From Synechococcus sp. UW179A (GTDB lineage Bacteria > Cyanobacteriota > Cyanobacteriia > PCC-6307 > Cyanobiaceae), in the NCBI RefSeq assembly GCF_900473965.1, contig NZ_UCNJ01000018.1:62001-126000 (forward strand): 64,000 nt of DNA, read 5' to 3'. Under the pieces are notes generated by a model. It searched no databases and was not told the DNA's origin. It saw only the letters and a list, made by a program, of their open reading frames with translations. Shown one piece after another: positions 1 to 64,000 of the stretch (position 1 is the stretch's first letter; every line of letters begins with the position of its first letter). A program made the translations under genes and the position numbers.

Positions 1-411
1 GGTGTTGGGAAGAAGAGCCGCACCGAGCGGCAATAAAGCCTGGCGGCGTGTCTCGGGTCCTGCCTCCCTGCCGCGACTGCGTGCTTTGGCGGTGATGTCG
101 TCCCAGACCTCAGGGCGTTCTTCCAACGGTGTGGAGAATGCAGCTGCAATTGCTTCGGTGGTGAGGTCATCGGGCGTCGGACCCAGACCACCGGTGGTGA
201 TCAGCACCCGTGAACGACGGGAGATGGCCTGCACCTCAGCGATCAAACGTTCACGGTTGTCCCCCACAACGGTTTGGCGGTAATGAGGCAACCCAAGAGT
301 TGCCAATTGCTCTGCAAGCCAGCGTGCATTGCCGTTAAGAATGTTGCCGAGCAGCAGCTCGGTTCCGATGCACAGAATCTCCACCCCAGAGGGAGGTGGT
401 GCTTCAGCCAC
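1..411 (-). CDS. cinA: CinA-family protein, N-terminal part (cut by window edge)
   Basis: The reading frame is open to base 1, so only the first 137 codons are present. The product begins [20 protein letters not shown] and carries the MoCF/MoaB-like nucleotide-binding fold, including the motif [13 protein letters not shown]. This is the N-terminal domain of CinA (competence/damage-inducible protein, often with NMN deamidase or ADP-ribose pyrophosphatase activity). The GTG start at 411 overlaps the stop of the upstream glycosyltransferase by eight bases (GTGGCTGA), which points to translational coupling. An in-frame GTG ten codons upstream is an alternative start. The C-terminal amidase domain, if present, lies outside the window. 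Confidence 0.88.
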
Positions 412-1549
412 GGGAATCCGAACAGCACGACTGGGCACACTTTTCTTGAGGTTCCTGCTCAGACTCCTCAAGCGCAATATCACTTTGGCGATGGCGCTGC
501 ATCACCATCACGGTTCCCACCAGAATCGCTGTGGCCAAAGCCAGCCAAAGGAACCGCATCTCCACATTGGCCACCACCATGGCGATGGACGCCAACCACT
601 GCGTGAACACGTAAATCAGTAGAACAGTTCTGCGATGACTGAATCCTGCACGTAGTAAACGGTGGTGAAGATGACGACGATCGGGATAAAAAGGTGAACG
701 GCCGGAGCGCAAGCGCCCCATGATCACCGCTGACATGTCTGCCAGAGGAAGGGAAAGGATCAGCAGCGGCAAAAGCAAGCTGACCGTGGTGAGTCCCTTA
801 GCAGGCCCAACGATGCTGATCGCCGCGAGGCTGAATCCCAGGAAATAGGAACCTCCATCGCCCATGAAGATACGGGCGGGGTTGAAGTTATGTCTGAGAA
901 ATCCAAGACAACATCCAGCAAGAGATGCTGCCAAGAAAGCGGCTGCCACCTGATGCAGGGAAAAACTGACTGACACCAGACCGATCGCAGCGATCCCGGC
1001 GACGCCGGCAGCCAACCCGTCAAGCCCATCCAGCCAGTTGATCGCATTGGTGATGCCGACAAGCCAAATCACGGTGGCCAGAAGACTGATCACATCCGGC
1101 AGAATGACGGCTTCGGCGCTGCTGGAGAGCCAAGGGAGGTCAATCGCACCAATTTGAACTCCCTGTGACCAGACCACCACAGCCACTGCCACCTGACCAG
1201 CCAATCTCGGCCAGGGGGAGAGGGAGAAGAGATCATCAGCCAGGCCGATCACAAAAAAGCAAAGTGATCCCGCCAGGGTTGTCCAGATGAGTTGATCGCG
1301 TGCAGCGCTCAACAGGCCAAACCCGCCCAGTAACCACGTCAAGCCGAGCGCAAAACAAAACCCGAGCACCATCGCGACGCCGCCGAGACGGACCATCGGA
1401 ATACTGTGCTGCTTGCGATCGTCGGGGGTGTCGGTGAAGCCGTGCCTGAGTCCGAGTCTCCTCACCAAAGGCGCAATCGCTGTGGTGATCAACGTCGACG
1501 TGACGAAGATCCCGACAGCAACTGCGAGGGGAGAACTCGCGAGAGTCAA
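404..1549 (-). CDS. WecA/MraY-type undecaprenyl-phosphate glycosyl-1-phosphate transferase
   Basis: A 381-residue polytopic membrane protein of the glycosyltransferase 4 family, which transfers a sugar-1-phosphate from a UDP-sugar to undecaprenyl phosphate as the first membrane step of polysaccharide or teichoic-like polymer synthesis. Visible family motifs are the aspartate pair in [33 protein letters not shown] and the cytoplasmic HLHHRLL loop typical of WecA. About ten or eleven hydrophobic segments span the protein. The start read here is TTG at 1549, with GGAG upstream on the minus strand; no ATG or GTG lies near the N-terminus. It sits between glyA and cinA on the same strand. The exact sugar substrate cannot be read from sequence. 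Confidence 0.9.
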
Positions 1550-1639
1550 AAAAAACTCCGGAGGTGGCGACCCTAAAGAGGGAGAAACAAGATAATCCTA
1601 GGCAGACCTCTGTGCAGGATCCAGTGGACCTTGGTCCAG

Positions 1640-2929
1640 TCAGGCAAGCGCCGGCTCCGCGGCGGTGGCGTAGAGGGGAAAACGCCTGCAAAGGCTGGCA
1701 ACCCTCTCTAGGCAGCGACCCTGAATGGTGTCGTCTTCAGGATTGAGCAAGCGGTCAGCAATCACATCCGCCACTTCACGGAAGGCTGCAGCATCAAACC
1801 CACGCGTGGTGAGAGCAGCGGTGCCGAGACGCAGGCCGCTGGTCACAAAGGGAGATTCAGGGTCAAAGGGAACGGTGTTTTTGTTGGCCGTGATGTGAAC
1901 ATCACTCACGAGCAGATCTGCGACCTTTCCGGTCATGCCGATCCCCCTGAGATCGAGTAGCACCACATGGTTCTCGGTGCCACCGCTCACCACATCAATG
2001 CCCCGCTCAATCAGGCGCTCCGCCAGAGCGGAAGCATTGGTCACCACCTGCTGGCTGTACGTCTTAAACGAGGGCTGCAGAGCCTCTCCAAAAGCGACCG
2101 CCTTAGCAGCGATGACATGCTCCAAAGGGCCGCCCTGACTACCGGGAAACACTGCTTTGTCAAATTTTTTGGCAAACTCCGCATCGCGGCAAAGGATCAG
2201 GCCGCCTCGGGGACCGCGCAATGTTTTATGCGTGGTGGTGGTTACAACATCGCAGTGGGGGACAGGGCTTGGATGAACACCAGCAGCCACAAGCCCGGCG
2301 ATATGAGCCATGTCTGCCAGTAGGTAGGCACCCACCTCATCAGCGATCGCGCGGAACGCTGCGAAATCGATGATGCGGGGATAAGCGGAATAACCACACA
2401 CGATCAGCTTCGGCTTCTGCTCGAGCGCTAATGCGCGGATCGCCTCCATATCAAGGCGCTGGGTTTGCTTGTCGACGCCGTACTGGACAACGTTGAACCA
2501 CTTGCCGCTGACGTTGACAGGAGAGCCGTGGGTGAGATGGCCTCCATGGGAGAGGTCAAGACCCATGATCGTGTCGCCGGGCTGAAGCAGTGCCAAGAAG
2601 ACGGCAAAGTTCGCCTGAGCACCGCTATGAGGCTGAACATTGGCCCAGGCTGCACCGAACAACTGCTTGGCACGCTCGATCGCAAGCTCTTCAATCGCAT
2701 CGACATGCTCACAACCGCCGTAATAGCGCTTGCTTGGCAGCCCTTCTGCATACTTGTTGGTTAGCACGGAACCCTGAGCTTCCATCACTGCCCTGGATGC
2801 GAAGTTCTCGGAGGCAATCAGCTCCAAATGAGTTTCCTGGCGCTTCTGCTCCTGATCAATCAGACCAGCAATAGCCAGGTCGGACGATGCCAGAGAGGCA
2901 TTGATCGGGGCCGAAGCGAAATCTGCCAT
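1640..2929 (-). CDS. glyA: Serine hydroxymethyltransferase
   Basis: A 429-residue PLP enzyme interconverting serine and glycine with tetrahydrofolate, the main supplier of one-carbon units and, in cyanobacteria, part of photorespiratory metabolism. The family signature [14 protein letters not shown] contains the PLP-binding lysine. The N-terminal [18 protein letters not shown] segment and [13 protein letters not shown] are classic SHMT. The length is normal for bacteria and the ATG start at 2929 is well placed. The gene is transcribed toward the wecA-like gene and lies directly downstream, in transcription order, of tRNA-Arg. Confidence 0.97.
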
Positions 2930-3000
2930 GCGTTACGTATTGCTTTGCCCGAATCGTAAGCAACGAGCCCTGCAGTGACGTGATGTGAAAGGACGTGAGC

Positions 3001-3026
3001 AAAAAAAAACTGCCCTAAGGCAGTTT
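3001..3026 (-). terminator. Intrinsic terminator after tRNA-Arg
   Basis: On the minus strand AAACTGCC and GGCAGTTT form an 8-bp stem around a TTAG loop, followed by a continuous T-run (the A-run at 3001-3009 on the plus strand). It lies just past the tRNA-Arg 3' end and separates that gene from glyA. Confidence 0.85.
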
Positions 3027-3033
3027 CGCAAAC

Positions 3034-3106
3034 GCGCCTGGAGAGATTCGAACTCCCGACCCTCTGATCCGTAGTCAGATGCTCTAATCCGCTGAGCTAC
3101 AAGCGC
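3034..3106 (-). tRNA. tRNA-Arg (anticodon ACG)
   Basis: The 73-nt minus-strand sequence folds into a cloverleaf. The acceptor stem pairs GCGCTTG with CAGGCGC, with one G-T pair. The anticodon stem TCTGA/TCAGA encloses loop CTACGGA with anticodon ACG, normally edited to ICG to read CGU/CGC/CGA. The T arm contains GTTCGAATC. The terminal CCA is not encoded. Confidence 0.95.
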
Positions 3107-3198
3107 TGGCGTCACACCATCTGACCCCACGAAGGTGCCGTTCGTCAACTGGGGCACATCAGCGCGCCAGAATCGTTGCACTGCAACGACACTTCCCA

Positions 3199-3453
3199 AT
3201 GCCCATCCGCTGGTATGGCACCGGTGACAACACGGATCCCAGGTATCGGCACTTCAGCCGGATTGTGAATTTCACACTGCATGCGGGGGCTTTCGCTGCT
3301 GTGAATAGCGGTCTTTGGTTTGTCCAGTCGATGCGGCAGCCATGGAATCACCTGGATCTCTTCACTGAAATCTGGTTTGCCGCCCTCTTGATTCACCTAG
3401 GTGTGGTTTTGAAGCAACGTCCCATTGAGGATGCGGACAGCCCTGAATCCTGA
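3199..3453 (+). CDS. Small 2TM-domain-like membrane protein
   Basis: An 84-residue protein with two hydrophobic stretches, around residues 25-42 and 55-72, separated by a short turn containing QPWNHLDLFTE. This layout resembles the '2TM domain' family of small bacterial membrane proteins. No catalytic motif is seen. It is followed after about 30 bp by the DUF3181 gene and probably co-transcribed with it. The function is unknown. Confidence 0.75.
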   Translation: MPIRWYGTGDNTDPRYRHFSRIVNFTLHAGAFAAVNSGLWFVQSMRQPWNHLDLFTEIWFAALLIHLGVVLKQRPIEDADSPES

Positions 3454-3483
3454 CGGCACGATGGTTCAAGACGCCCTCTCACC

Positions 3484-3774
3484 ATGACTCTGGATGCGGC
3501 TGACCTGAAAGACCTCACTGCAGCACTGAGTGACCGGCTCTATCTTCAGATCGCTGGCTGGCATCTTTACCTCGGTGATGCCGGCCTAGCTGAGACGCTC
3601 GCCATTGAATGCAGTGCTCTGCTGGACCAAGGGCCAGCCGTCTGTGCTCGGCGAGCACTGGAGGCAGTGCAGGTCCCCATCGGCGCTGGAAGCAGTCGAC
3701 TGCCACTTTCACGCTTGTTGCCGTCCTCTCAACTTTCGGAGTTGGAGCAGATTCTCGAGGACCACTGCCGATAA
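3484..3774 (+). CDS. DUF3181-family protein
   Basis: A 96-residue soluble protein with the cyanobacterial DUF3181 pattern: an N-terminal helix DLTAALSDRLYLQIAGWHLY, a middle YLGDAGLAETLAIEC segment and a short C-terminal helix. The family is common in cyanobacteria and has no known function. The gene lies between two other small conserved genes on the same strand, suggesting a small operon. Confidence 0.8.
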   Translation: MTLDAADLKDLTAALSDRLYLQIAGWHLYLGDAGLAETLAIECSALLDQGPAVCARRALEAVQVPIGAGSSRLPLSRLLPSSQLSELEQILEDHCR

Positions 3775-3799
3775 GGTTGCTGACCTTCAGGGAGTGCTC

Positions 3800-4063
3800 G
3801 TGCTCATCATCGAGGTCACCAATGCTCGCGACGTAGTGCGTCAACGCCTCGGTCGCCTGGGTGAGCGGCTGATCGGCAAGGTGGTCGATCCCGAAGCACA
3901 GGTGGAAAAAGCCCTGATCCAGGAAATCGACACGGCTTTTCGAGAATTTGGAATCGAAGCAAGAATCCTCTCCGTGCAAGGCCCTCAGCTGGTGGGTCGC
4001 CAGCACCTTGAGCTACCGATCCAGGTACGGGAAGAGCGCGAAGTTCGGCTCAACGACGCCTGA
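3800..4063 (+). CDS. Conserved hypothetical protein
   Basis: An 87-residue protein beginning (M)LIIEVTNARDVVRQRLGRLG and ending in EREVRLNDA. It is predicted soluble, alpha/beta and charge-rich, with no recognised catalytic motif. The GTG start at 3800 is chosen because GGAG lies about five bases upstream; an in-frame GTG at 3794 is possible. It follows DUF3181 after 25 bp. Its last 14 bases overlap the 3' end of the convergent murJ gene. Function unknown. Confidence 0.7.
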   Translation: MLIIEVTNARDVVRQRLGRLGERLIGKVVDPEAQVEKALIQEIDTAFREFGIEARILSVQGPQLVGRQHLELPIQVREEREVRLNDA

Positions 4064-5657
4064 AACGCCTGGCGATACCTGCAGTGATTTCGCTGACCTC
4101 TGGGACGGCGAAGGCCTGCGCGCAAAGCACAAACACCAATAATCCCAAGGCACCAGAAAGCCCAACCTGGAAGAGTCTGCCAACGAAGTCCTCATTCCAG
4201 GCAACGCCGACACTGAGCGCCCAAGCCGCCAATCCCGCAGCGACAGCCGCAAGGGTGAGCTTGAGTGAGTCGAGTCCCCAGTCACGCAGCGGCAGTCCCC
4301 CCAGTCGCTTCTGCAGAGCCAGCAGTAGAGCAAGGCATGTGAGCAGATTGATCAGAACTGTCGCCAGCACCAGTCCGGGGGCCCCGAGGTTGATTGGGAA
4401 CTGAGGTCCCCACGGGGAAGGACCACCCACCAGTGCCCAGTCAAAGATCACATTGAGGCCGATCCCCGCCATCGAGAGGCGGAAAGGGGTTGTTCCATCA
4501 CCAAGGGCATAAAAAACACGCACAAGAACATCCCGGCCCAGATAAGCGGGCATGCCGATCCCATAGGCCATCAGCAGGCCCGTCACCAACTGCACAGCCT
4601 TCTGATCAAAAGCGCCGCGTTCGTAGACAAGGGCAACGATCGGCGTCGACAGGGCCAGAAACAACGCACCAAGCGGAAGCATCGAAGCCGTCGACAGCAT
4701 CAGTCCCTGCCGGATTCGTGCGATCAGCGGCTGGCGGTCCTCCGGAGCCGTGAGCCGGGAGAACGTTGGCAGCAAAGGCACCAGCAGCGCATTGGAGATC
4801 AGACCCAAAGGCGTCTGCACCAACAGATTCGAGTAGCTCAGGCCTGCCGCAGCACCGAGGATGCCCGAGGCAAAGAACATATCGGTGAACACATTGATCT
4901 GAAGCATTCCCGACGACAGCGTGGCGGGGCCCATCACCCGCCAGACCTCACGGACTCCGGGATGACTCCAGTCCCAGGAAAGACGAAAGCGCGCCATCCC
5001 CTGGCGGGCCAGGGCAGGAAGCTGAAGCAGCCACTGCAGAAGAGCCCCAACAAGCGTGGAGAGCGCCAGAACCACGCCCCCCCAGAGGGCATTCAGGGGC
5101 AGTGCGATCTCAGCGCCGAGCTGCCACCACAACAAACCCACACCAAGAACCAGAGCCACGCTCGACATCAGCGGTGAGATGGCGGGGATCCAGAACTCAT
5201 CAGCGGCGTTCAGCGATCCGAAGCCAAGCCCGATCAGACCTGCCAGCAGGGCCATGGGGGCCATCACCTGCAACTGGGCCACCGCAATACGGTGCAGTTC
5301 TGGAGTCAGCCCGGGACCCACGAGCGTGATCAAAGGATCGGCGGCCAGGACCAACGTCACTGTCACCACGAGCAACAAGGCACTCACGGTGGTGTTCAGT
5401 GTGGTGAGGATATGGGCTCCTTCCTCCCGCGGCCGGCGGCTGAGCACACTGACCATCGCGCTGTGAAAGGGGCCGTTGATCCCCCCCAGCAGAATCAGCA
5501 GGAAACCGGGAAGGATGTAGGCGTAGTTGTAGGCGTCGTAGGCCGCGCCCACGCCGAAGGCCGCAGCGATCACCAGCTGACGGATCAGACCTCCCGCTTT
5601 GCTGAGCAAGGTGCCATAGGTGACCACCAGAGCAATGCGCTTGAGAGATCTCCCCAT
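4050..5657 (-). CDS. murJ: Lipid II flippase MurJ (MviN family)
   Basis: A polytopic membrane protein of about 535 residues that flips the peptidoglycan precursor lipid II across the inner membrane. The N-terminal MGRSLKRIALVVTYGTLLSK followed by GLIRQLVIAAAFG is typical of MurJ, and about 14 hydrophobic helices follow. The ATG at 5657 is preferred because it matches the family N-terminus; the frame also has an upstream ATG at 5717, which would add 20 residues. It is divergent from sfsA and convergent with the small conserved gene to its left. Confidence 0.92.
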   Translation of the reverse strand: MGRSLKRIALVVTYGTLLSKAGGLIRQLVIAAAFGVGAAYDAYNYAYILPGFLLILLGGINGPFHSAMVSVLSRRPREEGAHILTTLNTTVSALLLVVTVTLVLAADPLITLVGPGLTPELHRIAVAQLQVMAPMALLAGLIGLGFGSLNAADEFWIPAISPLMSSVALVLGVGLLWWQLGAEIALPLNALWGGVVLALSTLVGALLQWLLQLPALARQGMARFRLSWDWSHPGVREVWRVMGPATLSSGMLQINVFTDMFFASGILGAAAGLSYSNLLVQTPLGLISNALLVPLLPTFSRLTAPEDRQPLIARIRQGLMLSTASMLPLGALFLALSTPIVALVYERGAFDQKAVQLVTGLLMAYGIGMPAYLGRDVLVRVFYALGDGTTPFRLSMAGIGLNVIFDWALVGGPSPWGPQFPINLGAPGLVLATVLINLLTCLALLLALQKRLGGLPLRDWGLDSLKLTLAAVAAGLAAWALSVGVAWNEDFVGRLFQVGLSGALGLLVFVLCAQAFAVPEVSEITAGIARRFRRR

Positions 5658-5738
5658 CGATGCCCGCTGAACCTTGCCATCACTGAAAGAGATCTTCGGT
5701 CCATCGCCAGGCACCATGGCGCCAGCAAGCCCGCCTCC

Positions 5739-6503
5739 ATGACCGGCACCCCTCTACTTGAGTTCACCCCTCTGACAGAGGGCGTGCTGATCAAGCGCTA
5801 CAAACGCTTTCTGGCTGACGTGGAACTCACGGATGGCTCAGTAGTCACAGCTCATTGTGCCAACACCGGACCGATGACCGGTGTGCTCCACCCTGGAGGA
5901 CGAGTGAGGATGCGCTATGCCCCTTCCCCCAAGCGCAAATTGGCCTGGACCTGGGAACAGGCGGAAGTGCCGAGCGCTGATGGAACTTCCTGCTGGGTCG
6001 GAATCAACACAGCTCTCCCCAATCGGCTGATCAGAGCAGCCATTGAGGCCGGTCACCTCAATTTTGCGCTGGGACCCATCGGCGCGATCCGTGCTGAGGT
6101 GCCCTACGGAGCGAACCGCCGCAGCCGCATTGATCTACTGCTCACTCCGGAACAGGGGGCCTCTGACCAACGCCCGATCTACCTGGAGGTAAAAAACACC
6201 ACCTGGTGCGACGGGCCGATGGCTCTGTTCCCCGACACAGTGACCGAACGGGGACAAAAACACCTGCAGGAGCTGATGGGCGTACTTCCTGATGCACGTG
6301 GAGTGCTGGTGCCCTGCCTGAGCCGCCCCGATGTGTCGTACTTCGCCCCTGGAGATAGTGCTGATCCACGCTATGGCGAACTGTTCCGGGAGGCCTCAAA
6401 AGCAGGTGTTGAGGTGTTGCCCTGTGCCTTCAGCTTCCAGATCGACCGAATTCTTTGGGAAGGCCAACGGCCAGTCAAGCCAAGCCAATCAGTAATTCGG
6501 TAG
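5739..6503 (+). CDS. sfsA: Sugar fermentation stimulation protein SfsA
   Basis: A 254-residue protein of the SfsA family: an N-terminal OB-like part (KRYKRFLADVELTDG, AHCANTGPM) and a C-terminal PD-(D/E)XK nuclease-like part with RIDLLL, YLEVKNTTW and the downstream AFPDTVTERG-like segment LFPDTVTERGQKHL. SfsA was named for an effect on maltose metabolism in E. coli; its fold suggests nucleic-acid binding or cleavage, but the role in cyanobacteria is unknown. The ATG at 5739 begins MTGTPLLEF. The frame extends upstream inside the murJ region, but no family sequence is found there. Confidence 0.93.
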   Translation: MTGTPLLEFTPLTEGVLIKRYKRFLADVELTDGSVVTAHCANTGPMTGVLHPGGRVRMRYAPSPKRKLAWTWEQAEVPSADGTSCWVGINTALPNRLIRAAIEAGHLNFALGPIGAIRAEVPYGANRRSRIDLLLTPEQGASDQRPIYLEVKNTTWCDGPMALFPDTVTERGQKHLQELMGVLPDARGVLVPCLSRPDVSYFAPGDSADPRYGELFREASKAGVEVLPCAFSFQIDRILWEGQRPVKPSQSVIR

Positions 6504-6513
6504 CAACGGCGAC
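6500..6513 (+). promoter_or_regulatory. Possible NtcA site upstream of amt
   Basis: GTA-N8-GAC matches the NtcA consensus GTA-N8-TAC except for one base. It begins at the sfsA stop and lies about 100 bp before the ammonium transporter. NtcA commonly activates cyanobacterial amt genes, but the putative -10 element about 22 bp downstream (CAATTT) is weak, so this is only a candidate. Confidence 0.25.
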
Positions 6514-6598
6514 GCGAAGAATGTTCATCGTTGAGCAATTTGTGGGCGAGTGATGGTCTGTTACAAGACCGTCCAACTTGCAGTTTCGCTTTCTTTCC

Positions 6599-8071
6599 AT
6601 GACAACTGCTCTGCATCCGCCATCGCGGCGGCGCAAAGCGCGCCTCCAAGAGGCAAGCCTGATCGAAGGACCAATGCTTCTCCTTCAGAGCATTCGGGGC
6701 TTCAAATCCAACCGCGCGATGCTTTGGTTGGCTTGTGCACCCTTAGCCCTCTTTGGCTTAGGAATTTTCAATCTTTCTGCCCATGCGCAGGAGCTGCCTG
6801 AACTGAATGCAGCTTTCCTAGCGAATAATCTCTGGCTTTTGGTCGCGACCATCCTCGTGATCTTCATGAATGCCGGCTTCGCCATGGTCGAAGCAGGCAT
6901 GTGCCGTCAAAAAAATGCGGTCAATATCCTCGCCAAAAACCTGTTTGTCTTCGCTCTGGCAGTGACGGCTTACTGGGTCATCGGTTATTCGCTGATGTAC
7001 GGCGGATCCGTCATTGATGGTTGGCTCTACTTCAAAGGTCTGTTCTTTGATCCTGCAGTCACCGCTGAAACCATCAGCGAGGGAGGCCTTGTCCCCACCG
7101 TCGACTTCCTTTTCCAGGCAGCCTTTGCTGGTACAGCTGCAACCATCGTTTCCGGACTGGTCGCAGAGCGCGTGAAGTTTGGTGAGTTCGTTGTTTTCTC
7201 CCTCGTTCTAACTGCCTTCATCTACCCAATTTCTGGCAGCTGGGAATGGAATGGTGGCTGGTTGAACAGCGTTGGAAACAAGGAATTCATTGATTTCGCA
7301 GGTTCGTCAATTGTTCACTCCGTTGGCGCCTGGGCCGGCCTGGTTGGAGCGATACTGCTCGGACCCAGGATCGGAAAGTTTGTGAACGGCCAAACTCAGG
7401 CTGTTCCCGGCCACAACATGTCGATTGCCACCCTCGGTGCTCTGATCCTCTGGATCGGCTGGTACGGCTTCAATCCTGGCTCCCAGCTGGCGATGGACCA
7501 ATGGGTTCCCTACGTGGCCGTAACAACAACGCTCGCGGCAGCTGGTGGAGCTATTGGAGCAACAATCATCTCCACGATGACTTCCGGCAAGCCGGACCTG
7601 ACAATGATCATCAATGGCATTCTTGCCGGCCTTGTCAGCATCACTGCTGGATGCGGCAATCTGACCTTGGTGGGTTCCTGGGTTGCAGGTCTGATTGGTG
7701 GCGTCATTGTTGTCTTCTCTGTTGCAGCTCTTGACGCGTCTGGAATCGACGATCCAGTCGGAGCCTTCTCAGTCCACGGCGTTTGTGGTGTCTGGGGAAC
7801 ACTCGTGGTCGGTCTCTGGGGTTTTGACATCCAAGGCGATGGGTCCCCTCTGGGCCTGTTCGTGGGTGGTGGCATCGAACAACTCGGCATTCAGGCCCTT
7901 GGATGCGCGGCTTACGCCATCTGGGCTCTGGTGACTTGCTGGATCGCCTGGAGCGTGATTGGTGCCCTGTTCGGCGGCATCCGCGTCACCGAGGAAGAGG
8001 AAATCAATGGCCTCGATATCGGTGAACACGGCATGGAGGCGTATCCCGATTTCGCCTCTGCTGGTAACTGA
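6599..8071 (+). CDS. amt: Ammonium transporter (Amt family)
   Basis: A protein of about 490 residues with a signal-like hydrophobic N-terminus (ACAPLALFGLGIFNLSAHAQ) followed by the eleven-helix Amt core. Family hallmarks are NAGFAMVEAGMCRQKNAVNI, the periplasmic gate aromatics and the two channel histidines in SSIVHSVGAWAGL and AFSVHGVCGVWG. It imports ammonium/ammonia. The ATG at 6599 (MTTALHPPSRRR) is preferred; an upstream TTG at 6578 and an internal ATG at 6674 with better ribosome-binding context are alternatives. The gene stands alone with its own terminator. Nitrogen control is likely but only weakly supported by the sequence. Confidence 0.95.
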   Translation: MTTALHPPSRRRKARLQEASLIEGPMLLLQSIRGFKSNRAMLWLACAPLALFGLGIFNLSAHAQELPELNAAFLANNLWLLVATILVIFMNAGFAMVEAGMCRQKNAVNILAKNLFVFALAVTAYWVIGYSLMYGGSVIDGWLYFKGLFFDPAVTAETISEGGLVPTVDFLFQAAFAGTAATIVSGLVAERVKFGEFVVFSLVLTAFIYPISGSWEWNGGWLNSVGNKEFIDFAGSSIVHSVGAWAGLVGAILLGPRIGKFVNGQTQAVPGHNMSIATLGALILWIGWYGFNPGSQLAMDQWVPYVAVTTTLAAAGGAIGATIISTMTSGKPDLTMIINGILAGLVSITAGCGNLTLVGSWVAGLIGGVIVVFSVAALDASGIDDPVGAFSVHGVCGVWGTLVVGLWGFDIQGDGSPLGLFVGGGIEQLGIQALGCAAYAIWALVTCWIAWSVIGALFGGIRVTEEEEINGLDIGEHGMEAYPDFASAGN

Positions 8072-8091
8072 AGTCCTAATCAAGGACGTAG

Positions 8092-8121
8092 AACCCCGGC
8101 CCACAGGGACCGGGGTTTTTT
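8092..8121 (+). terminator. Intrinsic terminator after amt
   Basis: AACCCCGG and CCGGGGTT form a perfect 8-bp GC-rich stem around a ten-base loop, followed immediately by a T-run. It lies 20 bp after the amt stop codon. Confidence 0.9.
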
Positions 8122-8202
8122 CTTGGTTTACTCAGCACAGCTGATCGGCAAGAGACAGCTCCCTCCCACAGCCCATAGAGTCATACCACTGTCGCAGCGG
8201 CC

Positions 8203-9402
8203 ATGGATACCCACGCCTTCAAGCGCTCTCTTCATAATTCCGACCGCTACAACCGTCGTGGCTTCGGACGCGCTGATGAGGTGGCTGGAAGTCTGGAGCA
8301 GGCCTATCAGAGCAGCCTGATTGGATCCATCCGTGAAAACGGTTATCAACTCAGCCATGGACGCCTGAACGTTCGACTTGCTGAAGCCTTTGGTTTCTGC
8401 TGGGGAGTGGAGCGCGCCGTTGCGATGGCTTACGAAACGCGCAAGCACTATCCAAGTGAGCGCTTGTGGATCACCAATGAGATCATCCATAACCCTTCAG
8501 TGAACGATCATCTACGCAAGATGAATGTCCATTTCATCCCTGTAGACCAGGGGGTGAAGGATTTCTCGGGTGTGGAATATGGCGACGTAGTGATTCTTCC
8601 TGCCTTCGGGGCCACCGTGCAGGAAATGCAATTACTCAATGATCGTGGCTGCCACATTGTTGACACCACATGCCCATGGGTTTCCAAAGTTTGGAACACA
8701 GTGGAAAAGCACAAAAAACATGTGTTCACATCGATTATTCACGGGAAGGTGAAACATGAAGAAACCCTGGCCACCAGTTCCTTTGCAGGCACTTATCTCG
8801 TGCTACTGGATCTAGAGGAGGCTCAGTTTGTCGCGGATTACATCCTCGGCAATGGTGATCGAGACAGCTTTATGACACGTTTTGCCAATGCTTGCTCTCC
8901 AGGCTTCGACCCGGACCGCGACTTGGAGCGTGTCGGTGTCGCCAACCAGACCACCATGCTTAAAAGCGAAACAGAGGAGATCGGCCGGCTGTTCGAACGC
9001 ACGATGCTGAGCAAGTTCGGCCCCATGCAATTGAACGAACATTTTCTGGCGTTCAACACCATCTGCGACGCAACCCAGGAGAGACAGGACGCGATGTTCT
9101 CACTGGTCGACGAACCGCTTGATCTCATGGTCGTGATTGGTGGGTACAACTCCTCCAACACCACCCACCTTCAGGAAATTGCCATTAGTCGTGGCATTCG
9201 TTCATTCCATATCGACACACCGGAACGGATCAGTGAAGACAACAGCATTGAGCACAAACCACTTGGCGAGGATTTAACCCGTGACACGAACTTTTTGCCC
9301 AGCGGACCGATCACTGTTGGCATCACGTCCGGAGCTTCAACACCAGATCGCGTAGTGGAGCACGTGATTCAGCGCATGATCGCCATCAGCGACGCAGATT
9401 GA
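8203..9402 (+). CDS. ispH: 4-hydroxy-3-methylbut-2-enyl diphosphate reductase (IspH)
   Basis: A 399-residue iron-sulfur enzyme making IPP and DMAPP in the last step of the MEP isoprenoid pathway, which feeds carotenoids, chlorophyll tails and quinones. Three cluster cysteines are visible in [25 protein letters not shown] and [11 protein letters not shown]. The length and N-terminal extension ([20 protein letters not shown]) are those of the cyanobacterial/plant type. Substrate-binding residues include the glutamate in DATQER and the SSNTTHL motif. The ATG at 8203 is the natural start. Confidence 0.96.
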
Positions 9403-9420
9403 TCGCCGCGAAGCTTTACA

Positions 9421-10092
9421 TTGATTCAGCACAGCAATTCCCCTGATCAGAGCTCGTCCGTCCTGATCTTGTCGAGACCATCCGACGAAGCGCTGCGTCA
9501 CTGCGAGGACGTGAACGAACAGGTGCGGTGCTATCGCAGCCACTTCAGTGATCGCATGGAGATGCGGGCGGATCCCGACACGATTGCAACTTATCTTGAT
9601 CAACATCAAGGTTGGTTCCACAGGTGTGCTTCACCCATGGAGGTCGAAGCTCTCGATCCCCAGGCCTACGCGCTGACTCTCGGACGCTTTGGAAATTTCG
9701 GCTTTGAAGTGGAGCCGACGATCGGCCTACGACTCCTCCCTCGCCAAGCAAAGAGCTACGCGATCGAAACCGTCACCCTTCCAGATCACGATCCAACTTT
9801 GGCAAAGCTCTACGACGTTGATTTCCAAGCCAATTTAATTCTGGTGGACCTCCCTGAGAACAGCGTGGAGCATGATCACAGCTGGGTCAGTTGGACACTT
9901 GATTTAACGGTGTGGATTGCACTTCCCCGAGTGATCACCATGCTCCCCAATGGCCTGGTTCAATCCAGTGGCGACCACCTGCTGCGCCAGATCGTGCGCC
10001 AGATTTCACGCAGACTGACCTGGAAAGTTCAGGAGGATTTCCACGCAAGCCATGCACTGGCATGCCCTCCACGACGGAGGGCGGCTTTCTGA
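9421..10092 (+). CDS. DUF1997-family protein
   Basis: Up to 223 residues, resembling the cyanobacterial/plastid DUF1997 family (SRPBCC/polyketide-cyclase-like fold suspected). The conserved core runs from RCYRSHFSDRMEMRADPDTI to the WTLDLTVWIALPRVITMLP segment and a C-terminal basic helix. The frame opens with TTG at 9421 without a clear ribosome-binding site; GTG at 9511 (VNEQVRCYRS), preceded by GAGG, is a good alternative and starts close to the conserved part. It follows ispH by 18 bp and is probably co-transcribed. The function is unknown. Confidence 0.8.
   Translation: MIQHSNSPDQSSSVLILSRPSDEALRHCEDVNEQVRCYRSHFSDRMEMRADPDTIATYLDQHQGWFHRCASPMEVEALDPQAYALTLGRFGNFGFEVEPTIGLRLLPRQAKSYAIETVTLPDHDPTLAKLYDVDFQANLILVDLPENSVEHDHSWVSWTLDLTVWIALPRVITMLPNGLVQSSGDHLLRQIVRQISRRLTWKVQEDFHASHALACPPRRRAAF
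10064..10090 (+). terminator. Probable terminator overlapping the end of the DUF1997 gene
   Basis: GCCCTCC and GGAGGGC form a perfect 7-bp stem around ACGAC, followed by GGCTTTCT. The hairpin is encoded by the last codons of the gene. The T-run is short, so efficiency is uncertain. Confidence 0.5.
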
Positions 10093-10369
10093 CAGTTGCT
10101 CGAAGATCGGAATCAGCCGCAGACAGAAACTGCTCAGATAATGTTTGCCGCATGCTTGAAACTTGGATCCAAAGCTTGCAACGTGGAAACACAGGCTGAA
10201 GGGCATAAATCCTAAAAAACTGGTCAATCTTCGACTTCAACGATCAGATGTGATCACAGGCTGAGCGGCTCAAGCCGCCAAAACAAGCAATGTCATCAAT
10301 GGCCTAGATCAATCCAGAAAATCCTTAGCGCAGTCCATCAGATTTGTTGCAAGATGTGAGGATGGCCAT

Positions 10370-10840
10370 ATGTTATCTTTTTTACTTCTCGGCCAATCAG
10401 CAATGGCATTGTCAGGGTTTGAGATTGCCGTAGGCGGCATCGCTTCAATTCCAGTGCTGGGCGGCCTGGTTTTGATCGGATACAAAGTTTTCGGCGAAAA
10501 AAATCTTGACACATCGAAGCTGAAACCCAAAAAACCAGCAGCCGCTGAGAAGAAAGCCGCTCCTGCTGCTGAGAAGAAAGCTGCTCCCGCCGCTGACAAG
10601 AAAGCTCCACCCGCCGCCGGCAAAAAAGCCGCTCCTGCTGCTGCCAAGAAAGCTGCTCCCGCCGCTGATCAAAAAGCCGCTCCTACTGCTGACAAGAAAG
10701 CTCCACCCGCCGCTGATCAAAAAGCCACTCCTGCTGCTGACAAGAAAGCTGCTCCCGCCACTGATCAAAAAGCCGCTCCTACTGCTGACAAGAAAACTCC
10801 ATCCGCCGCTGATCAAAAAGCCGCTTCCACAGAGAGCTAA
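10370..10840 (+). CDS. Membrane-anchored Lys/Ala/Pro octad-repeat protein
   Basis: A 156-residue protein of unknown function. Residues 1-57 hold a hydrophobic segment (MLSFLLLGQSAMALSG, then GGIASIPVLGGLVLIGYKV), probably one transmembrane helix or a signal plus anchor, and a short linker. Residues 58-153 are twelve tandem octads of the pattern A-A-(D/E)-(K/Q)-K-A-A-P, followed by TES. Early units are KK-rich and basic; later ones alternate DQK and DKK, giving a 16-residue (48-bp) super-period. The composition recalls histone-H1-like or cell-envelope-spanning Pro/Ala/Lys linkers. ATG 10370 has GAGG nearby. It begins the AT-rich islet and no neighbour hints at a function. Confidence 0.75.
   Translation: MLSFLLLGQSAMALSGFEIAVGGIASIPVLGGLVLIGYKVFGEKNLDTSKLKPKKPAAAEKKAAPAAEKKAAPAADKKAPPAAGKKAAPAAAKKAAPAADQKAAPTADKKAPPAADQKATPAADKKAAPATDQKAAPTADKKTPSAADQKAASTES
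10541..10828 (+). repeat. Tandem 24-bp coding repeat (12 units)
   Basis: Twelve in-frame 24-bp units encode the octads of the repeat protein. The distal half shows a clearer 48-bp period, alternating GATCAAAAAGCC-type and GACAAGAAAGCT-type units, which suggests recent expansion by slippage or unequal exchange. Confidence 0.9.
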
Positions 10841-11051
10841 ACGCTGTTTATTCAGCCCATCTCAATTAAAAATCAATCCATCAAGACAATGACTTGAGTT
10901 AATGGTGGTTGCCTACAAATAGATATCGGGCTCATCAGGAATGATACAATCTTCCGCAATTTAAATGTGATCATTAGACTACACAACTGACAAAAAAGAT
11001 GCATGAATCAATTCATTGACGACTACAGTTAAAGAGCAATGATTAACAATC

Positions 11052-11375
11052 ATGGGTGACTGGAGTCAGCAGCTCCTGAAGCTGAATTTCCAAAAAGAAA
11101 AAAAAGCTGACGGCTCGATCTCTTATACGCTTACCCCTGGACATCGGCGAGACTCTTATTGGACAAAAATCACCGTGAAACAAATTGGCACTCCTACTCC
11201 TGATGCATGGCAAGTGACCTGCGCAAGATCAGAGATTCGAATCGGCCTATGGAAAATTCATAATACAACCCAAGATATCAGCGTCGTTGTTCACACAAGT
11301 GTTCAAAAAATGATCGAAGATATTAATTACCAAACGAGACTTAAGCCAAGCTTTTTATCAAAGATCAGCAACTGA
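11052..11375 (+). CDS. Hypothetical protein
   Basis: A 107-residue protein that I do not recognise. It is predicted soluble, beta-rich in the middle (KKADGSISYTLTPG, WTKITVKQIG, WQVTCARSEIRIGLWK) and basic overall, without signal peptide or membrane segment. It has AT-richer codons than the core genes around it and lies in the small-gene islet with no operon partner close by. Confidence 0.6.
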   Translation: MGDWSQQLLKLNFQKEKKADGSISYTLTPGHRRDSYWTKITVKQIGTPTPDAWQVTCARSEIRIGLWKIHNTTQDISVVVHTSVQKMIEDINYQTRLKPSFLSKISN

Positions 11376-11525
11376 ACTGATCTCGTTCGAGCTTCTATTG
11401 ATCAACAACATCTTGATTGAATCATTGCATTCAACTTGGAACAGGCCATCACAGGATACCGATAAGCTCTGGCTAAGGCCTTGAGAAATACTGGTCATAC
11501 CCAATGAACTGATGCATGTCGATCA

Positions 11526-11942
11526 ATGAACAACGCAAAATCCAACGTGAGACCAACTCTCAATCCAGATGAGATCGATAACGCCATTAGCCAGGCTGAT
11601 CTGAGCGAGATTGAAGGCGAAATCATTGAATACATACGATATATCGGGGTTTTCAATGAACTCAGCTTGAAAAAGGCATTGTCCATGCCATCCAAGCCGC
11701 CTGCTTTATATCGATTGTGCAAAGCATGCGAAAAAATTGGCAGTCAACTCCCTGATCAATTCAAAATGATGATGACTTGGTCAGAAGACCAAAGCGACGA
11801 CAACATCGCCTGGCAAGGAAATTTAGTTTGTGCAATCGCATACACATGCGACGGCACTAAATTACAACCCGAAAACAAAACCTCGCTGTATCACACTTTT
11901 GCAGTACATAAAGAATTATTCAACGGACTAGAAGCTGATTGA
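11526..11942 (+). CDS. Hypothetical protein
   Basis: A 138-residue protein that I do not recognise. The N-terminal half is acidic and helical (NPDEIDNAISQADLSEIEGE). The C-terminal half contains two cysteines in LYRLCKACEKIG and a beta-like stretch NIAWQGNLVCAIAYTCDGTK. No membrane segment or signal peptide is seen. It stands alone in the AT-rich islet, about 110 bp before the flavodoxin gene. Confidence 0.6.
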   Translation: MNNAKSNVRPTLNPDEIDNAISQADLSEIEGEIIEYIRYIGVFNELSLKKALSMPSKPPALYRLCKACEKIGSQLPDQFKMMMTWSEDQSDDNIAWQGNLVCAIAYTCDGTKLQPENKTSLYHTFAVHKELFNGLEAD

Positions 11943-12050
11943 AGGGCATCCCGCAACAGGATTTGGACGTATAGTAAGTGACAATAGATTGTTAAATACT
12001 ATTTGATCAATGCCTCAGGGCGAGAAAAAATAGAGTTGATAGGTTTCTCT

Positions 12051-12566
12051 ATGAAATTTACGATTGTCTTTGCATCAGCAACCGGTCATACGGAAGACAT
12101 CGCCGAGAGGCTCGACCAGCTCCTTCCCGATTCTGAACTCAAAGAGCTCAGTGATTTTCAGGACATCAAGGACATTGAAGCCTGTGAGGCACTGATCTGT
12201 TGCACTCCAACCTGGAATACCGGGTCAGACGTCAAAAGGTCAGGAACCGTTTGGGATGAGCACATTGAGCAGATCCCGACCCTCAATTGCTCAGGAAAAC
12301 CTGTGGCCATCGTTGGCCTTGGAGATTCAGCAGCTTTTAGTAAATTTTTCTGTGACGCGATGGAAGAGCTTTACACAGCCTTTCAGAAAGCTGGTGGCAA
12401 TTTGATTGGACATGTGTCAGGTGAAGACTATATTTTCGATGATTCAAAAAGCATGATCAACGGGATGTTTTGCGGGCTCCCGATTGACGAAGACAATGAG
12501 TCAGAAAAAACGCAAGATCGTTTAGAAGCCTGGTGCAAAACAATTTTAGAAGAGTCAAAATTATAA
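12051..12566 (+). CDS. Flavodoxin-like protein
   Basis: A 171-residue flavodoxin-fold protein. The N-terminal MKFTIVFASATGHTEDIAER is the FMN phosphate-binding loop (a variant of TxTGxT). CTPTWNTGSD is the W-containing FMN loop and IVGLGDSAAF the second FMN loop. It is a likely electron carrier able to replace ferredoxin when iron is low. It is clearly diverged from standard cyanobacterial IsiB: the second loop lacks the usual aromatic motif, and ICC plus other cysteines are present. The ATG at 12051 fits the family start; the frame runs 16 codons further upstream. A TATAGT hexamer occurs about 80 bp upstream. Location among islet genes suggests acquisition. Confidence 0.85.
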   Translation: MKFTIVFASATGHTEDIAERLDQLLPDSELKELSDFQDIKDIEACEALICCTPTWNTGSDVKRSGTVWDEHIEQIPTLNCSGKPVAIVGLGDSAAFSKFFCDAMEELYTAFQKAGGNLIGHVSGEDYIFDDSKSMINGMFCGLPIDEDNESEKTQDRLEAWCKTILEESKL

Positions 12567-13107
12567 TATCTCACATATCAATCAAAAAACAGGCAAGTAT
12601 TTATATTATTCCGCTCACGCTTCAAGACCCTACATTTATTGATTCAAGAAATATACAGAGATTAATCAGTTTGCTTATTCTGAAAAGACATACAATTCAC
12701 TGGAAGTCCAGCGATGATACTCACTAATACAGGGGTCATAACCATGGCAACGATCAGAAGTCCTATCGGTTGTGGAGTTGATTCTCGCGTCGCCTGGAGC
12801 AAAGCGAGAACGCAACTGCTCACATACAACAGCGATATCAAAAAGGGCTTTAGCACCTGAACATTGTTTCAATGACAAAATATTCTATGACAGCCAGGTC
12901 AGAATCTGAGATGGCGCCAATCTTAAATCCTTAACGAACAATTGCCAGGCCCGGTGAATGGCACAACCAATGTCGACTTCGAGATCAGGGGCGAAAGTTA
13001 ACTTTAATAAAGCCAGCGGAACTACACGCAGGCCGCCATCAAAAGTGCTTTCAGCTCAATCACTTTGGAGAGATTAAAGCAGCGAATTACTCCTTCAGCC
13101 ATAAAGA
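12567..13107. other. AT-rich intergenic stretch, one doubtful small gene
   Basis: No convincing long gene is present. The only plausible coding sequence is a minus-strand hydrophobic frame at 12662-12856, listed separately. The rest is AT-rich with scattered stop codons. No RNA gene or repeat family was recognised. Confidence 0.5.
12662..12856 (-). CDS. Possible small two-helix membrane protein
   Basis: A 64-residue frame starting with GTG. It encodes two hydrophobic stretches (PFLISLLYVSSCVLALLQ and IGLLIVAMVMTPVLVSIIAG) separated by a polar turn, ending in a charged tail. The hydrophobic pattern is better than chance for an AT-rich spacer, but there is no strong ribosome-binding site and I do not recognise a family. 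It may not be a gene. Confidence 0.35.
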   Translation of the reverse strand: MLKPFLISLLYVSSCVLALLQATRESTPQPIGLLIVAMVMTPVLVSIIAGLPVNCMSFQNKQTD

Positions 13108-13380
13108 ATGGACAACTTTAAAGCGAAGCATTGGCGAAGATTGATTAGTTTAAATCGGCCAATGGTTGAACCGAATTGGGATTATTTCATCAACGCTCCA
13201 CTGGATCAAGGAACCATTCGATTTGAAACGAAAACAGAGAGAGCCCTCCACGCCAGAGTTGTGGCAGCAGAAGCCAACTGGATGCAATACAAAACCTGCG
13301 AGCAACTCAGCGCGTACTGGTCCGCCAAGCGTGATCTCGATGCGTTTCGAGAAGGTCGAGCACAAGCAAAACAGGAGTGA
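13108..13380 (+). CDS. Hypothetical protein
   Basis: A 90-residue protein that I do not recognise. It is predicted soluble, helical and rich in charged residues, with an aromatic N-terminal half (KHWRRLISLNRPMVEPNWDYF) and a helical tail ending REGRAQAKQE. The ribosome-binding context is weak (AAAGA). It has no close operon partner and belongs to the islet of small genes. Confidence 0.55.
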   Translation: MDNFKAKHWRRLISLNRPMVEPNWDYFINAPLDQGTIRFETKTERALHARVVAAEANWMQYKTCEQLSAYWSAKRDLDAFREGRAQAKQE

Positions 13381-13510
13381 GCCTGTTCAGAAGCAGCGCT
13401 CAAGGCAGCCCACAAAACTCCCAACTCCCTTGCAAGCGAAAAAGAATTCGGTGGTTAATGCAATATAAGTAACTCAGCTGAATAGCATAAGCTACATTCC
13501 CCGGTTATTG

Positions 13511-13516
13511 TATAAT
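13511..13516 (+). promoter_or_regulatory. -10 like hexamer TATAAT
   Basis: A perfect TATAAT lies about 30 bp upstream of the 45-residue membrane-protein gene. No good -35 element is seen 17 bp further upstream. Confidence 0.4.
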
Positions 13517-13541
13517 CAAACAATTATTTTCACAGGCTTCG

Positions 13542-13679
13542 ATGTATCAAGACTTCACAGCAATTGCGATCTTGCTCTTAACGGCAATTCCCGTTTTAGC
13601 AGTCGCCGCAACTGTGTTCTTTTACGTTAGAAGTAACGACAGAAAAACTCCTCTGACCAGGGAAGATTTTTATCGTTAA
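13542..13679 (+). CDS. 45-residue single-span membrane protein
   Basis: The short frame beginning MYQDFTAIAILLLTAIPVLA encodes one transmembrane helix and a polar, basic tail ending LTREDFYR. Its size and layout resemble the small subunits of photosystems, cytochrome b6f or NDH-1, but it does not match any of those I can recall, so no name is given. A TATAAT box precedes it. It is convergent with the DUF4079 gene, 24 bp away. Confidence 0.6.
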   Translation: MYQDFTAIAILLLTAIPVLAVAATVFFYVRSNDRKTPLTREDFYR

Positions 13680-13703
13680 TACAGTCAAGTTCGCTCAATT
13701 GCT

Positions 13704-14162
13704 TTAGCGGTTGAGCCATATTCTGTTCATAATTTGCATTCCACTGACTGCTTGCCAAAGAAACAAACTGAGCATTCCCATGTTCAGCCCCACATGGACT
13801 TTTCGTGCCAATAGGTTTCCACGCTGCATCAAAGGTGAAAGAGATGAGGCTGCAGCGATCATTCCGGTCATGACCAGACCAACCACCAAGTGCGGGCCAA
13901 CGAACAGCTTGCCGTTGTTCAGATAGGTGACTGCCATACCACCAAGTGTTCCAAACACCATGACGGCCATCAAACCGCTGCCCCAGAGGTAGTGTCTCTG
14001 GGCAAATTTTCCAGGGATCAAGGCCTTGCGCTGCTCGGATGTCCCCGTACGCACTTTCTTGGCCTTGATGCCGAGGTACGTCGCGTAAGCACCCGCAGCC
14101 AGCAACAGCCACATCATCAGCGGATGAAGGAAGTTGAGACCAAAAGACAGGTCCGTCGGCAT
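13704..14162 (-). CDS. DUF4079-family membrane protein
   Basis: A 152-residue protein with four hydrophobic helices, matching the cyanobacterial DUF4079 family. Visible marks are FLHPLMMWLLLAAGAYATYLG, the conserved histidine in FAQRHYLWGSGLM, GPHLVVGL and VHVGLNMGMLSLFLWQ. The spaced histidines in the membrane resemble cytochrome b561-type haem ligands, but haem binding is only an inference. The ATG at 14162 (MPTDLSFG) is preferred over the TTG just upstream. It lies downstream of purH on the same strand. Confidence 0.8.
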   Translation of the reverse strand: MPTDLSFGLNFLHPLMMWLLLAAGAYATYLGIKAKKVRTGTSEQRKALIPGKFAQRHYLWGSGLMAVMVFGTLGGMAVTYLNNGKLFVGPHLVVGLVMTGMIAAASSLSPLMQRGNLLARKVHVGLNMGMLSLFLWQAVSGMQIMNRIWLNR

Positions 14163-14234
14163 CAAAAATCACACGATTGAACGAAGGCTAAAACTGCAGC
14201 CCCCAACTCGTGGAGTCCTGCGCCCTCTTGACGA

Positions 14235-15818
14235 TCAGTGCAGGAAGTGACGGCGTCCTGTCAGAAGCATTGACAAGCCGAGTTCATTGCAAGCCTGAAT
14301 GGAATCCCCATCACGTTTGCTGCCACCTGGATGGATCACAGCCGTAATTCCATGGTCGGCAGCAAGGCGGACCGTGTCGTCGAAAGGAAAAAAGCCATCG
14401 CTGGCCAGCACAGCACCACGGCTGCGATCACCGGCGGCCTCCAGGGCGATCTGCGCCGAACCCACCCTATTCATCTGGCCAGCTCCCACGCCGAGGCTCT
14501 GGCCTTCCCTAGCAACGACGATCGCATTGGAGCGAACGTGGCGCACTAACTGCCAGGCGAAACAGAGATCTTCACGTTCGCTCGCGGTGGGAACTCGCTC
14601 GGTTGCCACGGTCCAATCATCCGGCGTCACGCGCTGGTCATCAAGATCCTGCACGAGAACTCCACCAAGAATGCTGCGCACATGGTCCTGACCGGCGGCG
14701 TCAATGGAATCCGGAGACAGTTCAAGCAAGCGCAAATTGGCTTTGGCAGCGAGGATCTCCCGCGCTTCAGGTGCAAACCCTGGTGCAACGACACATTCCA
14801 GGAAGAGGCTCGTGAGTTCACGTGCAGCCGTTGCATCAACACAACCGTTCAGGGCCACGATGCCTCCAAAAGCGCTGACGCGATCTGCATCCAAAGCCCG
14901 ACTCAGTGCGGCAGCAGTGCCATCACCGATCGCCACCCCGCAAGGGTTGGTGTGTTTCACCACAACCGCTGCAGCGCGACTGGCGGGGTGGCTGCCATTG
15001 GTGCCATAGCCGAATTCTCGGACCGTTGCCAAAGCAGCCTCTAGGTCCAACAGGTTATTAGTGCTGAGCTCTTTGCCTTGCAACTGAATGGCTCCGCCCC
15101 AGCCTGCCTTGGCAGCGCTGTACCAACTGGCGTGTTGATGGGGATTTTCTCCGTATCGCAAGCGTTGACGCAACGGCAAAGCCTCGAGCCAGGGGAGATC
15201 TGCCTCCGTTGGATCAGCTGTGCTCACCTCTGGTCTGGCCTGCATCCATCGGGTGATCGCGGCGTCGTAAGCCGCCGTATGAGCGAAAGCTTCCACGGCA
15301 AGCTCACGTCGCACTGCATCCGTTAGTGCTCCCCCCGACGCATCCAGCGCAGCCAAAAAACGGTCGTACTGATTCGGAGCGGTCAGCACTGCAACATGCG
15401 CGTGGTTCTTGGCTGCGGACCGCACCATCGTCGGACCGCCGATATCAATGTTCTCGATTGCGGTGTCCCAGCTCACCGTGGGGTCAGCAACCGTTTCTCG
15501 AAATGGATACAGATTGACGACAACAACATCGATGGGTGCGATCTCCTGAGCGATCAGATCGGCTTCATGGCTGGCATCGCCACGCCGGGCAAGGATGCCG
15601 CCGTGAATGCGGGGGTGCAGCGTCTTCACCCGTCCGCCAAGAATCTCCGGAGCGCCGGTGTAATCCGCCACAGGAGTGACAGGCAGACCAGCCTGCTTGA
15701 GGACCTTGGCTGTCCCACCGCTGGAGAGCAACTGGTAGCCGTAGCGATGATGCAAAGCCTCAGCGAGAGGCACCAGTCCGCGCTTATCGGACACGCTCAG
15801 CAGCGCAGTGGGAGCCAT
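14235..15818 (-). CDS. purH: Bifunctional AICAR formyltransferase / IMP cyclohydrolase
   Basis: A 527-residue enzyme performing the last two steps of de novo purine synthesis. The N-terminal MGS-like cyclohydrolase domain ([45 protein letters not shown]) is followed by the transformylase domain with the catalytic KHTNPCG motif and a C-terminal [12 protein letters not shown]...HPGGSKRD segment. The length is standard. It is divergent from the esterase gene, whose upstream region abuts its ATG at 15818. Confidence 0.97.
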
Positions 15819-15877
15819 GGCAGCAGGACAGGAATGAGACCTTGGGCCAACCTACGCAGCAGCAGGTCAAGCAGCTG

Positions 15878-16483
15878 ATGCCTGATTCAGTGATTCATAC
15901 CGGTCTGGAACCGGGACACATTCGCCTGGTGCTTCTCCATGGCTGGGGGGCTGATGCAGAGGATTTACTACCCCTCGGCGATGGGCTGGCTGCAGCAGCA
16001 ACGGTTCCTGCGGAATGCATCGGACTGCAGGCACCCGAACCTCACCCAGGCGGCCAGGGACGTCAGTGGTATGGACTGTTCCCATCTGACTGGCAGGCCG
16101 TGCCATCAGCCACGCAACAGTTGCGCCATCGCATTGAAAAACTCGATCTAGAGACCATTCCGCTCTCTAAAACGGTTCTGATCGGTTTCTCCCAGGGTGG
16201 GGCCATGGCCCTGCATGTAGGTTGCAACCTGCCACTGGCGGGAGTAATCAGCTGCAGCGGCTACCCCCATCCAGGGTGGCAACCTCCATCGAACCGACCA
16301 CCTGTGCTGCTGCTACACGGTCGGAATGACGATGTCGTCCCGGCTGCGGCAGCAGAGAAACTGCTTGAACTCCTGGGATCGGGATCCAGTGAATGCAGCT
16401 TGAAAACTTTTGCCGGTGGACATTCCATTCCCCTGGCAGCTCAGGAGGCCATGGCTGAATCGATCATGTCCTGGCTGAAATAA
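15878..16483 (+). CDS. Alpha/beta hydrolase, phospholipase/carboxylesterase family
   Basis: A protein of about 201 residues with the serine-hydrolase fold of YpfH/EstB-type carboxylesterases. The oxyanion region is VLLHGWGADAEDLL, the nucleophile elbow is GFSQGG, the acid residue is in LLLHGRNDDVV and the catalytic histidine is in FAGGHSIP. The ATG at 15878 (MPDSVIHTG) is preferred over an upstream TTG at 15842. The substrate is unknown. It is convergent with the DUF3155 gene. Confidence 0.85.
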   Translation: MPDSVIHTGLEPGHIRLVLLHGWGADAEDLLPLGDGLAAAATVPAECIGLQAPEPHPGGQGRQWYGLFPSDWQAVPSATQQLRHRIEKLDLETIPLSKTVLIGFSQGGAMALHVGCNLPLAGVISCSGYPHPGWQPPSNRPPVLLLHGRNDDVVPAAAAEKLLELLGSGSSECSLKTFAGGHSIPLAAQEAMAESIMSWLK

Positions 16484-16495
16484 CTCGGCCAGGAC
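16468..16495 (+). terminator. Possible terminator at esterase 3' end
   Basis: GTCCTGGC and GCCAGGAC form a perfect 8-bp stem around a 12-base loop that spans the stop codon. The following AACATTT is a poor T-run, so the call is tentative. Confidence 0.35.
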
Positions 16496-16510
16496 AACAT
16501 TTCGCCTGAT

Positions 16511-16879
16511 TCAAACGAAGGCGTATTCGTACTCTTCCATCTCTTCCCAGTCGTCGGAAGAAAGCTCCAGGCCTTCGAAGATCACCTCTTCACCAACGCG
16601 GTCGACAATGGTGCGCAGCGAAGGGAAGAGAAAGTGATTTTCCTCTGCATACTGAGCACTGAACAGGCCCTTTTCACCCCAGAAGAAACGGTCTGTGGTG
16701 TGTTCGTTTCGCCGCACGTTTAGCAACGCTGGAGGTACAAGACAGCCTTCAGCGATGAAGCGGCGGGCCGCTGTCACGGGCTTGTGTTCCCCGGTTTCCA
16801 GATGGAACGTGGGCACGTGGGCCAGAACACGCTGACCGGCAAGACGGCGGCGGCTAATCCGCTTGCGCTTCTTAGACAT
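16511..16879 (-). CDS. DUF3155-family protein
   Basis: A 122-residue cyanobacterial protein: a strongly basic N-terminus (MSKKRKRISRRRLAGQRVLA), a middle segment with TARR/ARRFIAEGCLVPPAL and an acidic tail (SSDDWEEMEEYEYAFV). This matches the DUF3155 pattern. Basic-to-acidic polarity suggests nucleic-acid or ribosome association, but the function is unknown. The ATG at 16879 is preceded by GGAGG, deciding the start against the longer frame. Confidence 0.82.
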   Translation of the reverse strand: MSKKRKRISRRRLAGQRVLAHVPTFHLETGEHKPVTAARRFIAEGCLVPPALLNVRRNEHTTDRFFWGEKGLFSAQYAEENHFLFPSLRTIVDRVGEEVIFEGLELSSDDWEEMEEYEYAFV

Positions 16880-17270
16880 AAGGTTGCCTCCCGCAGACGG
16901 GAGCTGAGAGGTGGACGGAAGGGAGCTGTTGGGCTGAGCCGTTGGTTGAGCAATGCCCTGATCGATCCACAAGGGGAGAATTCAGGTCATCAGCGTTCGG
17001 ACTGCGGAAATCCGGAGAAGGCCGGCTCGCAATAAGACACACTCCATTGCTTACAACGACGAATGTCGACGTCAACAGGGGATTCATCAACCTCTGCTGT
17101 AACCTTGGTGGCACGGAAAGTGCAACCTCAATCGGAGCAACGAAGGAGCAAGGCCTCCCAGGGGCCATGCTGTCGGTCGCACCTCCGATCTTAAGACTTT
17201 TTCCTAATTTGGCAAGCAGTCCAAATGCGTTACCGCACGACCGTCTGTATTCCGTGATGCAGTTCGGCTG
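16880..17270. other. Intergenic region without recognised gene
   Basis: This divergent spacer separates the DUF3155 gene and the histidine kinase gene. It contains frames of up to 134 codons on both strands, but their composition is not protein-like and they lack start context. No tRNA, SRP RNA, RNase P or tmRNA motif was seen. It probably holds both promoters. Confidence 0.5.
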
Positions 17271-18416
17271 ATGCAACTGTCCGATCGGTTCCTCGAGCTA
17301 GCGCAGCAGCAGCTGCAGTCTCTGGCGGTCGATACAGCCATGGCGCGTCTTGCCCTGTATGTCACCGATCGTGAACAGGGCTCCACACCGACCCTGACGC
17401 TTGTGGCTCAGTGGCCTCTCGACTCAGCTCTGCCACCCGCCATCGCCGAAGACCCCAGCCTGCGCAGCGTGGCCCAGGAACGTCGCTGGTATCCCTTACG
17501 GCACGAGAACATGCTTCTGGGCGTGTTGCGTGCTGAGCAACAACCGCTGCCAGGCAGGCCTGTCGACCATGACCCTCGCCTTCAGATCTGCGCGGAAACG
17601 CTCGCATGCATTCTCGGCCTTGAACAAGATCGCCGAAAGCTGCATCACCAGCTGGATGAACAGCGCCAGCAACTGAATTTGGTGGTGCACCAGCTACGCA
17701 ATCCCCTCACAGCTCTGCGCACCTACGCCCAACTTCTGCTGCGTCGCATCGGCCCCGACGATCAGCAGCGCTCATTGGTGGAAAGCCTGATTCAGGAACA
17801 GGATCAACTGGATCGTTATCTCCAGTCCCTCGACCGGATCGGCCGGGGCGATCTGAGGTTGGAGGCAGATGCTTCCACACCTCTGTTGCTGCCTCCTGTT
17901 CCCGTGGATGCTCCTGACCTAACCGTGGCAGATCTGCTCCATCCTCTGATCCAGAGGGCTTCTGCCACAGCGACCCTGCAAAACAGGCCATGGCATGGCC
18001 CTGATCATTGGGCTGCCTGGACCCAGGCCGCTCGCCCGGCCGCCGATGCCGTGGTGGCTGAAATCGTGGCCAATCTGCTGGAAAACGCCTTCCGCTACAG
18101 CCCGGCCGGATGCGCACTGGGCCTAAAACTTCTCGACCATGCAATCTGCGTCTGGGACGCAGGCCCCAGCATTCCCGCCACGGAGCATCAGCGCATTTTC
18201 CAGCAAGGAGAGCGTGGCAGCAGCAGCATCGATCGCCCAGGCTCTGGACTGGGTCTGTCCCTGGCTCGTCGCTTGGCGGAAAATCGAGGCGGCTCACTGA
18301 ACCTTCACACCGAACCCACTGCCCTGGATCCGGAATTGCCTGCACAGGGCAATGCCTTTCTGCTCACGCTGCCGGAAACAGAACGGGAGCAAGCAACGCA
18401 GCAGCCAGAAGAGTGA
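17271..18416 (+). CDS. Sensor histidine kinase with N-terminal GAF-like domain
   Basis: A 381-residue soluble kinase. Residues 1-125 form a GAF-like sensor part. The phospho-acceptor H140 lies in VVHQLRNPLTALRTYAQLLL. The ATPase domain has the N box NLLENAFRYSP, a G1 box WDAGPS and a G2 box GSGLGLSLARRLAENRGG. No transmembrane helix is seen, so it should sense a cytoplasmic cue. No response regulator is adjacent. The last 53 bases overlap the convergent cobS gene. The ATG at 17271 fits; an out-of-frame ATG lies just upstream. Confidence 0.9.
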   Translation: MQLSDRFLELAQQQLQSLAVDTAMARLALYVTDREQGSTPTLTLVAQWPLDSALPPAIAEDPSLRSVAQERRWYPLRHENMLLGVLRAEQQPLPGRPVDHDPRLQICAETLACILGLEQDRRKLHHQLDEQRQQLNLVVHQLRNPLTALRTYAQLLLRRIGPDDQQRSLVESLIQEQDQLDRYLQSLDRIGRGDLRLEADASTPLLLPPVPVDAPDLTVADLLHPLIQRASATATLQNRPWHGPDHWAAWTQAARPAADAVVAEIVANLLENAFRYSPAGCALGLKLLDHAICVWDAGPSIPATEHQRIFQQGERGSSSIDRPGSGLGLSLARRLAENRGGSLNLHTEPTALDPELPAQGNAFLLTLPETEREQATQQPEE

Positions 18417-19179
18417 ACGTTTCGCAGATCATCAAAGTGGCGCCGTAACTGTCGCCGGTATGGCCCCCAAGGCGCCTGCCCAACCACTCAGCCGGAAGCA
18501 GAGCTGCCAAGGTCCCCAACAAAGCAATGCCAATCCAAGCAATGAATCGCCGAGGCTGGAGGCCCCACACCAGCAACCCAGTGGCAAGCAACAACAACAG
18601 GGTGGGGTTGCCTTCACGCCAACCACACCAGTTGCGGCGGTGGAACGCCGCAGTTCCCGTGTCCTGCTTGCGCAGATAACCGAAGCGCCCCATGGCCCAT
18701 AGCGGCGAGACCCTCGCCAAGGCCGCTGCAAACACCAGGGCAGCAGGAGCGAACCCACCGAGCTGGACCAAAGCTGAAAACTGGAGCAGCAGCACGATGA
18801 ACGCCGCTTGTACACCACTGGCGCCGACACGACTGTCATCCATCGCCTCAAGACAACGACTGCTGCCTGCAGCCAGACCGTCGGCCGTGTCCATCAGTCC
18901 ATCCAGATGGAGACCACCTGTGAGCCAGAGGCCAAGAGCCAATGCGGCAGGAGCGATCGCCACAGATGGCCAGTTCAGAGCACTGAGCAGCAACCAGAGA
19001 GCTGCCATCAGCCCGCCGATCACTGCTCCGATCCAGGGAGCAAAGCGGGCAATGCGCTCGAAACGAGGAGTTGGCCATGGCCAGCCGGGCAGCACCGAAT
19101 AAAACACCCAGGCGCCGGCCAGGTCACGCAACCAAGGGGGAGAGGCAGACCGCAGAGCAGGGCAGATCACGGAGTCCAC
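18364..19179 (-). CDS. cobS: Adenosylcobinamide-GDP ribazoletransferase (cobalamin synthase)
   Basis: A 271-residue integral membrane enzyme joining alpha-ribazole to adenosylcobinamide-GDP in the last stage of B12 (here probably pseudocobalamin) synthesis. Family marks are FYSVLPG near the N-terminus, the metal-binding motif [29 protein letters not shown] and the C-terminal [14 protein letters not shown]. No cobalamin riboswitch is apparent upstream, where only 28 bp separate it from tgt. The 3' end overlaps the histidine kinase gene. Confidence 0.95.
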
Positions 19180-19207
19180 TCACCGTAGGGTCAGAGGTCG
19201 GGCGGAG

Positions 19208-20332
19208 ATGCGCGTGTTCGACTTCAAGATCAGCGCTCACTGTTGCCGCACGGATGCACGCTGCGGAGCGTTCTCGACCCCGCATGGAGTTGTGGATACG
19301 CCGCGGTTCATGCCGGTGGGGACCCTGGCCACAGTGAAGGGGGTCAGTGCGGATCAGCTGGCAACCACCGGGGCCCAGATGGTCCTGTCCAACACCTACC
19401 ACCTGCATCTGCAACCCGGCGAGACGGTCGTGGAGGCCGCAGGCGGACTGCATCGGTTCATGGGCTGGAACGGGCCAATGCTCACCGATTCCGGTGGATT
19501 TCAGGTTTTCAGCCTTGGTGATCTCAATCGCATCGATGACCAGGGCGTTGATTTTCGCAATCCACGCAACGGCAATCGCATCCTGCTCACCCCGGAGCGA
19601 TCGATGGAGATCCAGATGGCACTCGGGGCGGACGTGGCCATGGCCTTCGATCAATGCCCCCCTTATCCGGCAACAGAGAACGATGTGGAGGAGGCCAGTC
19701 GTCGAACCCACGCCTGGCTGGAGCGCTGCGTGAGCGCCCATCAGAAGTCCGATCAGGCTCTGTTCGGCATTGTGCAAGGAGGCTGCTTTCCCCACCTGCG
19801 TGACGCCAGCGCCCGCGCGGTCGCCAGCTTTGATCTACCGGGAATCGCCATTGGTGGAGTGAGTGTGGGCGAACCCGTGGAAGAGATGCATCGGATCGTG
19901 CGCCAGGTCACTCCACTGCTACCGAACGATCGCCCCCGTTATCTGATGGGGATCGGCACCCTGAGGGAAATGAGCGTTGCCGTCGCCAACGGCATCGATC
20001 TGTTCGACTGCGTCCTGCCAACACGGCTGGGCCGGCACGGCACAGCTCTTGTCGGTGGTGAACGCTGGAATCTGCGCAACGCCCGTTTCCGGCATGACCA
20101 CACGCCTCTAGACCCGACCTGTCCGTGTCAGGCCTGCCGGCAGCACAGCCGCTCCTATCTGCACCATCTGATCCGCAGTGATGAGCTGTTAGGGCTGACC
20201 CTGCTCAGCCTGCACAACCTCACCCACCTGATCCGCTTCACCACCGCCATAGGGCAGGCGATCAAGGACGGCTGTTTTTCAGAGGATTTCGCTCCCTGGC
20301 AAGAGGAGTCCCCGGCTCATCACACGTGGTAG
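19208..20332 (+). CDS. tgt: tRNA-guanine transglycosylase
   Basis: A 374-residue TGT enzyme exchanging guanine-34 for preQ1 in tRNAs with GUN anticodons. Visible motifs are [14 protein letters not shown], the nucleophile region [13 protein letters not shown], the second catalytic aspartate in [18 protein letters not shown] and the zinc site [17 protein letters not shown]. The length is normal. It is divergent from cobS and 29 bp upstream of psbK. Confidence 0.96.
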
Positions 20333-20361
20333 CGTCCGCACACTGACCGTATTCCGCCGGG

Positions 20362-20505
20362 ATGGCTGCTTTCTCCCTCGATCTGCTGGCTCAACTTCCA
20401 GAGGCTTATCAGGCTTTCGGTCCGCTGATCGACATCCTCCCGATCATTCCTCTGTTTTTCCTGTTGCTGGCCTTCGTCTGGCAAGCATCCGTCGGTTTCC
20501 GCTGA
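20362..20505 (+). CDS. psbK: Photosystem II protein PsbK
   Basis: A 47-residue precursor. The mature-type sequence KLPEAY...is represented here by [20 protein letters not shown] followed by the single helix [17 protein letters not shown], the diagnostic PsbK C-terminus. It is a small PSII subunit next to CP43. It follows tgt closely and may share its transcript. Confidence 0.95.
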
Positions 20506-20516
20506 AGCTCTCATCG

Positions 20517-21308
20517 CTACCGCTTACCGCAGCGCAGCACCGACCAAGCAAATTGAGGCAGAACGAGATAGCGCCTCCAGCGGCTTGGATCCTGCAACAG
20601 TCTGTAAAGCCACTCCAGCTGCAAACGACTGGTCCAGCTCGGGGCACGTTGCTTCAAACCTGACCAGACATCGAAGCTGCCGCCGACTCCCATCCAGAGA
20701 CCGGGGAGCTTGTCGCGCATTCGCTGGATCCAGATCTCCTGGAGGGGCACCCCAAGAGCCACAAGAACCAGATCGGGACTGAGTCGCCGCAACCTCGTTT
20801 CAAGCTCCGGCCAGGCACTGGCATCTTGATATCCGTGTTCTGCAAAAACCAGTTGCAGTGCTGGACTCTGCTGAGCCAGACGGTCAGACAACCTGTCCAT
20901 CACTTCAGGCGACGCCCCGACAAGTGCGACGCGCCAACCATGGGCTTCCGCATACGTGAGCAAGGACCTTGCAAGCTCAATTCCTGGACTGCGCTGCACC
21001 TTGATCCCTTGGCGCGCGAGAGCCCAGACCACACCTGCACCATCAGGAATCACCAGATCAGCAGTTCGGATCACAGCACCCAGGTCCGTGTTGCGGCGAG
21101 CAAGCATCGTCATCTCAGCGTTCAGCGTGACGACCTGCCCTCCACCCTCTGCATGCAGGCCGATGGCTGCGGAAGTTACATCTCGGCAGGCATCAACGGG
21201 GATGTCGAGAACTTGGCAACGACGTTGATCGCGCGGACCGGTTGTCAGTGCTTCCATCCGCGCGTCCGCTGCACGAGAGAATCTAGATCCGGTCGCGTTA
21301 GCCACCAT
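20517..21308 (-). CDS. WecG/TagA/CpsF-family glycosyltransferase (GT26)
   Basis: A 263-residue glycosyltransferase. Motifs of the family are VVTLNAEMTMLARRN, the conserved IPDGAGVVWALARQG, RSPGIELARSLL, VALVGASPEVM and LVLVALGVPLQEIWI followed by GVGGSFDVWSG. It probably adds a sugar (ManNAc/ManNAcA type in characterised relatives) to a lipid-linked intermediate. The ATG at 21308 shares a CATG with the start of the divergent GH15 gene; the internal ATG at 21257 (MEALTTGPRDQRR) is equally plausible and would free 50 bp for a promoter. Confidence 0.9.
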   Translation of the reverse strand: MVANATGSRFSRAADARMEALTTGPRDQRRCQVLDIPVDACRDVTSAAIGLHAEGGGQVVTLNAEMTMLARRNTDLGAVIRTADLVIPDGAGVVWALARQGIKVQRSPGIELARSLLTYAEAHGWRVALVGASPEVMDRLSDRLAQQSPALQLVFAEHGYQDASAWPELETRLRRLSPDLVLVALGVPLQEIWIQRMRDKLPGLWMGVGGSFDVWSGLKQRAPSWTSRLQLEWLYRLLQDPSRWRRYLVLPQFAWSVLRCGKR

Positions 21309-24300
21309 GGTTCTGTCGCACCCGACCCGTGAAGAGGATCAGCTGCGTGCGCAGCGGCTGACGCAGCTCGACCGCTCCATCGAGCGCGTGGTGCTGCAGC
21401 GACAGAACCCGATCAGTGGGCTACTGCCCGCTAGCACAGCCCACACCGTGCATGGCAATTACGGTGACGCCTGGGTTCGCGACTGCATTTATTCGATCCA
21501 GTGCGTCTGGGGTCTGGCGATCGCCCACCGGCGCCAAAAGGGCAGCTGTCAACGCTGCTGGGAGCTCGAACAGCGCGTCATCGACCTGATGCGCGGATTG
21601 CTGAACGCCATGATGCGTCAGGCCGAAAAAGTGGAGCGCTTCAAAAGCAGCCTCGACCCCCTGGATGCCCTGCATGCGAAGTACGACAGTGCCAGTGGAT
21701 CTCCGGTCGTTGCCGATGATGGATGGGGTCATCTGCAGCTGGATGCCACATCTCTGTTTCTGTTGCAGCTGGCCCAGCTGAGCTCCGGCGGCTTGGCTGT
21801 CATTCACAACAGCCACGAAGCATCCTTCATCCAGAACCTGGTTTATTACGTGGCCAGGGCCTACCGCGTTGCCGATTACGGAATCTGGGAGCGGGGCGAC
21901 AAGGGCAATCACGGCCTGCCCGAAAGAAATGCCAGTTCGATCGGTATGGCCAAGGCCGCACTAGAGGCACTGGACGGGGTTGACCTTTTTGCTTCCCACG
22001 GAGACGGAAGCATGCAGGTGCTCATTCCACACGGTGCTGTGGTGCGACTGAGACGAGCTCTGACTGGGTTGCTGCCGCGTGAGTCGGCAAGCAAAGAAGT
22101 TGATAGCGCTTGCCTCTCAGTGATCGGCTACCCCGCCTGGGCTGTGGAAGATCGAGCGCTGGTGGAGCGCACCAACAGGCGGATCAGGCGCGAGCTGGGA
22201 GGTCCCTATGGCTACAAGCGCTTTCGCAGGGATGGTCATCAGACGGTGGTGGAAGACATCACCCGGCTGCACTACGAGCGTGAAGAGCTGGCCACCTTTG
22301 AAGGAATCGAATCGGAATGGCCGCTGTTCCTGGCCTATGAATTGGTCACCGCCTGTTTCGAGCAGCGCTGGGACGAGGCCAACCTCTGGCGTGAACGCCT
22401 GCAAGCACTGCTGGTGGAACGCGATGGAGAACGGCTGTTCCCAGAGCTGTACCTCGTGCCCGCTGAGCAGCTGGAGCTGGAACGGCGTGCGCCCGGAAGT
22501 CAGCGACGCATCGCCAACGAGAACGTGCCGTTGCTCTGGACCCAGAGCCTCGCCTGGATTGGAGAGATGCTCCTGGATGGACTGATCAAGGCAGAGGATC
22601 TTGACCCCTGCGGACGGCGAATGCCCGCCACACTGGGAGCGCAAAAAGTGCTGGTTTCGCTGGTTCCCGGCGATGCCGCCGTCGCGCGCAAATTGGAAAA
22701 ACTGGGGTTGCCGGTCAGCGATCCCGAATCCGCTGATTTACCGGTGCTGCCATCTGAGGCTCTGCGAGAACGGTTGAGCAACATTGGCGCCGACACCGCC
22801 CTTGGTCTCAGCGGCCAGCCACCACTTCGACCAGAAACAGCGGTCACGGCTCGCCTCTATCGCCAGGGCGGACAACAACTGGCTTTTTTACCTGCAGTGC
22901 TTGAAGAAGGCACGTTCTTTCTCAGCCATGACCCACGACAGCTGGTCGAAAGCATCGTGAATGAGCTGCATCTGCTCCAACGGCACTGGCAGGGGCAGGG
23001 AGCACCACTGCTGCTGATCCCCATACAGGCCGCTCTGCTGGAGAGGCACGAGACGCTTCTCCTGGAACTGACCCAACGCCTACAAAGCGGCAGCATCGAA
23101 GAAGTTTCTGTGGACTTCGCTGATCTTGGGACCCTGGCCAGCAAAGCCCAGTGGTTAACGCTGCCGGATGAAAACGAGGGCAACAGACAACTCGATAAAG
23201 CAGAGCAAGCAGCTGAACTACTGCAGGCCTCCACCGATCTGAGCGACCTCACAGCTGCACAAGAGCAGGAACTGGATGACATCCCCCTGGAAGAGCTACG
23301 GCAGAGGTTGTGGAGCAGCCACTCGCTGCGGGAACAAGCGGAGGTCCTGGAGCTGTTAACACAACAACTCGGTCAGCAGGCCATTCTCAGCGGTCCCAAG
23401 GGAACTCCAGTTGAGCTAGCCACTCTGCTGCAGGAGATCTACCGACGCGGTCTCAGCCAGGAGGACTGGAATGTGGCCAGACGCTGCGCCGGCGCCATGG
23501 GTCTGATTCATCCTCAGCTGGAGGATGCACTCACAGACCTGCTGAGCCGTCAGAAACAGGTTGTGATCGGCAGGAACTACAGCAGCGACTCGCGACTGAC
23601 CAGTCCTGTCTCCAGCCAATCGATCGCAGCCCTGATCGAGCGCACCTGCGGCAGTGACGGCCGAGAACGGATGCTGCAGCAGGAGTTGCTGCTGGCACTG
23701 GACGGGATCGCCAGGCGCGAACCGAGCATGATCAGAGGCTCCCTGACCTTCCAGCTCGGGCAGCTGCTGCTGTTACTGACCTCAGAGCTGGCCGCCGAGC
23801 AGCAGTGCGGCCAAGACGAGGCCTTCGAAGCCCTGTGCGATCAACCTCCGCACTGCATCAGCCTGCGGCTGCGCACCGTGCTGGCCGACGTCGACCACGC
23901 CAGAGCAGCCCTGCAACGGCGGGAACTGCTGCACCTGAGCGGCAAGGTGCAGTGGAACATTCCCGAGCCCCTCGATGAAAGCCCCAGCGGAAGTGACTGG
24001 CTCCAGCACCGGATTCGCCTGGGCTCACTGCAACAGGTTCCCAAAGAGTTCTATGCAGGAATCTGGTCACTGCTCCACCACTGCCGTGGACTGGTGATTG
24101 GCGACAAACTGGAACGCCGCAACCGTCTAACCAGCGCCCTGCTTCGGGAGAAAACCCCTGGCGAACGCAACTTCGCCATTCAGGTGGAGCATCTGCTCAG
24201 TCGGATTAGAGCTCCTGAATACCGTCAGCTCTGCACCGAAAGCCTGCTCTCGTTGATGGCCTTTGCAACCGCCAATCCCAACATGCGCTTTGACGACGAC

Positions 24301-24495
24301 ATCGCCCTTGATGTGGTCATCGGCCATGCCGTGCGGGTGGGCTGGAGAAATCGCCATCCGGAGCAGAACAGCAACGATTATTCCCAGCACAAAGCAGCTG
24401 CCTGGGCTCAGTTCTACCGGTCGTCTCCAGCCGAATGCCGGCATTGGCAGATTGAAGCCCTCAGGGAGCTCGCCGATCAGGAAGGGCTCCGCTGA
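21307..24495 (+). CDS. Glycoside hydrolase family 15 / phosphorylase-kinase-alpha-like protein
   Basis: A 1062-residue soluble protein. The first half has the (alpha/alpha)6 glucoamylase-type look: NPISGLLPASTAHTVHGNYGDAWVRDCIYSIQCVWGL, WGHLQLDATSLFLLQLAQLS, WERGDKGNHGLPERNASSIG and RRIANENVPLLWTQSLAW. The second half is a long helical region similar to phosphorylase kinase alpha/beta subunits. The family is usual in cyanobacteria. A role in glycogen or other glucan handling is inferred, not shown. It has no signal peptide. It is divergent from the GT26 gene and convergent with the Gfo/Idh/MocA gene. Confidence 0.85.
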   Translation: MVLSHPTREEDQLRAQRLTQLDRSIERVVLQRQNPISGLLPASTAHTVHGNYGDAWVRDCIYSIQCVWGLAIAHRRQKGSCQRCWELEQRVIDLMRGLLNAMMRQAEKVERFKSSLDPLDALHAKYDSASGSPVVADDGWGHLQLDATSLFLLQLAQLSSGGLAVIHNSHEASFIQNLVYYVARAYRVADYGIWERGDKGNHGLPERNASSIGMAKAALEALDGVDLFASHGDGSMQVLIPHGAVVRLRRALTGLLPRESASKEVDSACLSVIGYPAWAVEDRALVERTNRRIRRELGGPYGYKRFRRDGHQTVVEDITRLHYEREELATFEGIESEWPLFLAYELVTACFEQRWDEANLWRERLQALLVERDGERLFPELYLVPAEQLELERRAPGSQRRIANENVPLLWTQSLAWIGEMLLDGLIKAEDLDPCGRRMPATLGAQKVLVSLVPGDAAVARKLEKLGLPVSDPESADLPVLPSEALRERLSNIGADTALGLSGQPPLRPETAVTARLYRQGGQQLAFLPAVLEEGTFFLSHDPRQLVESIVNELHLLQRHWQGQGAPLLLIPIQAALLERHETLLLELTQRLQSGSIEEVSVDFADLGTLASKAQWLTLPDENEGNRQLDKAEQAAELLQASTDLSDLTAAQEQELDDIPLEELRQRLWSSHSLREQAEVLELLTQQLGQQAILSGPKGTPVELATLLQEIYRRGLSQEDWNVARRCAGAMGLIHPQLEDALTDLLSRQKQVVIGRNYSSDSRLTSPVSSQSIAALIERTCGSDGRERMLQQELLLALDGIARREPSMIRGSLTFQLGQLLLLLTSELAAEQQCGQDEAFEALCDQPPHCISLRLRTVLADVDHARAALQRRELLHLSGKVQWNIPEPLDESPSGSDWLQHRIRLGSLQQVPKEFYAGIWSLLHHCRGLVIGDKLERRNRLTSALLREKTPGERNFAIQVEHLLSRIRAPEYRQLCTESLLSLMAFATANPNMRFDDDIALDVVIGHAVRVGWRNRHPEQNSNDYSQHKAAAWAQFYRSSPAECRHWQIEALRELADQEGLR

Positions 24496-24516
24496 TCAGG
24501 AAGGGGCTGATCCAAA

Positions 24517-25521
24517 TCAGATCGGAGTCTCGATCGGAACACCTACGCCGGGCTGCTCCACGGCCTGTTCAATCAAATCAGCCAAGCGCAAGGCCCTCGA
24601 AGCTTGTTGGCCGTCCACTGCAGGAGTTTCGCGTCCTCGTACACACTGCAGGAAGTGTTCGAGTTCGGCATAGAGGGGCTCGATCGAGGTGGTGCTCACC
24701 TCCTCAATGAAACCATCGTTGCGGTAGAGCAACTCTCCATGATCCGCGGAGTACCACTCATGAGCCCTGCGATGAATGTGCAGGTTGTGATTGAGGAAGT
24801 CGGTCTCAACCAAGCTGGCCCTGCAGTGTGCACTCAGCGTCCGGATCTTGCGATGACTCATCTTGCTGGCCGTGAGACTGGCCACCACGCCGTTTTCAAA
24901 TCCGAGCGTGGCGTTGACGTAATCGATCGGCCCATCCGAGCTGCGACCACCCGCAGCTGCCAGTTGCACCACCGAAGAACTGGCCAGCTCGAGCACCAGA
25001 TCCAGATCGTGAATCATCAGATCGAGCACTACAGACACATCGTTGGCACGATCAGCGTGAGGACTGTGACGACGGGCTTCGAGCACCACCACCTCTTCAT
25101 TGGCCACCACCTTGGTGAGCTCACGGAACGCGGGATTGAAGCGTTCGATATGGCCCACCTGAAGCAAGCGGCCTACTCGGCTGGCGGCATCAATCAAGGC
25201 AGCGGCCTCCTCCTGACTGGCTGCGATCGGCTTCTCGATCAGCACGTGTGAACCCGCCTCAAGGCAAGCCAGGCCCACGGAGTGATGAAGCAGGGTCGGC
25301 ACTGCAATGCAGACCGCCTCAACCTCCTGAAGCATGGTGCGGTAATCGGAAAACCAGCGACAGCCGAACTGCGCAGTGGCCAATGCTCCCCGCTGCGCGT
25401 CCGGGTCCGCGACACCAACCAAATCCGCGTCTTTGAGCAGGCTGAGCACGCGCGCGTGATGCCATCCCATGTTGCCAATCCCGATCACGCCGACCTTCAC
25501 CGGAAGCATGGCGTCGGTCAT
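24517..25521 (-). CDS. Gfo/Idh/MocA-family NAD(P)-dependent oxidoreductase
   Basis: About 334 residues. The N-terminal Rossmann fold reads VKVGVIGIGNMGWHHARVL, followed by the family's EKPIAASQEEA motif with its catalytic lysine and the substrate domain with DLMIHDLDLVLEL. Such enzymes oxidise or reduce sugars and inositols, often for surface polysaccharides, which fits the nearby glycosyltransferase. The ATG at 25521 is selected; 25509 is a close alternative and the frame opens with TTG at 25560. Confidence 0.88.
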   Translation of the reverse strand: MTDAMLPVKVGVIGIGNMGWHHARVLSLLKDADLVGVADPDAQRGALATAQFGCRWFSDYRTMLQEVEAVCIAVPTLLHHSVGLACLEAGSHVLIEKPIAASQEEAAALIDAASRVGRLLQVGHIERFNPAFRELTKVVANEEVVVLEARRHSPHADRANDVSVVLDLMIHDLDLVLELASSSVVQLAAAGGRSSDGPIDYVNATLGFENGVVASLTASKMSHRKIRTLSAHCRASLVETDFLNHNLHIHRRAHEWYSADHGELLYRNDGFIEEVSTTSIEPLYAELEHFLQCVRGRETPAVDGQQASRALRLADLIEQAVEQPGVGVPIETPI

Positions 25522-25576
25522 CAGTGGGACTGTGCGAACCGGCTGATTATCGGTGATCAATGCAACGGGGGGGGAA

Positions 25577-26893
25577 TCACACCAATCCCTGTTCTTGATT
25601 AATGGAGTCGACCGGCGAATCCGGTTCTTCGATGAGAACTAGAAGCACCCGCACAATGCGGGGACCGGCCATGGCAACGATCTCGAATTGGATGTTGTGA
25701 TGGCGCAGTGCCTCGCCTGGTGAAGGAATGTGCTGAAGCCGTTCCAATAAGAAACCAGCCAAGGTGTGATGGTCACTAGCTTCTGGGAGATCAAGCTGAA
25801 GCTGACGATTCAGCTCGACAATCTCTAAATCTCCTGCCACAAGCCATGTTCCAGGCTGATCCTCCATAGGCACCAGGTCCGGTTCATCTGTTTCGTCGTC
25901 AGGTTCATCGCCAACGATTTCTCCAGTGAGGTCTGCTGCGGTGACGAGACCCTCCGTTCCACCATGTTCATCGACCACCAACAGCAGGGGATTCCCTGAA
26001 CGGATGATGGCCAGTAGATCAGCCAGGTTGCTGGTCTCCAGCACCGTCTGTGCAGGCATCAGGTAGGGCTCAAGCCAGGAGTCCTCGCGCAACTCTCCGC
26101 GGGCGATGGGCTCGGCGAGACGCCTCAGATCAAGGACTCCCCGAACATCATCGAGCGACTGACCGATCACGGGGAAGCGCGCATGACGGGTGCGATGAAC
26201 CGCCTCCATCAACTCTGCAAAACGGACCTCAACAGGAAGGGTGACCATTCCTGATCGCGGCACCATCACCTCACGAACCTGGGTGTCCCGCAATGCAAAC
26301 ACACCCTCAAGAATGTTGCGTTCGTCGGGTTTGAGACCGGTGACGGCGCCACTCTCGATCAGAGTCTCCAGCTCGCCTGCGGTAAGAGCCGGAACAGGGG
26401 CATCCCAGCGCTGGGTGGTAAGGCCTGCCAAGCGCAACAACAGCGAAGCCAAGCTGTCGAGAGCCGACAGCAGTGGACTCAGCACCCGGATCGCTCCCTC
26501 GAGAACAGGCCCAAGCTGCAGGGCAGCAAACTCGGGACGACTCAGCACCCAGGCACGTGGCAAGAGGCCAGCAACCAGGGTGGCCAGCACGACCAGCAGC
26601 AAAAACCAGGCGAGATCCCACCAGCGGCCTGCAGGCATCTCCAGTGGCCACCAGCGCTGACCGAATCCACGACCGATCCAGCCCAGGGCCACCAGCGAAA
26701 GGCAAGCCCCGAACTGTGTCATCAGCAAAGCAATGCGCAGATGCCGCTGAAGTCTCTGCACAGACTGGGCGCCGGGGCGGCCCTCCTCAGTGAGAGCCTG
26801 CACCTGACTGGGCCTCAGTCGGAGCAGCGCCACCTCAGCTGCTGAAAACAGAGCCGGCAGAACCAGCAGCGCGATCAGCAGCAGGGTGCGCAT
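25577..26893 (-). CDS. CNNM/CorC-HlyC family membrane protein
   Basis: A 438-residue protein with the order CNNM transmembrane domain (first about 170 residues, four hydrophobic helices), two CBS domains (about 200-330, including EVMVPRSGMVTLP and VVDEHGGTEGLVTAADL) and a C-terminal CorC_HlyC domain (LAGFLLERLQHIPSPGEAL). Relatives are implicated in magnesium/cobalt homeostasis, despite the label 'hemolysin'. The ATG at 26893 begins directly after tRNA-Met on the same strand. Confidence 0.92.
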   Translation of the reverse strand: MRTLLLIALLVLPALFSAAEVALLRLRPSQVQALTEEGRPGAQSVQRLQRHLRIALLMTQFGACLSLVALGWIGRGFGQRWWPLEMPAGRWWDLAWFLLLVVLATLVAGLLPRAWVLSRPEFAALQLGPVLEGAIRVLSPLLSALDSLASLLLRLAGLTTQRWDAPVPALTAGELETLIESGAVTGLKPDERNILEGVFALRDTQVREVMVPRSGMVTLPVEVRFAELMEAVHRTRHARFPVIGQSLDDVRGVLDLRRLAEPIARGELREDSWLEPYLMPAQTVLETSNLADLLAIIRSGNPLLLVVDEHGGTEGLVTAADLTGEIVGDEPDDETDEPDLVPMEDQPGTWLVAGDLEIVELNRQLQLDLPEASDHHTLAGFLLERLQHIPSPGEALRHHNIQFEIVAMAGPRIVRVLLVLIEEPDSPVDSINQEQGLV

Positions 26894-26906
26894 TGGAACA
26901 AAACAA

Positions 26907-26979
26907 TGGGGGTCGCGGGGATCGAACCCGCCTTAGGCGAATTATGAGTTCGCTGCATTCACCAGATTGCTAGACCCCC
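26907..26979 (-). tRNA. tRNA with CAT anticodon (tRNA-Met, elongator type)
   Basis: A 73-nt cloverleaf on the minus strand. The acceptor stem pairs GGGGGTC with GACCCCC plus discriminator A. The anticodon stem GCGAA/TTCGC surrounds loop CTCATAA with anticodon CAT. The T arm is GCGGG/CCCGC around TTCGATC. CCA is not encoded. The 5' end pairs fully, so it is not the initiator. Elongator Met is most likely; a lysidine-modified tRNA-Ile2 cannot be excluded from the primary sequence. Confidence 0.88.
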
Positions 26980-26992
26980 TTGGTCGGTGGGT

Positions 26993-27532
26993 TTACCACA
27001 GGGCACGCACGGGCGGAAAGGCTTCCTCGTTCTGATACTCACCAGGACCAGGGGAGAACATGTCATCAGCCAGGCTGCCGCTGAAGCCGTTGGGAATGTC
27101 AACGGTGCGCCAGGGGATCGGATCACTCTGGTTCTCAAGCAGCATCTCGTAGGTGTTTTCAAGAGCTACTGAATCCCAGACAATCGTTTGGTCGGGGAAA
27201 CCAAAGCCAACCCAGCGGTCGCCATCGGGACCAGCCACAGCGAATCCAAACATGTCAGCTGCTTGATGCCGGATATTCACACCGCTAGCGAATGGGGCTG
27301 TCCAGCTGTAAAAGCGCTCCTCAATCAGCGCTGGGGTGCTCTGCACCTTGGCGCAACGGGTGACTTCAACCGGTGAAGCCGGCACGCCTCCTTCCATGAG
27401 CAGGATCGATGGGGCCTCCAACGTGGTGGAGCAGACCACCGGTCGAGCCACTGCAGCGACCTGCAATGAACTCAGTGAAAGAAGCAGAAGCAATGATCTC
27501 AATCGCAGCCTGTCCAAGGGAAGAGGCACCAC
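26993..27532 (-). CDS. Putative secreted protein of unknown function
   Basis: About 179 residues starting at one of two adjacent GTG codons (27532/27529). The start is chosen because the product then begins with a typical signal peptide: basic RLRLR, hydrophobic [12 protein letters not shown] and a VAAVARP cleavage region. The mature part contains two cysteines ([14 protein letters not shown]), an aromatic [19 protein letters not shown] region and [12 protein letters not shown]. It looks like a periplasmic protein conserved in marine cyanobacteria; I cannot assign a family. The frame is open upstream to 27895, but that part has no protein-like character. Confidence 0.75.
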
Positions 27533-27574
27533 TGCGCGCAAACTAGGCAGAGGATCCGCGAAGCACCAGCCCCC

Positions 27575-28156
27575 ATGCCCGTCAATTCCGAGCCGTTGAT
27601 GGATCGCGAGGTCCTGCTGGACCGACTGGCCCGGGAGGCTTACCGGCACGGGCAGTTCACCCTCGCATCGGGTCGCAGCAGCGAACACTATGTGAACTGC
27701 AAACCGGTGGCCCTGAGCGGCAGCGGCCTGGCGTTGCTCAGTCCCGCCATGCTCGCCCTGGTGGACAACAATGCCGTAGCCGTTGGAGGGCTCACGCTTG
27801 GGGCCGATCCCCTGGTGAGCGGTGTGGCCATGGCAGCGGCGCAGCAGGGCCGTGATCTCAATGCACTGATTGTGCGCAAACAGGCCAAAGGCCATGGCAC
27901 CAGTGCTTGGCTGGAAGGCCCACTGCCTGAGGCTGGTGCCCTCGTGACGGTGCTGGAGGACGTCGTCACCACAGGTGGGTCATCGATCCAGGCTGTTAAC
28001 CAGCTGAAAGAAGCCGGATATGCCGTTCGGCGTGTGATCACCATCGTGGATCGTGAAGAAGGTGGTCAGGAGGCCATGGATGAAGCGGGCTTGGAACTGG
28101 TCAGCCTGTTTCGATTGAGCGAGGTGGCTGCCAGAGCCAAGGAGCTTGAACAGTGA
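27575..28156 (+). CDS. pyrE: Orotate phosphoribosyltransferase
   Basis: A 193-residue type I phosphoribosyltransferase making OMP from orotate and PRPP in pyrimidine synthesis. The catalytic/PRPP motif is [14 protein letters not shown], with [16 protein letters not shown] near the N-terminus and the flexible loop [15 protein letters not shown] 27599 is an alternative start. Its stop overlaps the ygfZ start in ATGA, so the two are translationally coupled. Confidence 0.95.
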
Positions 28157-29010
28157 TGAGCAGGGATCAGGACGTCAAAGCATTGATCTGGGATGCGCGA
28201 TTCCCGCTCATCCGTCTCGAGGGCCAAGGATGCAGCAGCTTTCTGCATGGCCAAACCAGCGCCAAGGTGGATGGCTGCGCCCAAGGCGTTCTGGTCCAGG
28301 CCTGTTGGCTCAATGCGACAGGCCGCGTGCAGGCCCTGCTTGAAATCCGCCTGGATTCCGCTGGGGCCGATGTGCTCGTTCTCAACGGAGACAGCAACAG
28401 CGTCGCTGGCGGGTTTGATCGGGTGATCTTTCCTGCAGACCAGGTTCGACTAGGAGAGCAGCGCCAGCAGCGCAGGCTGCAACGCCTTGAGGCGGGCAAG
28501 GCACCCGACTGGAACCAGGTGGTGTGGCTGAGTGACAGCAGCGAACCTCAGAACTCATGGGCAGATCTCTCACCCTGCAACGCCTCAGAACTGGAGAGCT
28601 GGCGGAATAAGCAAGGCTGGCCCCTGGGAGATCAAGAGCTCACTGGCGACACCAATCCCTTTGAACTGGGTTTATCCGATTGGGTAGAGCTCAACAAAGG
28701 CTGTTATCTCGGACAGGAAACCGTGGCCAAGCTGGCATCCCGCGGCGGTGTGAAACAGCAGCTGCGCTGCTGGCAAAGCACCTCTGAAACTCAAAATATC
28801 CTGCAAAGCGGAGATCAGCTCAAGCTGAATGACTCGCGTGCCGGGATCATCACCAGCGTGTGCAACGACCCTGTAACAAGGAGCAGTTTCGGACTCGCTC
28901 TGGTCAGACGTCAGGCGCTTGATGCGGAAATACTGCAAGCAGGAAACAGTGATGTAGAGGTCTCCATCGCACGACCCAGTGCCTTCTGCGACCCACCAGC
29001 CCGAGGTTGA
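28153..29010 (+). CDS. ygfZ: YgfZ/GcvT-like folate-binding protein
   Basis: A 285-residue protein related to GcvT. It carries the YgfZ signature [14 protein letters not shown], whose cysteine is needed in E. coli for tetrahydrofolate-dependent support of Fe-S enzymes, and an N-terminal [10 protein letters not shown] segment. It overlaps pyrE by four bases. Its last 100 bases overlap the 3' end of the convergent TM0106-type nuclease gene, an unusually long antisense overlap. Confidence 0.9.
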
Positions 29011-30476
29011 GAGCGGCTGTCGGCTGCCAGCATCCATGCAGCCACTGTCCAGGTTGCCAAGCCGTCATCACGGTTGTAAGTGAAGATCCAGCGCAGAGCC
29101 TGGACATGACCACGGTCCAGCGGTCCGGTGCCACGCCACTGCCTCCACCAGAGCAGAGCCCTTGCACCGTCCACCCCTGCCTGACTCCAGCTGAATCCAA
29201 GCCAATTGGCCACTGTCTTCAACCCATAGCTGTTGAGGGGAAGTCGCCAGTGACTGCGCAAGCGAGCATGCACATCGACAAGCCTGCGCTGCAGGGCATG
29301 CCGATCTTTATCACTAGCGCCCTGACGTTGGGCCATCTTGCACAGAGCCAGTGACTCCGTCTCGCCATAGTGGAGGACTGGCCAGCCCTCATAACGATTC
29401 AGGAATCGCTCGATGCGTTGCCAGCAACGACCTTCACCATGTTCCTGAAGCATGAGTAATGGGTGATAACTGGCTCGCTCAAGAGCCCAGCGGCCGTCGG
29501 GATCCCGAGGCAGAGAGACAAATCCATGCAGAAAGTCATCACGGGCATCCGGGTCTGATTCGATGTCATAGAGCAGCACCCCAGGCGCCTTGATCAGTTC
29601 AGGCAGCGCCGGTGAATCGGCCAGAGTCTCCGCCTGCCCGTCCCGCTGGGCTCGAGCCTGAGCCACAAGGGGAGCCGCCACGGCGCCGTGCTGGTCTCCA
29701 AATCGCTGCAGCTGCTCGGCCAGGCGATGGGGATCGGCATCGGCAAGTGCTTGCAAACCATCAATCCCCAGCTCGAGAAGCATCTCCCGCCGCTTGGCAC
29801 CGATACCACTGACCTCACTGAGATGCCCAATCCGGCGTGCTTCGGCGTTGCAGACACCTCGCCAGCTGCACAACGAGCACTTTCGCCGGTCAGACGCGAG
29901 CGGGGGTGGCTCGCTCCGCTCCAGATCAGCCGCCAGTTTGCGCAGAGCCTCATCCAGCTGACGCTGCAGATTTTCACCGAGAGCAACCTTCTCCTTCTCG
30001 AGGTAGCGGCCTGCTCCCGCAAGAGCCAGGCCATCGATCACAGGAGCCTGTTGAAGTTGTGCGAGCAGCCGGGCTGATAACGCCAGCTGAAGCCGATGCT
30101 CCCGGGTAAGTCGTCGTCCCTGCCTGGCCAACACGGGACGGTAGATGTAATCGCCCCAGCGACTGCGACCGGGCTGACGCTGCAGCAGAGCTGGATGGGC
30201 CTCGATGCTGTAACCCTCTGCGGTCTGCCCGCGCAGTCTCAGGCCCACCACACCGACTTCACCCCGCTCGCAGGCCGCGAGCCCATGTGCAGGCTTATGA
30301 GGCAGCAACGCCACAAAACTGCGTTGCTGATCATCAAGCTGCAGTGTGCGATGGGCGGTATAAACCCTTTTGTTCTGATCACCATGGCGATCGAGCCATG
30401 CCCGGCGCCGGCAGCGGGTCCAGCTGCGCAGCAGTCGGTCGGTCAGCGGCTTGTCAGCAGAAGGGGTGTCACCCAT
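28911..30476 (-). CDS. TM0106-family RecB-like / RNase H-like nuclease
   Basis: A 521-residue protein. Part 1 is RecB/Cas4-like: C22 (SWTRCRRRAWLD) plus C200, C203 and C209 (KCSLCSWRGVC) reproduce the four-cysteine iron-sulfur 'staple' of AddB and Cas4. Part 2 has a helix-hairpin-helix (EVSGIGAKRREMLLELGIDGL). Part 3 is a DEDD exonuclease-like RNase H domain with YDIESDPDARD and YNRDDGLATW. I do not see a clear E-x-K in the RecB-like part, so that domain may not cut. A DNA repair or processing role is inferred. The 3' end overlaps ygfZ. Confidence 0.85.
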   Translation of the reverse strand: MGDTPSADKPLTDRLLRSWTRCRRRAWLDRHGDQNKRVYTAHRTLQLDDQQRSFVALLPHKPAHGLAACERGEVGVVGLRLRGQTAEGYSIEAHPALLQRQPGRSRWGDYIYRPVLARQGRRLTREHRLQLALSARLLAQLQQAPVIDGLALAGAGRYLEKEKVALGENLQRQLDEALRKLAADLERSEPPPLASDRRKCSLCSWRGVCNAEARRIGHLSEVSGIGAKRREMLLELGIDGLQALADADPHRLAEQLQRFGDQHGAVAAPLVAQARAQRDGQAETLADSPALPELIKAPGVLLYDIESDPDARDDFLHGFVSLPRDPDGRWALERASYHPLLMLQEHGEGRCWQRIERFLNRYEGWPVLHYGETESLALCKMAQRQGASDKDRHALQRRLVDVHARLRSHWRLPLNSYGLKTVANWLGFSWSQAGVDGARALLWWRQWRGTGPLDRGHVQALRWIFTYNRDDGLATWTVAAWMLAADSRSQPRAGGSQKALGRAMETSTSLFPACSISASSA

Positions 30477-30529
30477 GGCCTGAGGTTAAGGCGGCCAACT
30501 GCTAAATCCAGATGGACTACAGGCATGCC

Positions 30530-31993
30530 ATGGCGTCGGCCCCCCTCCCTCTATGCGCAGCTCCGATCCGTTTCGGCACCGATGGATGGCGGGGTGTCCT
30601 CGGGGTGGACATCACCGTTGAACGGTTACTGCCGGTGGCAGCAGCAGCTGCACAGGAACTCGCCCATCAAGCACCGGATCAGCACAACAGCAAAACCGTG
30701 GTGATCGGCTACGACCGGAGGTTCCTGGCACCTGAGCTTGCTGAAGCGATCGCCACCTCAGTGCGCGGAGTTGGCTTGGAACCACTGCTCACAAGCACTC
30801 CTGTTCCCACACCGGCATGCAGCTGGACCGTAGTGCAGCGCCGAGCGCTGGGAGCCCTTGTCATCACCGCCAGCCACAACCCGCCTGAATGGCTGGGTTT
30901 GAAAATCAAAGGACCCTTCGGGGGATCGGTGGACGGCACGTTTACTGCCGCGGTGGAGCGGCGGTTGGCCGCAGGCAGTACCAGCGTTCCTGTTGCTGGG
31001 GAGCTGCAACGCTTTGACGCGCGCAACGAACACCTTGAAGGCCTGCGAACCAAGCTGAATCTGGGCGCCATCAGTTCTGGGCTAAAGGCCATGGGCTTGC
31101 GGGTAATCGTGGACCCAATGCATGGCTCTGCGGCAGGTTGTGTGTCTGATCTGTTCGGCTCGGATGCCAAAGGTCTTGTCTCTGAGATCCGCAGCCAGCG
31201 TGATCCTCTCTTCGGTGGCTGCCCTCCAGAACCGCTTGCCTCTCACTTGCAGGATCTAATCGCAGCGGTTCAAACCTCGAGTCGTCATGGGCAGCCTGCA
31301 GTGGGCCTTGTTTTCGATGGCGATGGTGACCGCATCGCGGCGGTGGATGAGCACGGTTGTTTCTGCAGCACCCAGCAACTGATGCCTCTGCTGATCGACC
31401 ATCTCGCTGGAGCCAGGCAGTTGCCGGGAAGCGTGGTCAAGACGGTCAGCGGTTCGGACCTGATGCGCCTGGTGGCTGAGGACCTGGGCAGGGAGGTCCT
31501 TGAACTTCCTGTGGGCTTCAAATACATCGCTGCAGAGATGCTGGCGGGTGATGTGCTGATCGGCGGAGAGGAGTCGGGAGGTGTCGGCTTCGGCATGCAC
31601 CTACCTGAACGTGATGCGCTGTTCGCGGCCATGCTCGTGCTGGAGGCCCTGGTTCAGGGCGGAATGCCGCTAGGAGCCCGCATGCAGGCTCTGCGTCAGC
31701 GCTGCGGTGGCTCGAGTCACTACGACCGGCTCGATCTGCGCCTTCCCGATATGGAGTCACGCCGACGCCTGGAGCATCTGTTGGCGACCCAGCCTCCGGA
31801 GAACGTGGCAGGACAAACCGTGTCGGAGGTGATCACAACCGACGGCGTGAAACTCAGACTTGGCCCCAGCCACTGGTTGATGCTGCGCTTCTCCGGCACT
31901 GAACCACTGCTGCGGTTGTATTGCGAAGCACCCGACAGCGATCAAGTGGCGGCCGTGCTCGCCTGGGCCCGCAGCTATGCGGAGAGCGCTTAA
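30530..31993 (+). CDS. Phosphoglucomutase/phosphomannomutase-family enzyme
   Basis: About 487 residues of the alpha-D-phosphohexomutase superfamily. The phosphoserine loop is VITASHNPPEW (S115 from ATG 30530), the metal loop is VFDGDGDRIAA, the sugar loop is GGEESGGVGFG and the phosphate-binding loop is RFSGTEPLLRLY. It interconverts a hexose-1-phosphate and hexose-6-phosphate; glucose is probable, but mannose or glucosamine are not excluded. ATG 30530 (MASAPLPL) fits the family better than 30512. The gene lies directly upstream of rdgB. Confidence 0.9.
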   Translation: MASAPLPLCAAPIRFGTDGWRGVLGVDITVERLLPVAAAAAQELAHQAPDQHNSKTVVIGYDRRFLAPELAEAIATSVRGVGLEPLLTSTPVPTPACSWTVVQRRALGALVITASHNPPEWLGLKIKGPFGGSVDGTFTAAVERRLAAGSTSVPVAGELQRFDARNEHLEGLRTKLNLGAISSGLKAMGLRVIVDPMHGSAAGCVSDLFGSDAKGLVSEIRSQRDPLFGGCPPEPLASHLQDLIAAVQTSSRHGQPAVGLVFDGDGDRIAAVDEHGCFCSTQQLMPLLIDHLAGARQLPGSVVKTVSGSDLMRLVAEDLGREVLELPVGFKYIAAEMLAGDVLIGGEESGGVGFGMHLPERDALFAAMLVLEALVQGGMPLGARMQALRQRCGGSSHYDRLDLRLPDMESRRRLEHLLATQPPENVAGQTVSEVITTDGVKLRLGPSHWLMLRFSGTEPLLRLYCEAPDSDQVAAVLAWARSYAESA

Positions 31994-31995
31994 GC

Positions 31996-32583
31996 ATGGG
32001 CACACAAACACTGGTGATTGCCAGCGGCAACCAGGGCAAGGTGCGGGAATTTCAAGGCCTGCTGAGAGGACTGCCGCTGAAGGTGAAAGCCCAACCAGAG
32101 GGTTTGGACGTTGAGGAAACAGGCAGCACCTTTACCGCTAACGCCCGTATCAAAGCCGTTGCCGTGGCGTCCAAGACAGGGGAGTGGGCTCTCGCGGACG
32201 ACTCAGGTCTGAGCGTGGATGCTCTTGATGGAGCTCCAGGTGTTCACTCCGCCCGCTATGCCCCGAGCGATCCGGAAAGGATCGCTCGACTCCTGCAGGC
32301 GCTTAAGTGTGAAGACAATCGCAACGCCAGCTTCTGTGCAGCTCTCTGCGTGGCAGCTCCTGACGGCACGGTGCTGCTCGAGGTGGAGGGGCAGTGCAAG
32401 GGATCAATTACTCGATCACCGAGGGGAGATCAGGGCTTCGGTTACGACCCGATTTTTGAAGTTGAAGGCACTCAGAAAACCTTCGCTGAAATGTCTCTGC
32501 AGGAAAAAAAATCCCACGGTCATCGTGGTCGGGCTTTCGCACTGTTGGAACCACGCCTGCGACAATTGCTGTCTCAGCAGTGA
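31996..32583 (+). CDS. rdgB: dITP/XTP pyrophosphatase (RdgB/HAM1)
   Basis: A 195-residue house-cleaning enzyme hydrolysing ITP, dITP and XTP to monophosphates so that deaminated purines stay out of DNA and RNA. Motifs are LVIASGNQGKVREF at the N-terminus, ALADDSGLSVDALDGAPGVHSARYA, and GFGYDPIFE near the C-terminus. The start at ATG 31996 lies two bases after the phosphohexomutase stop, so the two form an operon. Confidence 0.95.
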   Translation: MGTQTLVIASGNQGKVREFQGLLRGLPLKVKAQPEGLDVEETGSTFTANARIKAVAVASKTGEWALADDSGLSVDALDGAPGVHSARYAPSDPERIARLLQALKCEDNRNASFCAALCVAAPDGTVLLEVEGQCKGSITRSPRGDQGFGYDPIFEVEGTQKTFAEMSLQEKKSHGHRGRAFALLEPRLRQLLSQQ

Positions 32584-32660
32584 AACCCAGGGATGCACTG
32601 ATTGTGACGAGGCTCTAACAAATAGCTCCTGTACGGTGTGATCTGTCGCTGACGAGGTCG

Positions 32661-33698
32661 ATGGCCATCGCCATGACCACCGGTTACAGCGCACAGACTG
32701 AAGGCGCTCTGCTTTGCATCGAAGCCGCCTCGGACTGGGCCCTGACTTGTGTTGACCAACTGGCTGCTGCTGACAGCTATGTCCTGATCGATTACGGCGC
32801 CGCTGATGGAGGCACTGCCGTAGGTCTATGGCACCAGGTGCTGGACCGCCTGCATGCCAACCAGCCCCAGGCCCACCTGACCCTGATCGGCAATGACCTG
32901 CCCAGCAACGACAACGTTGCCCTGGCCGAGAATCTGGCACTGCAAATTCCGCGCACTCCCAAACCCACGGTGCTGGTGAGTGCCCGCAGCTTCTACGAGC
33001 CATCTGTAGGTCCCAACACGGTGAGTTTTGGCTTTTCCGCCACCGCCATGCACTGGCTGAGTGAGTCGCCAGGTCCGCTGAACACCCACACCCATGTGCT
33101 GGCATCCAGCGATGCCGATGCTCTGCAACGCTTCACCGCACAGGCGCTCAAAGACTGGACTGACATTCTGGAATTGCGCAGCAAAGAGCTCAAGGTTGGG
33201 GGTCGCCTGCTGACGGTGAACCTCTCACGGGATGAACAGGGTCGTTACCTCGGCCACAACGGCGGCGAAACCCGCAATGTGCACGACCAACTGCATCAGA
33301 TTTGGAAGGGCCTTGCCGACGAAGGCGTGATCTCCGAGGAGCAATACCGCAAGGGAACGGTGCTGAACTTCTACAAGTCACCCGATGAGTTCATGGCGCC
33401 TCTGAAAGATCAGAGCTCAGCGCCTTACTGCAATGGTCTGCGCCTGGTGGATGAGCGCACGGTGTACGTCAAGTGCCCCTACCGCCGCCGCTGGGAGGAG
33501 AATCGCGATACGGCAGCCTTCGCGGCTGGACTCATGGCCACGATCCGCAGTTGGAGCCGCCATAGCTTCGCCAGCGCTGCTGGGGATGCAGCGGCAGATG
33601 AGGTGTACCGCCGCCTGGAGCAACGCATCGCGGAAGCCCCCTCCGATTGGAGCCTGGATTACGTGGAGCACCACCAAATGATGGAGAAAGTGGCCTGA
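32661..33698 (+). CDS. SABATH-family SAM-dependent carboxyl methyltransferase
   Basis: A 345-residue methyltransferase. The SAM pocket is YVLIDYGAADGGTAVGLW. The family hallmark FYEPSVGPNTVSFGFSATAMHWLSESP corresponds to the aromatic-rich SYSLxWLS region of plant SABATH enzymes. Plant members methylate carboxyl groups (salicylate, jasmonate, indole acetate) or xanthine nitrogens; the bacterial substrate is not known. GAGG precedes ATG 32661. Its stop TGA overlaps the ATG of the dehydrogenase-like gene (TGATG), so the genes are coupled. It is the first gene of the five-gene small-molecule cluster. Confidence 0.85.
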   Translation: MAIAMTTGYSAQTEGALLCIEAASDWALTCVDQLAAADSYVLIDYGAADGGTAVGLWHQVLDRLHANQPQAHLTLIGNDLPSNDNVALAENLALQIPRTPKPTVLVSARSFYEPSVGPNTVSFGFSATAMHWLSESPGPLNTHTHVLASSDADALQRFTAQALKDWTDILELRSKELKVGGRLLTVNLSRDEQGRYLGHNGGETRNVHDQLHQIWKGLADEGVISEEQYRKGTVLNFYKSPDEFMAPLKDQSSAPYCNGLRLVDERTVYVKCPYRRRWEENRDTAAFAAGLMATIRSWSRHSFASAAGDAAADEVYRRLEQRIAEAPSDWSLDYVEHHQMMEKVA

Positions 33699-34753
33699 TG
33701 ACAACAACAACCCGACCCGCGCCGGACGTTTCGGTGCTAGCTGAGCATGTCTCAGACCATCTATCGGTATTCGTGGTGGCCGAGAACACTGATGCACGCC
33801 GCCCGGCCAACGGCGGCCTGCGTCTGCTCAATTACCCAAGCGATGAGGCCTGCATTGCTGATGGTCAGCGACTTGCTGGTCTGATGACCCACAAACACGA
33901 CCTCTACGGCACTGGTTTTGCAGGCGGCAAGATCGTGGCGCGCGCCGCCGAACCAGACGCGGTGAAGGACGAACTGATCAGCATCACCGCGGGGCTTCTT
34001 GAGTCTCTCGACGGAGCCATGATCACAGGCTGTGATCTCAATACCAGCCTGGAGGATATGGAGCGCCTGACCGAGCTCACTCCCCATGTGCTGGCAGCCG
34101 TCGGCAGTCCTGTTGATGCCAGCGCAGCAACGGCTCATGGCACTCTCGGCGCTGTTGAAGCGGTGCTCGAATCATCCCTGGCTGACGCGAAACCGGGTCG
34201 AGCACTGGTGCATGGATGTGGCGCCGTCGGCGGCACGGTGGCTCGCGTCTTGGTTCAGCATGGCTGGACCGTGTTCACTGTGGATCTCAGCCAGGACCGT
34301 GCAGGCTTTCCTGGTGCCACTCCTCTGCCTCAGGACTGTCCCTGGTGGGAGCTGAAGCTGGATTTGCTGCTGCCCTGTTCGATCTCAGGTCTGATCAATG
34401 CTGAAATCGCCTCGGCTCTGAGGGTCAAATCCGTGGTTCCAGCCGCCAATGCACCGTTCCAGAATTCGCAACTAGCCGACGACTTACGTCGCAGCGGCAT
34501 CCGAGTGTTGCCGGATCCACTGGTCAATGCAGGTGCCGTGATCGCTGACTCAATTGAGCGCTTCTCACCCGACGCCTGGAAAGATGCAGGTGCTGATGAT
34601 GTCTACGATTTCGTGCGTGGTGAGGTGCGCCAAAGAGCCACTGACTACCTAAATCAGCGTGATCAAGGCCTTTCAGTTGGAGCTGCTCTGGGTGAAGTGA
34701 CCGCCGAACGGGAGACCGACCCAATCGGCCTCAGCTTCGGAGAGATGGCATGA
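33698..34753 (+). CDS. Glu/Leu/Phe/Val dehydrogenase-like enzyme
   Basis: A 351-residue amino-acid dehydrogenase-like protein. It keeps GGLRLLNYPSDEACIADGQR, the substrate lysine K66 in GLMTHKHDLYG and the catalytic lysine K78 in FAGGKIVARA, and has the NAD-binding motif VHGCGAVGGTVARVL. This is closest in layout to leucine dehydrogenases. The sequence around the lysines is diverged (THKHDL instead of TYKNA), so the substrate may differ. Both ends overlap coding neighbours (TGATG with the methyltransferase, ATGA with the oxidase), which implies one transcript and coordinated synthesis. Confidence 0.85.
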   Translation: MTTTTRPAPDVSVLAEHVSDHLSVFVVAENTDARRPANGGLRLLNYPSDEACIADGQRLAGLMTHKHDLYGTGFAGGKIVARAAEPDAVKDELISITAGLLESLDGAMITGCDLNTSLEDMERLTELTPHVLAAVGSPVDASAATAHGTLGAVEAVLESSLADAKPGRALVHGCGAVGGTVARVLVQHGWTVFTVDLSQDRAGFPGATPLPQDCPWWELKLDLLLPCSISGLINAEIASALRVKSVVPAANAPFQNSQLADDLRRSGIRVLPDPLVNAGAVIADSIERFSPDAWKDAGADDVYDFVRGEVRQRATDYLNQRDQGLSVGAALGEVTAERETDPIGLSFGEMA

Positions 34754-35937
34754 GCTCAGCTTCTCTTCCTGCCAAGGCCGCAGTGGTGATTGTCGGCGGT
34801 GGCATGGCCGGTCTTAGCTGTGCCGCGTCCCTGGCCCGTCTTGGGATCACTGACGTGGTGCTGCTCGAGGCCAAAACCCTGGCACACGCCAAAGCCAGCA
34901 GTTTTGGCGAAACCCGGATGTTCCGGGAGATGTATTCAGATCCCGTTCTCTGCCGTCTGGCGCAAGAGGCGAACAGGCTCTGGCGTGAGGAAGAGATTCA
35001 CGCAGGAGAACAGCTGCGCGAAACCCATGGACTGCTTTTTTACGGCGAAAGCTGGGATGAGGAGACAATCGAAGGCTCGATTCCAGGAGCCCGCCTGGTC
35101 ATGGACGAACAGGGCATCCCCTATGAAGCCCTCAATGCCGATCAGATCTCAACGCGTTTTCCTCTGAAACCAAAGAGCGATTTCACTGGACTGTTTGAAC
35201 CCACCGCTGGTGCGGTTCGTAGCGACAAAGTGGTTGCCCACTGGATCCGCACGGCCCGCAACGCTGGACATCAACTGATCGAGCACTGCCCGGTGGCCAA
35301 CCTGGATGCCGACGGAGGTGGGGTCACGCTTGAGAGCGGACATCACATTGCCGCCGAACAATTGGTCGTAGCTTGTGGCATCTGGAGCCAACTGATGCTG
35401 GCTCCACTGGGTCTCGCGCCGAAACTCGAGGTATGGCCCATGCTCTGGGCTCACTACACCGTGGACCCTGCTTTAGCAGATCGTTATCCGCAATGGTTCT
35501 GCTTCCAGAAGGAGCGCGGCGATGACGGCGGTCTTTATTACGGCTTCCCGGTGCTGAGCCACACCAACGACGGCCGGCCGCGAATCAAGGCGGGAATCGA
35601 CTGGGCACCCAAAGAGCTGCGTGTCGCAGAACCCAATGCCATGACCACCGAGCCACCCGCAAGGCTGGTCGAATTGCTCGATACGTTCCTGTTCAACGAA
35701 GTTGACGGGGTCCAAGAACGGGTCGAAACGGTGATCAGTCCCTACTCGATGGCCAGTGATGTCAATTTCGTACTGGACCGTCTGAGCCCCAAACTGAGCC
35801 TGTTTGCCGGCGGCTCTGGCCAAGCCTTCAAATTCGCTCCCCTAATCGGCGACTCGCTGGCACGACTGGCCAGCGGTGAAGCCCCTGCTGTGGATCTTTC
35901 CTGCTGGAGTCACCAGCGCGAAGCCGTCAGCGCCTGA
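34750..35937 (+). CDS. Monomeric sarcosine oxidase-like FAD oxidoreductase
   Basis: A 395-residue flavoprotein of the MSOX/SolA/DAO type. The ADP-binding motif is VVIVGGGMAGLSCAASLAR. SSFGETRMFREMYSD keeps the two arginines of the MSOX active-site strand. RIKAGIDW keeps the oxygen-activating lysine, and GGSGQAFKFAP keeps the carboxylate-binding lysine (K361). The position of the cysteine that covalently holds FAD in MSOX appears to be serine here (S330 in VISPYSMASD), so flavin is probably non-covalent. Expected chemistry is oxidation of an N-methyl or secondary amino acid. Start and stop overlap neighbours. Confidence 0.87.
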   Translation: MSSASLPAKAAVVIVGGGMAGLSCAASLARLGITDVVLLEAKTLAHAKASSFGETRMFREMYSDPVLCRLAQEANRLWREEEIHAGEQLRETHGLLFYGESWDEETIEGSIPGARLVMDEQGIPYEALNADQISTRFPLKPKSDFTGLFEPTAGAVRSDKVVAHWIRTARNAGHQLIEHCPVANLDADGGGVTLESGHHIAAEQLVVACGIWSQLMLAPLGLAPKLEVWPMLWAHYTVDPALADRYPQWFCFQKERGDDGGLYYGFPVLSHTNDGRPRIKAGIDWAPKELRVAEPNAMTTEPPARLVELLDTFLFNEVDGVQERVETVISPYSMASDVNFVLDRLSPKLSLFAGGSGQAFKFAPLIGDSLARLASGEAPAVDLSCWSHQREAVSA

Positions 35938-37537
35938 AGACCCTCTCGCGAAAACATCTCCCTTGCCCGACCCATCAACCCTCCAGGACGGCGCGCCTGA
36001 AACTAACCCGTGGTGGCGACGCAGACCCCTGTTGATCGGAGCAGGGCCACTGCTGGTTTTTCTCGTAGTCGCAGCCCTTGACCTCAAACTTGCAAAGCAT
36101 TTCACGAGCTCCGGCAAAGCCATTGTCAGCAATGCTCTCGGCGGTCTATGGCAGTGGATGGTGCTGCTGCTGTTTGTGATTGCCATCGTGCTGGCGGTCA
36201 GCCCGATCGGCAAGTTGCGCCTTGGAGGAGCTGATGCCAAACCAAGCCTGAAATTCTTCGACTGGTGCGCTGTGCTGATCTGCACGCTGCTGGCCGGCGG
36301 CGGCGTGTTCTGGTCTGCGGCCGAACCCCTGTTTCACTTCGGAAATCCAGCGCCCTACTTCGCCGGAGTTGAGGGATCGACTGCAGCTGCAGTCGATCCC
36401 TCCCTGGCCGTGAGCTTCCTGCACTGGGGATTCCTGGCCTGGGCCCTGGTCGCAACAACGGTGACCATCACACTCTCGATCCAAGAGCAACGGGGCGAAC
36501 CTCTAAGGCCGCGCACGCTGTTGGTGGGCATCCTTCCCAGCCGCTGGGTGGAAGGTCCCCTGGGAGATCTCGCTGACGGACTCTCTGTGGTGGCGGCCAT
36601 TGCAGGAACCGTGGGACCTCTGGGTTTTCTCTCTCTCCAACTCAGTAACGCTGCAGGGATGCTGCCGGCTTTCACAGACAGCGCCGGACTGCAATCTTTG
36701 GTGGTGGTCCTGCTCACAGCAGTGTTCGCCACTTCCACTGTGAGTGGAATTCAACGCGGCATCAAATGGCTCTCTGAGCTGAACGTCTGGCTGACCCTCG
36801 CTCTTGCCGCTGCTCTGCTGCTGCTAGGCCCAGGGCTGTGGCTGATTCAGCACTTCATCAGCGCATTCGGCCTATACCTCACCAATCTGCCGCGCATGGC
36901 CCTGGCACCCAACAGCAGCCCTGGCAATTGGGTGAATGGCTGGACTGTTTTTTACTGGGGCTGGTTCCTCGGCTACGCACCGCTGATGGGTCTGTTCACG
37001 GCCGGAGTCAGCCGCGGCCGCACTCTGCGCGAACTGGTCTTGGCGGTTGCCATCCTCTGCCCGATCATGACCAACATCTGGTTCACATTGCTCGGCGGCT
37101 CCGGCATGCAGCTGGAGCTCGCCAACCCCGGCTCGATCAGCGGCCCGCTCACAGCAAGCGGAGAGTCGGGAGCACTGCTGGCGATTCTTGGCCAGCTTCC
37201 CCTGTCATGGCTTCTGATTCCTGTCGGCCTCGTGTTGGTGGTGCTGTTCATGGCCACCAGTGCCGACTCGATGAGTTACGCCGCAGCCATGGTGGTGAGT
37301 GCTCAGAGCACGCCACCAGCCCTGCTGCGTTTGTTCTGGGCACTGATGATCGGCAGCCTCACCCTGGTTTTGCTGCGCATCGGCACCAGTCTGGGCGACA
37401 ACACCTCGATCAACGCTCTGCAGGCCTTCATTGTGATCACTGCCGTGCCTGTCACCCCTCTGGTTCTGCTCAGTCTCTGGACTGCACCGCGCCTGGCCTG
37501 GAAGGAATGGCGTCAGCGCCAGCCGGCTCAGGGCTGA
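35876..37537 (+). CDS. BCCT-family betaine/choline/carnitine transporter
   Basis: Up to 553 residues with about 12 hydrophobic helices. BCCT hallmarks are GGGVFWSAAEPLFHFGNPAPYF, FLHWGFLAWAL and the signature WTVFYWGWFLGYAPLMGLFTAGVSRGRTLREL, then FMATSADSMSYAAAM. Relatives import glycine betaine, choline or carnitine with sodium or protons. The start is uncertain: GTG 35876 overlaps the oxidase gene by 62 bp, while TTG 35963 avoids overlap; both lack a good ribosome-binding site. The 3' end overlaps the convergent MFS gene by 68 bp. Confidence 0.92.
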   Translation: MKPLLWIFPAGVTSAKPSAPEDPLAKTSPLPDPSTLQDGAPETNPWWRRRPLLIGAGPLLVFLVVAALDLKLAKHFTSSGKAIVSNALGGLWQWMVLLLFVIAIVLAVSPIGKLRLGGADAKPSLKFFDWCAVLICTLLAGGGVFWSAAEPLFHFGNPAPYFAGVEGSTAAAVDPSLAVSFLHWGFLAWALVATTVTITLSIQEQRGEPLRPRTLLVGILPSRWVEGPLGDLADGLSVVAAIAGTVGPLGFLSLQLSNAAGMLPAFTDSAGLQSLVVVLLTAVFATSTVSGIQRGIKWLSELNVWLTLALAAALLLLGPGLWLIQHFISAFGLYLTNLPRMALAPNSSPGNWVNGWTVFYWGWFLGYAPLMGLFTAGVSRGRTLRELVLAVAILCPIMTNIWFTLLGGSGMQLELANPGSISGPLTASGESGALLAILGQLPLSWLLIPVGLVLVVLFMATSADSMSYAAAMVVSAQSTPPALLRLFWALMIGSLTLVLLRIGTSLGDNTSINALQAFIVITAVPVTPLVLLSLWTAPRLAWKEWRQRQPAQG

Positions 37538-38705
37538 AACTGATCCAGCTGGCCATTGCCACACCAAACAGGGCCAGTGCGCCATAGATCAGAAGCACCA
37601 ACGACAGGTCTCCCTGTGGAGACGCCTGAAGAATCAGCCCTGAAACGATCGTCATCAATCCGCCCATCACCGTTCCGGAGGTGTTGACGATCGAAACCGT
37701 CAGGGCCGTTTGACCTGAAGGCGCAGCAGCTTCCGCGATCGGGAACGCCAAAACGGATGTACCGATGCTGACACCGAAGCTGAAGGCGGGCAGCATCAAG
37801 ACCCCACGCGGCAGCGAGGGCATGATCAGCAGCAAGAGCGATAGCAAGGTGATCACAGTGCCGGCCAGCAGCAGGCGTCCACGCTGCTGAGGGCGTCCGC
37901 CAAGAGCCCCGCTGCCAACCATCCCCACCACCAGACCGATCGACATGATCAGGGTGAGACTCTCCATCAGTGGACTAGACCAGCCCCTCAGGCTGGAAAG
38001 CAGGCCGTACTGAGCCATCCCGAACACAAAGCCAAGCCCCCACGCATAAAGCAGACAGCACTGAATCAGGCGGTTCAATCCAGTCCTGGTCCAGCGCTGC
38101 ACAGGAATGTTTTGCTCGGCAGCTGGCGCCATGGCCGGCGAGCGACGGCTGGCCCCGAGCAGAAGCATCGGCAACGCCACTATCAAAGCCAGTGAAAGGC
38201 CCTGAAGCAGCACTAGATCCCGCCAACCGGAAGGGCCCAGCAACAGGGGCACCACGGCCGCCAAAGCAGCACCGATTCCCAGCAAACCATCGGTGAAGCC
38301 CATGGCCAGGGCGAAGCGATCCGCTGGCAGGCTGCGTCGCGCCAACAACGCGGATGCAGGGAAAGCCACAGCACAGGCCATGCCGATGCCGATGCGAGAC
38401 AACAGCAGCCCCTGCAGGCTGTCGCTGCTGGCAAACACCAGGCTGCAACACGCTGCAGCCAACGCAGCCAGCAGCAGCCAGAGCTCGACCTTGCCCCGGT
38501 CAATCAGGCGACCAACGGGCACTTGTACCAAGCCGTATGGCAACAAAAAACTGCCGGCCACCAGGGCCACCCCCGCGGAGTGCAAACGCAGCTCCGATCC
38601 CAGGGAACTCTCGAAATACTGAAAGCTGGTTTCCACCCAGACCAGCCAGACCACGAACAGAAGGCTCGTGACCCAGAGCAGCCGATCGCTGCGTCTCCCC
38701 ACCAT
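37470..38705 (-). CDS. MFS transporter
   Basis: A 411-residue permease with 12 predicted helices. The N-terminal half has the MFS loop motif in VPVGRLIDRGKVELWLLLAAL (GRLIDRG variant) and ARRSLPADRFALAMGFTDGL. The C-terminal half is separated by a basic cytoplasmic loop. The substrate is unknown. It faces the BCCT gene tail to tail and overlaps it by 68 bp. Whether it exports a product of the adjacent methyltransferase/oxidase cluster is speculation. Confidence 0.87.
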   Translation of the reverse strand: MVGRRSDRLLWVTSLLFVVWLVWVETSFQYFESSLGSELRLHSAGVALVAGSFLLPYGLVQVPVGRLIDRGKVELWLLLAALAAACCSLVFASSDSLQGLLLSRIGIGMACAVAFPASALLARRSLPADRFALAMGFTDGLLGIGAALAAVVPLLLGPSGWRDLVLLQGLSLALIVALPMLLLGASRRSPAMAPAAEQNIPVQRWTRTGLNRLIQCCLLYAWGLGFVFGMAQYGLLSSLRGWSSPLMESLTLIMSIGLVVGMVGSGALGGRPQQRGRLLLAGTVITLLSLLLLIMPSLPRGVLMLPAFSFGVSIGTSVLAFPIAEAAAPSGQTALTVSIVNTSGTVMGGLMTIVSGLILQASPQGDLSLVLLIYGALALFGVAMASWISFSPEPAGADAIPSRPGAVQSRD

Positions 38706-38746
38706 GACTCTCTGCCGCCAGCTGAAGATCAGTGTGGGGGAATGGC

Positions 38747-39457
38747 TCAGCTGAGGCAGTAATCAAGCGCAAGAGTGAGGCTGGCTGTGGGCAGAGGCGC
38801 TTCCTCAGGCCTAAACCGTGGCGCCGCACTGACCGCCATCGCGGCAGGACGAACCGAGGCATGACTGCGTTGATCAATGCGCAGCAACGCAACTCGACGA
38901 AGTCTGAGAGCAGCTGCCGTCCGCTCAGCCTGCCTACGACCGCGCTCAAGAGCCCTCTCAAGCAGTTGGTCTTGGATCCGATCCTGCCCCTCGGCAGATG
39001 GCAGGGAGGTCATGCCCTGGAGACGGACACCCGGCAAACGGCCTGCGCGCTGGATCAGGGGTTCGTAGTTGCTGCGGCCAACCGTTCCGGTGATGGTTGT
39101 TGAGGCCCGGTAGCCCTTTGATGGCTGAGAACCGGCCATGGCAAAGGTATTGGGTGCCGGAATCACAAGCCGTCCGACGACCAAGGGCTCCAACTGATCG
39201 CGCAGCCTGGATTGACGGGCACTGAGTTGTTCCAGCGCAGCCGCACTCGTTGAAGCTTCCGCCTCGAGCCGCAGGTTGAAACGGAAACGATCCGTGCGGC
39301 TTTCACCGCTCTCGCGCAGATTCAGCTGCAAAAGAGTGCCACGGCAAACAGGACCCTGAATCTCGGCTTTGGCCGCATGCGGCAGCAGCGAGACGGCTGG
39401 AGCGAGCAGCACTGCTGCTGCCAAGGAGATCAAGGGGGGATTCAGCTCAGAAGGCAT
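38747..39457 (-). CDS. SIMPL-domain periplasmic protein
   Basis: About 236 residues with an N-terminal signal peptide (ISLAAAVLLAPAVSLLPHAAKAE). The mature part resembles SIMPL/DUF541 proteins: LRLEAEASTSAAALEQLSARQSRLRDQL and the C-terminal RAAMAVSAAPRFRPEEAPL region. Relatives are periplasmic or cell-wall associated and linked to stress tolerance; the mechanism is unknown. ATG 39457 is used; the preceding codon is GTG. Confidence 0.78.
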   Translation of the reverse strand: MPSELNPPLISLAAAVLLAPAVSLLPHAAKAEIQGPVCRGTLLQLNLRESGESRTDRFRFNLRLEAEASTSAAALEQLSARQSRLRDQLEPLVVGRLVIPAPNTFAMAGSQPSKGYRASTTITGTVGRSNYEPLIQRAGRLPGVRLQGMTSLPSAEGQDRIQDQLLERALERGRRQAERTAAALRLRRVALLRIDQRSHASVRPAAMAVSAAPRFRPEEAPLPTASLTLALDYCLS

Positions 39458-39568
39458 CACGAGCGAAACAGCGAAAGGAACCTGAGTCGCTGTCTAAGTC
39501 AGGCGGCGCCTAGAAAGATTGCAGAACCGTGACCGGCGCTGCTTCAGACACCACCGAATCAGACTGAG

Positions 39569-41065
39569 TCAACTGGCATCAACCCAACTGCCATGCAGGC
39601 CATGGGGTATCGCCAACGGCAGCTCGAACACCGCCAGCTCACGCAGATCAGCCGCGTCGAGGATCACAAGATCAGAACCCTCACGATCACCGTTCCACAC
39701 CAGTTCCAGCACCCAGCCATCATCTTCAGCGCTTGCCCCATGCCTGGGAACCATCAATGGCTCACTCACAAAGCCGTGGGGCACGGCACTCCAAATCTGG
39801 CGCTCACCGCTAACCAGATCAAGCTTTTTGACCACCTGAAGCGGATCATTACCCTGCTCGCGCGCTGCGGCTGCCATCCAGGCGAAGCGGCAGTGAAGAC
39901 CTTCCTTCTCAGGGTTCACCATCGCGAACTCACAGCAGCGTTCACTCAGACGCGTGGTCTGAACCGTGGCGCTCTGCAAGTTGATGCGGCACTGCTCGAG
40001 CAACCCCTCGGGAATTAGATCGAAGTCAACCGCCGCAAAGTCGACATCAGGGCCGATCGAGGGGAAATCGCTGTAGTAGATGCTCTCCACCACCACATCA
40101 CCCTCCTGTTCCCAGGCGTTGAGGTGATGAAACACAAAGCCCTCGGGCGCATCCACAATTCGCGGGGATTGGCCTGCAAAGGCACCGCTGTCGCGTGGAA
40201 TCAGCCAGAACTTGGCCTGACCATCCTGCTTGGATTGCAGGCACTGGGCCGCACCCTTTCTGCCAAACACGAACGGAAGAGGGTTGAAGTCGATCGCGTT
40301 TTGGAGAAACACCGCCCAGTTGGGTGTGATGGCGAAATCGTGCAGGAAGGCGAAGCCGTTGAAGCTGTCACGTCGGTCGCTGAGAAGATCTCCTGCCTTG
40401 ATCCCGGCGGCGGAGTCATCTTCGGTGGCGAATTCCATCAAACGGATGGTGCTGCGTGGCCCGGTATTGACCCCGAAGGTAACCATGCGCGGGCGATCGT
40501 GATGTCCGGGATCGAAGCGAGGATGGGCACTGAAGGCCTCACCTTTCTTCAGAACACCTCCCAGCAGGCTGATGCCGTGGGTGTCGAGGGTTCGAGGATC
40601 GAGCGCATGGGGTTCGGCCGCTTCCCAGAGCGCGAGCAGCTGGTCACCAAGCTGAACAACGCCAGTGTTGGCAATATTTTTCAACCTCAGATCAAAGGCA
40701 TTGGCCAGCGGGCCTCCAGGCTTCTGGCTTCCGAAAACACCTCGATACAGCACCTTGCCCGCCGCTTCCTCGGCCTGCCAGCCAGCAGTGCGCACAAAAC
40801 GATTGGTGAGAGAAACCCCCTCAGCATTGAACTGAATCGCGGTGATCATGCCGTCACCATCAAAGGGATGGTGGACGCGCTGGCCGTCACGCTCCAGTAG
40901 CCCAGGGCCATTGCGATAGAGGGTTCCCAGCAGCTCTGATGGCACCTTGCCCCTCACCGGCTGTAGCGCAACGTCAGTGAGCTCCTGCTCCACATTGCGG
41001 AAGGCGCTGGCCCATTCCGACCGGTTGAAACGTTCAGCGGCGGGAGCGACGGTCACGGAGAACAA
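39569..41065 (-). CDS. Carotenoid cleavage oxygenase (RPE65/CCD family)
   Basis: A 498-residue non-haem iron dioxygenase. The four iron histidines appear in PGHHDRPRMVTFG, FLHDFAITPNWAVFLQN, FVFHHLNAWEQEGDVVVES and, at the C-terminus, IPHGLHGSWVDAS. GTLYRNGPGLLERDGQRVHHPFDGDGMI is the classic N-terminal CCD block. It cleaves carotenoids or apocarotenoids, possibly giving retinal-type products; the substrate is not determined. The start is uncertain: TTG 41065 with GGAG upstream, or GTG 41056. Confidence 0.93.
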   Translation of the reverse strand: MFSVTVAPAAERFNRSEWASAFRNVEQELTDVALQPVRGKVPSELLGTLYRNGPGLLERDGQRVHHPFDGDGMITAIQFNAEGVSLTNRFVRTAGWQAEEAAGKVLYRGVFGSQKPGGPLANAFDLRLKNIANTGVVQLGDQLLALWEAAEPHALDPRTLDTHGISLLGGVLKKGEAFSAHPRFDPGHHDRPRMVTFGVNTGPRSTIRLMEFATEDDSAAGIKAGDLLSDRRDSFNGFAFLHDFAITPNWAVFLQNAIDFNPLPFVFGRKGAAQCLQSKQDGQAKFWLIPRDSGAFAGQSPRIVDAPEGFVFHHLNAWEQEGDVVVESIYYSDFPSIGPDVDFAAVDFDLIPEGLLEQCRINLQSATVQTTRLSERCCEFAMVNPEKEGLHCRFAWMAAAAREQGNDPLQVVKKLDLVSGERQIWSAVPHGFVSEPLMVPRHGASAEDDGWVLELVWNGDREGSDLVILDAADLRELAVFELPLAIPHGLHGSWVDAS

Positions 41066-41115
41066 CAGCGGCGATCTCCATCTTCTCGTAACGGACTGTG
41101 AAGCGCGGCGAAGAC

Positions 41116-41724
41116 TCAGGTCGCCCCTGCTTGCTCAAGCACACCTTTACTGCTGGGAACCGCACCTGCACGCCGCGGGTCAATCTCCGTTGCCATACGC
41201 AAGGCCCGGGCAAAGGCCTTGAAACAGGCTTCAACGATGTGATGGGAATTGGTTCCATCCAGCTGACGGATATGGAGGGTGAGCCCGCTGTTGTTGACCA
41301 CCGCCACGAAAAATTCCTTGACCAGCTCTGTGTCGTAGCGACCGATCTTCTGATTTGGAATGCTGAGGCTGTAGGAGAGATGTGGGCGCCCGGAACAATC
41401 CAGCACGACCTGCACCAGCGCTTCATCCAACGGAGCGACGAAGTGACCGAAACGCACGATGCCGCGCCGATCACCCAGGGCCTGCGCCAGAGCCTGTCCG
41501 ACGGCAATGCCCACGTCTTCATTGGAGTGGTGGTCATCAATGTGGGTATCACCCACCGCATTGATCTCAAGATCAATCAAGCCATGGCTGCTGATCTGAT
41601 GGAGCATGTGATCCAGGAAGGGCACGCCGGTGCTGGCCTGACACTTGCCACTGCCGTCAAGATCCAGGCACACCTTGACATCGGTTTCACCGGTCACTCG
41701 ATGGATCTCGCCTTGTCGCGTCAT
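41116..41724 (-). CDS. hisB: Imidazoleglycerol-phosphate dehydratase
   Basis: A 202-residue histidine-biosynthesis enzyme. Metal-binding motifs are [29 protein letters not shown], the repeated [20 protein letters not shown] region and [18 protein letters not shown]. It is monofunctional (no phosphatase domain). ATG 41724 ([15 protein letters not shown]) is the family start; the frame continues upstream without homology. It is divergent from the geranylgeranyl-reductase-like gene. Confidence 0.95.
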
Positions 41725-41782
41725 CCCATTGCTTTCAGTGACTTCATCGTGCCGCACGAGCAAGCAATCAGAAACCACAACC

Positions 41783-42988
41783 ATGGAATTCCCCGACCTT
41801 GACACCGACGTAAAGAAGAGCAGTGCGCCAGTCAAAGGAAGGGTTCAGGTTCTGATCGTGGGTCTCGGCCCCGCAGGCACAGCCTGCGGAATGGGGCTAG
41901 CGAAAAGTGGTCTTGAAGTGCTGGCGATTGATCGTGCCCACTTCCCGAGAGACAAGATCTGCGGTGATGCCCTGACAGGCGATGCGCTCCGTTTCCTGAG
42001 AGAGAACAAGATCCCCTCCACGATCATCCAGAGATCTGTCAGTGAGACACGCAAACCCAGCTATGCGGAGCTGACGCCCACCCTCGCGGAAGCCAGTGGC
42101 TACTCCCTTCAGGGCACTGGCCTGCGCACGAGGGAAGCGTCCTTTCACAGCATTCGCCGTATCGACCTCGACAACTGGCTGGTTGAGTGCTGCGCGAGAG
42201 CTGGATTGCCCATGGAATTCGGTTGGCAGGTGCAAACGCTCCACCGTCACTCAGCCTCTGATCCCTGGTGCGTCGCAGGCACAATTCGCAGCCGCAAGGG
42301 TCAGGTGCAAGGGAAATTCGAAATCACCGCCGAGGTGGTGGTGGGGTGTGATGGGGTTTCCTCAGTTGTGCAGAACCTGACGCGTGAACAACACGCTGCG
42401 CGACCGATTGCATTGGCGAGCCGAAGATATTCCAAGCGCGACGAAGTTGACACTCCGGACGTTTCACTGATGGATTATCAGTGGCCTCGCAACCCCTCCT
42501 ACGCCTGGCGGTTTTCAGTGAATGGCGGAACCAACGCTGGCATCTACTGGTGTCATCACCGCGACATTCCACCACTCAGCGGTCGCGATCTCCTGGCGCT
42601 CACCCGTCAGCATGCTCCAAGAGGTGACGCCATCAGAACCTGGGGAATTCCGGTTTTAAACGACGACCCCCTGCCCCAATCCCCCTCGGGGATTTTGCTC
42701 ACGGGTGATGCGGCCTCACTGGTCGACCCCATGATCGGGCATGGGATCGACCGCGCCATTCACAGCGGAGAGCTGGCCGGCCAGATCCTGAGCAAAGGAT
42801 TTCAAACCGGCTGCACTGTTGAAACGATCACACACACCTATGAGAGCAACCTTGAAAGTCGGCGGGTTGAGTGGCAAAGAAGCTTCAAGGAAATGGACAA
42901 CATGCTCGCGGGAATCGATCGCACCGCCGAACAGTTCGTCAGAAGTCTGCTCAGATCAGTGATGTTGCCTTCAACAACCCAGCCCTGA
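41783..42988 (+). CDS. Geranylgeranyl reductase-family FAD-dependent protein
   Basis: A 401-residue flavoprotein. The FAD motif [21 protein letters not shown] is followed by [18 protein letters not shown], typical of the GG-reductase group, and [19 protein letters not shown], the second FAD motif. It is not standard ChlP and may reduce another isoprenoid or act as a monooxygenase-like oxidoreductase. ATG 41783 begins [12 protein letters not shown]; upstream codons overlap hisB and are not homologous. It is convergent with fabI. Confidence 0.88.
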
Positions 42989-43021
42989 ATTCGTCGGACC
43001 CAATCTCACAGCACAACTGAA

Positions 43022-43804
43022 TCACATGCCATTGATGCAGTAGCCGGCATCCACGTAGATGGTTTGGCCGGAAATACCGCTTGATAGCTCACTGAGCAGG
43101 AACGCAGCAGTGTTGCCCACTTCCGTCTGGGTGACGGTGCGGCGCAGCGGTGCCTTTTCCTCCACGTTGTGAATCATGTCGAGGATGCCACCAATGGCAG
43201 AGCTGGCCAGCGTGCGGATCGGTCCTGCACTGATGGCGTTCACCCGAACCTGCTTGTCGGGACCGAGCTCGGCGGAGAGATAGCGAACGGATGCTTCCAG
43301 AGCGGCCTTGGCCACACCCATCACGTTGTAATTGGGAATCGCGCGTTCAGCGCCCAGGTAAGTGAGCGTGACCACCCCAGCTTTCTCGCTGAACAGCGGC
43401 TTGGCATGACGACACAGGGGAGCCAGGGAATAAGCACTGATCTCGAGAGCTCGGGCAAAACCCTCAGAGGTTGTGGCGCTGTAATCACCGATCAGTTCCT
43501 CCTTGCCCGCGAAAGCAAGGCAATGCACCAATCCATCCAGCACGCCCCACTTCTGCTTGATCTCTGCGAAGACCATTTCCATTTGAACGGCATCCTGAAC
43601 ATTCAGAGGTAGGAACAACGAAGGTTCAAGGGGAGCGGTGAGCTCACGAACCTTGGTCTCAAAGCGACCTTTCTCGTCAGGGAGATAGGTGATGCCCAAT
43701 TCAGCACCCGCCGCTTTGAGCTGCTGGGCGATGCCCCAGGCAATCGATCGATTGTTGGCGATACCGGTAACGAGGATCTTCTTGCCCGTGAGATCGAGAA
43801 GCAT
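43022..43804 (-). CDS. fabI: Enoyl-[acyl-carrier-protein] reductase (NADH)
   Basis: A 260-residue short-chain reductase doing the final reduction of each fatty-acid elongation cycle. The nucleotide motif is VTGIANNRSIAWGIAQQL and the active site Y-x6-K is in YNVMGVAKAALEASVRYL. AISAGPIRTLASSAI and the C-terminal GQTIYVDAGYCINGM are characteristic. The length is normal. It is divergent from the photolyase-like gene pair. Confidence 0.97.
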   Translation of the reverse strand: MLLDLTGKKILVTGIANNRSIAWGIAQQLKAAGAELGITYLPDEKGRFETKVRELTAPLEPSLFLPLNVQDAVQMEMVFAEIKQKWGVLDGLVHCLAFAGKEELIGDYSATTSEGFARALEISAYSLAPLCRHAKPLFSEKAGVVTLTYLGAERAIPNYNVMGVAKAALEASVRYLSAELGPDKQVRVNAISAGPIRTLASSAIGGILDMIHNVEEKAPLRRTVTQTEVGNTAAFLLSELSSGISGQTIYVDAGYCINGM

Positions 43805-43922
43805 CGGACCGGTCTTGGCTGAACTGTTGGGGGATTCTCCACCATCCCCGACCCGAACTCCCAGCAGCGGTCGCGTTTGAGCCCCTGGATCGACAGGATG
43901 ACACCCAGAAATTCATTGTTCG

Positions 43923-44864
43923 GTGCCCCCGCAACCCAGCCCAACATCGCTGTCATGGTCTGAACGGCCTGGAGACCTTTCCAGGGATCTCCCGGACCGC
44001 GGTGCGCTCGAACGCCTGCTGGAAGAGGAGTTCCCGGAGGCGGGCGGAGCGCTCAGCCCATTGCGCGGAGGTCGAGACGCTGCAGAACAAACGCTGAGTC
44101 GTATCGACCCACGGCGCTACACCAAAAGCCGCAATCACCTCAGAGGTGCAGTCACGGGTTTATCGCCTTACATCCGCCACGGTGTGCTCAGCCTCGCCGA
44201 GGTGCGGGATGCCGTGTTCCAGCGCATTCGCAGCCGGAATGAGGGAAGCAAACTGATCAATGAGCTGGGATGGCGGGACTTCTGGCAGCGGATGTGGCGG
44301 GATCTTGGTGATGGCATCCACGACAGCCAGGAAGCGCTGAAAACCGGGCACGATCCCGCCTCCTACGCCAGAGAGCTCCCTGAGGACATCCGCCAGGGAA
44401 CAACAGGTCTGGCATGCATGGACGGATTCCAGAGCGAGCTCATCACCCGAGGCTGGCTGCACAATCACGCACGCATGTGGATGGCTGCTTATGTGGTGCA
44501 TTGGCGCAAGGTGCACTGGAAGGCCGGCGCGGACTGGTTTCTGGAGCATCTGTTGGACGGAGACCCCTCCAGCAACCATCTGAGTTGGCAGTGGGTGGCC
44601 AGCAGCTTCAGCCACAAGCCCTATTTCTTCAACAAAGGCAATCTGGAGCGGTTCAGCGATGGACAGTTCTGCAGGACCTGCTCCAGCAGCGAGCACTGCC
44701 CCTTCGAGGGCAGTTACGAGCAACTGGAAGATCAGCTGTTCGCCAACCAGGGCGCCATTCGAGACGTCCCCCCCAGACGCAGCCGCAATCGCAGGCAGCG
44801 CTCAGGCCGAGAACAGAACCTGAACGGAATCGGTCATGCGGCCATGGCCCGACCAAAGCGATAA
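43923..44864 (+). CDS. Photolyase-like FAD-binding domain protein with four FeS-type cysteines
   Basis: 313 residues from a GTG start. It is the C-terminal, FAD-binding half of a photolyase/cryptochrome without the antenna domain: LINELGWRDFWQRMWRD, TGLACMDGFQSELITRGWLH, NHARMWMAAYVVHWRK and SNHLSWQWVASSFSHKPYFF follow the usual photolyase order. The protein has exactly four cysteines, C165, C250, C253 and C259 (FCRTCSSSEHCPF). Their spacing parallels the [4Fe-4S] ligands of bacterial FeS cryptochromes/photolyases. The arginine-rich tail (PPRRSRNRRQRSGR) could bind DNA. The missing antenna domain is encoded by the next gene. Function (repair or signalling) unknown. Confidence 0.87.
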   Translation: MPPQPSPTSLSWSERPGDLSRDLPDRGALERLLEEEFPEAGGALSPLRGGRDAAEQTLSRIDPRRYTKSRNHLRGAVTGLSPYIRHGVLSLAEVRDAVFQRIRSRNEGSKLINELGWRDFWQRMWRDLGDGIHDSQEALKTGHDPASYARELPEDIRQGTTGLACMDGFQSELITRGWLHNHARMWMAAYVVHWRKVHWKAGADWFLEHLLDGDPSSNHLSWQWVASSFSHKPYFFNKGNLERFSDGQFCRTCSSSEHCPFEGSYEQLEDQLFANQGAIRDVPPRRSRNRRQRSGREQNLNGIGHAAMARPKR

Positions 44865-44867
44865 GCC

Positions 44868-45296
44868 ATGTCTCTTCAACGACCAGTGATCTGGGTGCAC
44901 GAGGAAGCACTCGGCGCTAACAACCCAGCGCTGCTTGAGCGGCCGGATCACCCCGCCATTTTTGTCTTTGACACCCAATGGATCCGAGAAGCCTGCATCA
45001 GCCGCAAACGACTCGGCTTTCTGTACGAAAGCGCCCTGGATCTACCCATCACCTTGCGCAAGGGTGATGTGGACAAGGAGGTGATTGCCTTCGCTGAACG
45101 TCACCATGCCGATGGCGTCCTGAGCAGCCTGCCCGTCGACCCCCGCCTACAACGCATCGCTGCGTCCATCGAACAGCACTGCCCGCTGGAACTGCTGGCA
45201 CAGGAACCATTCGTCGATATGCCTCGGCCCCCGAGGCTCGGACGCTTCAGTCGCTACTGGCGAGAGGCTGAACCGTTGGTCTGGGAACGCTTCTGA
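44868..45296 (+). CDS. Separate photolyase N-terminal (alpha/beta antenna) domain protein
   Basis: 142 residues resembling only the N-terminal Rossmann-like domain of photolyases: VIWVHEEALGANNPALL stands where WFRxDLRxxDNPAL is usual, then AIFVFDTQWI, KRLGFLYESALDL, LRKGDVDKEVIAFAERHHAD. The RxDLR arginines are replaced, so a normal chromophore site is doubtful. ATG is three bases after the stop of the FAD-domain gene, so the two are surely co-transcribed and may form one two-chain protein. The 3' end overlaps a convergent lipoprotein gene by 43 bp. Confidence 0.82.
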   Translation: MSLQRPVIWVHEEALGANNPALLERPDHPAIFVFDTQWIREACISRKRLGFLYESALDLPITLRKGDVDKEVIAFAERHHADGVLSSLPVDPRLQRIAASIEQHCPLELLAQEPFVDMPRPPRLGRFSRYWREAEPLVWERF

Positions 45297-45811
45297 GCAT
45301 CATCGAGCAACTCGTTCTCAAGCCGCTTCTCTTCAGCGGGATCCCTCAGCAGATCTCTCCGCTGATAAGCCGGCAGCTGGACAGGCATCAGCTCCGATGC
45401 ATCGGTTGGCGGAGGAGTCCAGCGCCAGCGAGCCTGAGGAGCCCGCTGCTGACAGAGAGCCTTCAACTGCGTCTGCAGAGCCTGGAGAACATCGCTGCGA
45501 CGCACGACAGCAAAGAATTCTTCTCGCGGCGCCAGGCCTGCACTGAAAGGTGCTGTGCCGTTGCCATTAAACAGACGTGCCGCATCTGGGAACCAGCGCG
45601 GCGTGCACTCCGCTGGATCGTCCGTGTTGGTTTCCAGGAAGAGGTGAAGACCGTAGCCGTCGGGCTGACTCACCACAGCAAGGCCGTCATGGGGCATCCG
45701 CCGCTGCAGCGGGAACACTTTCCAGGTGGAGGGCTGAGGTTTTGAACAGGCCGTGAGCACCAAAGCCAGTGTTACGACTGAGATCCGACCTGCCTGGGCA
45801 CGCCTGAGCAC
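45254..45811 (-). CDS. Putative lipoprotein
   Basis: 185 residues starting with GTG. The N-terminus has a lipoprotein signal, VVTLALVLTACS, with lipobox cysteine C22. The mature part has paired cysteines (AECTPRWF, LKALCQQRAP) and a charged tail (AEEKRLENELLDDAQKR). I do not recognise the family. It overlaps the photolyase N-domain gene at its 3' end and is divergent from the thioredoxin-fold gene. Confidence 0.72.
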   Translation of the reverse strand: MLRRAQAGRISVVTLALVLTACSKPQPSTWKVFPLQRRMPHDGLAVVSQPDGYGLHLFLETNTDDPAECTPRWFPDAARLFNGNGTAPFSAGLAPREEFFAVVRRSDVLQALQTQLKALCQQRAPQARWRWTPPPTDASELMPVQLPAYQRRDLLRDPAEEKRLENELLDDAQKRSQTNGSASRQ

Positions 45812-45883
45812 GCGTTCTCTACACCGGAGGAGCGGAGTCTGAACCAGGATGAAGAGTGATGCACCATTTGTTGCTCGTTCGCC

Positions 45884-46501
45884 ATGGCTCTCACTCCCTC
45901 AACCATGCTGCCCCTTGGCGAAGCGTTACCCGACTTCAAGTTGCCCGTGGTGAGCGGAAGCTTGAGGGATTCCGCTGCCGCAGCAACTCTCAGCAACACC
46001 GATCTACCTGCACAACCACTCCTGGTGATGCTGATCTGTGCACACTGCCCCTTTGTGAAGCATGTGGAACCCGAGCTGAGCAGGCTCGCTGAGCACTACG
46101 GCCCAGCCGTCACCCTGCTGGCCGTCTCCAGCAACAGCCTCACCACCCATCCACAGGATGGTCCCGAGGGCCTGCGCCATCAGGCAGAGCAGCGGCAGTG
46201 GAGTTTCCCCTATCTCCTGGATGAGCAGCAGAACCTGGCCAAAGCCCTCAAGGGTGCATGCACGCCGGAGTTCTACTTGTTCAGCCCCAATGGTGCAGAC
46301 CTTCAAACCTTGCGCTATCGCGGCCAGCTGGACGGCAGCCGCCCAGGCAATGAGGTGCCACTGGATGGTCGCGATCTGCGCAGAGCACTCGATGCGGTCC
46401 TCCATGGCCAACCTGTCAACGAGGACCAGCACCCATCCGTCGGCTGCAATATCAAGTGGCATCCCGGACAAGAGCCACCGTGGTTCGGGGCACCGGCTTA
46501 A
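45884..46501 (+). CDS. Thioredoxin-fold (AhpC/TSA-like) protein
   Basis: 205 residues of the thioredoxin-like redoxin group common in cyanobacteria. The redox motif is C52-A-H-C55 in LLVMLICAHCPFVKHVEPEL, followed by WSFPYLLDEQQNLAKALKGACTPEFYLF with the cis-proline region. It is cytoplasmic with no signal peptide. It probably reduces peroxides or disulfides; the partner is unknown. It lies 10 bp upstream of the aminotransferase gene. Confidence 0.87.
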   Translation: MALTPSTMLPLGEALPDFKLPVVSGSLRDSAAAATLSNTDLPAQPLLVMLICAHCPFVKHVEPELSRLAEHYGPAVTLLAVSSNSLTTHPQDGPEGLRHQAEQRQWSFPYLLDEQQNLAKALKGACTPEFYLFSPNGADLQTLRYRGQLDGSRPGNEVPLDGRDLRRALDAVLHGQPVNEDQHPSVGCNIKWHPGQEPPWFGAPA

Positions 46502-46511
46502 GGTGCCACCC

Positions 46512-47723
46512 ATGCAGGTGCCTCCCTTCAGTCTCAGTCAGCAGCTCGCCGACCTGGGGCCGGAACTCGATGAAGCCGCGCTGCGTGTGTTGCGCAGCGG
46601 TCAGTACATCGGCGGCACTGAAATCAAAAGCTTTGAAACCGGCTTCGCGGCTGTGGTCGGCACGGCCCACGCCGTTGGTTGCAACAGCGGCACCGATGCC
46701 CTGATCCTGGCCTTGAGAGCCCTCGGCATCGGTGCCGGTGATGAGGTGATCACAGCCTCCTTCAGCTTCTTTGCCACAGCTGAAGCCGTCAGCGCAGTGG
46801 GTGCGACGCCCGTTTTCGTGGATGTGGATCCACTCACCTACCTGATCGATCTCGATCAGATCACTGCTGCGATCACTCCCGCGACCAAAGCCCTGATTCC
46901 TGTACATCTGTTCGGTCGGCCCGTGGACATGACCCGGTTGATGGCGATCGCCAAAGATCACAATCTTTGCGTTGTTGAAGACTGTGCTCAAGCCACTGGT
47001 GCGAGCTGGAATGGACGACCAGTCGGCAGCTGGGGGGATATGGGCTGCTTCAGCTTCTTTCCCACCAAAAACCTTGGAGCGGCTGGTGATGCCGGCGCCG
47101 TGACCTGCCACGACGCAGCTCTTGCTCAACGCATGCGCGAACTGGCCGTGCACGGCATGCCCCGCCGTTACCTGCACACCGAGCTCGGATACAACAGCCG
47201 GCTTGATGCGATGCAAGCCGCTGTGCTCAACGTGAAACTGCCCCGGCTGACCCAATGGGTGGAACGCCGCCGGGAGATCGCCCAGCGCTACCGCGAAGCT
47301 CTAAAAGATGTACCAGGCTTGCTACTCCCCGATCCATCCACAGGAAATGGCCACGGCTGGAATCAGTTTGTGGTGCGTGTCACAGTCTGCCCAACTGACA
47401 TCTCCTCCAGTGGCAGTCATCGCCCCAGTGAGTTCGGACTACCCAGCAGTCATTGTCGCGACTGGCTGAAACAGAGCCTGCAGGATCGAGGCGTCAGCAC
47501 GATCATCTACTACCCCATTCCCATTCATTGCCAACCGGCTTACGCCGATCAGCATCAAAACACCCGTCTACCAGTAACCGAGCAGCTCTGTAGTGAAGTG
47601 CTGAGTTTGCCGATCTTCCCGGAGCTCTCCAGCGAGCAGCAGGAGCAGGTGATTTCCGTGCTGCGTTCGTTGCTCATCCAGACCGCCCCGCTGGATTCAC
47701 AAACCTGCAGCGTGGCGGCCTGA
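46512..47723 (+). CDS. DegT/DnrJ/EryC1/StrS-family aminotransferase
   Basis: 403 residues. It is a PLP aminotransferase of nucleotide-sugar pathways, with NSGTDALILALRALGIGAGDEV, EDCAQATGASWNG and the PLP lysine in SFFPTKNLGAAGDAG, plus GYNSRLDAMQAAVL. It would convert a keto-sugar nucleotide to an amino sugar for a surface glycan. An insert of about 25 residues (TDISSSGSHRPSEFGLPSSH) near residue 300 looks lineage-specific. ATG 46512 (MQVPPFSL) is the family start. Confidence 0.92.
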   Translation: MQVPPFSLSQQLADLGPELDEAALRVLRSGQYIGGTEIKSFETGFAAVVGTAHAVGCNSGTDALILALRALGIGAGDEVITASFSFFATAEAVSAVGATPVFVDVDPLTYLIDLDQITAAITPATKALIPVHLFGRPVDMTRLMAIAKDHNLCVVEDCAQATGASWNGRPVGSWGDMGCFSFFPTKNLGAAGDAGAVTCHDAALAQRMRELAVHGMPRRYLHTELGYNSRLDAMQAAVLNVKLPRLTQWVERRREIAQRYREALKDVPGLLLPDPSTGNGHGWNQFVVRVTVCPTDISSSGSHRPSEFGLPSSHCRDWLKQSLQDRGVSTIIYYPIPIHCQPAYADQHQNTRLPVTEQLCSEVLSLPIFPELSSEQQEQVISVLRSLLIQTAPLDSQTCSVAA

Positions 47724-47725
47724 GC

Positions 47726-49204
47726 TCAGGATCGGATCGTGGCGTAAAGCCCCTTGAAGTAGGCCTGCTGCTTCTTGTGATCGATCAAAAGCTCGGGATA
47801 TCCGCGACGCTCAAGTGCACCAATCTCACCGCTGAGCAGATCCTTGGTGTTCACATGGCGCAGCTCAGGCAACCAGTAACGGATGTAATCACCCTCGGCA
47901 TCGAACTTTGATGCCTGCGTCGCAGGATTGAAGATTCGCAAGGGCTTGGGATCCATGCCGCTGCTGGCACTCCACTGCCAGCCGCCATTGTTGGCCGCAA
48001 GATCACCATCAACCTCCAGCTCCATAAAGGCCCGCTCGCCCCAACGCCAGTCGCAAATCAGGTCTTTGACCAGAAAAGAAGCGACGATCATGCGACAGCG
48101 ATTGTGCATCCAACCGCTCTGATTGAGCTGGCGCATCGCTGCATCGATGATCGGCATCCCGGTTTGGCCCTGTCTCCAACAGGCAAACCACTCTTCGTTG
48201 TTCTGCCAAGGGAAGCGTGTCCATTGCTCGCGGTAAGGGCCATCAGCCAGTTCAGGGAAATGGAACAACGCCTGCTGGTAAAACTCACGCCAGCCCAGCT
48301 CCTGCTCCCACACCGTGATCGCATGCTGCTGTTCATCACTGCGCACGATCTGCTTGGCGCTCTGGGCCGCACACCAGGCCTGCCTGGGACTGATCGTGCC
48401 GACACTCAGAGCCGCACTCAACGAAGAAGTGCCCTGCTGACCAGGGAAATTGCGATCCGGCTCATAGCCAAGCAGGGGCCCATCAGCGAAGGTCATCAAC
48501 TGATCCGCCGCCGCAGCTTCTCCCGGCCTGCAAGGACACACGTCCGTACCAGCAAATCCATGACTGCTGCGCAATCGCTCAAGCTCAGACTGTCCCTGGG
48601 AACAAAGCCGGCCGAGATCTCCCTCCGCAGAGCTGATCTGCTGGAGCTGGGATTGGTTCAGATCCTGCAGGCCTAGGGGAGCGTCTGTGGTGCTTGGGGC
48701 AAGTCGCTCAACCTGACCACGCCAATTGCGCAGAAAAGGTCCATACACGCGGTAAGGGTCACCTCCGCCGGTTTTGAGTGACTCCGGCGCCACCAGCAGC
48801 TGGTCCCAGTCGACCAGCAGCTTGCGCCCATCGGTTTGCAGGGCCTTGGCCACCTGACGGTCGCGCTCACGGGCATAGGGCTCCACATCGCGACTCCAAA
48901 CCACGGTGGGTGCGTCCAGAAAGGCCGCCAACTGCGGCAGCAGCACAACCGGATCACCGGCCAGTACCAGCAGGCGGCTACCAGCCTGCAGCCAGCGCTG
49001 TTGCAGTTCGACCAGGCTCTCCACCAGAAACCACAACCGAGCGGGTGCCATCGGCGGCAGCTGGGGTGGCGGCGTGATCAGAGCCGGATCGAGCACATAA
49101 ACGCCCGTGACAGCCGGGCCCATTGCCACGGCCGCCTCAAGACCTGAATTGTCCGCCAAGCGCAGATCGCGGCGGTGCCAGAACAGCGTGCGGGGGGTGC
49201 TCAT
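47726..49204 (-). CDS. phr: Deoxyribodipyrimidine photolyase (CPD class I type)
   Basis: A full-length 492-residue photolyase that repairs UV-induced cyclobutane dimers with blue light. The N-terminal antenna domain begins LFWHRRDLRLADNSGL. The FAD domain has WEQELGWREFYQQAL, TGMPIIDAAMRQLNQSGWMH, NRCRMIVASFLVKDL and the signature NNGGWQWSASSGMDPKP with FNP after it. It is complete, unlike the split pair 2.4 kb upstream. The antenna (8-HDF or MTHF) cannot be decided by eye. It is followed by a NUDIX gene on the same strand. Confidence 0.95.
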   Translation of the reverse strand: MSTPRTLFWHRRDLRLADNSGLEAAVAMGPAVTGVYVLDPALITPPPQLPPMAPARLWFLVESLVELQQRWLQAGSRLLVLAGDPVVLLPQLAAFLDAPTVVWSRDVEPYARERDRQVAKALQTDGRKLLVDWDQLLVAPESLKTGGGDPYRVYGPFLRNWRGQVERLAPSTTDAPLGLQDLNQSQLQQISSAEGDLGRLCSQGQSELERLRSSHGFAGTDVCPCRPGEAAAADQLMTFADGPLLGYEPDRNFPGQQGTSSLSAALSVGTISPRQAWCAAQSAKQIVRSDEQQHAITVWEQELGWREFYQQALFHFPELADGPYREQWTRFPWQNNEEWFACWRQGQTGMPIIDAAMRQLNQSGWMHNRCRMIVASFLVKDLICDWRWGERAFMELEVDGDLAANNGGWQWSASSGMDPKPLRIFNPATQASKFDAEGDYIRYWLPELRHVNTKDLLSGEIGALERRGYPELLIDHKKQQAYFKGLYATIRS

Positions 49205-49217
49205 CCTTGGTTGAGAT

Positions 49218-49778
49218 TCAGAGACCGAGCAACTGCTTGGCCCGATACCAAGCGGTCACGCTTTTGCCATCCAGCCACTCCTCGCCTGAGCCCAAGCGAG
49301 CATCCAGTTCGGCAGGACTCATCTGCAGAACCTCGAGATCCTCATCGTCGTCACCTGCCGGAGGGTTCTCCAGGACTGTGAGATCCCTGGCCAGGAAGCA
49401 ATGGATCACCTCGTCGGAATACCCAGGACAAGGCAACATTGGACCGAGGGCATCCCAGCGGGCGGCGCTGTAGCCCGCTTCCTCCCCGAGCTCCCGCTGC
49501 ATCGACTCCAAAGGATCTTCTCCCTCCTCAAGCGTGCCGGCCGGGAACTCCAGCAGCCTGGCCTGAACAGCAAAGCGGTACTGACGCAGCACCACCACCT
49601 GTCCCTCATTGGTGATCGGCACAGCCAGGGATGCTCCCGGATGCTTGATGATCCCGAAGCTGCCCTCCACCCCCATGGGCAACCGGATGCGGTTGCGCTC
49701 GAAGCGCACCTTGCGCGCATCCAGGGCATCGATGGTCTCCAGCAGCTCATAGGGCTCTGGAGCCGGCAGCGGGGCCAT
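49218..49778 (-). CDS. NUDIX hydrolase, ADP-ribose pyrophosphatase-like
   Basis: 186 residues. The Nudix box GTLEEGEDPLESMQRELGEE fits G-x5-E-x7-R-E-x2-E-E. The N-terminal domain-swap-like beta segment VRFERNRIRLPMGVEGSFGI and the VVVLRQYRFAVQARLLEFPAG stretch are those of ADP-ribose pyrophosphatases. It removes ADP-ribose or similar nucleoside diphosphates. In transcription order it is upstream of the photolyase, 13 bp away, so an operon is likely. Confidence 0.92.
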   Translation of the reverse strand: MAPLPAPEPYELLETIDALDARKVRFERNRIRLPMGVEGSFGIIKHPGASLAVPITNEGQVVVLRQYRFAVQARLLEFPAGTLEEGEDPLESMQRELGEEAGYSAARWDALGPMLPCPGYSDEVIHCFLARDLTVLENPPAGDDDEDLEVLQMSPAELDARLGSGEEWLDGKSVTAWYRAKQLLGL

Positions 49779-49792
49779 GGCTTCTCAGGACG

Positions 49793-51595
49793 ATGGGCAC
49801 CAGCATGGCGGGTGAGCGTCAGGATCGACGGACAACTTTCGCTTCTTTCAGCATCGCGCTCATTGATCAAGCACCGACTGGTCAAGCCTTGAAGTCTTCA
49901 CCACCCAAAGTGCTTCCCCGGCTGCAGCAGATGCAGCTGCTGAAAGACTTGTCACGGGAGGCGGGCTGGCGTCATCTCAGCTTGCAGTCCTTGCTGAGCG
50001 TGGTGAGCAGCCTGCTCGACATCGCTGGACTTGGGTTGGCCATCAGCCTCTTACTGGGCTCGGGAACAGAATCCGCCGCATCAGCGGATCTGCTCAAAGG
50101 CCTACCACTGTCGTCCAGCATGGTGCTGCTGGTGGGCCTCATCCTTGCTCGAGGTCTGATCCAGGCCCGAGTGGCCGTAAGCAGGGAATGGCTGCGCTCA
50201 GGCTTCACCGACCGACTTCGGCAACAGTTGCTGCATGAGGTGTTCTCCGCCTCATCCCGACAACTGGATCAGATTGGCCGGGGTGATCTGCTGGCACTGC
50301 TGATGGCCGACATCACTCGCTCGGCCATGAGCCTGGATCAGGCCTTGCGGATGGTTCAGGCGCTGCTGGCGATGCTGATCTACCTGATCAGCGTTCTATT
50401 GGTGGGGCGCTCTGCAGCCTGGCCGCTGCTGCTGGCGCTGGCGGCAACCGCGAGCGCAGCCCTGCTGAAGCGTTCCGGCAGTTGGGGACTGGGCCGGATC
50501 CAGAGCCGCCTGAATGCAGCCCTGCAACGCACAGTGGGGGATGGCCTACACGGACTCAAAGCCTTGCGTGCCGCTGCCGCTGAAGACTGGCTGCTGAACC
50601 GCTTCGCACGGGAAACCGCCAAAGGACGCTGGCTGCTGAGGGAACGCGTACGCAGACGCGTGGGCTACAACGCCTGGCGCGACACGCTTGTAGTGGCCAT
50701 TGCTGGCCTCTGGATGCTGATGCAAGGGGAAGCGCTCACAGCTGAGGTGCTGGCCACAACGTTGGTGCTGGCCTACCGAGCCGGTACATCCCTAAGTGCT
50801 GTGGTGCAGGCCCGACGCCTGTGCCTCGGCAGCCTGCCTGGATACGAGGCGCTGCGTGAGCGCCGCCATCAACTGCGGGGAAACCCGCAGCAGGCCAGCG
50901 GCACAAATCTGGGCGAACACACCCTGCAAAGGCTCGCTTTGGAACGCTGGAGCCAGTTTCACTGGCAAAGCACAGATCCCAGCACAGCTGCACCGAGATC
51001 CATCAGCCTTCAACCCAATCGACTGGTTGCGATCACTGGGGCTTCAGGCTGCGGCAAGACCAACCTTCTAGATCGCATCAGCGGACTCCAGGACGAAGAG
51101 AACAGCTGTTGGACGATCCACTGCCAAGACACAACGTTTCAGTTGTCAGGGCTGGCCGCTGCTCGGCAGTTGCGCGGACTGATGGCCTGCGCACCACAAC
51201 ATGCCGTGCTGTTCGAAGCCAGCCTGCGCGACAACCTGCTGCTTGGCACTGATCTTGCCGACCAGACCATTGAGGAATGGCTGCATCGCCTGGGACTGGA
51301 GCACCTATTGGACAGACATGACGGCCTGGATACCCCCATGTCACTTGCCCAGACACCCTTCTCAGGCGGTGAGATCCATCGCCTCGGGTTGTTGAGAGCC
51401 TGGCTTCGGAACCGACCGGTGGATGTTCTGGATGAGCCCACGGCCTTTCTTGATGCCAGCGCCAGCCAGCGGGTGCGGGAAGTGATCCTCGAACGGTCCA
51501 GGGAGCGACTGGTTTTGTTCAGCAGCCACGATCCGAATCTGATCCAAGAAGCTGATGTGGTGATCGACCTGACCTCTTCATTGCTAAAGATCTGA
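49793..51595 (+). CDS. ABC exporter-type ATPase/permease
   Basis: About 600 residues: a transmembrane domain in the first about 330 residues and an ABC ATPase at the end. Nucleotide motifs are Walker A GASGCGKTN, Q loop MACAPQHAVLFEASLRDNLLLG, signature FSGGEIHRLGLLRAWL (LSGGQ variant), Walker B VDVLDEPTAFLD and switch SSHD. The substrate is unknown. The N-terminal 45 residues are not clearly part of the family, so a later start is possible (for example ATG after residue 45). It is divergent from the NUDIX gene and convergent with folK. Confidence 0.88.
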   Translation: MGTSMAGERQDRRTTFASFSIALIDQAPTGQALKSSPPKVLPRLQQMQLLKDLSREAGWRHLSLQSLLSVVSSLLDIAGLGLAISLLLGSGTESAASADLLKGLPLSSSMVLLVGLILARGLIQARVAVSREWLRSGFTDRLRQQLLHEVFSASSRQLDQIGRGDLLALLMADITRSAMSLDQALRMVQALLAMLIYLISVLLVGRSAAWPLLLALAATASAALLKRSGSWGLGRIQSRLNAALQRTVGDGLHGLKALRAAAAEDWLLNRFARETAKGRWLLRERVRRRVGYNAWRDTLVVAIAGLWMLMQGEALTAEVLATTLVLAYRAGTSLSAVVQARRLCLGSLPGYEALRERRHQLRGNPQQASGTNLGEHTLQRLALERWSQFHWQSTDPSTAAPRSISLQPNRLVAITGASGCGKTNLLDRISGLQDEENSCWTIHCQDTTFQLSGLAAARQLRGLMACAPQHAVLFEASLRDNLLLGTDLADQTIEEWLHRLGLEHLLDRHDGLDTPMSLAQTPFSGGEIHRLGLLRAWLRNRPVDVLDEPTAFLDASASQRVREVILERSRERLVLFSSHDPNLIQEADVVIDLTSSLLKI

Positions 51596-51596
51596 T

Positions 51597-52121
51597 TCAG
51601 GAATGCCAGTCGACTGATCGCTGCATGGCTGCCAGCAAAGGCTCGAGAACAAATTGGCGCAGGTGCAGCCGTGGGTGAGGCAACACAAGCCGCGGATGGT
51701 CCAGTCGCCATTCCCCCCAGAAGAGGAGATCCAGATCGAGGCTGCGAGGACCCCATGGCAGCTCCTTGTTTCGATCACGACCGAAACGGCGCTCCAGCTG
51801 ATGCAGCTGCGTGAGCAAGTCCAACGCCGCAGCCTCGGCGGCAGGGCGCTGCACTCCTTCGAACAGCACCACGGCATTGCAGTACATCGGCTGCAGTGGA
51901 GGCCCACCCACTGGAGCCGTCTCGAACAGTGGCGACCAGGAGCAGAGCAGCTCTTCTGGAACATCTCTGGCCCAGTGGCTCACAAGCCGCTCCAACTGAG
52001 GACGAACCGTGATCAGGGTCTGACGAGGCTCACCGGCGCGACTGGGCAGGTTTGCCCCAAGGGCGATGGCAAGCGAATGAGCCTGATCAGCGAGACTGGG
52101 GCTCACGCGCAGGGCCGGCAA
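51597..52121 (-). CDS. folK: 2-amino-4-hydroxy-6-hydroxymethyldihydropteridine pyrophosphokinase
   Basis: 174 residues. Transfers pyrophosphate from ATP to 6-hydroxymethyl-dihydropterin in folate synthesis. Motifs are [23 protein letters not shown] and the HPPK signature [21 protein letters not shown], with DLDLLFWG and [16 protein letters not shown]. The start codon is TTG 52121 or GTG 52106; both are weak. It faces chlD across a very short divergent gap. Confidence 0.93.
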
Positions 52122-52157
52122 ACATTCATGGTTTCAGGTGGAGGGGTCGCCAGCGCT

Positions 52158-54287
52158 ATGGCCAGCACAGCTGCTCAGGAACAGGCAAGCCGTGCCTTCC
52201 CTTTGGCAGCCATCACAGGCCATGGAACGCTGAAACTGTCGCTGATGCTGGCAGCGGTGGACCCCGCTCTGGGAGGCGTGATCATCGCCGGGGGCAGAGG
52301 CACCGGCAAGTCGGTTCTGGCAAGAGGCCTGCATGCCCTGCTGCCACCGATCGAGGTGCTGGATCAGGAGAGCGCGGGTCTCTCTGCCGGACCGGGGCTC
52401 AACCTCGACCCAACCAGGCCGGAGGAATGGGATGCCAGCTGGCGCGAGCGGCTGAGCCAGGATCCGCCCTCCAAGGTAATTCCCGCTCCCTTCGTGCAGG
52501 TGCCTCTCGGCATCACCGAAGACCGACTGGTCGGTGCCGTGGACGTGGCCGCATCACTGGCCAGTGGAAGCCCTGTGTTCCAGCCGGGATTGCTGGCAGA
52601 AGCTCACCGCGGAGTGCTGTACGTCGATGAGCTCAATCTGCTTGATGACGGCATCATCAACCTTCTGCTGGCAGCCGTGGGCGCCGGCGAGAACCTGGTG
52701 GAGCGGGAAGGCCTGAGCCTCAGCCACCCCTGCAGGCCGCTGCTGATCGCCACCTACAACCCCGAGGAAGGCAACGTCCGCGACCACCTGCTCGACCGGT
52801 TTGCGATCGCCCTCTCAGCCAATCAGCTGGTGAGCACGGAGGAGCGCGTGGAAATCACCAATGCGGTGTTGAGCCACGGCCAGTGCAGCCGCAGCTTTGC
52901 AGAGCGCTGGAAAGAGGAAACCGATGCTCTGGCCACCCAGCTGCTGCTGGCCCGTCAGTGGCTGCCAGACGTGCGCATCAGTGGTGAGCAGATCGAGTAC
53001 CTCGTCACCGAAGCAATCCGCGGAGGCGTAGAGGGGCACCGATCCGAGCTCTACGCCGTGCGCGTCGCCAGAGCCCATGCAGCCCTGAGTGGCCGAGAAC
53101 AGGTGGAAGCAGACGACCTTCAGGTAGCTGTGGCCCTGGTGATCGCACCACGTGCGTCACAACTGCCGCCGCCGGATCAGCAGATGGAGCCACCACCGCC
53201 GCCGGAACCCCCTCAAGACCAGAACCCCCCACCACCGGAGGCAGGCGAGCAGAACCCGGAGAACCAGCCCCCGCCGCCGGAAGGCTCGGATCCAGATCAG
53301 AACGACCCGCCCGAGCAGGACTCCAACGACAACGAAGAAGACGACAACAACGACGACGACGAGTCGGAGCAGGACGAGGCACCGCCCTCAGTCCCCGAGG
53401 AATTCATGCTCGATCCGGAGGCAGTCTCCATCGATCCCGACCTGCTGCTGTTCAATGCTGCCAAGAGCAAGAGTGGTAGCAGCGGCAGTCGTTCGGTCGT
53501 GCTCAGCGACAGCCGCGGCCGCTACGTCAAACCGGTGCTGCCCAGAGGCCCAGTGCGACGCATCGCCGTGGATGCCACGCTGCGCGCTGCGGCGCCCTAC
53601 CAGAAAGCAAGGCGCGAACGCCAGCCCGAGCGCAGTGTGATCGTTGAGGAAGGCGATCTACGCGCCAAGCTGCTGCAGCGCCAGGCCGGAGCCCTGGTGA
53701 TCTTCCTGGTGGATGCCAGCGGCTCCATGGCCCTGAACCGCATGCAGAGCGCCAAAGGCGCTGTGATTCGGCTGCTCACCGAGGCCTACGAAAACCGCGA
53801 CGAAGTGTCGTTGATCCCCTTCCGAGGCGATCAGGCCGAGGTGCTGCTGCCTCCCACGCGCTCGATCACCGCAGCACGACGGCGTCTGGAATCGATGCCC
53901 TGTGGCGGAGGCTCACCACTGGCCCATGGACTGACCCAGGCAGCACGGGTTGGCGCTAATGCTCTGGCAACAGGCGATCTGGGCCAGGTTGTGGTGGTGG
54001 CCATCACCGATGGGCGTGGCAACGTGCCCCTCAGCACATCCCTAGGCCAGCCGGAATTGGAAGGCGAAGAAAAGCCAGACCTCAAACAGGAAGTGCTGGA
54101 TGTGGCAACGCGCTACCGGATGCTGGGCATCAAGCTGCTGGTGATCGACACCGAGCGCAAATTCATCGGTAGTGGCATGGGCAAAGACCTGGCCGAAGCC
54201 GCAGGGGGCAAATATGTTCAGTTGCCAAAAGCCAGCGATCAGGCGATCGCGGCCATGGCCATGGATGCCATCAATGCAGTGACCTGA
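52158..54287 (+). CDS. chlD: Magnesium chelatase subunit D
   Basis: 709 residues. It is the D subunit of Mg-protoporphyrin chelatase, the first committed enzyme of chlorophyll synthesis. An N-terminal AAA+ domain (Walker A-like GGRGTGKS at 45-52) is followed by a proline- and acid-rich linker (about 335-415, PPPPEPP and [11 protein letters not shown] runs) and a C-terminal integrin I domain with the MIDAS DASGSM at residues 519-524. ATG 52158 ([14 protein letters not shown]) has GGAGGGG about 11 bases upstream; ATG 52128 is an alternative. The frame open to 51654 overlaps folK and is not homologous. Confidence 0.95.
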
Positions 54288-54297
54288 CTTTGCAGCA

Positions 54298-55227
54298 CTA
54301 GTTCGATGTACCGGTCTGCGCGGGATAGACCTCCTCAAACAAGGTCCCGAGCCCGATCATCACGCTGCGCAGGCTCTTCATGAAACGGGGATCATCAGTG
54401 AGCTGTTCGATATCACCACCGACCTGATCGATGCGAGCCGTGAGATCACGGGCATTGGTCACCGTCTGCTTGAGATCACTCACCGTTTCAGGGTTGTCGA
54501 TCGCCCCTGCCAAATTGTTGATATGGGCTGCAGCATCGGCAGCCTCAGCGGTGGCCCTGTTCAGATTTTCAATGGTGGGCTTGGCTCTGGCCACTTCAGC
54601 GCGCAGCTGGTTGACCAGCTCGTCGACATTTTCAGCCGCCACATCTGCCGTATTCAGGAACTTTGAAGCGTCCTGACTGGTGATCCCGAACTGCTTGGTT
54701 GACTCCACCAGTTCGGGGATCAGGTTCGACTTCTGTGCCTCATTGAGCAGCTGCTCGAGGGTGGCTGTCACGGTGGAAAGACTCGCGGCCGACTCGCCAG
54801 GGACGGTTGCACCGTTGCAAAGGATTCCGCTGTTGCGACAACGGCCTGATTTCGGCGTGGGCGCATTCTTCGGAAGTGGCGCTCCTGTTGTGACCAGTTC
54901 AACCTGCGAATCACCTCCAAGAAGTGATGCCGAGGAGACGGAAGCCTTCACGGGCAAAGGCAGCTTGAGATCATCGGCATGGATCTCCAACATGGCCTTC
55001 ACAGCCATCGGGGTGACTTTGACGGATCGAACCGTACCGACCATGATTCCCCGAAACGTAACGGGTGAGCGGGCTGCAAGTCCGCCAGCGTTGGCGAAGT
55101 CTGCCGTCACAGTCCAGGTCTCCGACCCAAGACGGACACCTCTGAGCCACAGCATGGTGCCGGCAAATGCTGCGATCGCTCCGACGATCGAAAAGCCAAC
55201 CAGGGCTTCGCGGACACTACGGCGCAT
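54298..55227 (-). CDS. MlaD/MCE-domain protein
   Basis: 309 residues. One N-terminal transmembrane helix (ALVGFSIVGAIAAFAGTMLWL) anchors a periplasmic MCE domain (WTVTADFANAGGLAARSPVTFRG, SVSSASLLGGDSQVELV). A long helical tail follows with repeated NLNRATAEAADAAAHINN-like coils. Relatives (MlaD, TGD2) bind lipids for transport between membranes. It lies directly after its ATPase partner (gap of three bases). The permease MlaE is not in the window. Confidence 0.92.
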   Translation of the reverse strand: MRRSVREALVGFSIVGAIAAFAGTMLWLRGVRLGSETWTVTADFANAGGLAARSPVTFRGIMVGTVRSVKVTPMAVKAMLEIHADDLKLPLPVKASVSSASLLGGDSQVELVTTGAPLPKNAPTPKSGRCRNSGILCNGATVPGESAASLSTVTATLEQLLNEAQKSNLIPELVESTKQFGITSQDASKFLNTADVAAENVDELVNQLRAEVARAKPTIENLNRATAEAADAAAHINNLAGAIDNPETVSDLKQTVTNARDLTARIDQVGGDIEQLTDDPRFMKSLRSVMIGLGTLFEEVYPAQTGTSN

Positions 55228-55230
55228 GGC

Positions 55231-56058
55231 TCATTGGTCGGAGGGCTGCATCGGTCCGCGCAGGTTACCCGTCCTGAACTGAACGACGTAGGGGTTGTCG
55301 GTGGAGCGATACTCATCGACGCTGCCGTCCCACTGAAAACGGCCTCCGTAGAGCATCACGATGCGTTCCGCAGAACGCTCGATTGTGCTCTGCACATGAC
55401 TCACCACAACTGAGCAGCCACGGGCCACGGTCGTGGTCTTCACGATCAGATCCTCGATGCGAGTTGAGGCAACCGGATCAAGGCCTGCCGTCGGCTCGTC
55501 GTAAAGCAACAGTGGCATCGCCCCCTCTTCGCGGTCGGGATCGTCAATCAAAGCCCTGGCGAAGCTCACCCGTTTCTGCATACCTCCACTGAGCTGGCCG
55601 GGATACTTATCTGCCACATCATTCAGGCCAACGGCCTCAAGACACTGCTGAACCCGCTCACGAATCTGGGCAGGTTTCAGTCGCCCGAGGCGCATTAAAA
55701 GAAAGCCAACGTTTTCCTCAACGGTGAGTGAGGCCAGCAAGGCAGGGTTCTGAAACACCAGTCGCACATCCGGCGGACGGCGCTGATCAAGGCGCAAGTA
55801 ATCCTGCAGTTCTCCAAACAGGCGCAGTTCACCGGCAGTGGGCAACTGCAGACCAGCCAACAGCCGCAGGACCGTTGACTTCCCCGCCCCTGAAGGCCCA
55901 ACCACCGCAATACGCTCTCCCGGCTGCATGGAGAGCTTCACATTGTCCAGCACCGGCTTGGCCCCCCACTGCATCGTGAGGTCACGCATCTCCACCACAG
56001 GCGTCTGGGTTGCTGGAGAGGTCGGATCCAGCCTGGTCTGCACGGGGTTTCTACGCAT
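55231..56058 (-). CDS. MlaF-like ABC transporter ATPase
   Basis: 275 residues. Motifs are Walker A GPSGAGKSTVLRLLAG, signature LSGGMQKRVSFARALIDDP, Walker B LLLYDEPTAGLDPVAS and switch VVVSHVQSTIERSAERIV. It is paired with the downstream MCE protein in a lipid-transport type ABC system. The start is ATG 56058. The upstream AGGAGG (16 bases away) fits a four-codon open frame instead, whose TAA overlaps this ATG as TAATG; GTG 56085 is an unlikely alternative. Confidence 0.93.
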   Translation of the reverse strand: MRRNPVQTRLDPTSPATQTPVVEMRDLTMQWGAKPVLDNVKLSMQPGERIAVVGPSGAGKSTVLRLLAGLQLPTAGELRLFGELQDYLRLDQRRPPDVRLVFQNPALLASLTVEENVGFLLMRLGRLKPAQIRERVQQCLEAVGLNDVADKYPGQLSGGMQKRVSFARALIDDPDREEGAMPLLLYDEPTAGLDPVASTRIEDLIVKTTTVARGCSVVVSHVQSTIERSAERIVMLYGGRFQWDGSVDEYRSTDNPYVVQFRTGNLRGPMQPSDQ

Positions 56059-56211
56059 TAGAGGCCCATATTGCCTCCTTTGCACTGAAGGGGATGGCCA
56101 TCAAGAACAACTTCCGTACAGTTCCCTCATCGCAAGGGAAGCGACGACCTCGGCCCCGGATTGCACTTGACCAGCCCCAGCCACCGCGGACGCCGTCAAC
56201 GCATCCGAGCC

Positions 56212-57573
56212 ATGCAGGCCGCACGGCAGCGTGATCTGATGATGCGCTCCCGCCGGGCGGTGCGTTGGCTCCAACCAGGTCTGGTGGTAAAGCGTTGGTT
56301 GCTCACCTCAGGAATTGGACTGATGTTGGCCCTGCTGGGCGCTGCGGTCTGGGCCGATTTACAGCCGATCTACTGGATGCTCTGGGCCATCCAGGAATCA
56401 TTGAGCTGGATCACTCGAGTGTTGCCGAGGGGAATTACCGGGCCGTTGGTTCTACTTGTGGGCGTCGGCCTGCTGCTCTGGGGGCAGAGCCGCAGCTTCG
56501 GTTCCATCCAACAGGCCCTGGCCCCTGAAAAAGACACCGTTTTGGTGGATGCACTGCGCGCAAAAAGCCGCCTCAACCGTGGTCCAAACATCGTCGCCAT
56601 CGGCGGCGGCACCGGGCTTTCCACGCTGCTGAGTGGCCTCAAGCGTTACAGCAGCCACATCACGGCCGTCGTCACCGTGGCTGACGATGGCGGCAGCAGC
56701 GGCGTGCTGCGGCGAGAGCTAGGCGTTCAACCACCCGGCGACATCCGCAACTGTCTGGCAGCGTTATCCACCGAAGAACCGCTGCTGACCCGTCTGTTCC
56801 AGTACCGCTTCTCAGCAGGAGGGGGCCTTGAGGGTCACAGCTTCGGCAATCTTTTTCTTTCAGCGCTCACCGCTATCACCGGCAGCCTAGAAACGGCGAT
56901 CACCGCCTCAAGCCGAGTGCTGGCCGTACAGGGTCAGGTGGTGCCTGCCACGAATGTGGATGTGCGGCTTTGGGCTGAACTGGAGGACGGTCGCCGCATC
57001 GAAGGGGAATCGGCGATCGGGAAAGCACCGAGCCCAATCGTTCGTCTGGGATGTCTGCCGGAACGCCCCCCAGCGCTGCCGAGGGCTTTGGAGGCCATCG
57101 CACAGGCGGATCTGATTCTGCTGGGCCCTGGCAGCCTCTACACCTCACTGCTGCCCAATCTGCTGGTTCCTGAACTGGTAAGTGCCATTCAGCGCAGCCG
57201 TGCGCCGAAGCTCTACATCTGCAATCTGATGACACAGCCCGGTGAAACTGACGGACTGGATGTGAGTGGACATCTGAGGGCCATCGAAGCGCAACTGGCC
57301 TCTCTAGGCATCAACCACCGACTCTTTGATGCCGTGCTCGCTCAAGAGCCGATCGGAGACTCACCACTGATCAAGCATTACCGCTCACGCGGAGCTGAGC
57401 CGGTGACCTGCAATCGCCGCGAGCTAGAGGCCGAGGGATACGACGTGATGGAAGCACCACTGCAAGGCAGCAGGCCAACAGCAACCCTGCGTCATGACCC
57501 TCGCAGTCTGGCGCTGGGAGTGATGCGCTTTTACAGAAAACACAAAACTGATAAATCTTCTGTAGCGAGTTAA
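56212..57573 (+). CDS. YvcK/CofD-like gluconeogenesis factor with N-terminal membrane helices
   Basis: About 453 residues. Two hydrophobic helices (WLLTSGIGLMLALLGAAVW and LVLLVGVGLLLWG) precede the YvcK core, which starts VAIGGGTGLSTLLSGLKRY, then TVADDGGSSGVLRRELG, PPGDIRNCLAAL and LLGPGSLYTSLLPNL. B. subtilis YvcK binds UDP-GlcNAc and supports growth on gluconeogenic carbon; the membrane part is typical of cyanobacteria. ATG 56212 or 56239 is the start; TTG 56161 is less likely. Confidence 0.9.
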   Translation: MQAARQRDLMMRSRRAVRWLQPGLVVKRWLLTSGIGLMLALLGAAVWADLQPIYWMLWAIQESLSWITRVLPRGITGPLVLLVGVGLLLWGQSRSFGSIQQALAPEKDTVLVDALRAKSRLNRGPNIVAIGGGTGLSTLLSGLKRYSSHITAVVTVADDGGSSGVLRRELGVQPPGDIRNCLAALSTEEPLLTRLFQYRFSAGGGLEGHSFGNLFLSALTAITGSLETAITASSRVLAVQGQVVPATNVDVRLWAELEDGRRIEGESAIGKAPSPIVRLGCLPERPPALPRALEAIAQADLILLGPGSLYTSLLPNLLVPELVSAIQRSRAPKLYICNLMTQPGETDGLDVSGHLRAIEAQLASLGINHRLFDAVLAQEPIGDSPLIKHYRSRGAEPVTCNRRELEAEGYDVMEAPLQGSRPTATLRHDPRSLALGVMRFYRKHKTDKSSVAS

Positions 57574-57622
57574 ATCATTCCAACTAAATCTTCAATTCAA
57601 GAAACAAAATCTTTTTTGGAGG

Positions 57623-58243
57623 TCAATACGCGTCCTGCATCTCATAAAAGTCAGGCTGCACATAGTCTTTACGCAAAGGCCAACCGGTCCAGTCCTCAGG
57701 CATCAGCAACCGCTTGGGATGGGGGTGACCTTTAAAGGTAATACCGAACATGTCGTATGTTTCGCGCTCTTGCCAATCAGACCCGCGAAACAGCCCGTAG
57801 AGGCTGGGAACACTCGGCTCTCCTTCTCTGGGGAGAAACACTTTCAGGCGCACTTCGCGCAACTGATCAACAACTCCATCGGCAACCTCAGCCATGGCAA
57901 TGAAGTGGTAGAAGCTGACCAGTTGCTGCCCGGGCCCTTCGTCGTAACCACCCTGGCACTGCAGATGATCAAATCCATGGCTTTTGAGAGCCGCGGCAAT
58001 CACGGGGAGGAACAACCCCTCAACGCCAATCTGCTCAACCCCGACATGGTCAGGATCCAGAACCACATGTTCAAAGCCTTGCTCAGTCAGCCATTCACTA
58101 ACGGGACCTGGCTCTGGACCTGTTGCCACTGGAGCATCCTTCTTGACCTCCTTCTCAGATTTGGGGTTGTTCTCAGCTTCGCTGACCTTTTCGGGTTTTT
58201 TGACCTTCTCGGGTTTGTTGTCCTTTTCAGGGGTGGCGCTCAT
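57623..58243 (-). CDS. ndhJ: NDH-1 subunit J
   Basis: 206 residues. The NuoC/30-kDa-like core has [21 protein letters not shown] and the family signature [22 protein letters not shown]...PLRKDY. It is part of the peripheral arm of the ferredoxin-dependent NDH-1 complex of thylakoids. The first about 47 residues are a charged low-complexity extension ([15 protein letters not shown]) that is longer than in most homologues. ATGA overlap with ndhK shows operon structure ndhC-K-J. Confidence 0.95.
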
Positions 58244-59034
58244 GACTCTTCAGGGATGGTGACGGTCTCCGCTTCGACCCTCTCGGCTTGGGCAGTCTCC
58301 AGGGCGGGCATCGGCATCCCTGCACCAGGCTTCAGAGCAGCGACCTGTGTTTCAGCACGCAAGTAGGCACCGGTCACGATTGGCTCCACAGGAGTCATCG
58401 CATGCTCCACCGTGCAGTAGCGGTGGGTTTGCATCAACAGACGGCGATCGGCAACGGATTCGTTGGCCACTTTCTTGCGGAGTTTGATCACAGCATCGAA
58501 GATCGCTTCAGGCCTTGGCGGACAGCCGGGAAGATAAAGGTCAACGGGAATCAGCTTGTCCACACCACGGACAGCGGTTGTCGAGTCTGCACTGAACATG
58601 CCACCGGTGATGGTGCAGGCACCCATGGCGATCACATATTTAGGTTCGGGCATCTGCTCATACAAACGCACCAATGCAGGCGCCATTTTCATGGTGACTG
58701 TGCCAGCAACGAGCAACAGGTCTGCTTGGCGAGGTGAACTTCTCGGCACGAGACCGAAACGATCGAAATCGAATCGCGAGCCAAGCAAGGCAGCAAATTC
58801 GATGAAACAGCAAGCCGTTCCGTAGAGAAGAGGCCAGAGACTGCTCAGTCGGGCCCAGTTGTGAAGATCATCAAGGCTGGTGAGGATGATGTTTTCACTG
58901 AGGTCCTGGGTGACGGTCGGCACCCCATCAGCGGCACCAGCCACTGGGGCACAACTTGATTCCCTCAGATCGCGGACGGCCTGGATCGAGGGGGCTTCTC
59001 CAGTTGTTGCAGCTCGTTCAATGGATGAGGTCAT
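58240..59034 (-). CDS. ndhK: NDH-1 subunit K
   Basis: 264 residues, the NuoB-like [4Fe-4S] (N2) subunit. The cluster cysteines are in [30 protein letters not shown] and [15 protein letters not shown], the full four-cysteine set. ATG 59034 ([12 protein letters not shown]) is the start; the longer frame overlaps ndhC. It sits four bases after ndhC and overlaps ndhJ by four bases. Confidence 0.96.
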
Positions 59035-59038
59035 GGGA

Positions 59039-59401
59039 TCAGCTCCACTCCAGGGCGCCCTTACGCCAGGCATAGGCCAAAGCCACCACGAGGATGGCAA
59101 TGAACACCAACGCTTCTATGAAAGCCAAAATACCTAGTCGGTGGAATGCCACGGCCCAGGGGTAGAGAAATACCGTCTCCACATCAAAGATCACGAAAAC
59201 CAGCGCAAACATGTAGTAGCGGATGTTGAACTGGATCCAAGCTCCACCGATCGGCTCCATGCCCGATTCATAGGTGAGCTCGCGCTCACCGACCTGACTG
59301 CGCGGCGAAACAAGCTTGTTGGTCACCAAAGCCAGCACCGGCACAGCTCCCGCAATCAGAAGGAAGCCCAGAAAAGCGTCATACCCCTGGAGCACAAACA
59401 T
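59039..59401 (-). CDS. ndhC: NDH-1 subunit 3 (C)
   Basis: 120 residues with three transmembrane helices. The signature [26 protein letters not shown] is diagnostic for NuoA/NdhC, followed by [14 protein letters not shown]. It is the first gene of ndhC-K-J. ATG 59401 is the family start. It is divergent from rubA, with about 100 bp between the two starts holding both promoters. Confidence 0.97.
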
Positions 59402-59503
59402 CTGGGCAGCACCAATGTTCAATTCAGTCTGGCATTTGCAGCCTCTGGCTGACGTTTGGCCAGGTAACGCAGATAGAGTGTCCACCCCTTCGGTCAGTCA
59501 GCG

Positions 59504-59971
59504 GTGAGCGACGAAATACAGGCACCGCAGGACCCTGCGAGTCAGAGCACGACTGACGACGAGCCGAAAAGCTCAGATGTGGATTCCTCAGAAGAAATTT
59601 CTGCAGAGGCCAAGGTGCGCGCCCCAGAAAAAACTCTGGCTGAACAAGCCAGTGATCCACTCACGCACCGTTTCGAATGCAGAAGCTGCGGATTCGTTTA
59701 CGACCCAGAAGAAGGCGTCAAAAAATTGCGCATCGAATCAGGAACAGCTTTTCAGCAGCTGGATGCATACAGCTTCCGCTGTCCGGTCTGCCGCAGCAGA
59801 GTCGGTGCCTTCCGCGACATCGGACCACGCTCCAAGGCCAGTGGTTTTGAAGAGAATCTCGATTTCGGTCTGGGAGTCAACCGTTTGACACCAGGACAGA
59901 AGAATGTGCTGATCTTCGGCAGTTTGGCTCTTGGATTTGCCTTCTTCCTCTCGTTGTATTCCCTGCGTTAA
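59504..59971 (+). CDS. rubA: Membrane-anchored rubredoxin (RubA)
   Basis: 155 residues. Residues 1-50 are an acidic, low-complexity leader. The rubredoxin core has iron ligands C59, C62, C93 and C96 (FECRSCGFVYDPEEG, FRCPVCRSRVGAF). The C-terminal helix (NVLIFGSLALGFAFFLSLY) anchors it in the thylakoid. RubA is needed for photosystem assembly (PSI/PSII) in cyanobacteria. GTG 59504 is the start. It precedes ycf48 and psbEFLJ, a conserved PSII assembly neighbourhood. Confidence 0.95.
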   Translation: MSDEIQAPQDPASQSTTDDEPKSSDVDSSEEISAEAKVRAPEKTLAEQASDPLTHRFECRSCGFVYDPEEGVKKLRIESGTAFQQLDAYSFRCPVCRSRVGAFRDIGPRSKASGFEENLDFGLGVNRLTPGQKNVLIFGSLALGFAFFLSLYSLR

Positions 59972-59985
59972 CAACTGAATAGTCT

Positions 59986-60003
59986 GCGCAGAATGTTCTG
60001 CGC
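59986..60003. repeat. 18-bp inverted repeat between rubA and ycf48
   Basis: GCGCAGAA-TG-TTCTGCGC is a perfect 8-bp palindrome with a two-base centre, located 15 bp after the rubA stop. It could be a dyad operator or, as RNA, a tight hairpin. No T-run follows, so it is not a standard terminator. Confidence 0.8.
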
Positions 60004-60049
60004 TGAATCACTCTAATTGCTCCAAGCCTGCCTTCCTTCTCAATCCGGC

Positions 60050-61060
60050 ATGAATTCCCTGATCAAATCCCTGGCCAAGTTGGCACTCGTGGTCTGCATC
60101 GGCTTCGGTCTCGGTGGTTGCGTCACCACCAAAGTTCCGACAGCAACTGCCAGCCCCTGGCAGGTGATTGATCTCAATACCCAGGCCAATCCGCTTGATA
60201 TTGCTTTCACCAGCGCCAACCATGGCTTCCTGGTGGGCAGCAACCGCCTGATCCTGGAGAGCAACGATGGTGGTGCGAGCTGGAACGAGCGCAGTCTGGA
60301 TCTGCCGGAGGAAGAGAACTTTCGCCTGATCAGCATCGCTTTTGATGGGGATGATGGCTGGATCGCCGGTCAGCCCGGCCTACTGATGCACACCACCGAC
60401 GCTGGGCAGAACTGGACGCGATTGTTCCTGGACACCAAGCTGCCAGGCGAGCCATACCTAATCACGGCCCTTGGTCCCAATAGCGCCGAACTGGCCACCA
60501 ACGTGGGGGCTGTGTACAGAACCAGCGACGGTGGTGGCAGCTGGGATGCCGAGGTGAGCGATGCAGCCGGTGCAACCCGTGACCTGCGTCGTAGCCCTGA
60601 CGGTGCCTACGTGAGCGTGAGCAGCCTGGGCAACTTCTATGCCACCTGGGATCCCGGACAACCGGTCTGGCAGGTTCACCAACGGGTCAGCAGCCAACGT
60701 CTTCAGAGCATCGGCTACCAGCCCGATGGCCGACTCTGGATGGTGGCTCGCGGCGCTCAGATTCGCTTCAACGAGGACCCCTCTGACAACGAAAACTGGA
60801 GCAAGCCAATCATCCCCATCACCAACGGTTACGGCTACCTCGATATGGCCTGGTCGGATGACGGCGCGATCTGGGCCAGCGGTGGCAACGGCACCCTTCT
60901 TGTTAGCCGAGACGAAGGCAACAGTTGGGAGCGCGATCCTGAAAGCGTGCAGGCGCCAACCAATTTCACGCGCTTTGTTTTCGACGACACTGAGCGCCAA
61001 CAGCATGCCTTCCTACTGGGCGAGAGGGGATTAATGCTGCGTTGGTCCGCGCTGACTTGA
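60050..61060 (+). CDS. ycf48: PSII assembly factor Ycf48 (HCF136)
   Basis: 336 residues. A lipoprotein signal with lipobox GFGLGGC (C24) suggests anchoring on the lumenal side. The rest is a seven-bladed beta-propeller with BNR/Asp-box-like repeats (SNDGGASWNERS, TTDAGQNWTRLF, TSDGGGSWDAEV, SRDEGNSWERDP). Ycf48 binds precursor D1 early in PSII assembly and repair. ATG 60050 begins MNSLIKSLAKLALVV; TTG 60017 is not supported. It is followed by psbEFLJ. Confidence 0.96.
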   Translation: MNSLIKSLAKLALVVCIGFGLGGCVTTKVPTATASPWQVIDLNTQANPLDIAFTSANHGFLVGSNRLILESNDGGASWNERSLDLPEEENFRLISIAFDGDDGWIAGQPGLLMHTTDAGQNWTRLFLDTKLPGEPYLITALGPNSAELATNVGAVYRTSDGGGSWDAEVSDAAGATRDLRRSPDGAYVSVSSLGNFYATWDPGQPVWQVHQRVSSQRLQSIGYQPDGRLWMVARGAQIRFNEDPSDNENWSKPIIPITNGYGYLDMAWSDDGAIWASGGNGTLLVSRDEGNSWERDPESVQAPTNFTRFVFDDTERQQHAFLLGERGLMLRWSALT

Positions 61061-61108
61061 ATTTTTTTCCCGCCGACCAACAACTCTTCGTAACCAACTA
61101 GGAGGCAC

Positions 61109-61231
61109 ATGCGCGGACGCGAGCCCTATGCACTTAGGATCTCGCAAGACAGAGGATCTTTTTCATGGCTGGAGGCTCTACGGGTGAACGCCCGTTTTTC
61201 GAGATCATCACCAGCATCCGCTACTGGGTGA
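61109..61231 (+). other. Out-of-frame leader ORF overlapping psbE start
   Basis: A 40-codon frame starts at ATG 61109, three bases after a perfect AGGAGG, and ends inside psbE in another frame. Its peptide ([16 protein letters not shown]...) resembles nothing I know. It may be a chance frame or an upstream regulatory ORF, and translation depends on where psbE transcription starts. Confidence 0.3.
61135..61140 (+). promoter_or_regulatory. Possible -10 element for psbEFLJ
   Basis: TAGGAT lies 24 bp before the psbE ATG in a context (TGCACTTAGGATCTCG) resembling a -10 box. No -35 hexamer is apparent, so the call is weak. Confidence 0.3.
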
Positions 61232-61416
61232 TCCATGCCATCACGCTGCCTTCCATCTTCCTTGCAGGCTTCCTTTTCGTATCGACAGGTCTTGCCTACG
61301 ACGCCTTTGGAACTCCCCGACCGGATGCCTACTTCCAGGTCAATGAAGGCAAAGCACCCGTTCTGAGCCAGCGATTCGAAGGCAAGTCAGACCTCGATGT
61401 CCGCTTGAATAAGTAA
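61165..61416 (+). CDS. psbE: Cytochrome b559 subunit alpha (PsbE)
   Basis: 83 residues. One transmembrane helix with the haem-ligating histidine in [20 protein letters not shown] and the conserved lumenal [10 protein letters not shown] segment. It pairs with PsbF to bind haem in PSII. It is the first gene of psbE-F-L-J. Confidence 0.98.
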
Positions 61417-61425
61417 TTCCCATCC

Positions 61426-61563
61426 ATGACTCAGTCTCCAACCACCTCTAAACCACGCGTATACCCGATCTTCACGGTCCGCTGGCTTGCGCTCCACACT
61501 CTGGGCGTCCCAACTGTCTTTTTCCTGGGTGCTCTGGCAGCCATGCAGTTCATCCGTCGCTGA
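61426..61563 (+). CDS. psbF: Cytochrome b559 subunit beta (PsbF)
   Basis: 45 residues. [20 protein letters not shown] contains the haem histidine, and the helix ends [13 protein letters not shown]. It starts nine bases after the psbE stop. Confidence 0.98.
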
Positions 61564-61584
61564 TTTCAACAGACCTGACACATC

Positions 61585-61704
61585 ATGGAGCGCAACAAAA
61601 ACCCCAACACATTGCCTGTTGAACTCAACAGGACCAGCCTTTATTTAGGTCTGCTGTTTGTGTTTGTCACAGGCATCCTGTTTTCCAGCTACTTCTTTAA
61701 CTGA
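61585..61704 (+). CDS. psbL: Photosystem II protein PsbL
   Basis: 39 residues. The sequence [20 protein letters not shown] followed by the helix [19 protein letters not shown] is diagnostic. It supports PSII dimer stability and quinone-site protection. Confidence 0.98.
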
Positions 61705-61716
61705 GGATCCGAAATC

Positions 61717-61917
61717 ATGAGCGGAAAGAAATCCGGACTACCCGACGGTCGTATTCCTGATCGACTTCCTGATGGCACTCCAGCGGTCAAATGGCGCTCA
61801 CGCTGGACAGAAGGTGCTCTTCCCCTCTGGCTGGTCGCAACAGCTGGTGGCATGGCTGCAATTTTCGTTGTTGGCTTGTTCTTCTACGGCTCTTACACGG
61901 GCGTTGGTTCGGCTTGA
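61717..61917 (+). CDS. psbJ: Photosystem II protein PsbJ
   Basis: 66 residues. An N-terminal extension ([19 protein letters not shown]) is followed by [30 protein letters not shown], the single PsbJ helix. It is the last gene of psbEFLJ. A terminator follows after about 30 bp. Confidence 0.97.
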
Positions 61918-61947
61918 TCTTTCAAGTCTCAGCCTTCCAAAAAAAAT

Positions 61948-61971
61948 ACCGGGTTTAAGCCCGGTTTTTTT
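61948..61971 (+). terminator. Intrinsic terminator after psbEFLJ
   Basis: ACCGGG-TTTAAG-CCCGGT forms a 6-bp stem that can extend by A-T pairing into the flanking A-run and T-run, followed by a T-tract. The flanking A-run makes it potentially active in both directions. Confidence 0.88.
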
Positions 61972-61980
61972 GTGGGCTAA

Positions 61981-62022
61981 TTTTCGATCAATCAATTTCT
62001 AATGAAATTGATTGATCGAAAA
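61981..62022. repeat. Perfect 19-bp inverted repeat
   Basis: TTTTCGATCAATCAATTTC (61981-61999) pairs exactly with 62004-62022 around the four-base loop TAAT. It lies between the psbEFLJ terminator and the 3' end of the convergent YdcF-type gene, 11 bp away. It has no GC-rich core and no external T-run on either strand. Confidence 0.95.
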
Positions 62023-62033
62023 GATTGTTAGAC

Positions 62034-62801
62034 CTACCAAGTTTGATAGACGAGACGCCCAAGCAATTCACGTAAAGCCCGGGAGCTGCTATCAAAAGCG
62101 CCAGCGCTCGGAAGCCACTGGGTGGGATCTCGCCAGATTGAACCCGCCCATTGGCCACGGGCCTGGAAATCCACCGGGAATGGCACGACCTTCAGACCCT
62201 GCCGTTCAAACAATCGTTGAGCTCGGCGCATATGAAATGCACTGGTCACCAGAAGAATGCGCGGACTTATGGTTGAGCGATCAGATGGCTGCAACAGCTG
62301 GCGAATCGCGACGGCTTCCTCGGCTGTATTGACCACAGGCGGCGTGCTCTGCATCGCCGCAGCAGGGATGCCCAGCTGTTGCGCTTCCTCTATGTAACGC
62401 TGCCCCTCCGGAGGCTGGCCCGGCCTGAACGGACTGGAACCGCCTGTAAAAAGCAATCGCTGTGCTTTGCCATGACGATAGAGATCAAGCCCAGCGAAGA
62501 AGCGATCAGGGTCATACCACTCGCTAACGCGCGCTGCTCCTGGCGCGGGGTGACGTCCGCCACTGAGCACAACGATCGCATCAACCGAGGGAACCTTGGC
62601 TGCGGATTGGCGACGCCAAGGATTCTCCAACCACCGCCAAAGGATTTGGCTCACCAAACCCAGAGAAAAAACCCAAAGCAGCACCACTGCAGTGATAACC
62701 GGCCAGCGCCAGCGACCGATCAAACCCACCAGCAGCAGAATCAGACTGAGGCCAAGGGGCAACACAGCCAGGGGCAGAATTTTGCTCAGCCAGTAGGCCA
62801 T
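62034..62801 (-). CDS. YdcF/DUF218-family membrane protein
   Basis: 255 residues. Two N-terminal transmembrane helices (LPLAVLPLGLSLILLLVGL and WPVITAVVLLWVFSLGLVS) precede the DUF218 domain: VDAIVVLSGGRHPAPGAARVSEW, LLFTGGSSPFRPGQPPEGQRY, STPPVVNTAEEAVAIRQLL and LLVTSAFHMRRAQRLFERQG. Relatives (SanA, ElyC, YdcF) are envelope-linked and affect cell-wall precursor handling. The active site is not established. Confidence 0.9.
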   Translation of the reverse strand: MAYWLSKILPLAVLPLGLSLILLLVGLIGRWRWPVITAVVLLWVFSLGLVSQILWRWLENPWRRQSAAKVPSVDAIVVLSGGRHPAPGAARVSEWYDPDRFFAGLDLYRHGKAQRLLFTGGSSPFRPGQPPEGQRYIEEAQQLGIPAAAMQSTPPVVNTAEEAVAIRQLLQPSDRSTISPRILLVTSAFHMRRAQRLFERQGLKVVPFPVDFQARGQWAGSIWRDPTQWLPSAGAFDSSSRALRELLGRLVYQTW

Positions 62802-62831
62802 AGGGAAGATTCAGCCCAGTGGCTGTAACAC

Positions 62832-63854
62832 TCAGACGCCGTAAAACTCGCGATACCAACTAGCAAAGCGATCGACACCCTCCTCTATCGGCATGCTGGG
62901 ACGGAATCCAACCCACTCCTCAAGAGCGTGGGTATCCGCAGCAGTCGCCACCACATCACCAGGCTGCATTGGCTGGAAATCCTTGATCGCGTCTTTGCCG
63001 AGCGCCTGCTCCATCACTGCAATGAAGCGCAGCAGTTCAGTGGGCTGGCTGTTGCCAATATTGAACACTCGATGCGGAGCGGCGGCCGTTGCTGGATCGG
63101 GCTGCAGAGGATCAAATTCCGTATTAGCCGTCGCAGGTTTATCGCAGCAGCGAAGCACCCCTTCAACAATGTCATCGATGTAGGTGAAATCACGCTGCAT
63201 CTTGCCGTGGTTGAACACCTTGATCGGATCACCGGCCAGAATCGCTTTGGCAAACAGCATCGGCGCCATATCCGGCCGACCCCAGGGGCCATAGACGGTA
63301 AAAAACCGCAAACCGGTTGCAGGCAATCCATAGAGGTGGCTGTAGGTGTGGGCCATCAGCTCGTTGGCTTTCTTGCTGGCGGCGTAGAGGCTCACCGGAT
63401 GATTGACAGGTTGCTGCTCGTGGAACGGCAGGTTGCGATTGCCGCCATACACCGAACTACTGGAGGCATAGACAAGGTTCTCAACGCCGTGATGGCGACA
63501 GCCCTGAAGGATGTGCCCAAAACCCACCAGATTGCTCTGGATGTAAGCCGCTGGATTCTCCAGTGAGTAGCGAACACCGGCTTGCGCCGCCAGGTTCACC
63601 ACCACCCGCGGTTGCTCTGCAGCAAAAAGAGACATCAAATCTTCCCCATCCTCCAGCGCTAGCTGTTCAAACCGCCAAGCTCCGGCTTGAGCAGCAGCTT
63701 CAATGCGTTGGAGTCGGGCACGCTTGAGAGCCGGGTCGTAATAGTTGTTGAGGTTGTCGATACCGACTACCCGCCCACCACGTTCCAACAAACGCAGGCT
63801 CAGAGCTGCACCAATAAAACCAGCAGCACCGGTAACTAAAACAGGGTGTGTCAT
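62832..63854 (-). CDS. NAD-dependent epimerase, UDP-glucuronate 4-epimerase type
   Basis: 340 residues of the extended SDR family. The Rossmann motif is VLVTGAAGFIGAALSLRLLE, the active-site pair is Y-x3-K in SLYAASKKANELMAHTYSHL, and LRFFTVYGPWGRPDMAPMLF plus GKMQRDFTYIDDIVEGVL are typical of UDP-glucuronate 4-epimerases (GalE-like in length). It makes UDP-galacturonate for surface polysaccharide. Its start overlaps the stop of the UDP-glucose dehydrogenase gene (ATGA), which supplies its substrate. Confidence 0.93.
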   Translation of the reverse strand: MTHPVLVTGAAGFIGAALSLRLLERGGRVVGIDNLNNYYDPALKRARLQRIEAAAQAGAWRFEQLALEDGEDLMSLFAAEQPRVVVNLAAQAGVRYSLENPAAYIQSNLVGFGHILQGCRHHGVENLVYASSSSVYGGNRNLPFHEQQPVNHPVSLYAASKKANELMAHTYSHLYGLPATGLRFFTVYGPWGRPDMAPMLFAKAILAGDPIKVFNHGKMQRDFTYIDDIVEGVLRCCDKPATANTEFDPLQPDPATAAAPHRVFNIGNSQPTELLRFIAVMEQALGKDAIKDFQPMQPGDVVATAADTHALEEWVGFRPSMPIEEGVDRFASWYREFYGV

Positions 63855-64000
63855 GGCTGCCCCTCACCCACACGCCAGAGGTTTAGACAGGCGGCCTGAA
63901 CTTCAGCCGGCGTGACCACCGATCGGGCATCAAACACCCAGGCGGGCTGACGCATCAACGGAGCCAGTGCCGACCAATCGAGCTCTCGATAGTGGTTCCA
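63851..64000 (-). CDS. UDP-glucose 6-dehydrogenase, C-terminal end (cut by window edge)
   Basis: Only the last 49 codons and the stop are in the window. The fragment WNHYRELDWSALAPLMRQP followed by AWVFDARSVV is the C-terminal region of UDP-glucose/GDP-mannose dehydrogenases. The stop overlaps the start of the epimerase, so the two form an operon converting UDP-glucose to UDP-glucuronate and then UDP-galacturonate. The catalytic cysteine lies outside the window. Confidence 0.85.
   Translation of the reverse strand, partial: WNHYRELDWSALAPLMRQPAWVFDARSVVTPAEVQAACLNLWRVGEGQP

Follow-up and report, generated by a model that had tools for sequence, protein, structure and literature searches.

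A split, order-reversed photolyase of marine Synechococcus that probably consists of two partner proteins with a CPD-type pocket

The adjacent genes phr4 and phr5 of Synechococcus sp. UW179A probably encode two separate polypeptides that together form one photolyase of the cyclobutane pyrimidine dimer (CPD) type, carrying FAD and, as its cysteines suggest, a [4Fe-4S] cluster. They lie in a window of 64,000 nucleotides, the whole stretch of DNA analysed here (contig NZ_UCNJ01000018.1, positions 62,001 to 126,000), whose relevant features are collected in Table 1. Both genes have been published before, under the names phr4/phr5, from marine Synechococcus (Haney 2022, PMC9426592). The accessible part of that paper describes the reversed order, the four conserved cysteines and a fused form, phr6, in two Cyanobium strains, leaves undecided whether the product is a single frameshifted protein or two, and guesses at (6-4) repair from the cysteines. 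New here is a comparison of sequences that speaks for two obligate chains and a CPD-type pocket; a literature search, with most subscription journals outside its reach, found no paper stating either.

Table 1. Position of the phr4/phr5 pair, its diagnostic motifs and the neighbouring photolyase and NUDIX genes in the window
Feature	Position	Strand	Remarks
phr4	43923..44864	+	GTG start, 313 aa; photolyase FAD-binding half, short photolyase-like
phr5	44868..45296	+	ATG start, 142 aa; stand-alone alpha/beta domain, homologous to photolyase N-terminal domain
C165 codon TGC, within TGLACMDGF	44415..44417	+	From sequence; CCCC pattern in 72/80
C250-x2-C253-x5-C259-P-F block	44670..44705	+	From sequence; compare CDTC...CPF of PhrB
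phr4/phr5 junction TAA-GCC	44862..44867	+	ATG next, same frame; variable among relatives
phr3, complete class I (8-HDF type) CPD photolyase	47726..49204	-	PF00875, PF03441; TIGR03556 2e-188, below curated cut-off
NUDIX hydrolase	49218-49778	-	PF00293, 7.6e-16

The two open reading frames share one reading frame across a three-base spacer (TAA-GCC-ATG). FAD_binding_7 (PF03441, E 2.4e-22) is the sole Pfam domain of the 313-residue Phr4, and together with the homology of Phr5 discussed below this bears out the preliminary description of a photolyase split in two, with the FAD half first and three bases between the halves. Since alignment of many relatives to Phr4 begins only at about residue 14-19, its start codon is uncertain. 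A full listing confirms that Phr4 has exactly four cysteines, at positions 165, 250, 253 and 259. Their conservation among homologues had been set beforehand as a check that could refute the assignment, and all four are present in 72 of 80 Phr4 sequences (79 loci plus the window), so the pattern is not a matter of chance. The remaining eight comprise two rows truncated at contig ends and six true losses, with C165 alone retained in L072 and L074 and no cysteine of the four in L070, L075, L078 and L079. These six FAD-first relatives, having lost their cysteines (three in L072 and L074), retain the pocket, and 12 more Burkholderiales-family relatives appear to resemble them.

Membership of Phr4 in the CryB/PhrB (FeS-BCP) family, as first proposed from the cysteines, did not hold up. 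A Phr4 profile compared with the PDB is nearest to class I photolyases (1tez, 2.7e-25; 1owl, 2.8e-25), followed by class III (4u63, third) and then DASH, whereas PhrB is matched weakly at 0.004, over a range (Phr4 72-259 against PhrB 266-460) that includes all four PhrB cysteines and H365-H366. No FeS-BCP chain is found among the 44 PDB sequences matched by the single Phr4 sequence at E <= 0.001. Likewise, neither Phr4 nor Phr5 matches the PhrB-like N-terminal domain PF04244 (DPRP) at E values up to 1; the domain's sole match in the window's genome is Phr2. Sequence distance, the absence of the HH pair (N181 is not a His) and the missing PF04244 are the grounds for rejecting membership. What Phr4 shares with FeS-BCP enzymes is the overall fold and four corresponding cysteines; those enzymes differ in being one chain with the normal domain order, an HH motif and a distant sequence. 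In PhrB the cysteines are C350, C438, C441 and C454, and C350 lies 15 residues ahead of H365, as C165 lies 15 residues ahead of H180 in Phr4; the last spacer is shorter in Phr4 (C-x5-CPF against C-x12-CPF). The four cysteines of Phr4 correspond to those of PhrB.

Structural comparisons are closer. In the fold search with the joint model described below, which aligned the Phr4 half only (model 2-282), (6-4) FeS-BCP chains and class I chains score about equally (Z 18.2 and 17.6), and Foldseek ranks class I first at 3.9e-8 and PhrB at 2.8e-7. A tree of 68 FAD domains, flagged for long branches and uneven composition, groups Phr4 with Phr6 and Prochlorococcus Phr7 (89/96), separate from class I and Phr1 (100/99). 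A quick tree had joined Phr7 to the cysteine-poor L070 and L072 in a clade (91) that the finished tree lacks. As judged from its sequence, Phr4 is closest to class I CPD photolyases, and the description "short photolyase-like" (SPL) suits it. The likeness to class I lies in the pocket and FAD-site residues given below, with H182 at the place of R350; the difference is that the antenna domain, which is N-terminal within the single chain of class I enzymes, is absent from the Phr4 chain.

Residues E283, W286, N349 and M353 of the Anacystis photolyase map to E114, W117, N181 and M185 of Phr4, and W390, W392, D380, D382 and N386 map to W222, W224, D212, D214 and N218. We take the E, W, N, M and W among them to form the CPD pocket, and the D, D and N the FAD site. 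E114, N181, W222, W224, D212, D214 and N218 are conserved in all 80 sequences, M185 in 79/80 and W117 in 77/80, whereas the Trp triad residue W314 is not conserved (A146). In PhrB, and also in the window genome's Phr2, the position of N181 is taken by the second His of the HH pair of (6-4) enzymes. A class-I-type pocket with N181 in place of His favours CPDs over (6-4) products as the likely substrate of Phr4/Phr5.

A less likely reading makes Phr4/Phr5 a (6-4) photolyase of the PhrB kind, which is what Haney et al. predicted from the cysteines and the UV-C phenotype. According to the accessible part of their paper, interruption of phr4 in strain RS9916 lowered UV-C survival 20-30 times while its effect under UV-B was not measurable, and E. 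coli with the phr4/phr5 region gained UV-C protection that was not significantly greater in the light than in the dark (PMC9426592). The authors there take the UV-C-without-UV-B phenotype as a sign of (6-4) repair (PMC9426592), and it does count against the CPD reading; the correspondence of the cysteines with those of PhrB and the tie between PhrB-type and class I enzymes in structure searches point the same way. Weighing against (6-4) repair are N181 and M185 in place of the His of (6-4) enzymes, the invariance of the class-I-type pocket (E114, N181, W222 and W224 in 80/80), the far closer sequence relation to class I, and the presence in the window's genome of another candidate (6-4) enzyme, the HH-bearing Phr2. 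In addition, an SPL with an Fe-S cluster was reportedly found to repair CPDs by Xu in 2021, a study that PMC9649867 cites.

Phr2 itself (L113, 562-2076) is PhrB-like (PF04244) and has the HH motif without the four-cysteine block. Haney et al., in the available text, guess that it repairs CPDs (PMC9426592), and its Prochlorococcus relative PromaPL is called a prokaryotic (6-4) photolyase without cluster in the part of another paper open to us (PMC9178010). In a Prochlorococcus-like genome (G173), the genes for Phr2 and Phr7 (C1:724523 and C1:725886) share a strand, with about 1.4 kb between their starts.

That the protein is a light sensor (cryptochrome), not a repair enzyme, was also raised in the preliminary description and appears improbable. 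A CryB-like cysteine pattern and the lost RxDLR arginines would suit a sensor, but the lesion-pocket residues are fully retained, and the UV-C survival defect of the mutant and the survival gain in E. coli, as given in the accessible text (PMC9426592), point to UV survival; a sensory role finds no support here.

In the two-chain photolyase that we favour, Phr5 would supply the domain that Phr4 lacks. Pfam and NCBIfam searches of Phr5 gave no match up to E 1, and its sequence found nothing reliable in the PDB. However, the Phr5 family profile aligns with the N-terminal domain of complete photolyases (hhalign, 97.1%, E 6.5e-11, 135 columns), against 0.1% for an unrelated FabI control. The predicted fold of Phr5, modelled alone with pLDDT 92.3, matches residues 1-126 of CryB (3zxs; Z 12.2, 2.0 A across 108 residues) and residues 2-147 of 1iqr (Z 11.8 across 132 residues), with universal stress proteins next at Z about 10. 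Invariant in 30 aligned sequences are H11, D35, KR47-48, F51, Y53, E54, G66, F115, RF126-127 and YW130-131. Where the window's complete photolyase has RRDLR, Phr5 reads HEEALG, in agreement with the early remark that the antenna half has lost its RxDLR arginines.

The Phr5 profile also matches the C-terminal part of cysteine-less FAD-first photolyases (L075, L078, L079 and 12 further loci) at 90.4% and E 1.4e-6; the same C-terminal parts compared alone with the canonical photolyase N-domain gave no match (0.5%). The C-terminal Z-domain of Prochlorococcus Phr7 looks like Phr5 by eye, but hhalign with 8 Phr7 sequences gave 0.3% and equivalence is not claimed. Phr7 against the proteobacterial FAD-first C-terminal parts gave 0.1% (hhalign).

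The proposal of a two-chain enzyme is supported by the distribution of the genes, also where they are unlinked. Among 146 cyanobacterial genomes sampled across the phylum (Phr4 at E <= 1e-70, Phr5 at E <= 1e-10), both proteins occur in the same 27 and neither in the other 119, the co-occurring sets spanning 7 families. The genes are unlinked in 10 of these 27: four genomes have them on one contig, 0.48-4.9 Mb apart, and six on different contigs; in the four one-contig cases the Phr5 frame is open in all and the Phr4 frame is intact with the motif in two. Within the family of the window, 77 of 201 genomes have both, none has Phr4 alone, two have Phr5 alone and 122 have neither (the Phr4 cut-off was E <= 1.8e-79, and the next match followed at 1.5e-27). 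One of the two Phr5-alone cases sits at a contig start, and the other is a 72-residue piece in a genome 74% complete. Fisher values of 5e-30 and 4e-54 for these co-occurrences are descriptive only, as kinship was not corrected for. Where a Phr4 locus has no neighbouring Phr5, Phr5 was found elsewhere in the genome in 12/12 cyanobacteria tested and in one Chloroflexota. Overall, Phr5 was present in 16 of 20 genomes searched via their Phr4 loci; the four without a match are the fused, cysteine-less L075, L078 and L079 together with L055, where the contig stops directly behind phr4.

The window pair and the published one are alike in gene order, in the nearby phr3 and in having fused forms, and the RS9916 cysteines C169, C254, C257 and C263 match the four of the window (PMC9426592, in the part available). 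The published strains are described there as having a seven-base spacer and a frameshift, whereas the window has three bases (GCC) and stays in frame. Across 52 two-gene loci, the junction is in frame 0 in 16, frame 1 in 9 and frame 2 in 27, the stop is TGA in 25, TAA in 22 and TAG in 5, and the distance lies between -104 and +265 bases (overlaps at 17 loci, gaps of at most 60 at 31 and longer gaps at four). The overlap of -104 (L016) comes from a draft assembly whose Phr4 contains an ambiguous residue, and that of -44 (L061) hinges on the chosen start codon; the junction frames do not depend on start choice. A seven-base gap is found at one locus of the 52 (L025). The junction is in frame 0 in WH7803 (L005) and a one-base overlap in RCC307 (L011), and these strains therefore depart from the constant seven-base spacer that the paper reports. 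The seven-base spacer describes the published strains and is not a property needed for function.

Single-chain forms with the FAD domain first also exist, at 8 of 79 loci, from Acidobacteria (three from one bin), one Planctomycetaceae and two Methylophilaceae; such fusions are thus known in Acidobacteriota, Planctomycetota and Methylophilaceae. In addition, phr4-phr5 forms one open frame in 25 of the 77 genomes of the window's family. Together with the fused phr6 already in print (PMC9426592, accessible part) and the frame shared by both genes in the window and 15 other loci, these fusions could suggest that a ribosomal frameshift or stop-codon read-through yields a Phr6-like chain, a possibility taken from Haney et al. 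We consider it highly improbable, as frame, gap and stop codon vary across the 52 loci, the seven-base gap is limited to L025, WH7803 is in frame 0 and the genes are unlinked in 10 of 27 genomes. Co-occurrence of unlinked genes and the use of all three junction frames favour two obligate partner chains over a programmed frameshift. That the pair represents decaying fragments of a formerly complete photolyase, as the split frames and a second frame without Pfam match might imply, has next to no plausibility and is refuted by the conservation of both halves at 90/109 loci (tblastn), their co-occurrence across 7 cyanobacterial families and the invariant motifs in Phr4 and Phr5 alike.

Joint structure prediction of the two chains, suggested at the outset, gave a confident fold. 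The AlphaFold2 model, in which the TAA was read through as a modelling device, has pLDDT 91.3 and pTM 0.89, and only the linker 288-309 falls below 50. Four blocks of Phr5 111-142 rise in pLDDT from about 79/77/82/59 alone to 96/91/95/94 in the joint model, whose alignment is deeper than that of the Phr5-alone model; the C-terminal helix of Phr5 with the FSRYW motif thus gains confidence beside Phr4, from an alignment that is also deeper. The high pTM suggests a defined docking of the modelled Phr5 on Phr4.

Under the scenario we favour, each gene would give its own polypeptide, and the two would combine into one photolyase. In it, Phr4 would bind FAD and carry the DNA-lesion pocket, and we infer a [4Fe-4S] cluster from the Phr4 cysteines. 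Phr5, the alpha/beta domain of an ordinary photolyase N-terminus, would be supplied in trans, or C-terminally in natural fusions; it most likely docks on Phr4, closing the FAD site, and perhaps holds an antenna pigment. Repair would be driven by blue light: an electron donated by reduced FAD would split a cyclobutane pyrimidine dimer and then go back to the FAD.

As noted early on, the pair is distinct from the complete photolyase nearby, which is a different enzyme, phr3. The NUDIX hydrolase gene ends 13 bases ahead of phr3 on the same strand, an arrangement resembled by a nudix-photolyase operon in Prochlorococcus MED4 (PMC9649867, available part). Upstream of phr4 (39569-43804) are an RPE65-type carotenoid oxygenase, hisB, an FAD-dependent oxidoreductase and, by eye, a FabI-like gene; downstream of phr5 (45884-47723) are an AhpC/TSA-family protein and a DegT-type aminotransferase.

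Phr4 and the SPLs are both without an N-terminal alpha/beta domain and nearest to class I/III, and some SPLs are said, again from the work of Xu in 2021, to have four cysteines. The accessible part of one paper (PMC9649867) describes SPLs as having no alpha/beta domain, whereas the Phr4 of the window has it as a partner protein, Phr5. S. elongatus has an SPL, SePhrC, named without partner in the available text (PMC9178010). In a genome (G253) with a photolyase fragment 95% identical to S. elongatus, a single Phr4 adjoins a single Phr5, and we infer through this one genome that the cysteine-bearing SPL is Phr4 and Phr5 its missing domain. Related enzymes, NewPHLs or SPLs, are described as repairing CPDs in single-stranded DNA with an inverted topology (PMC13274461, in the part available). 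NewPHL and Prochlorococcus Phr7 likewise have the FAD domain first and an alpha/beta-type domain last, and Phr7 groups with Phr4 and Phr6; they differ in being one chain without the four cysteines, whereas the window pair is split, though its fused relatives are single-chain.

If the two-chain, CPD-type reading is right, it answers a question that the literature had left undecided, one protein or two from phr4/phr5, and the likely substrate is corrected as well. A natural split photolyase would also be a means to test the role of the alpha/beta domain in FAD sealing, antenna function and DNA binding, and the purpose of the Fe-S cluster. With less confidence, we lean towards the view that the SPL with cysteines, instead of being a one-domain ancestor, serves as large subunit in an iron-sulfur CPD photolyase of two obligate subunits, whose small subunit is the displaced antenna domain, often encoded far away and hence unnoticed outside picocyanobacteria. 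If true, purified SPLs were studied without their partner subunit, and the finding would bear on the proposal that SPLs are the one-domain ancestors of the photolyase family.
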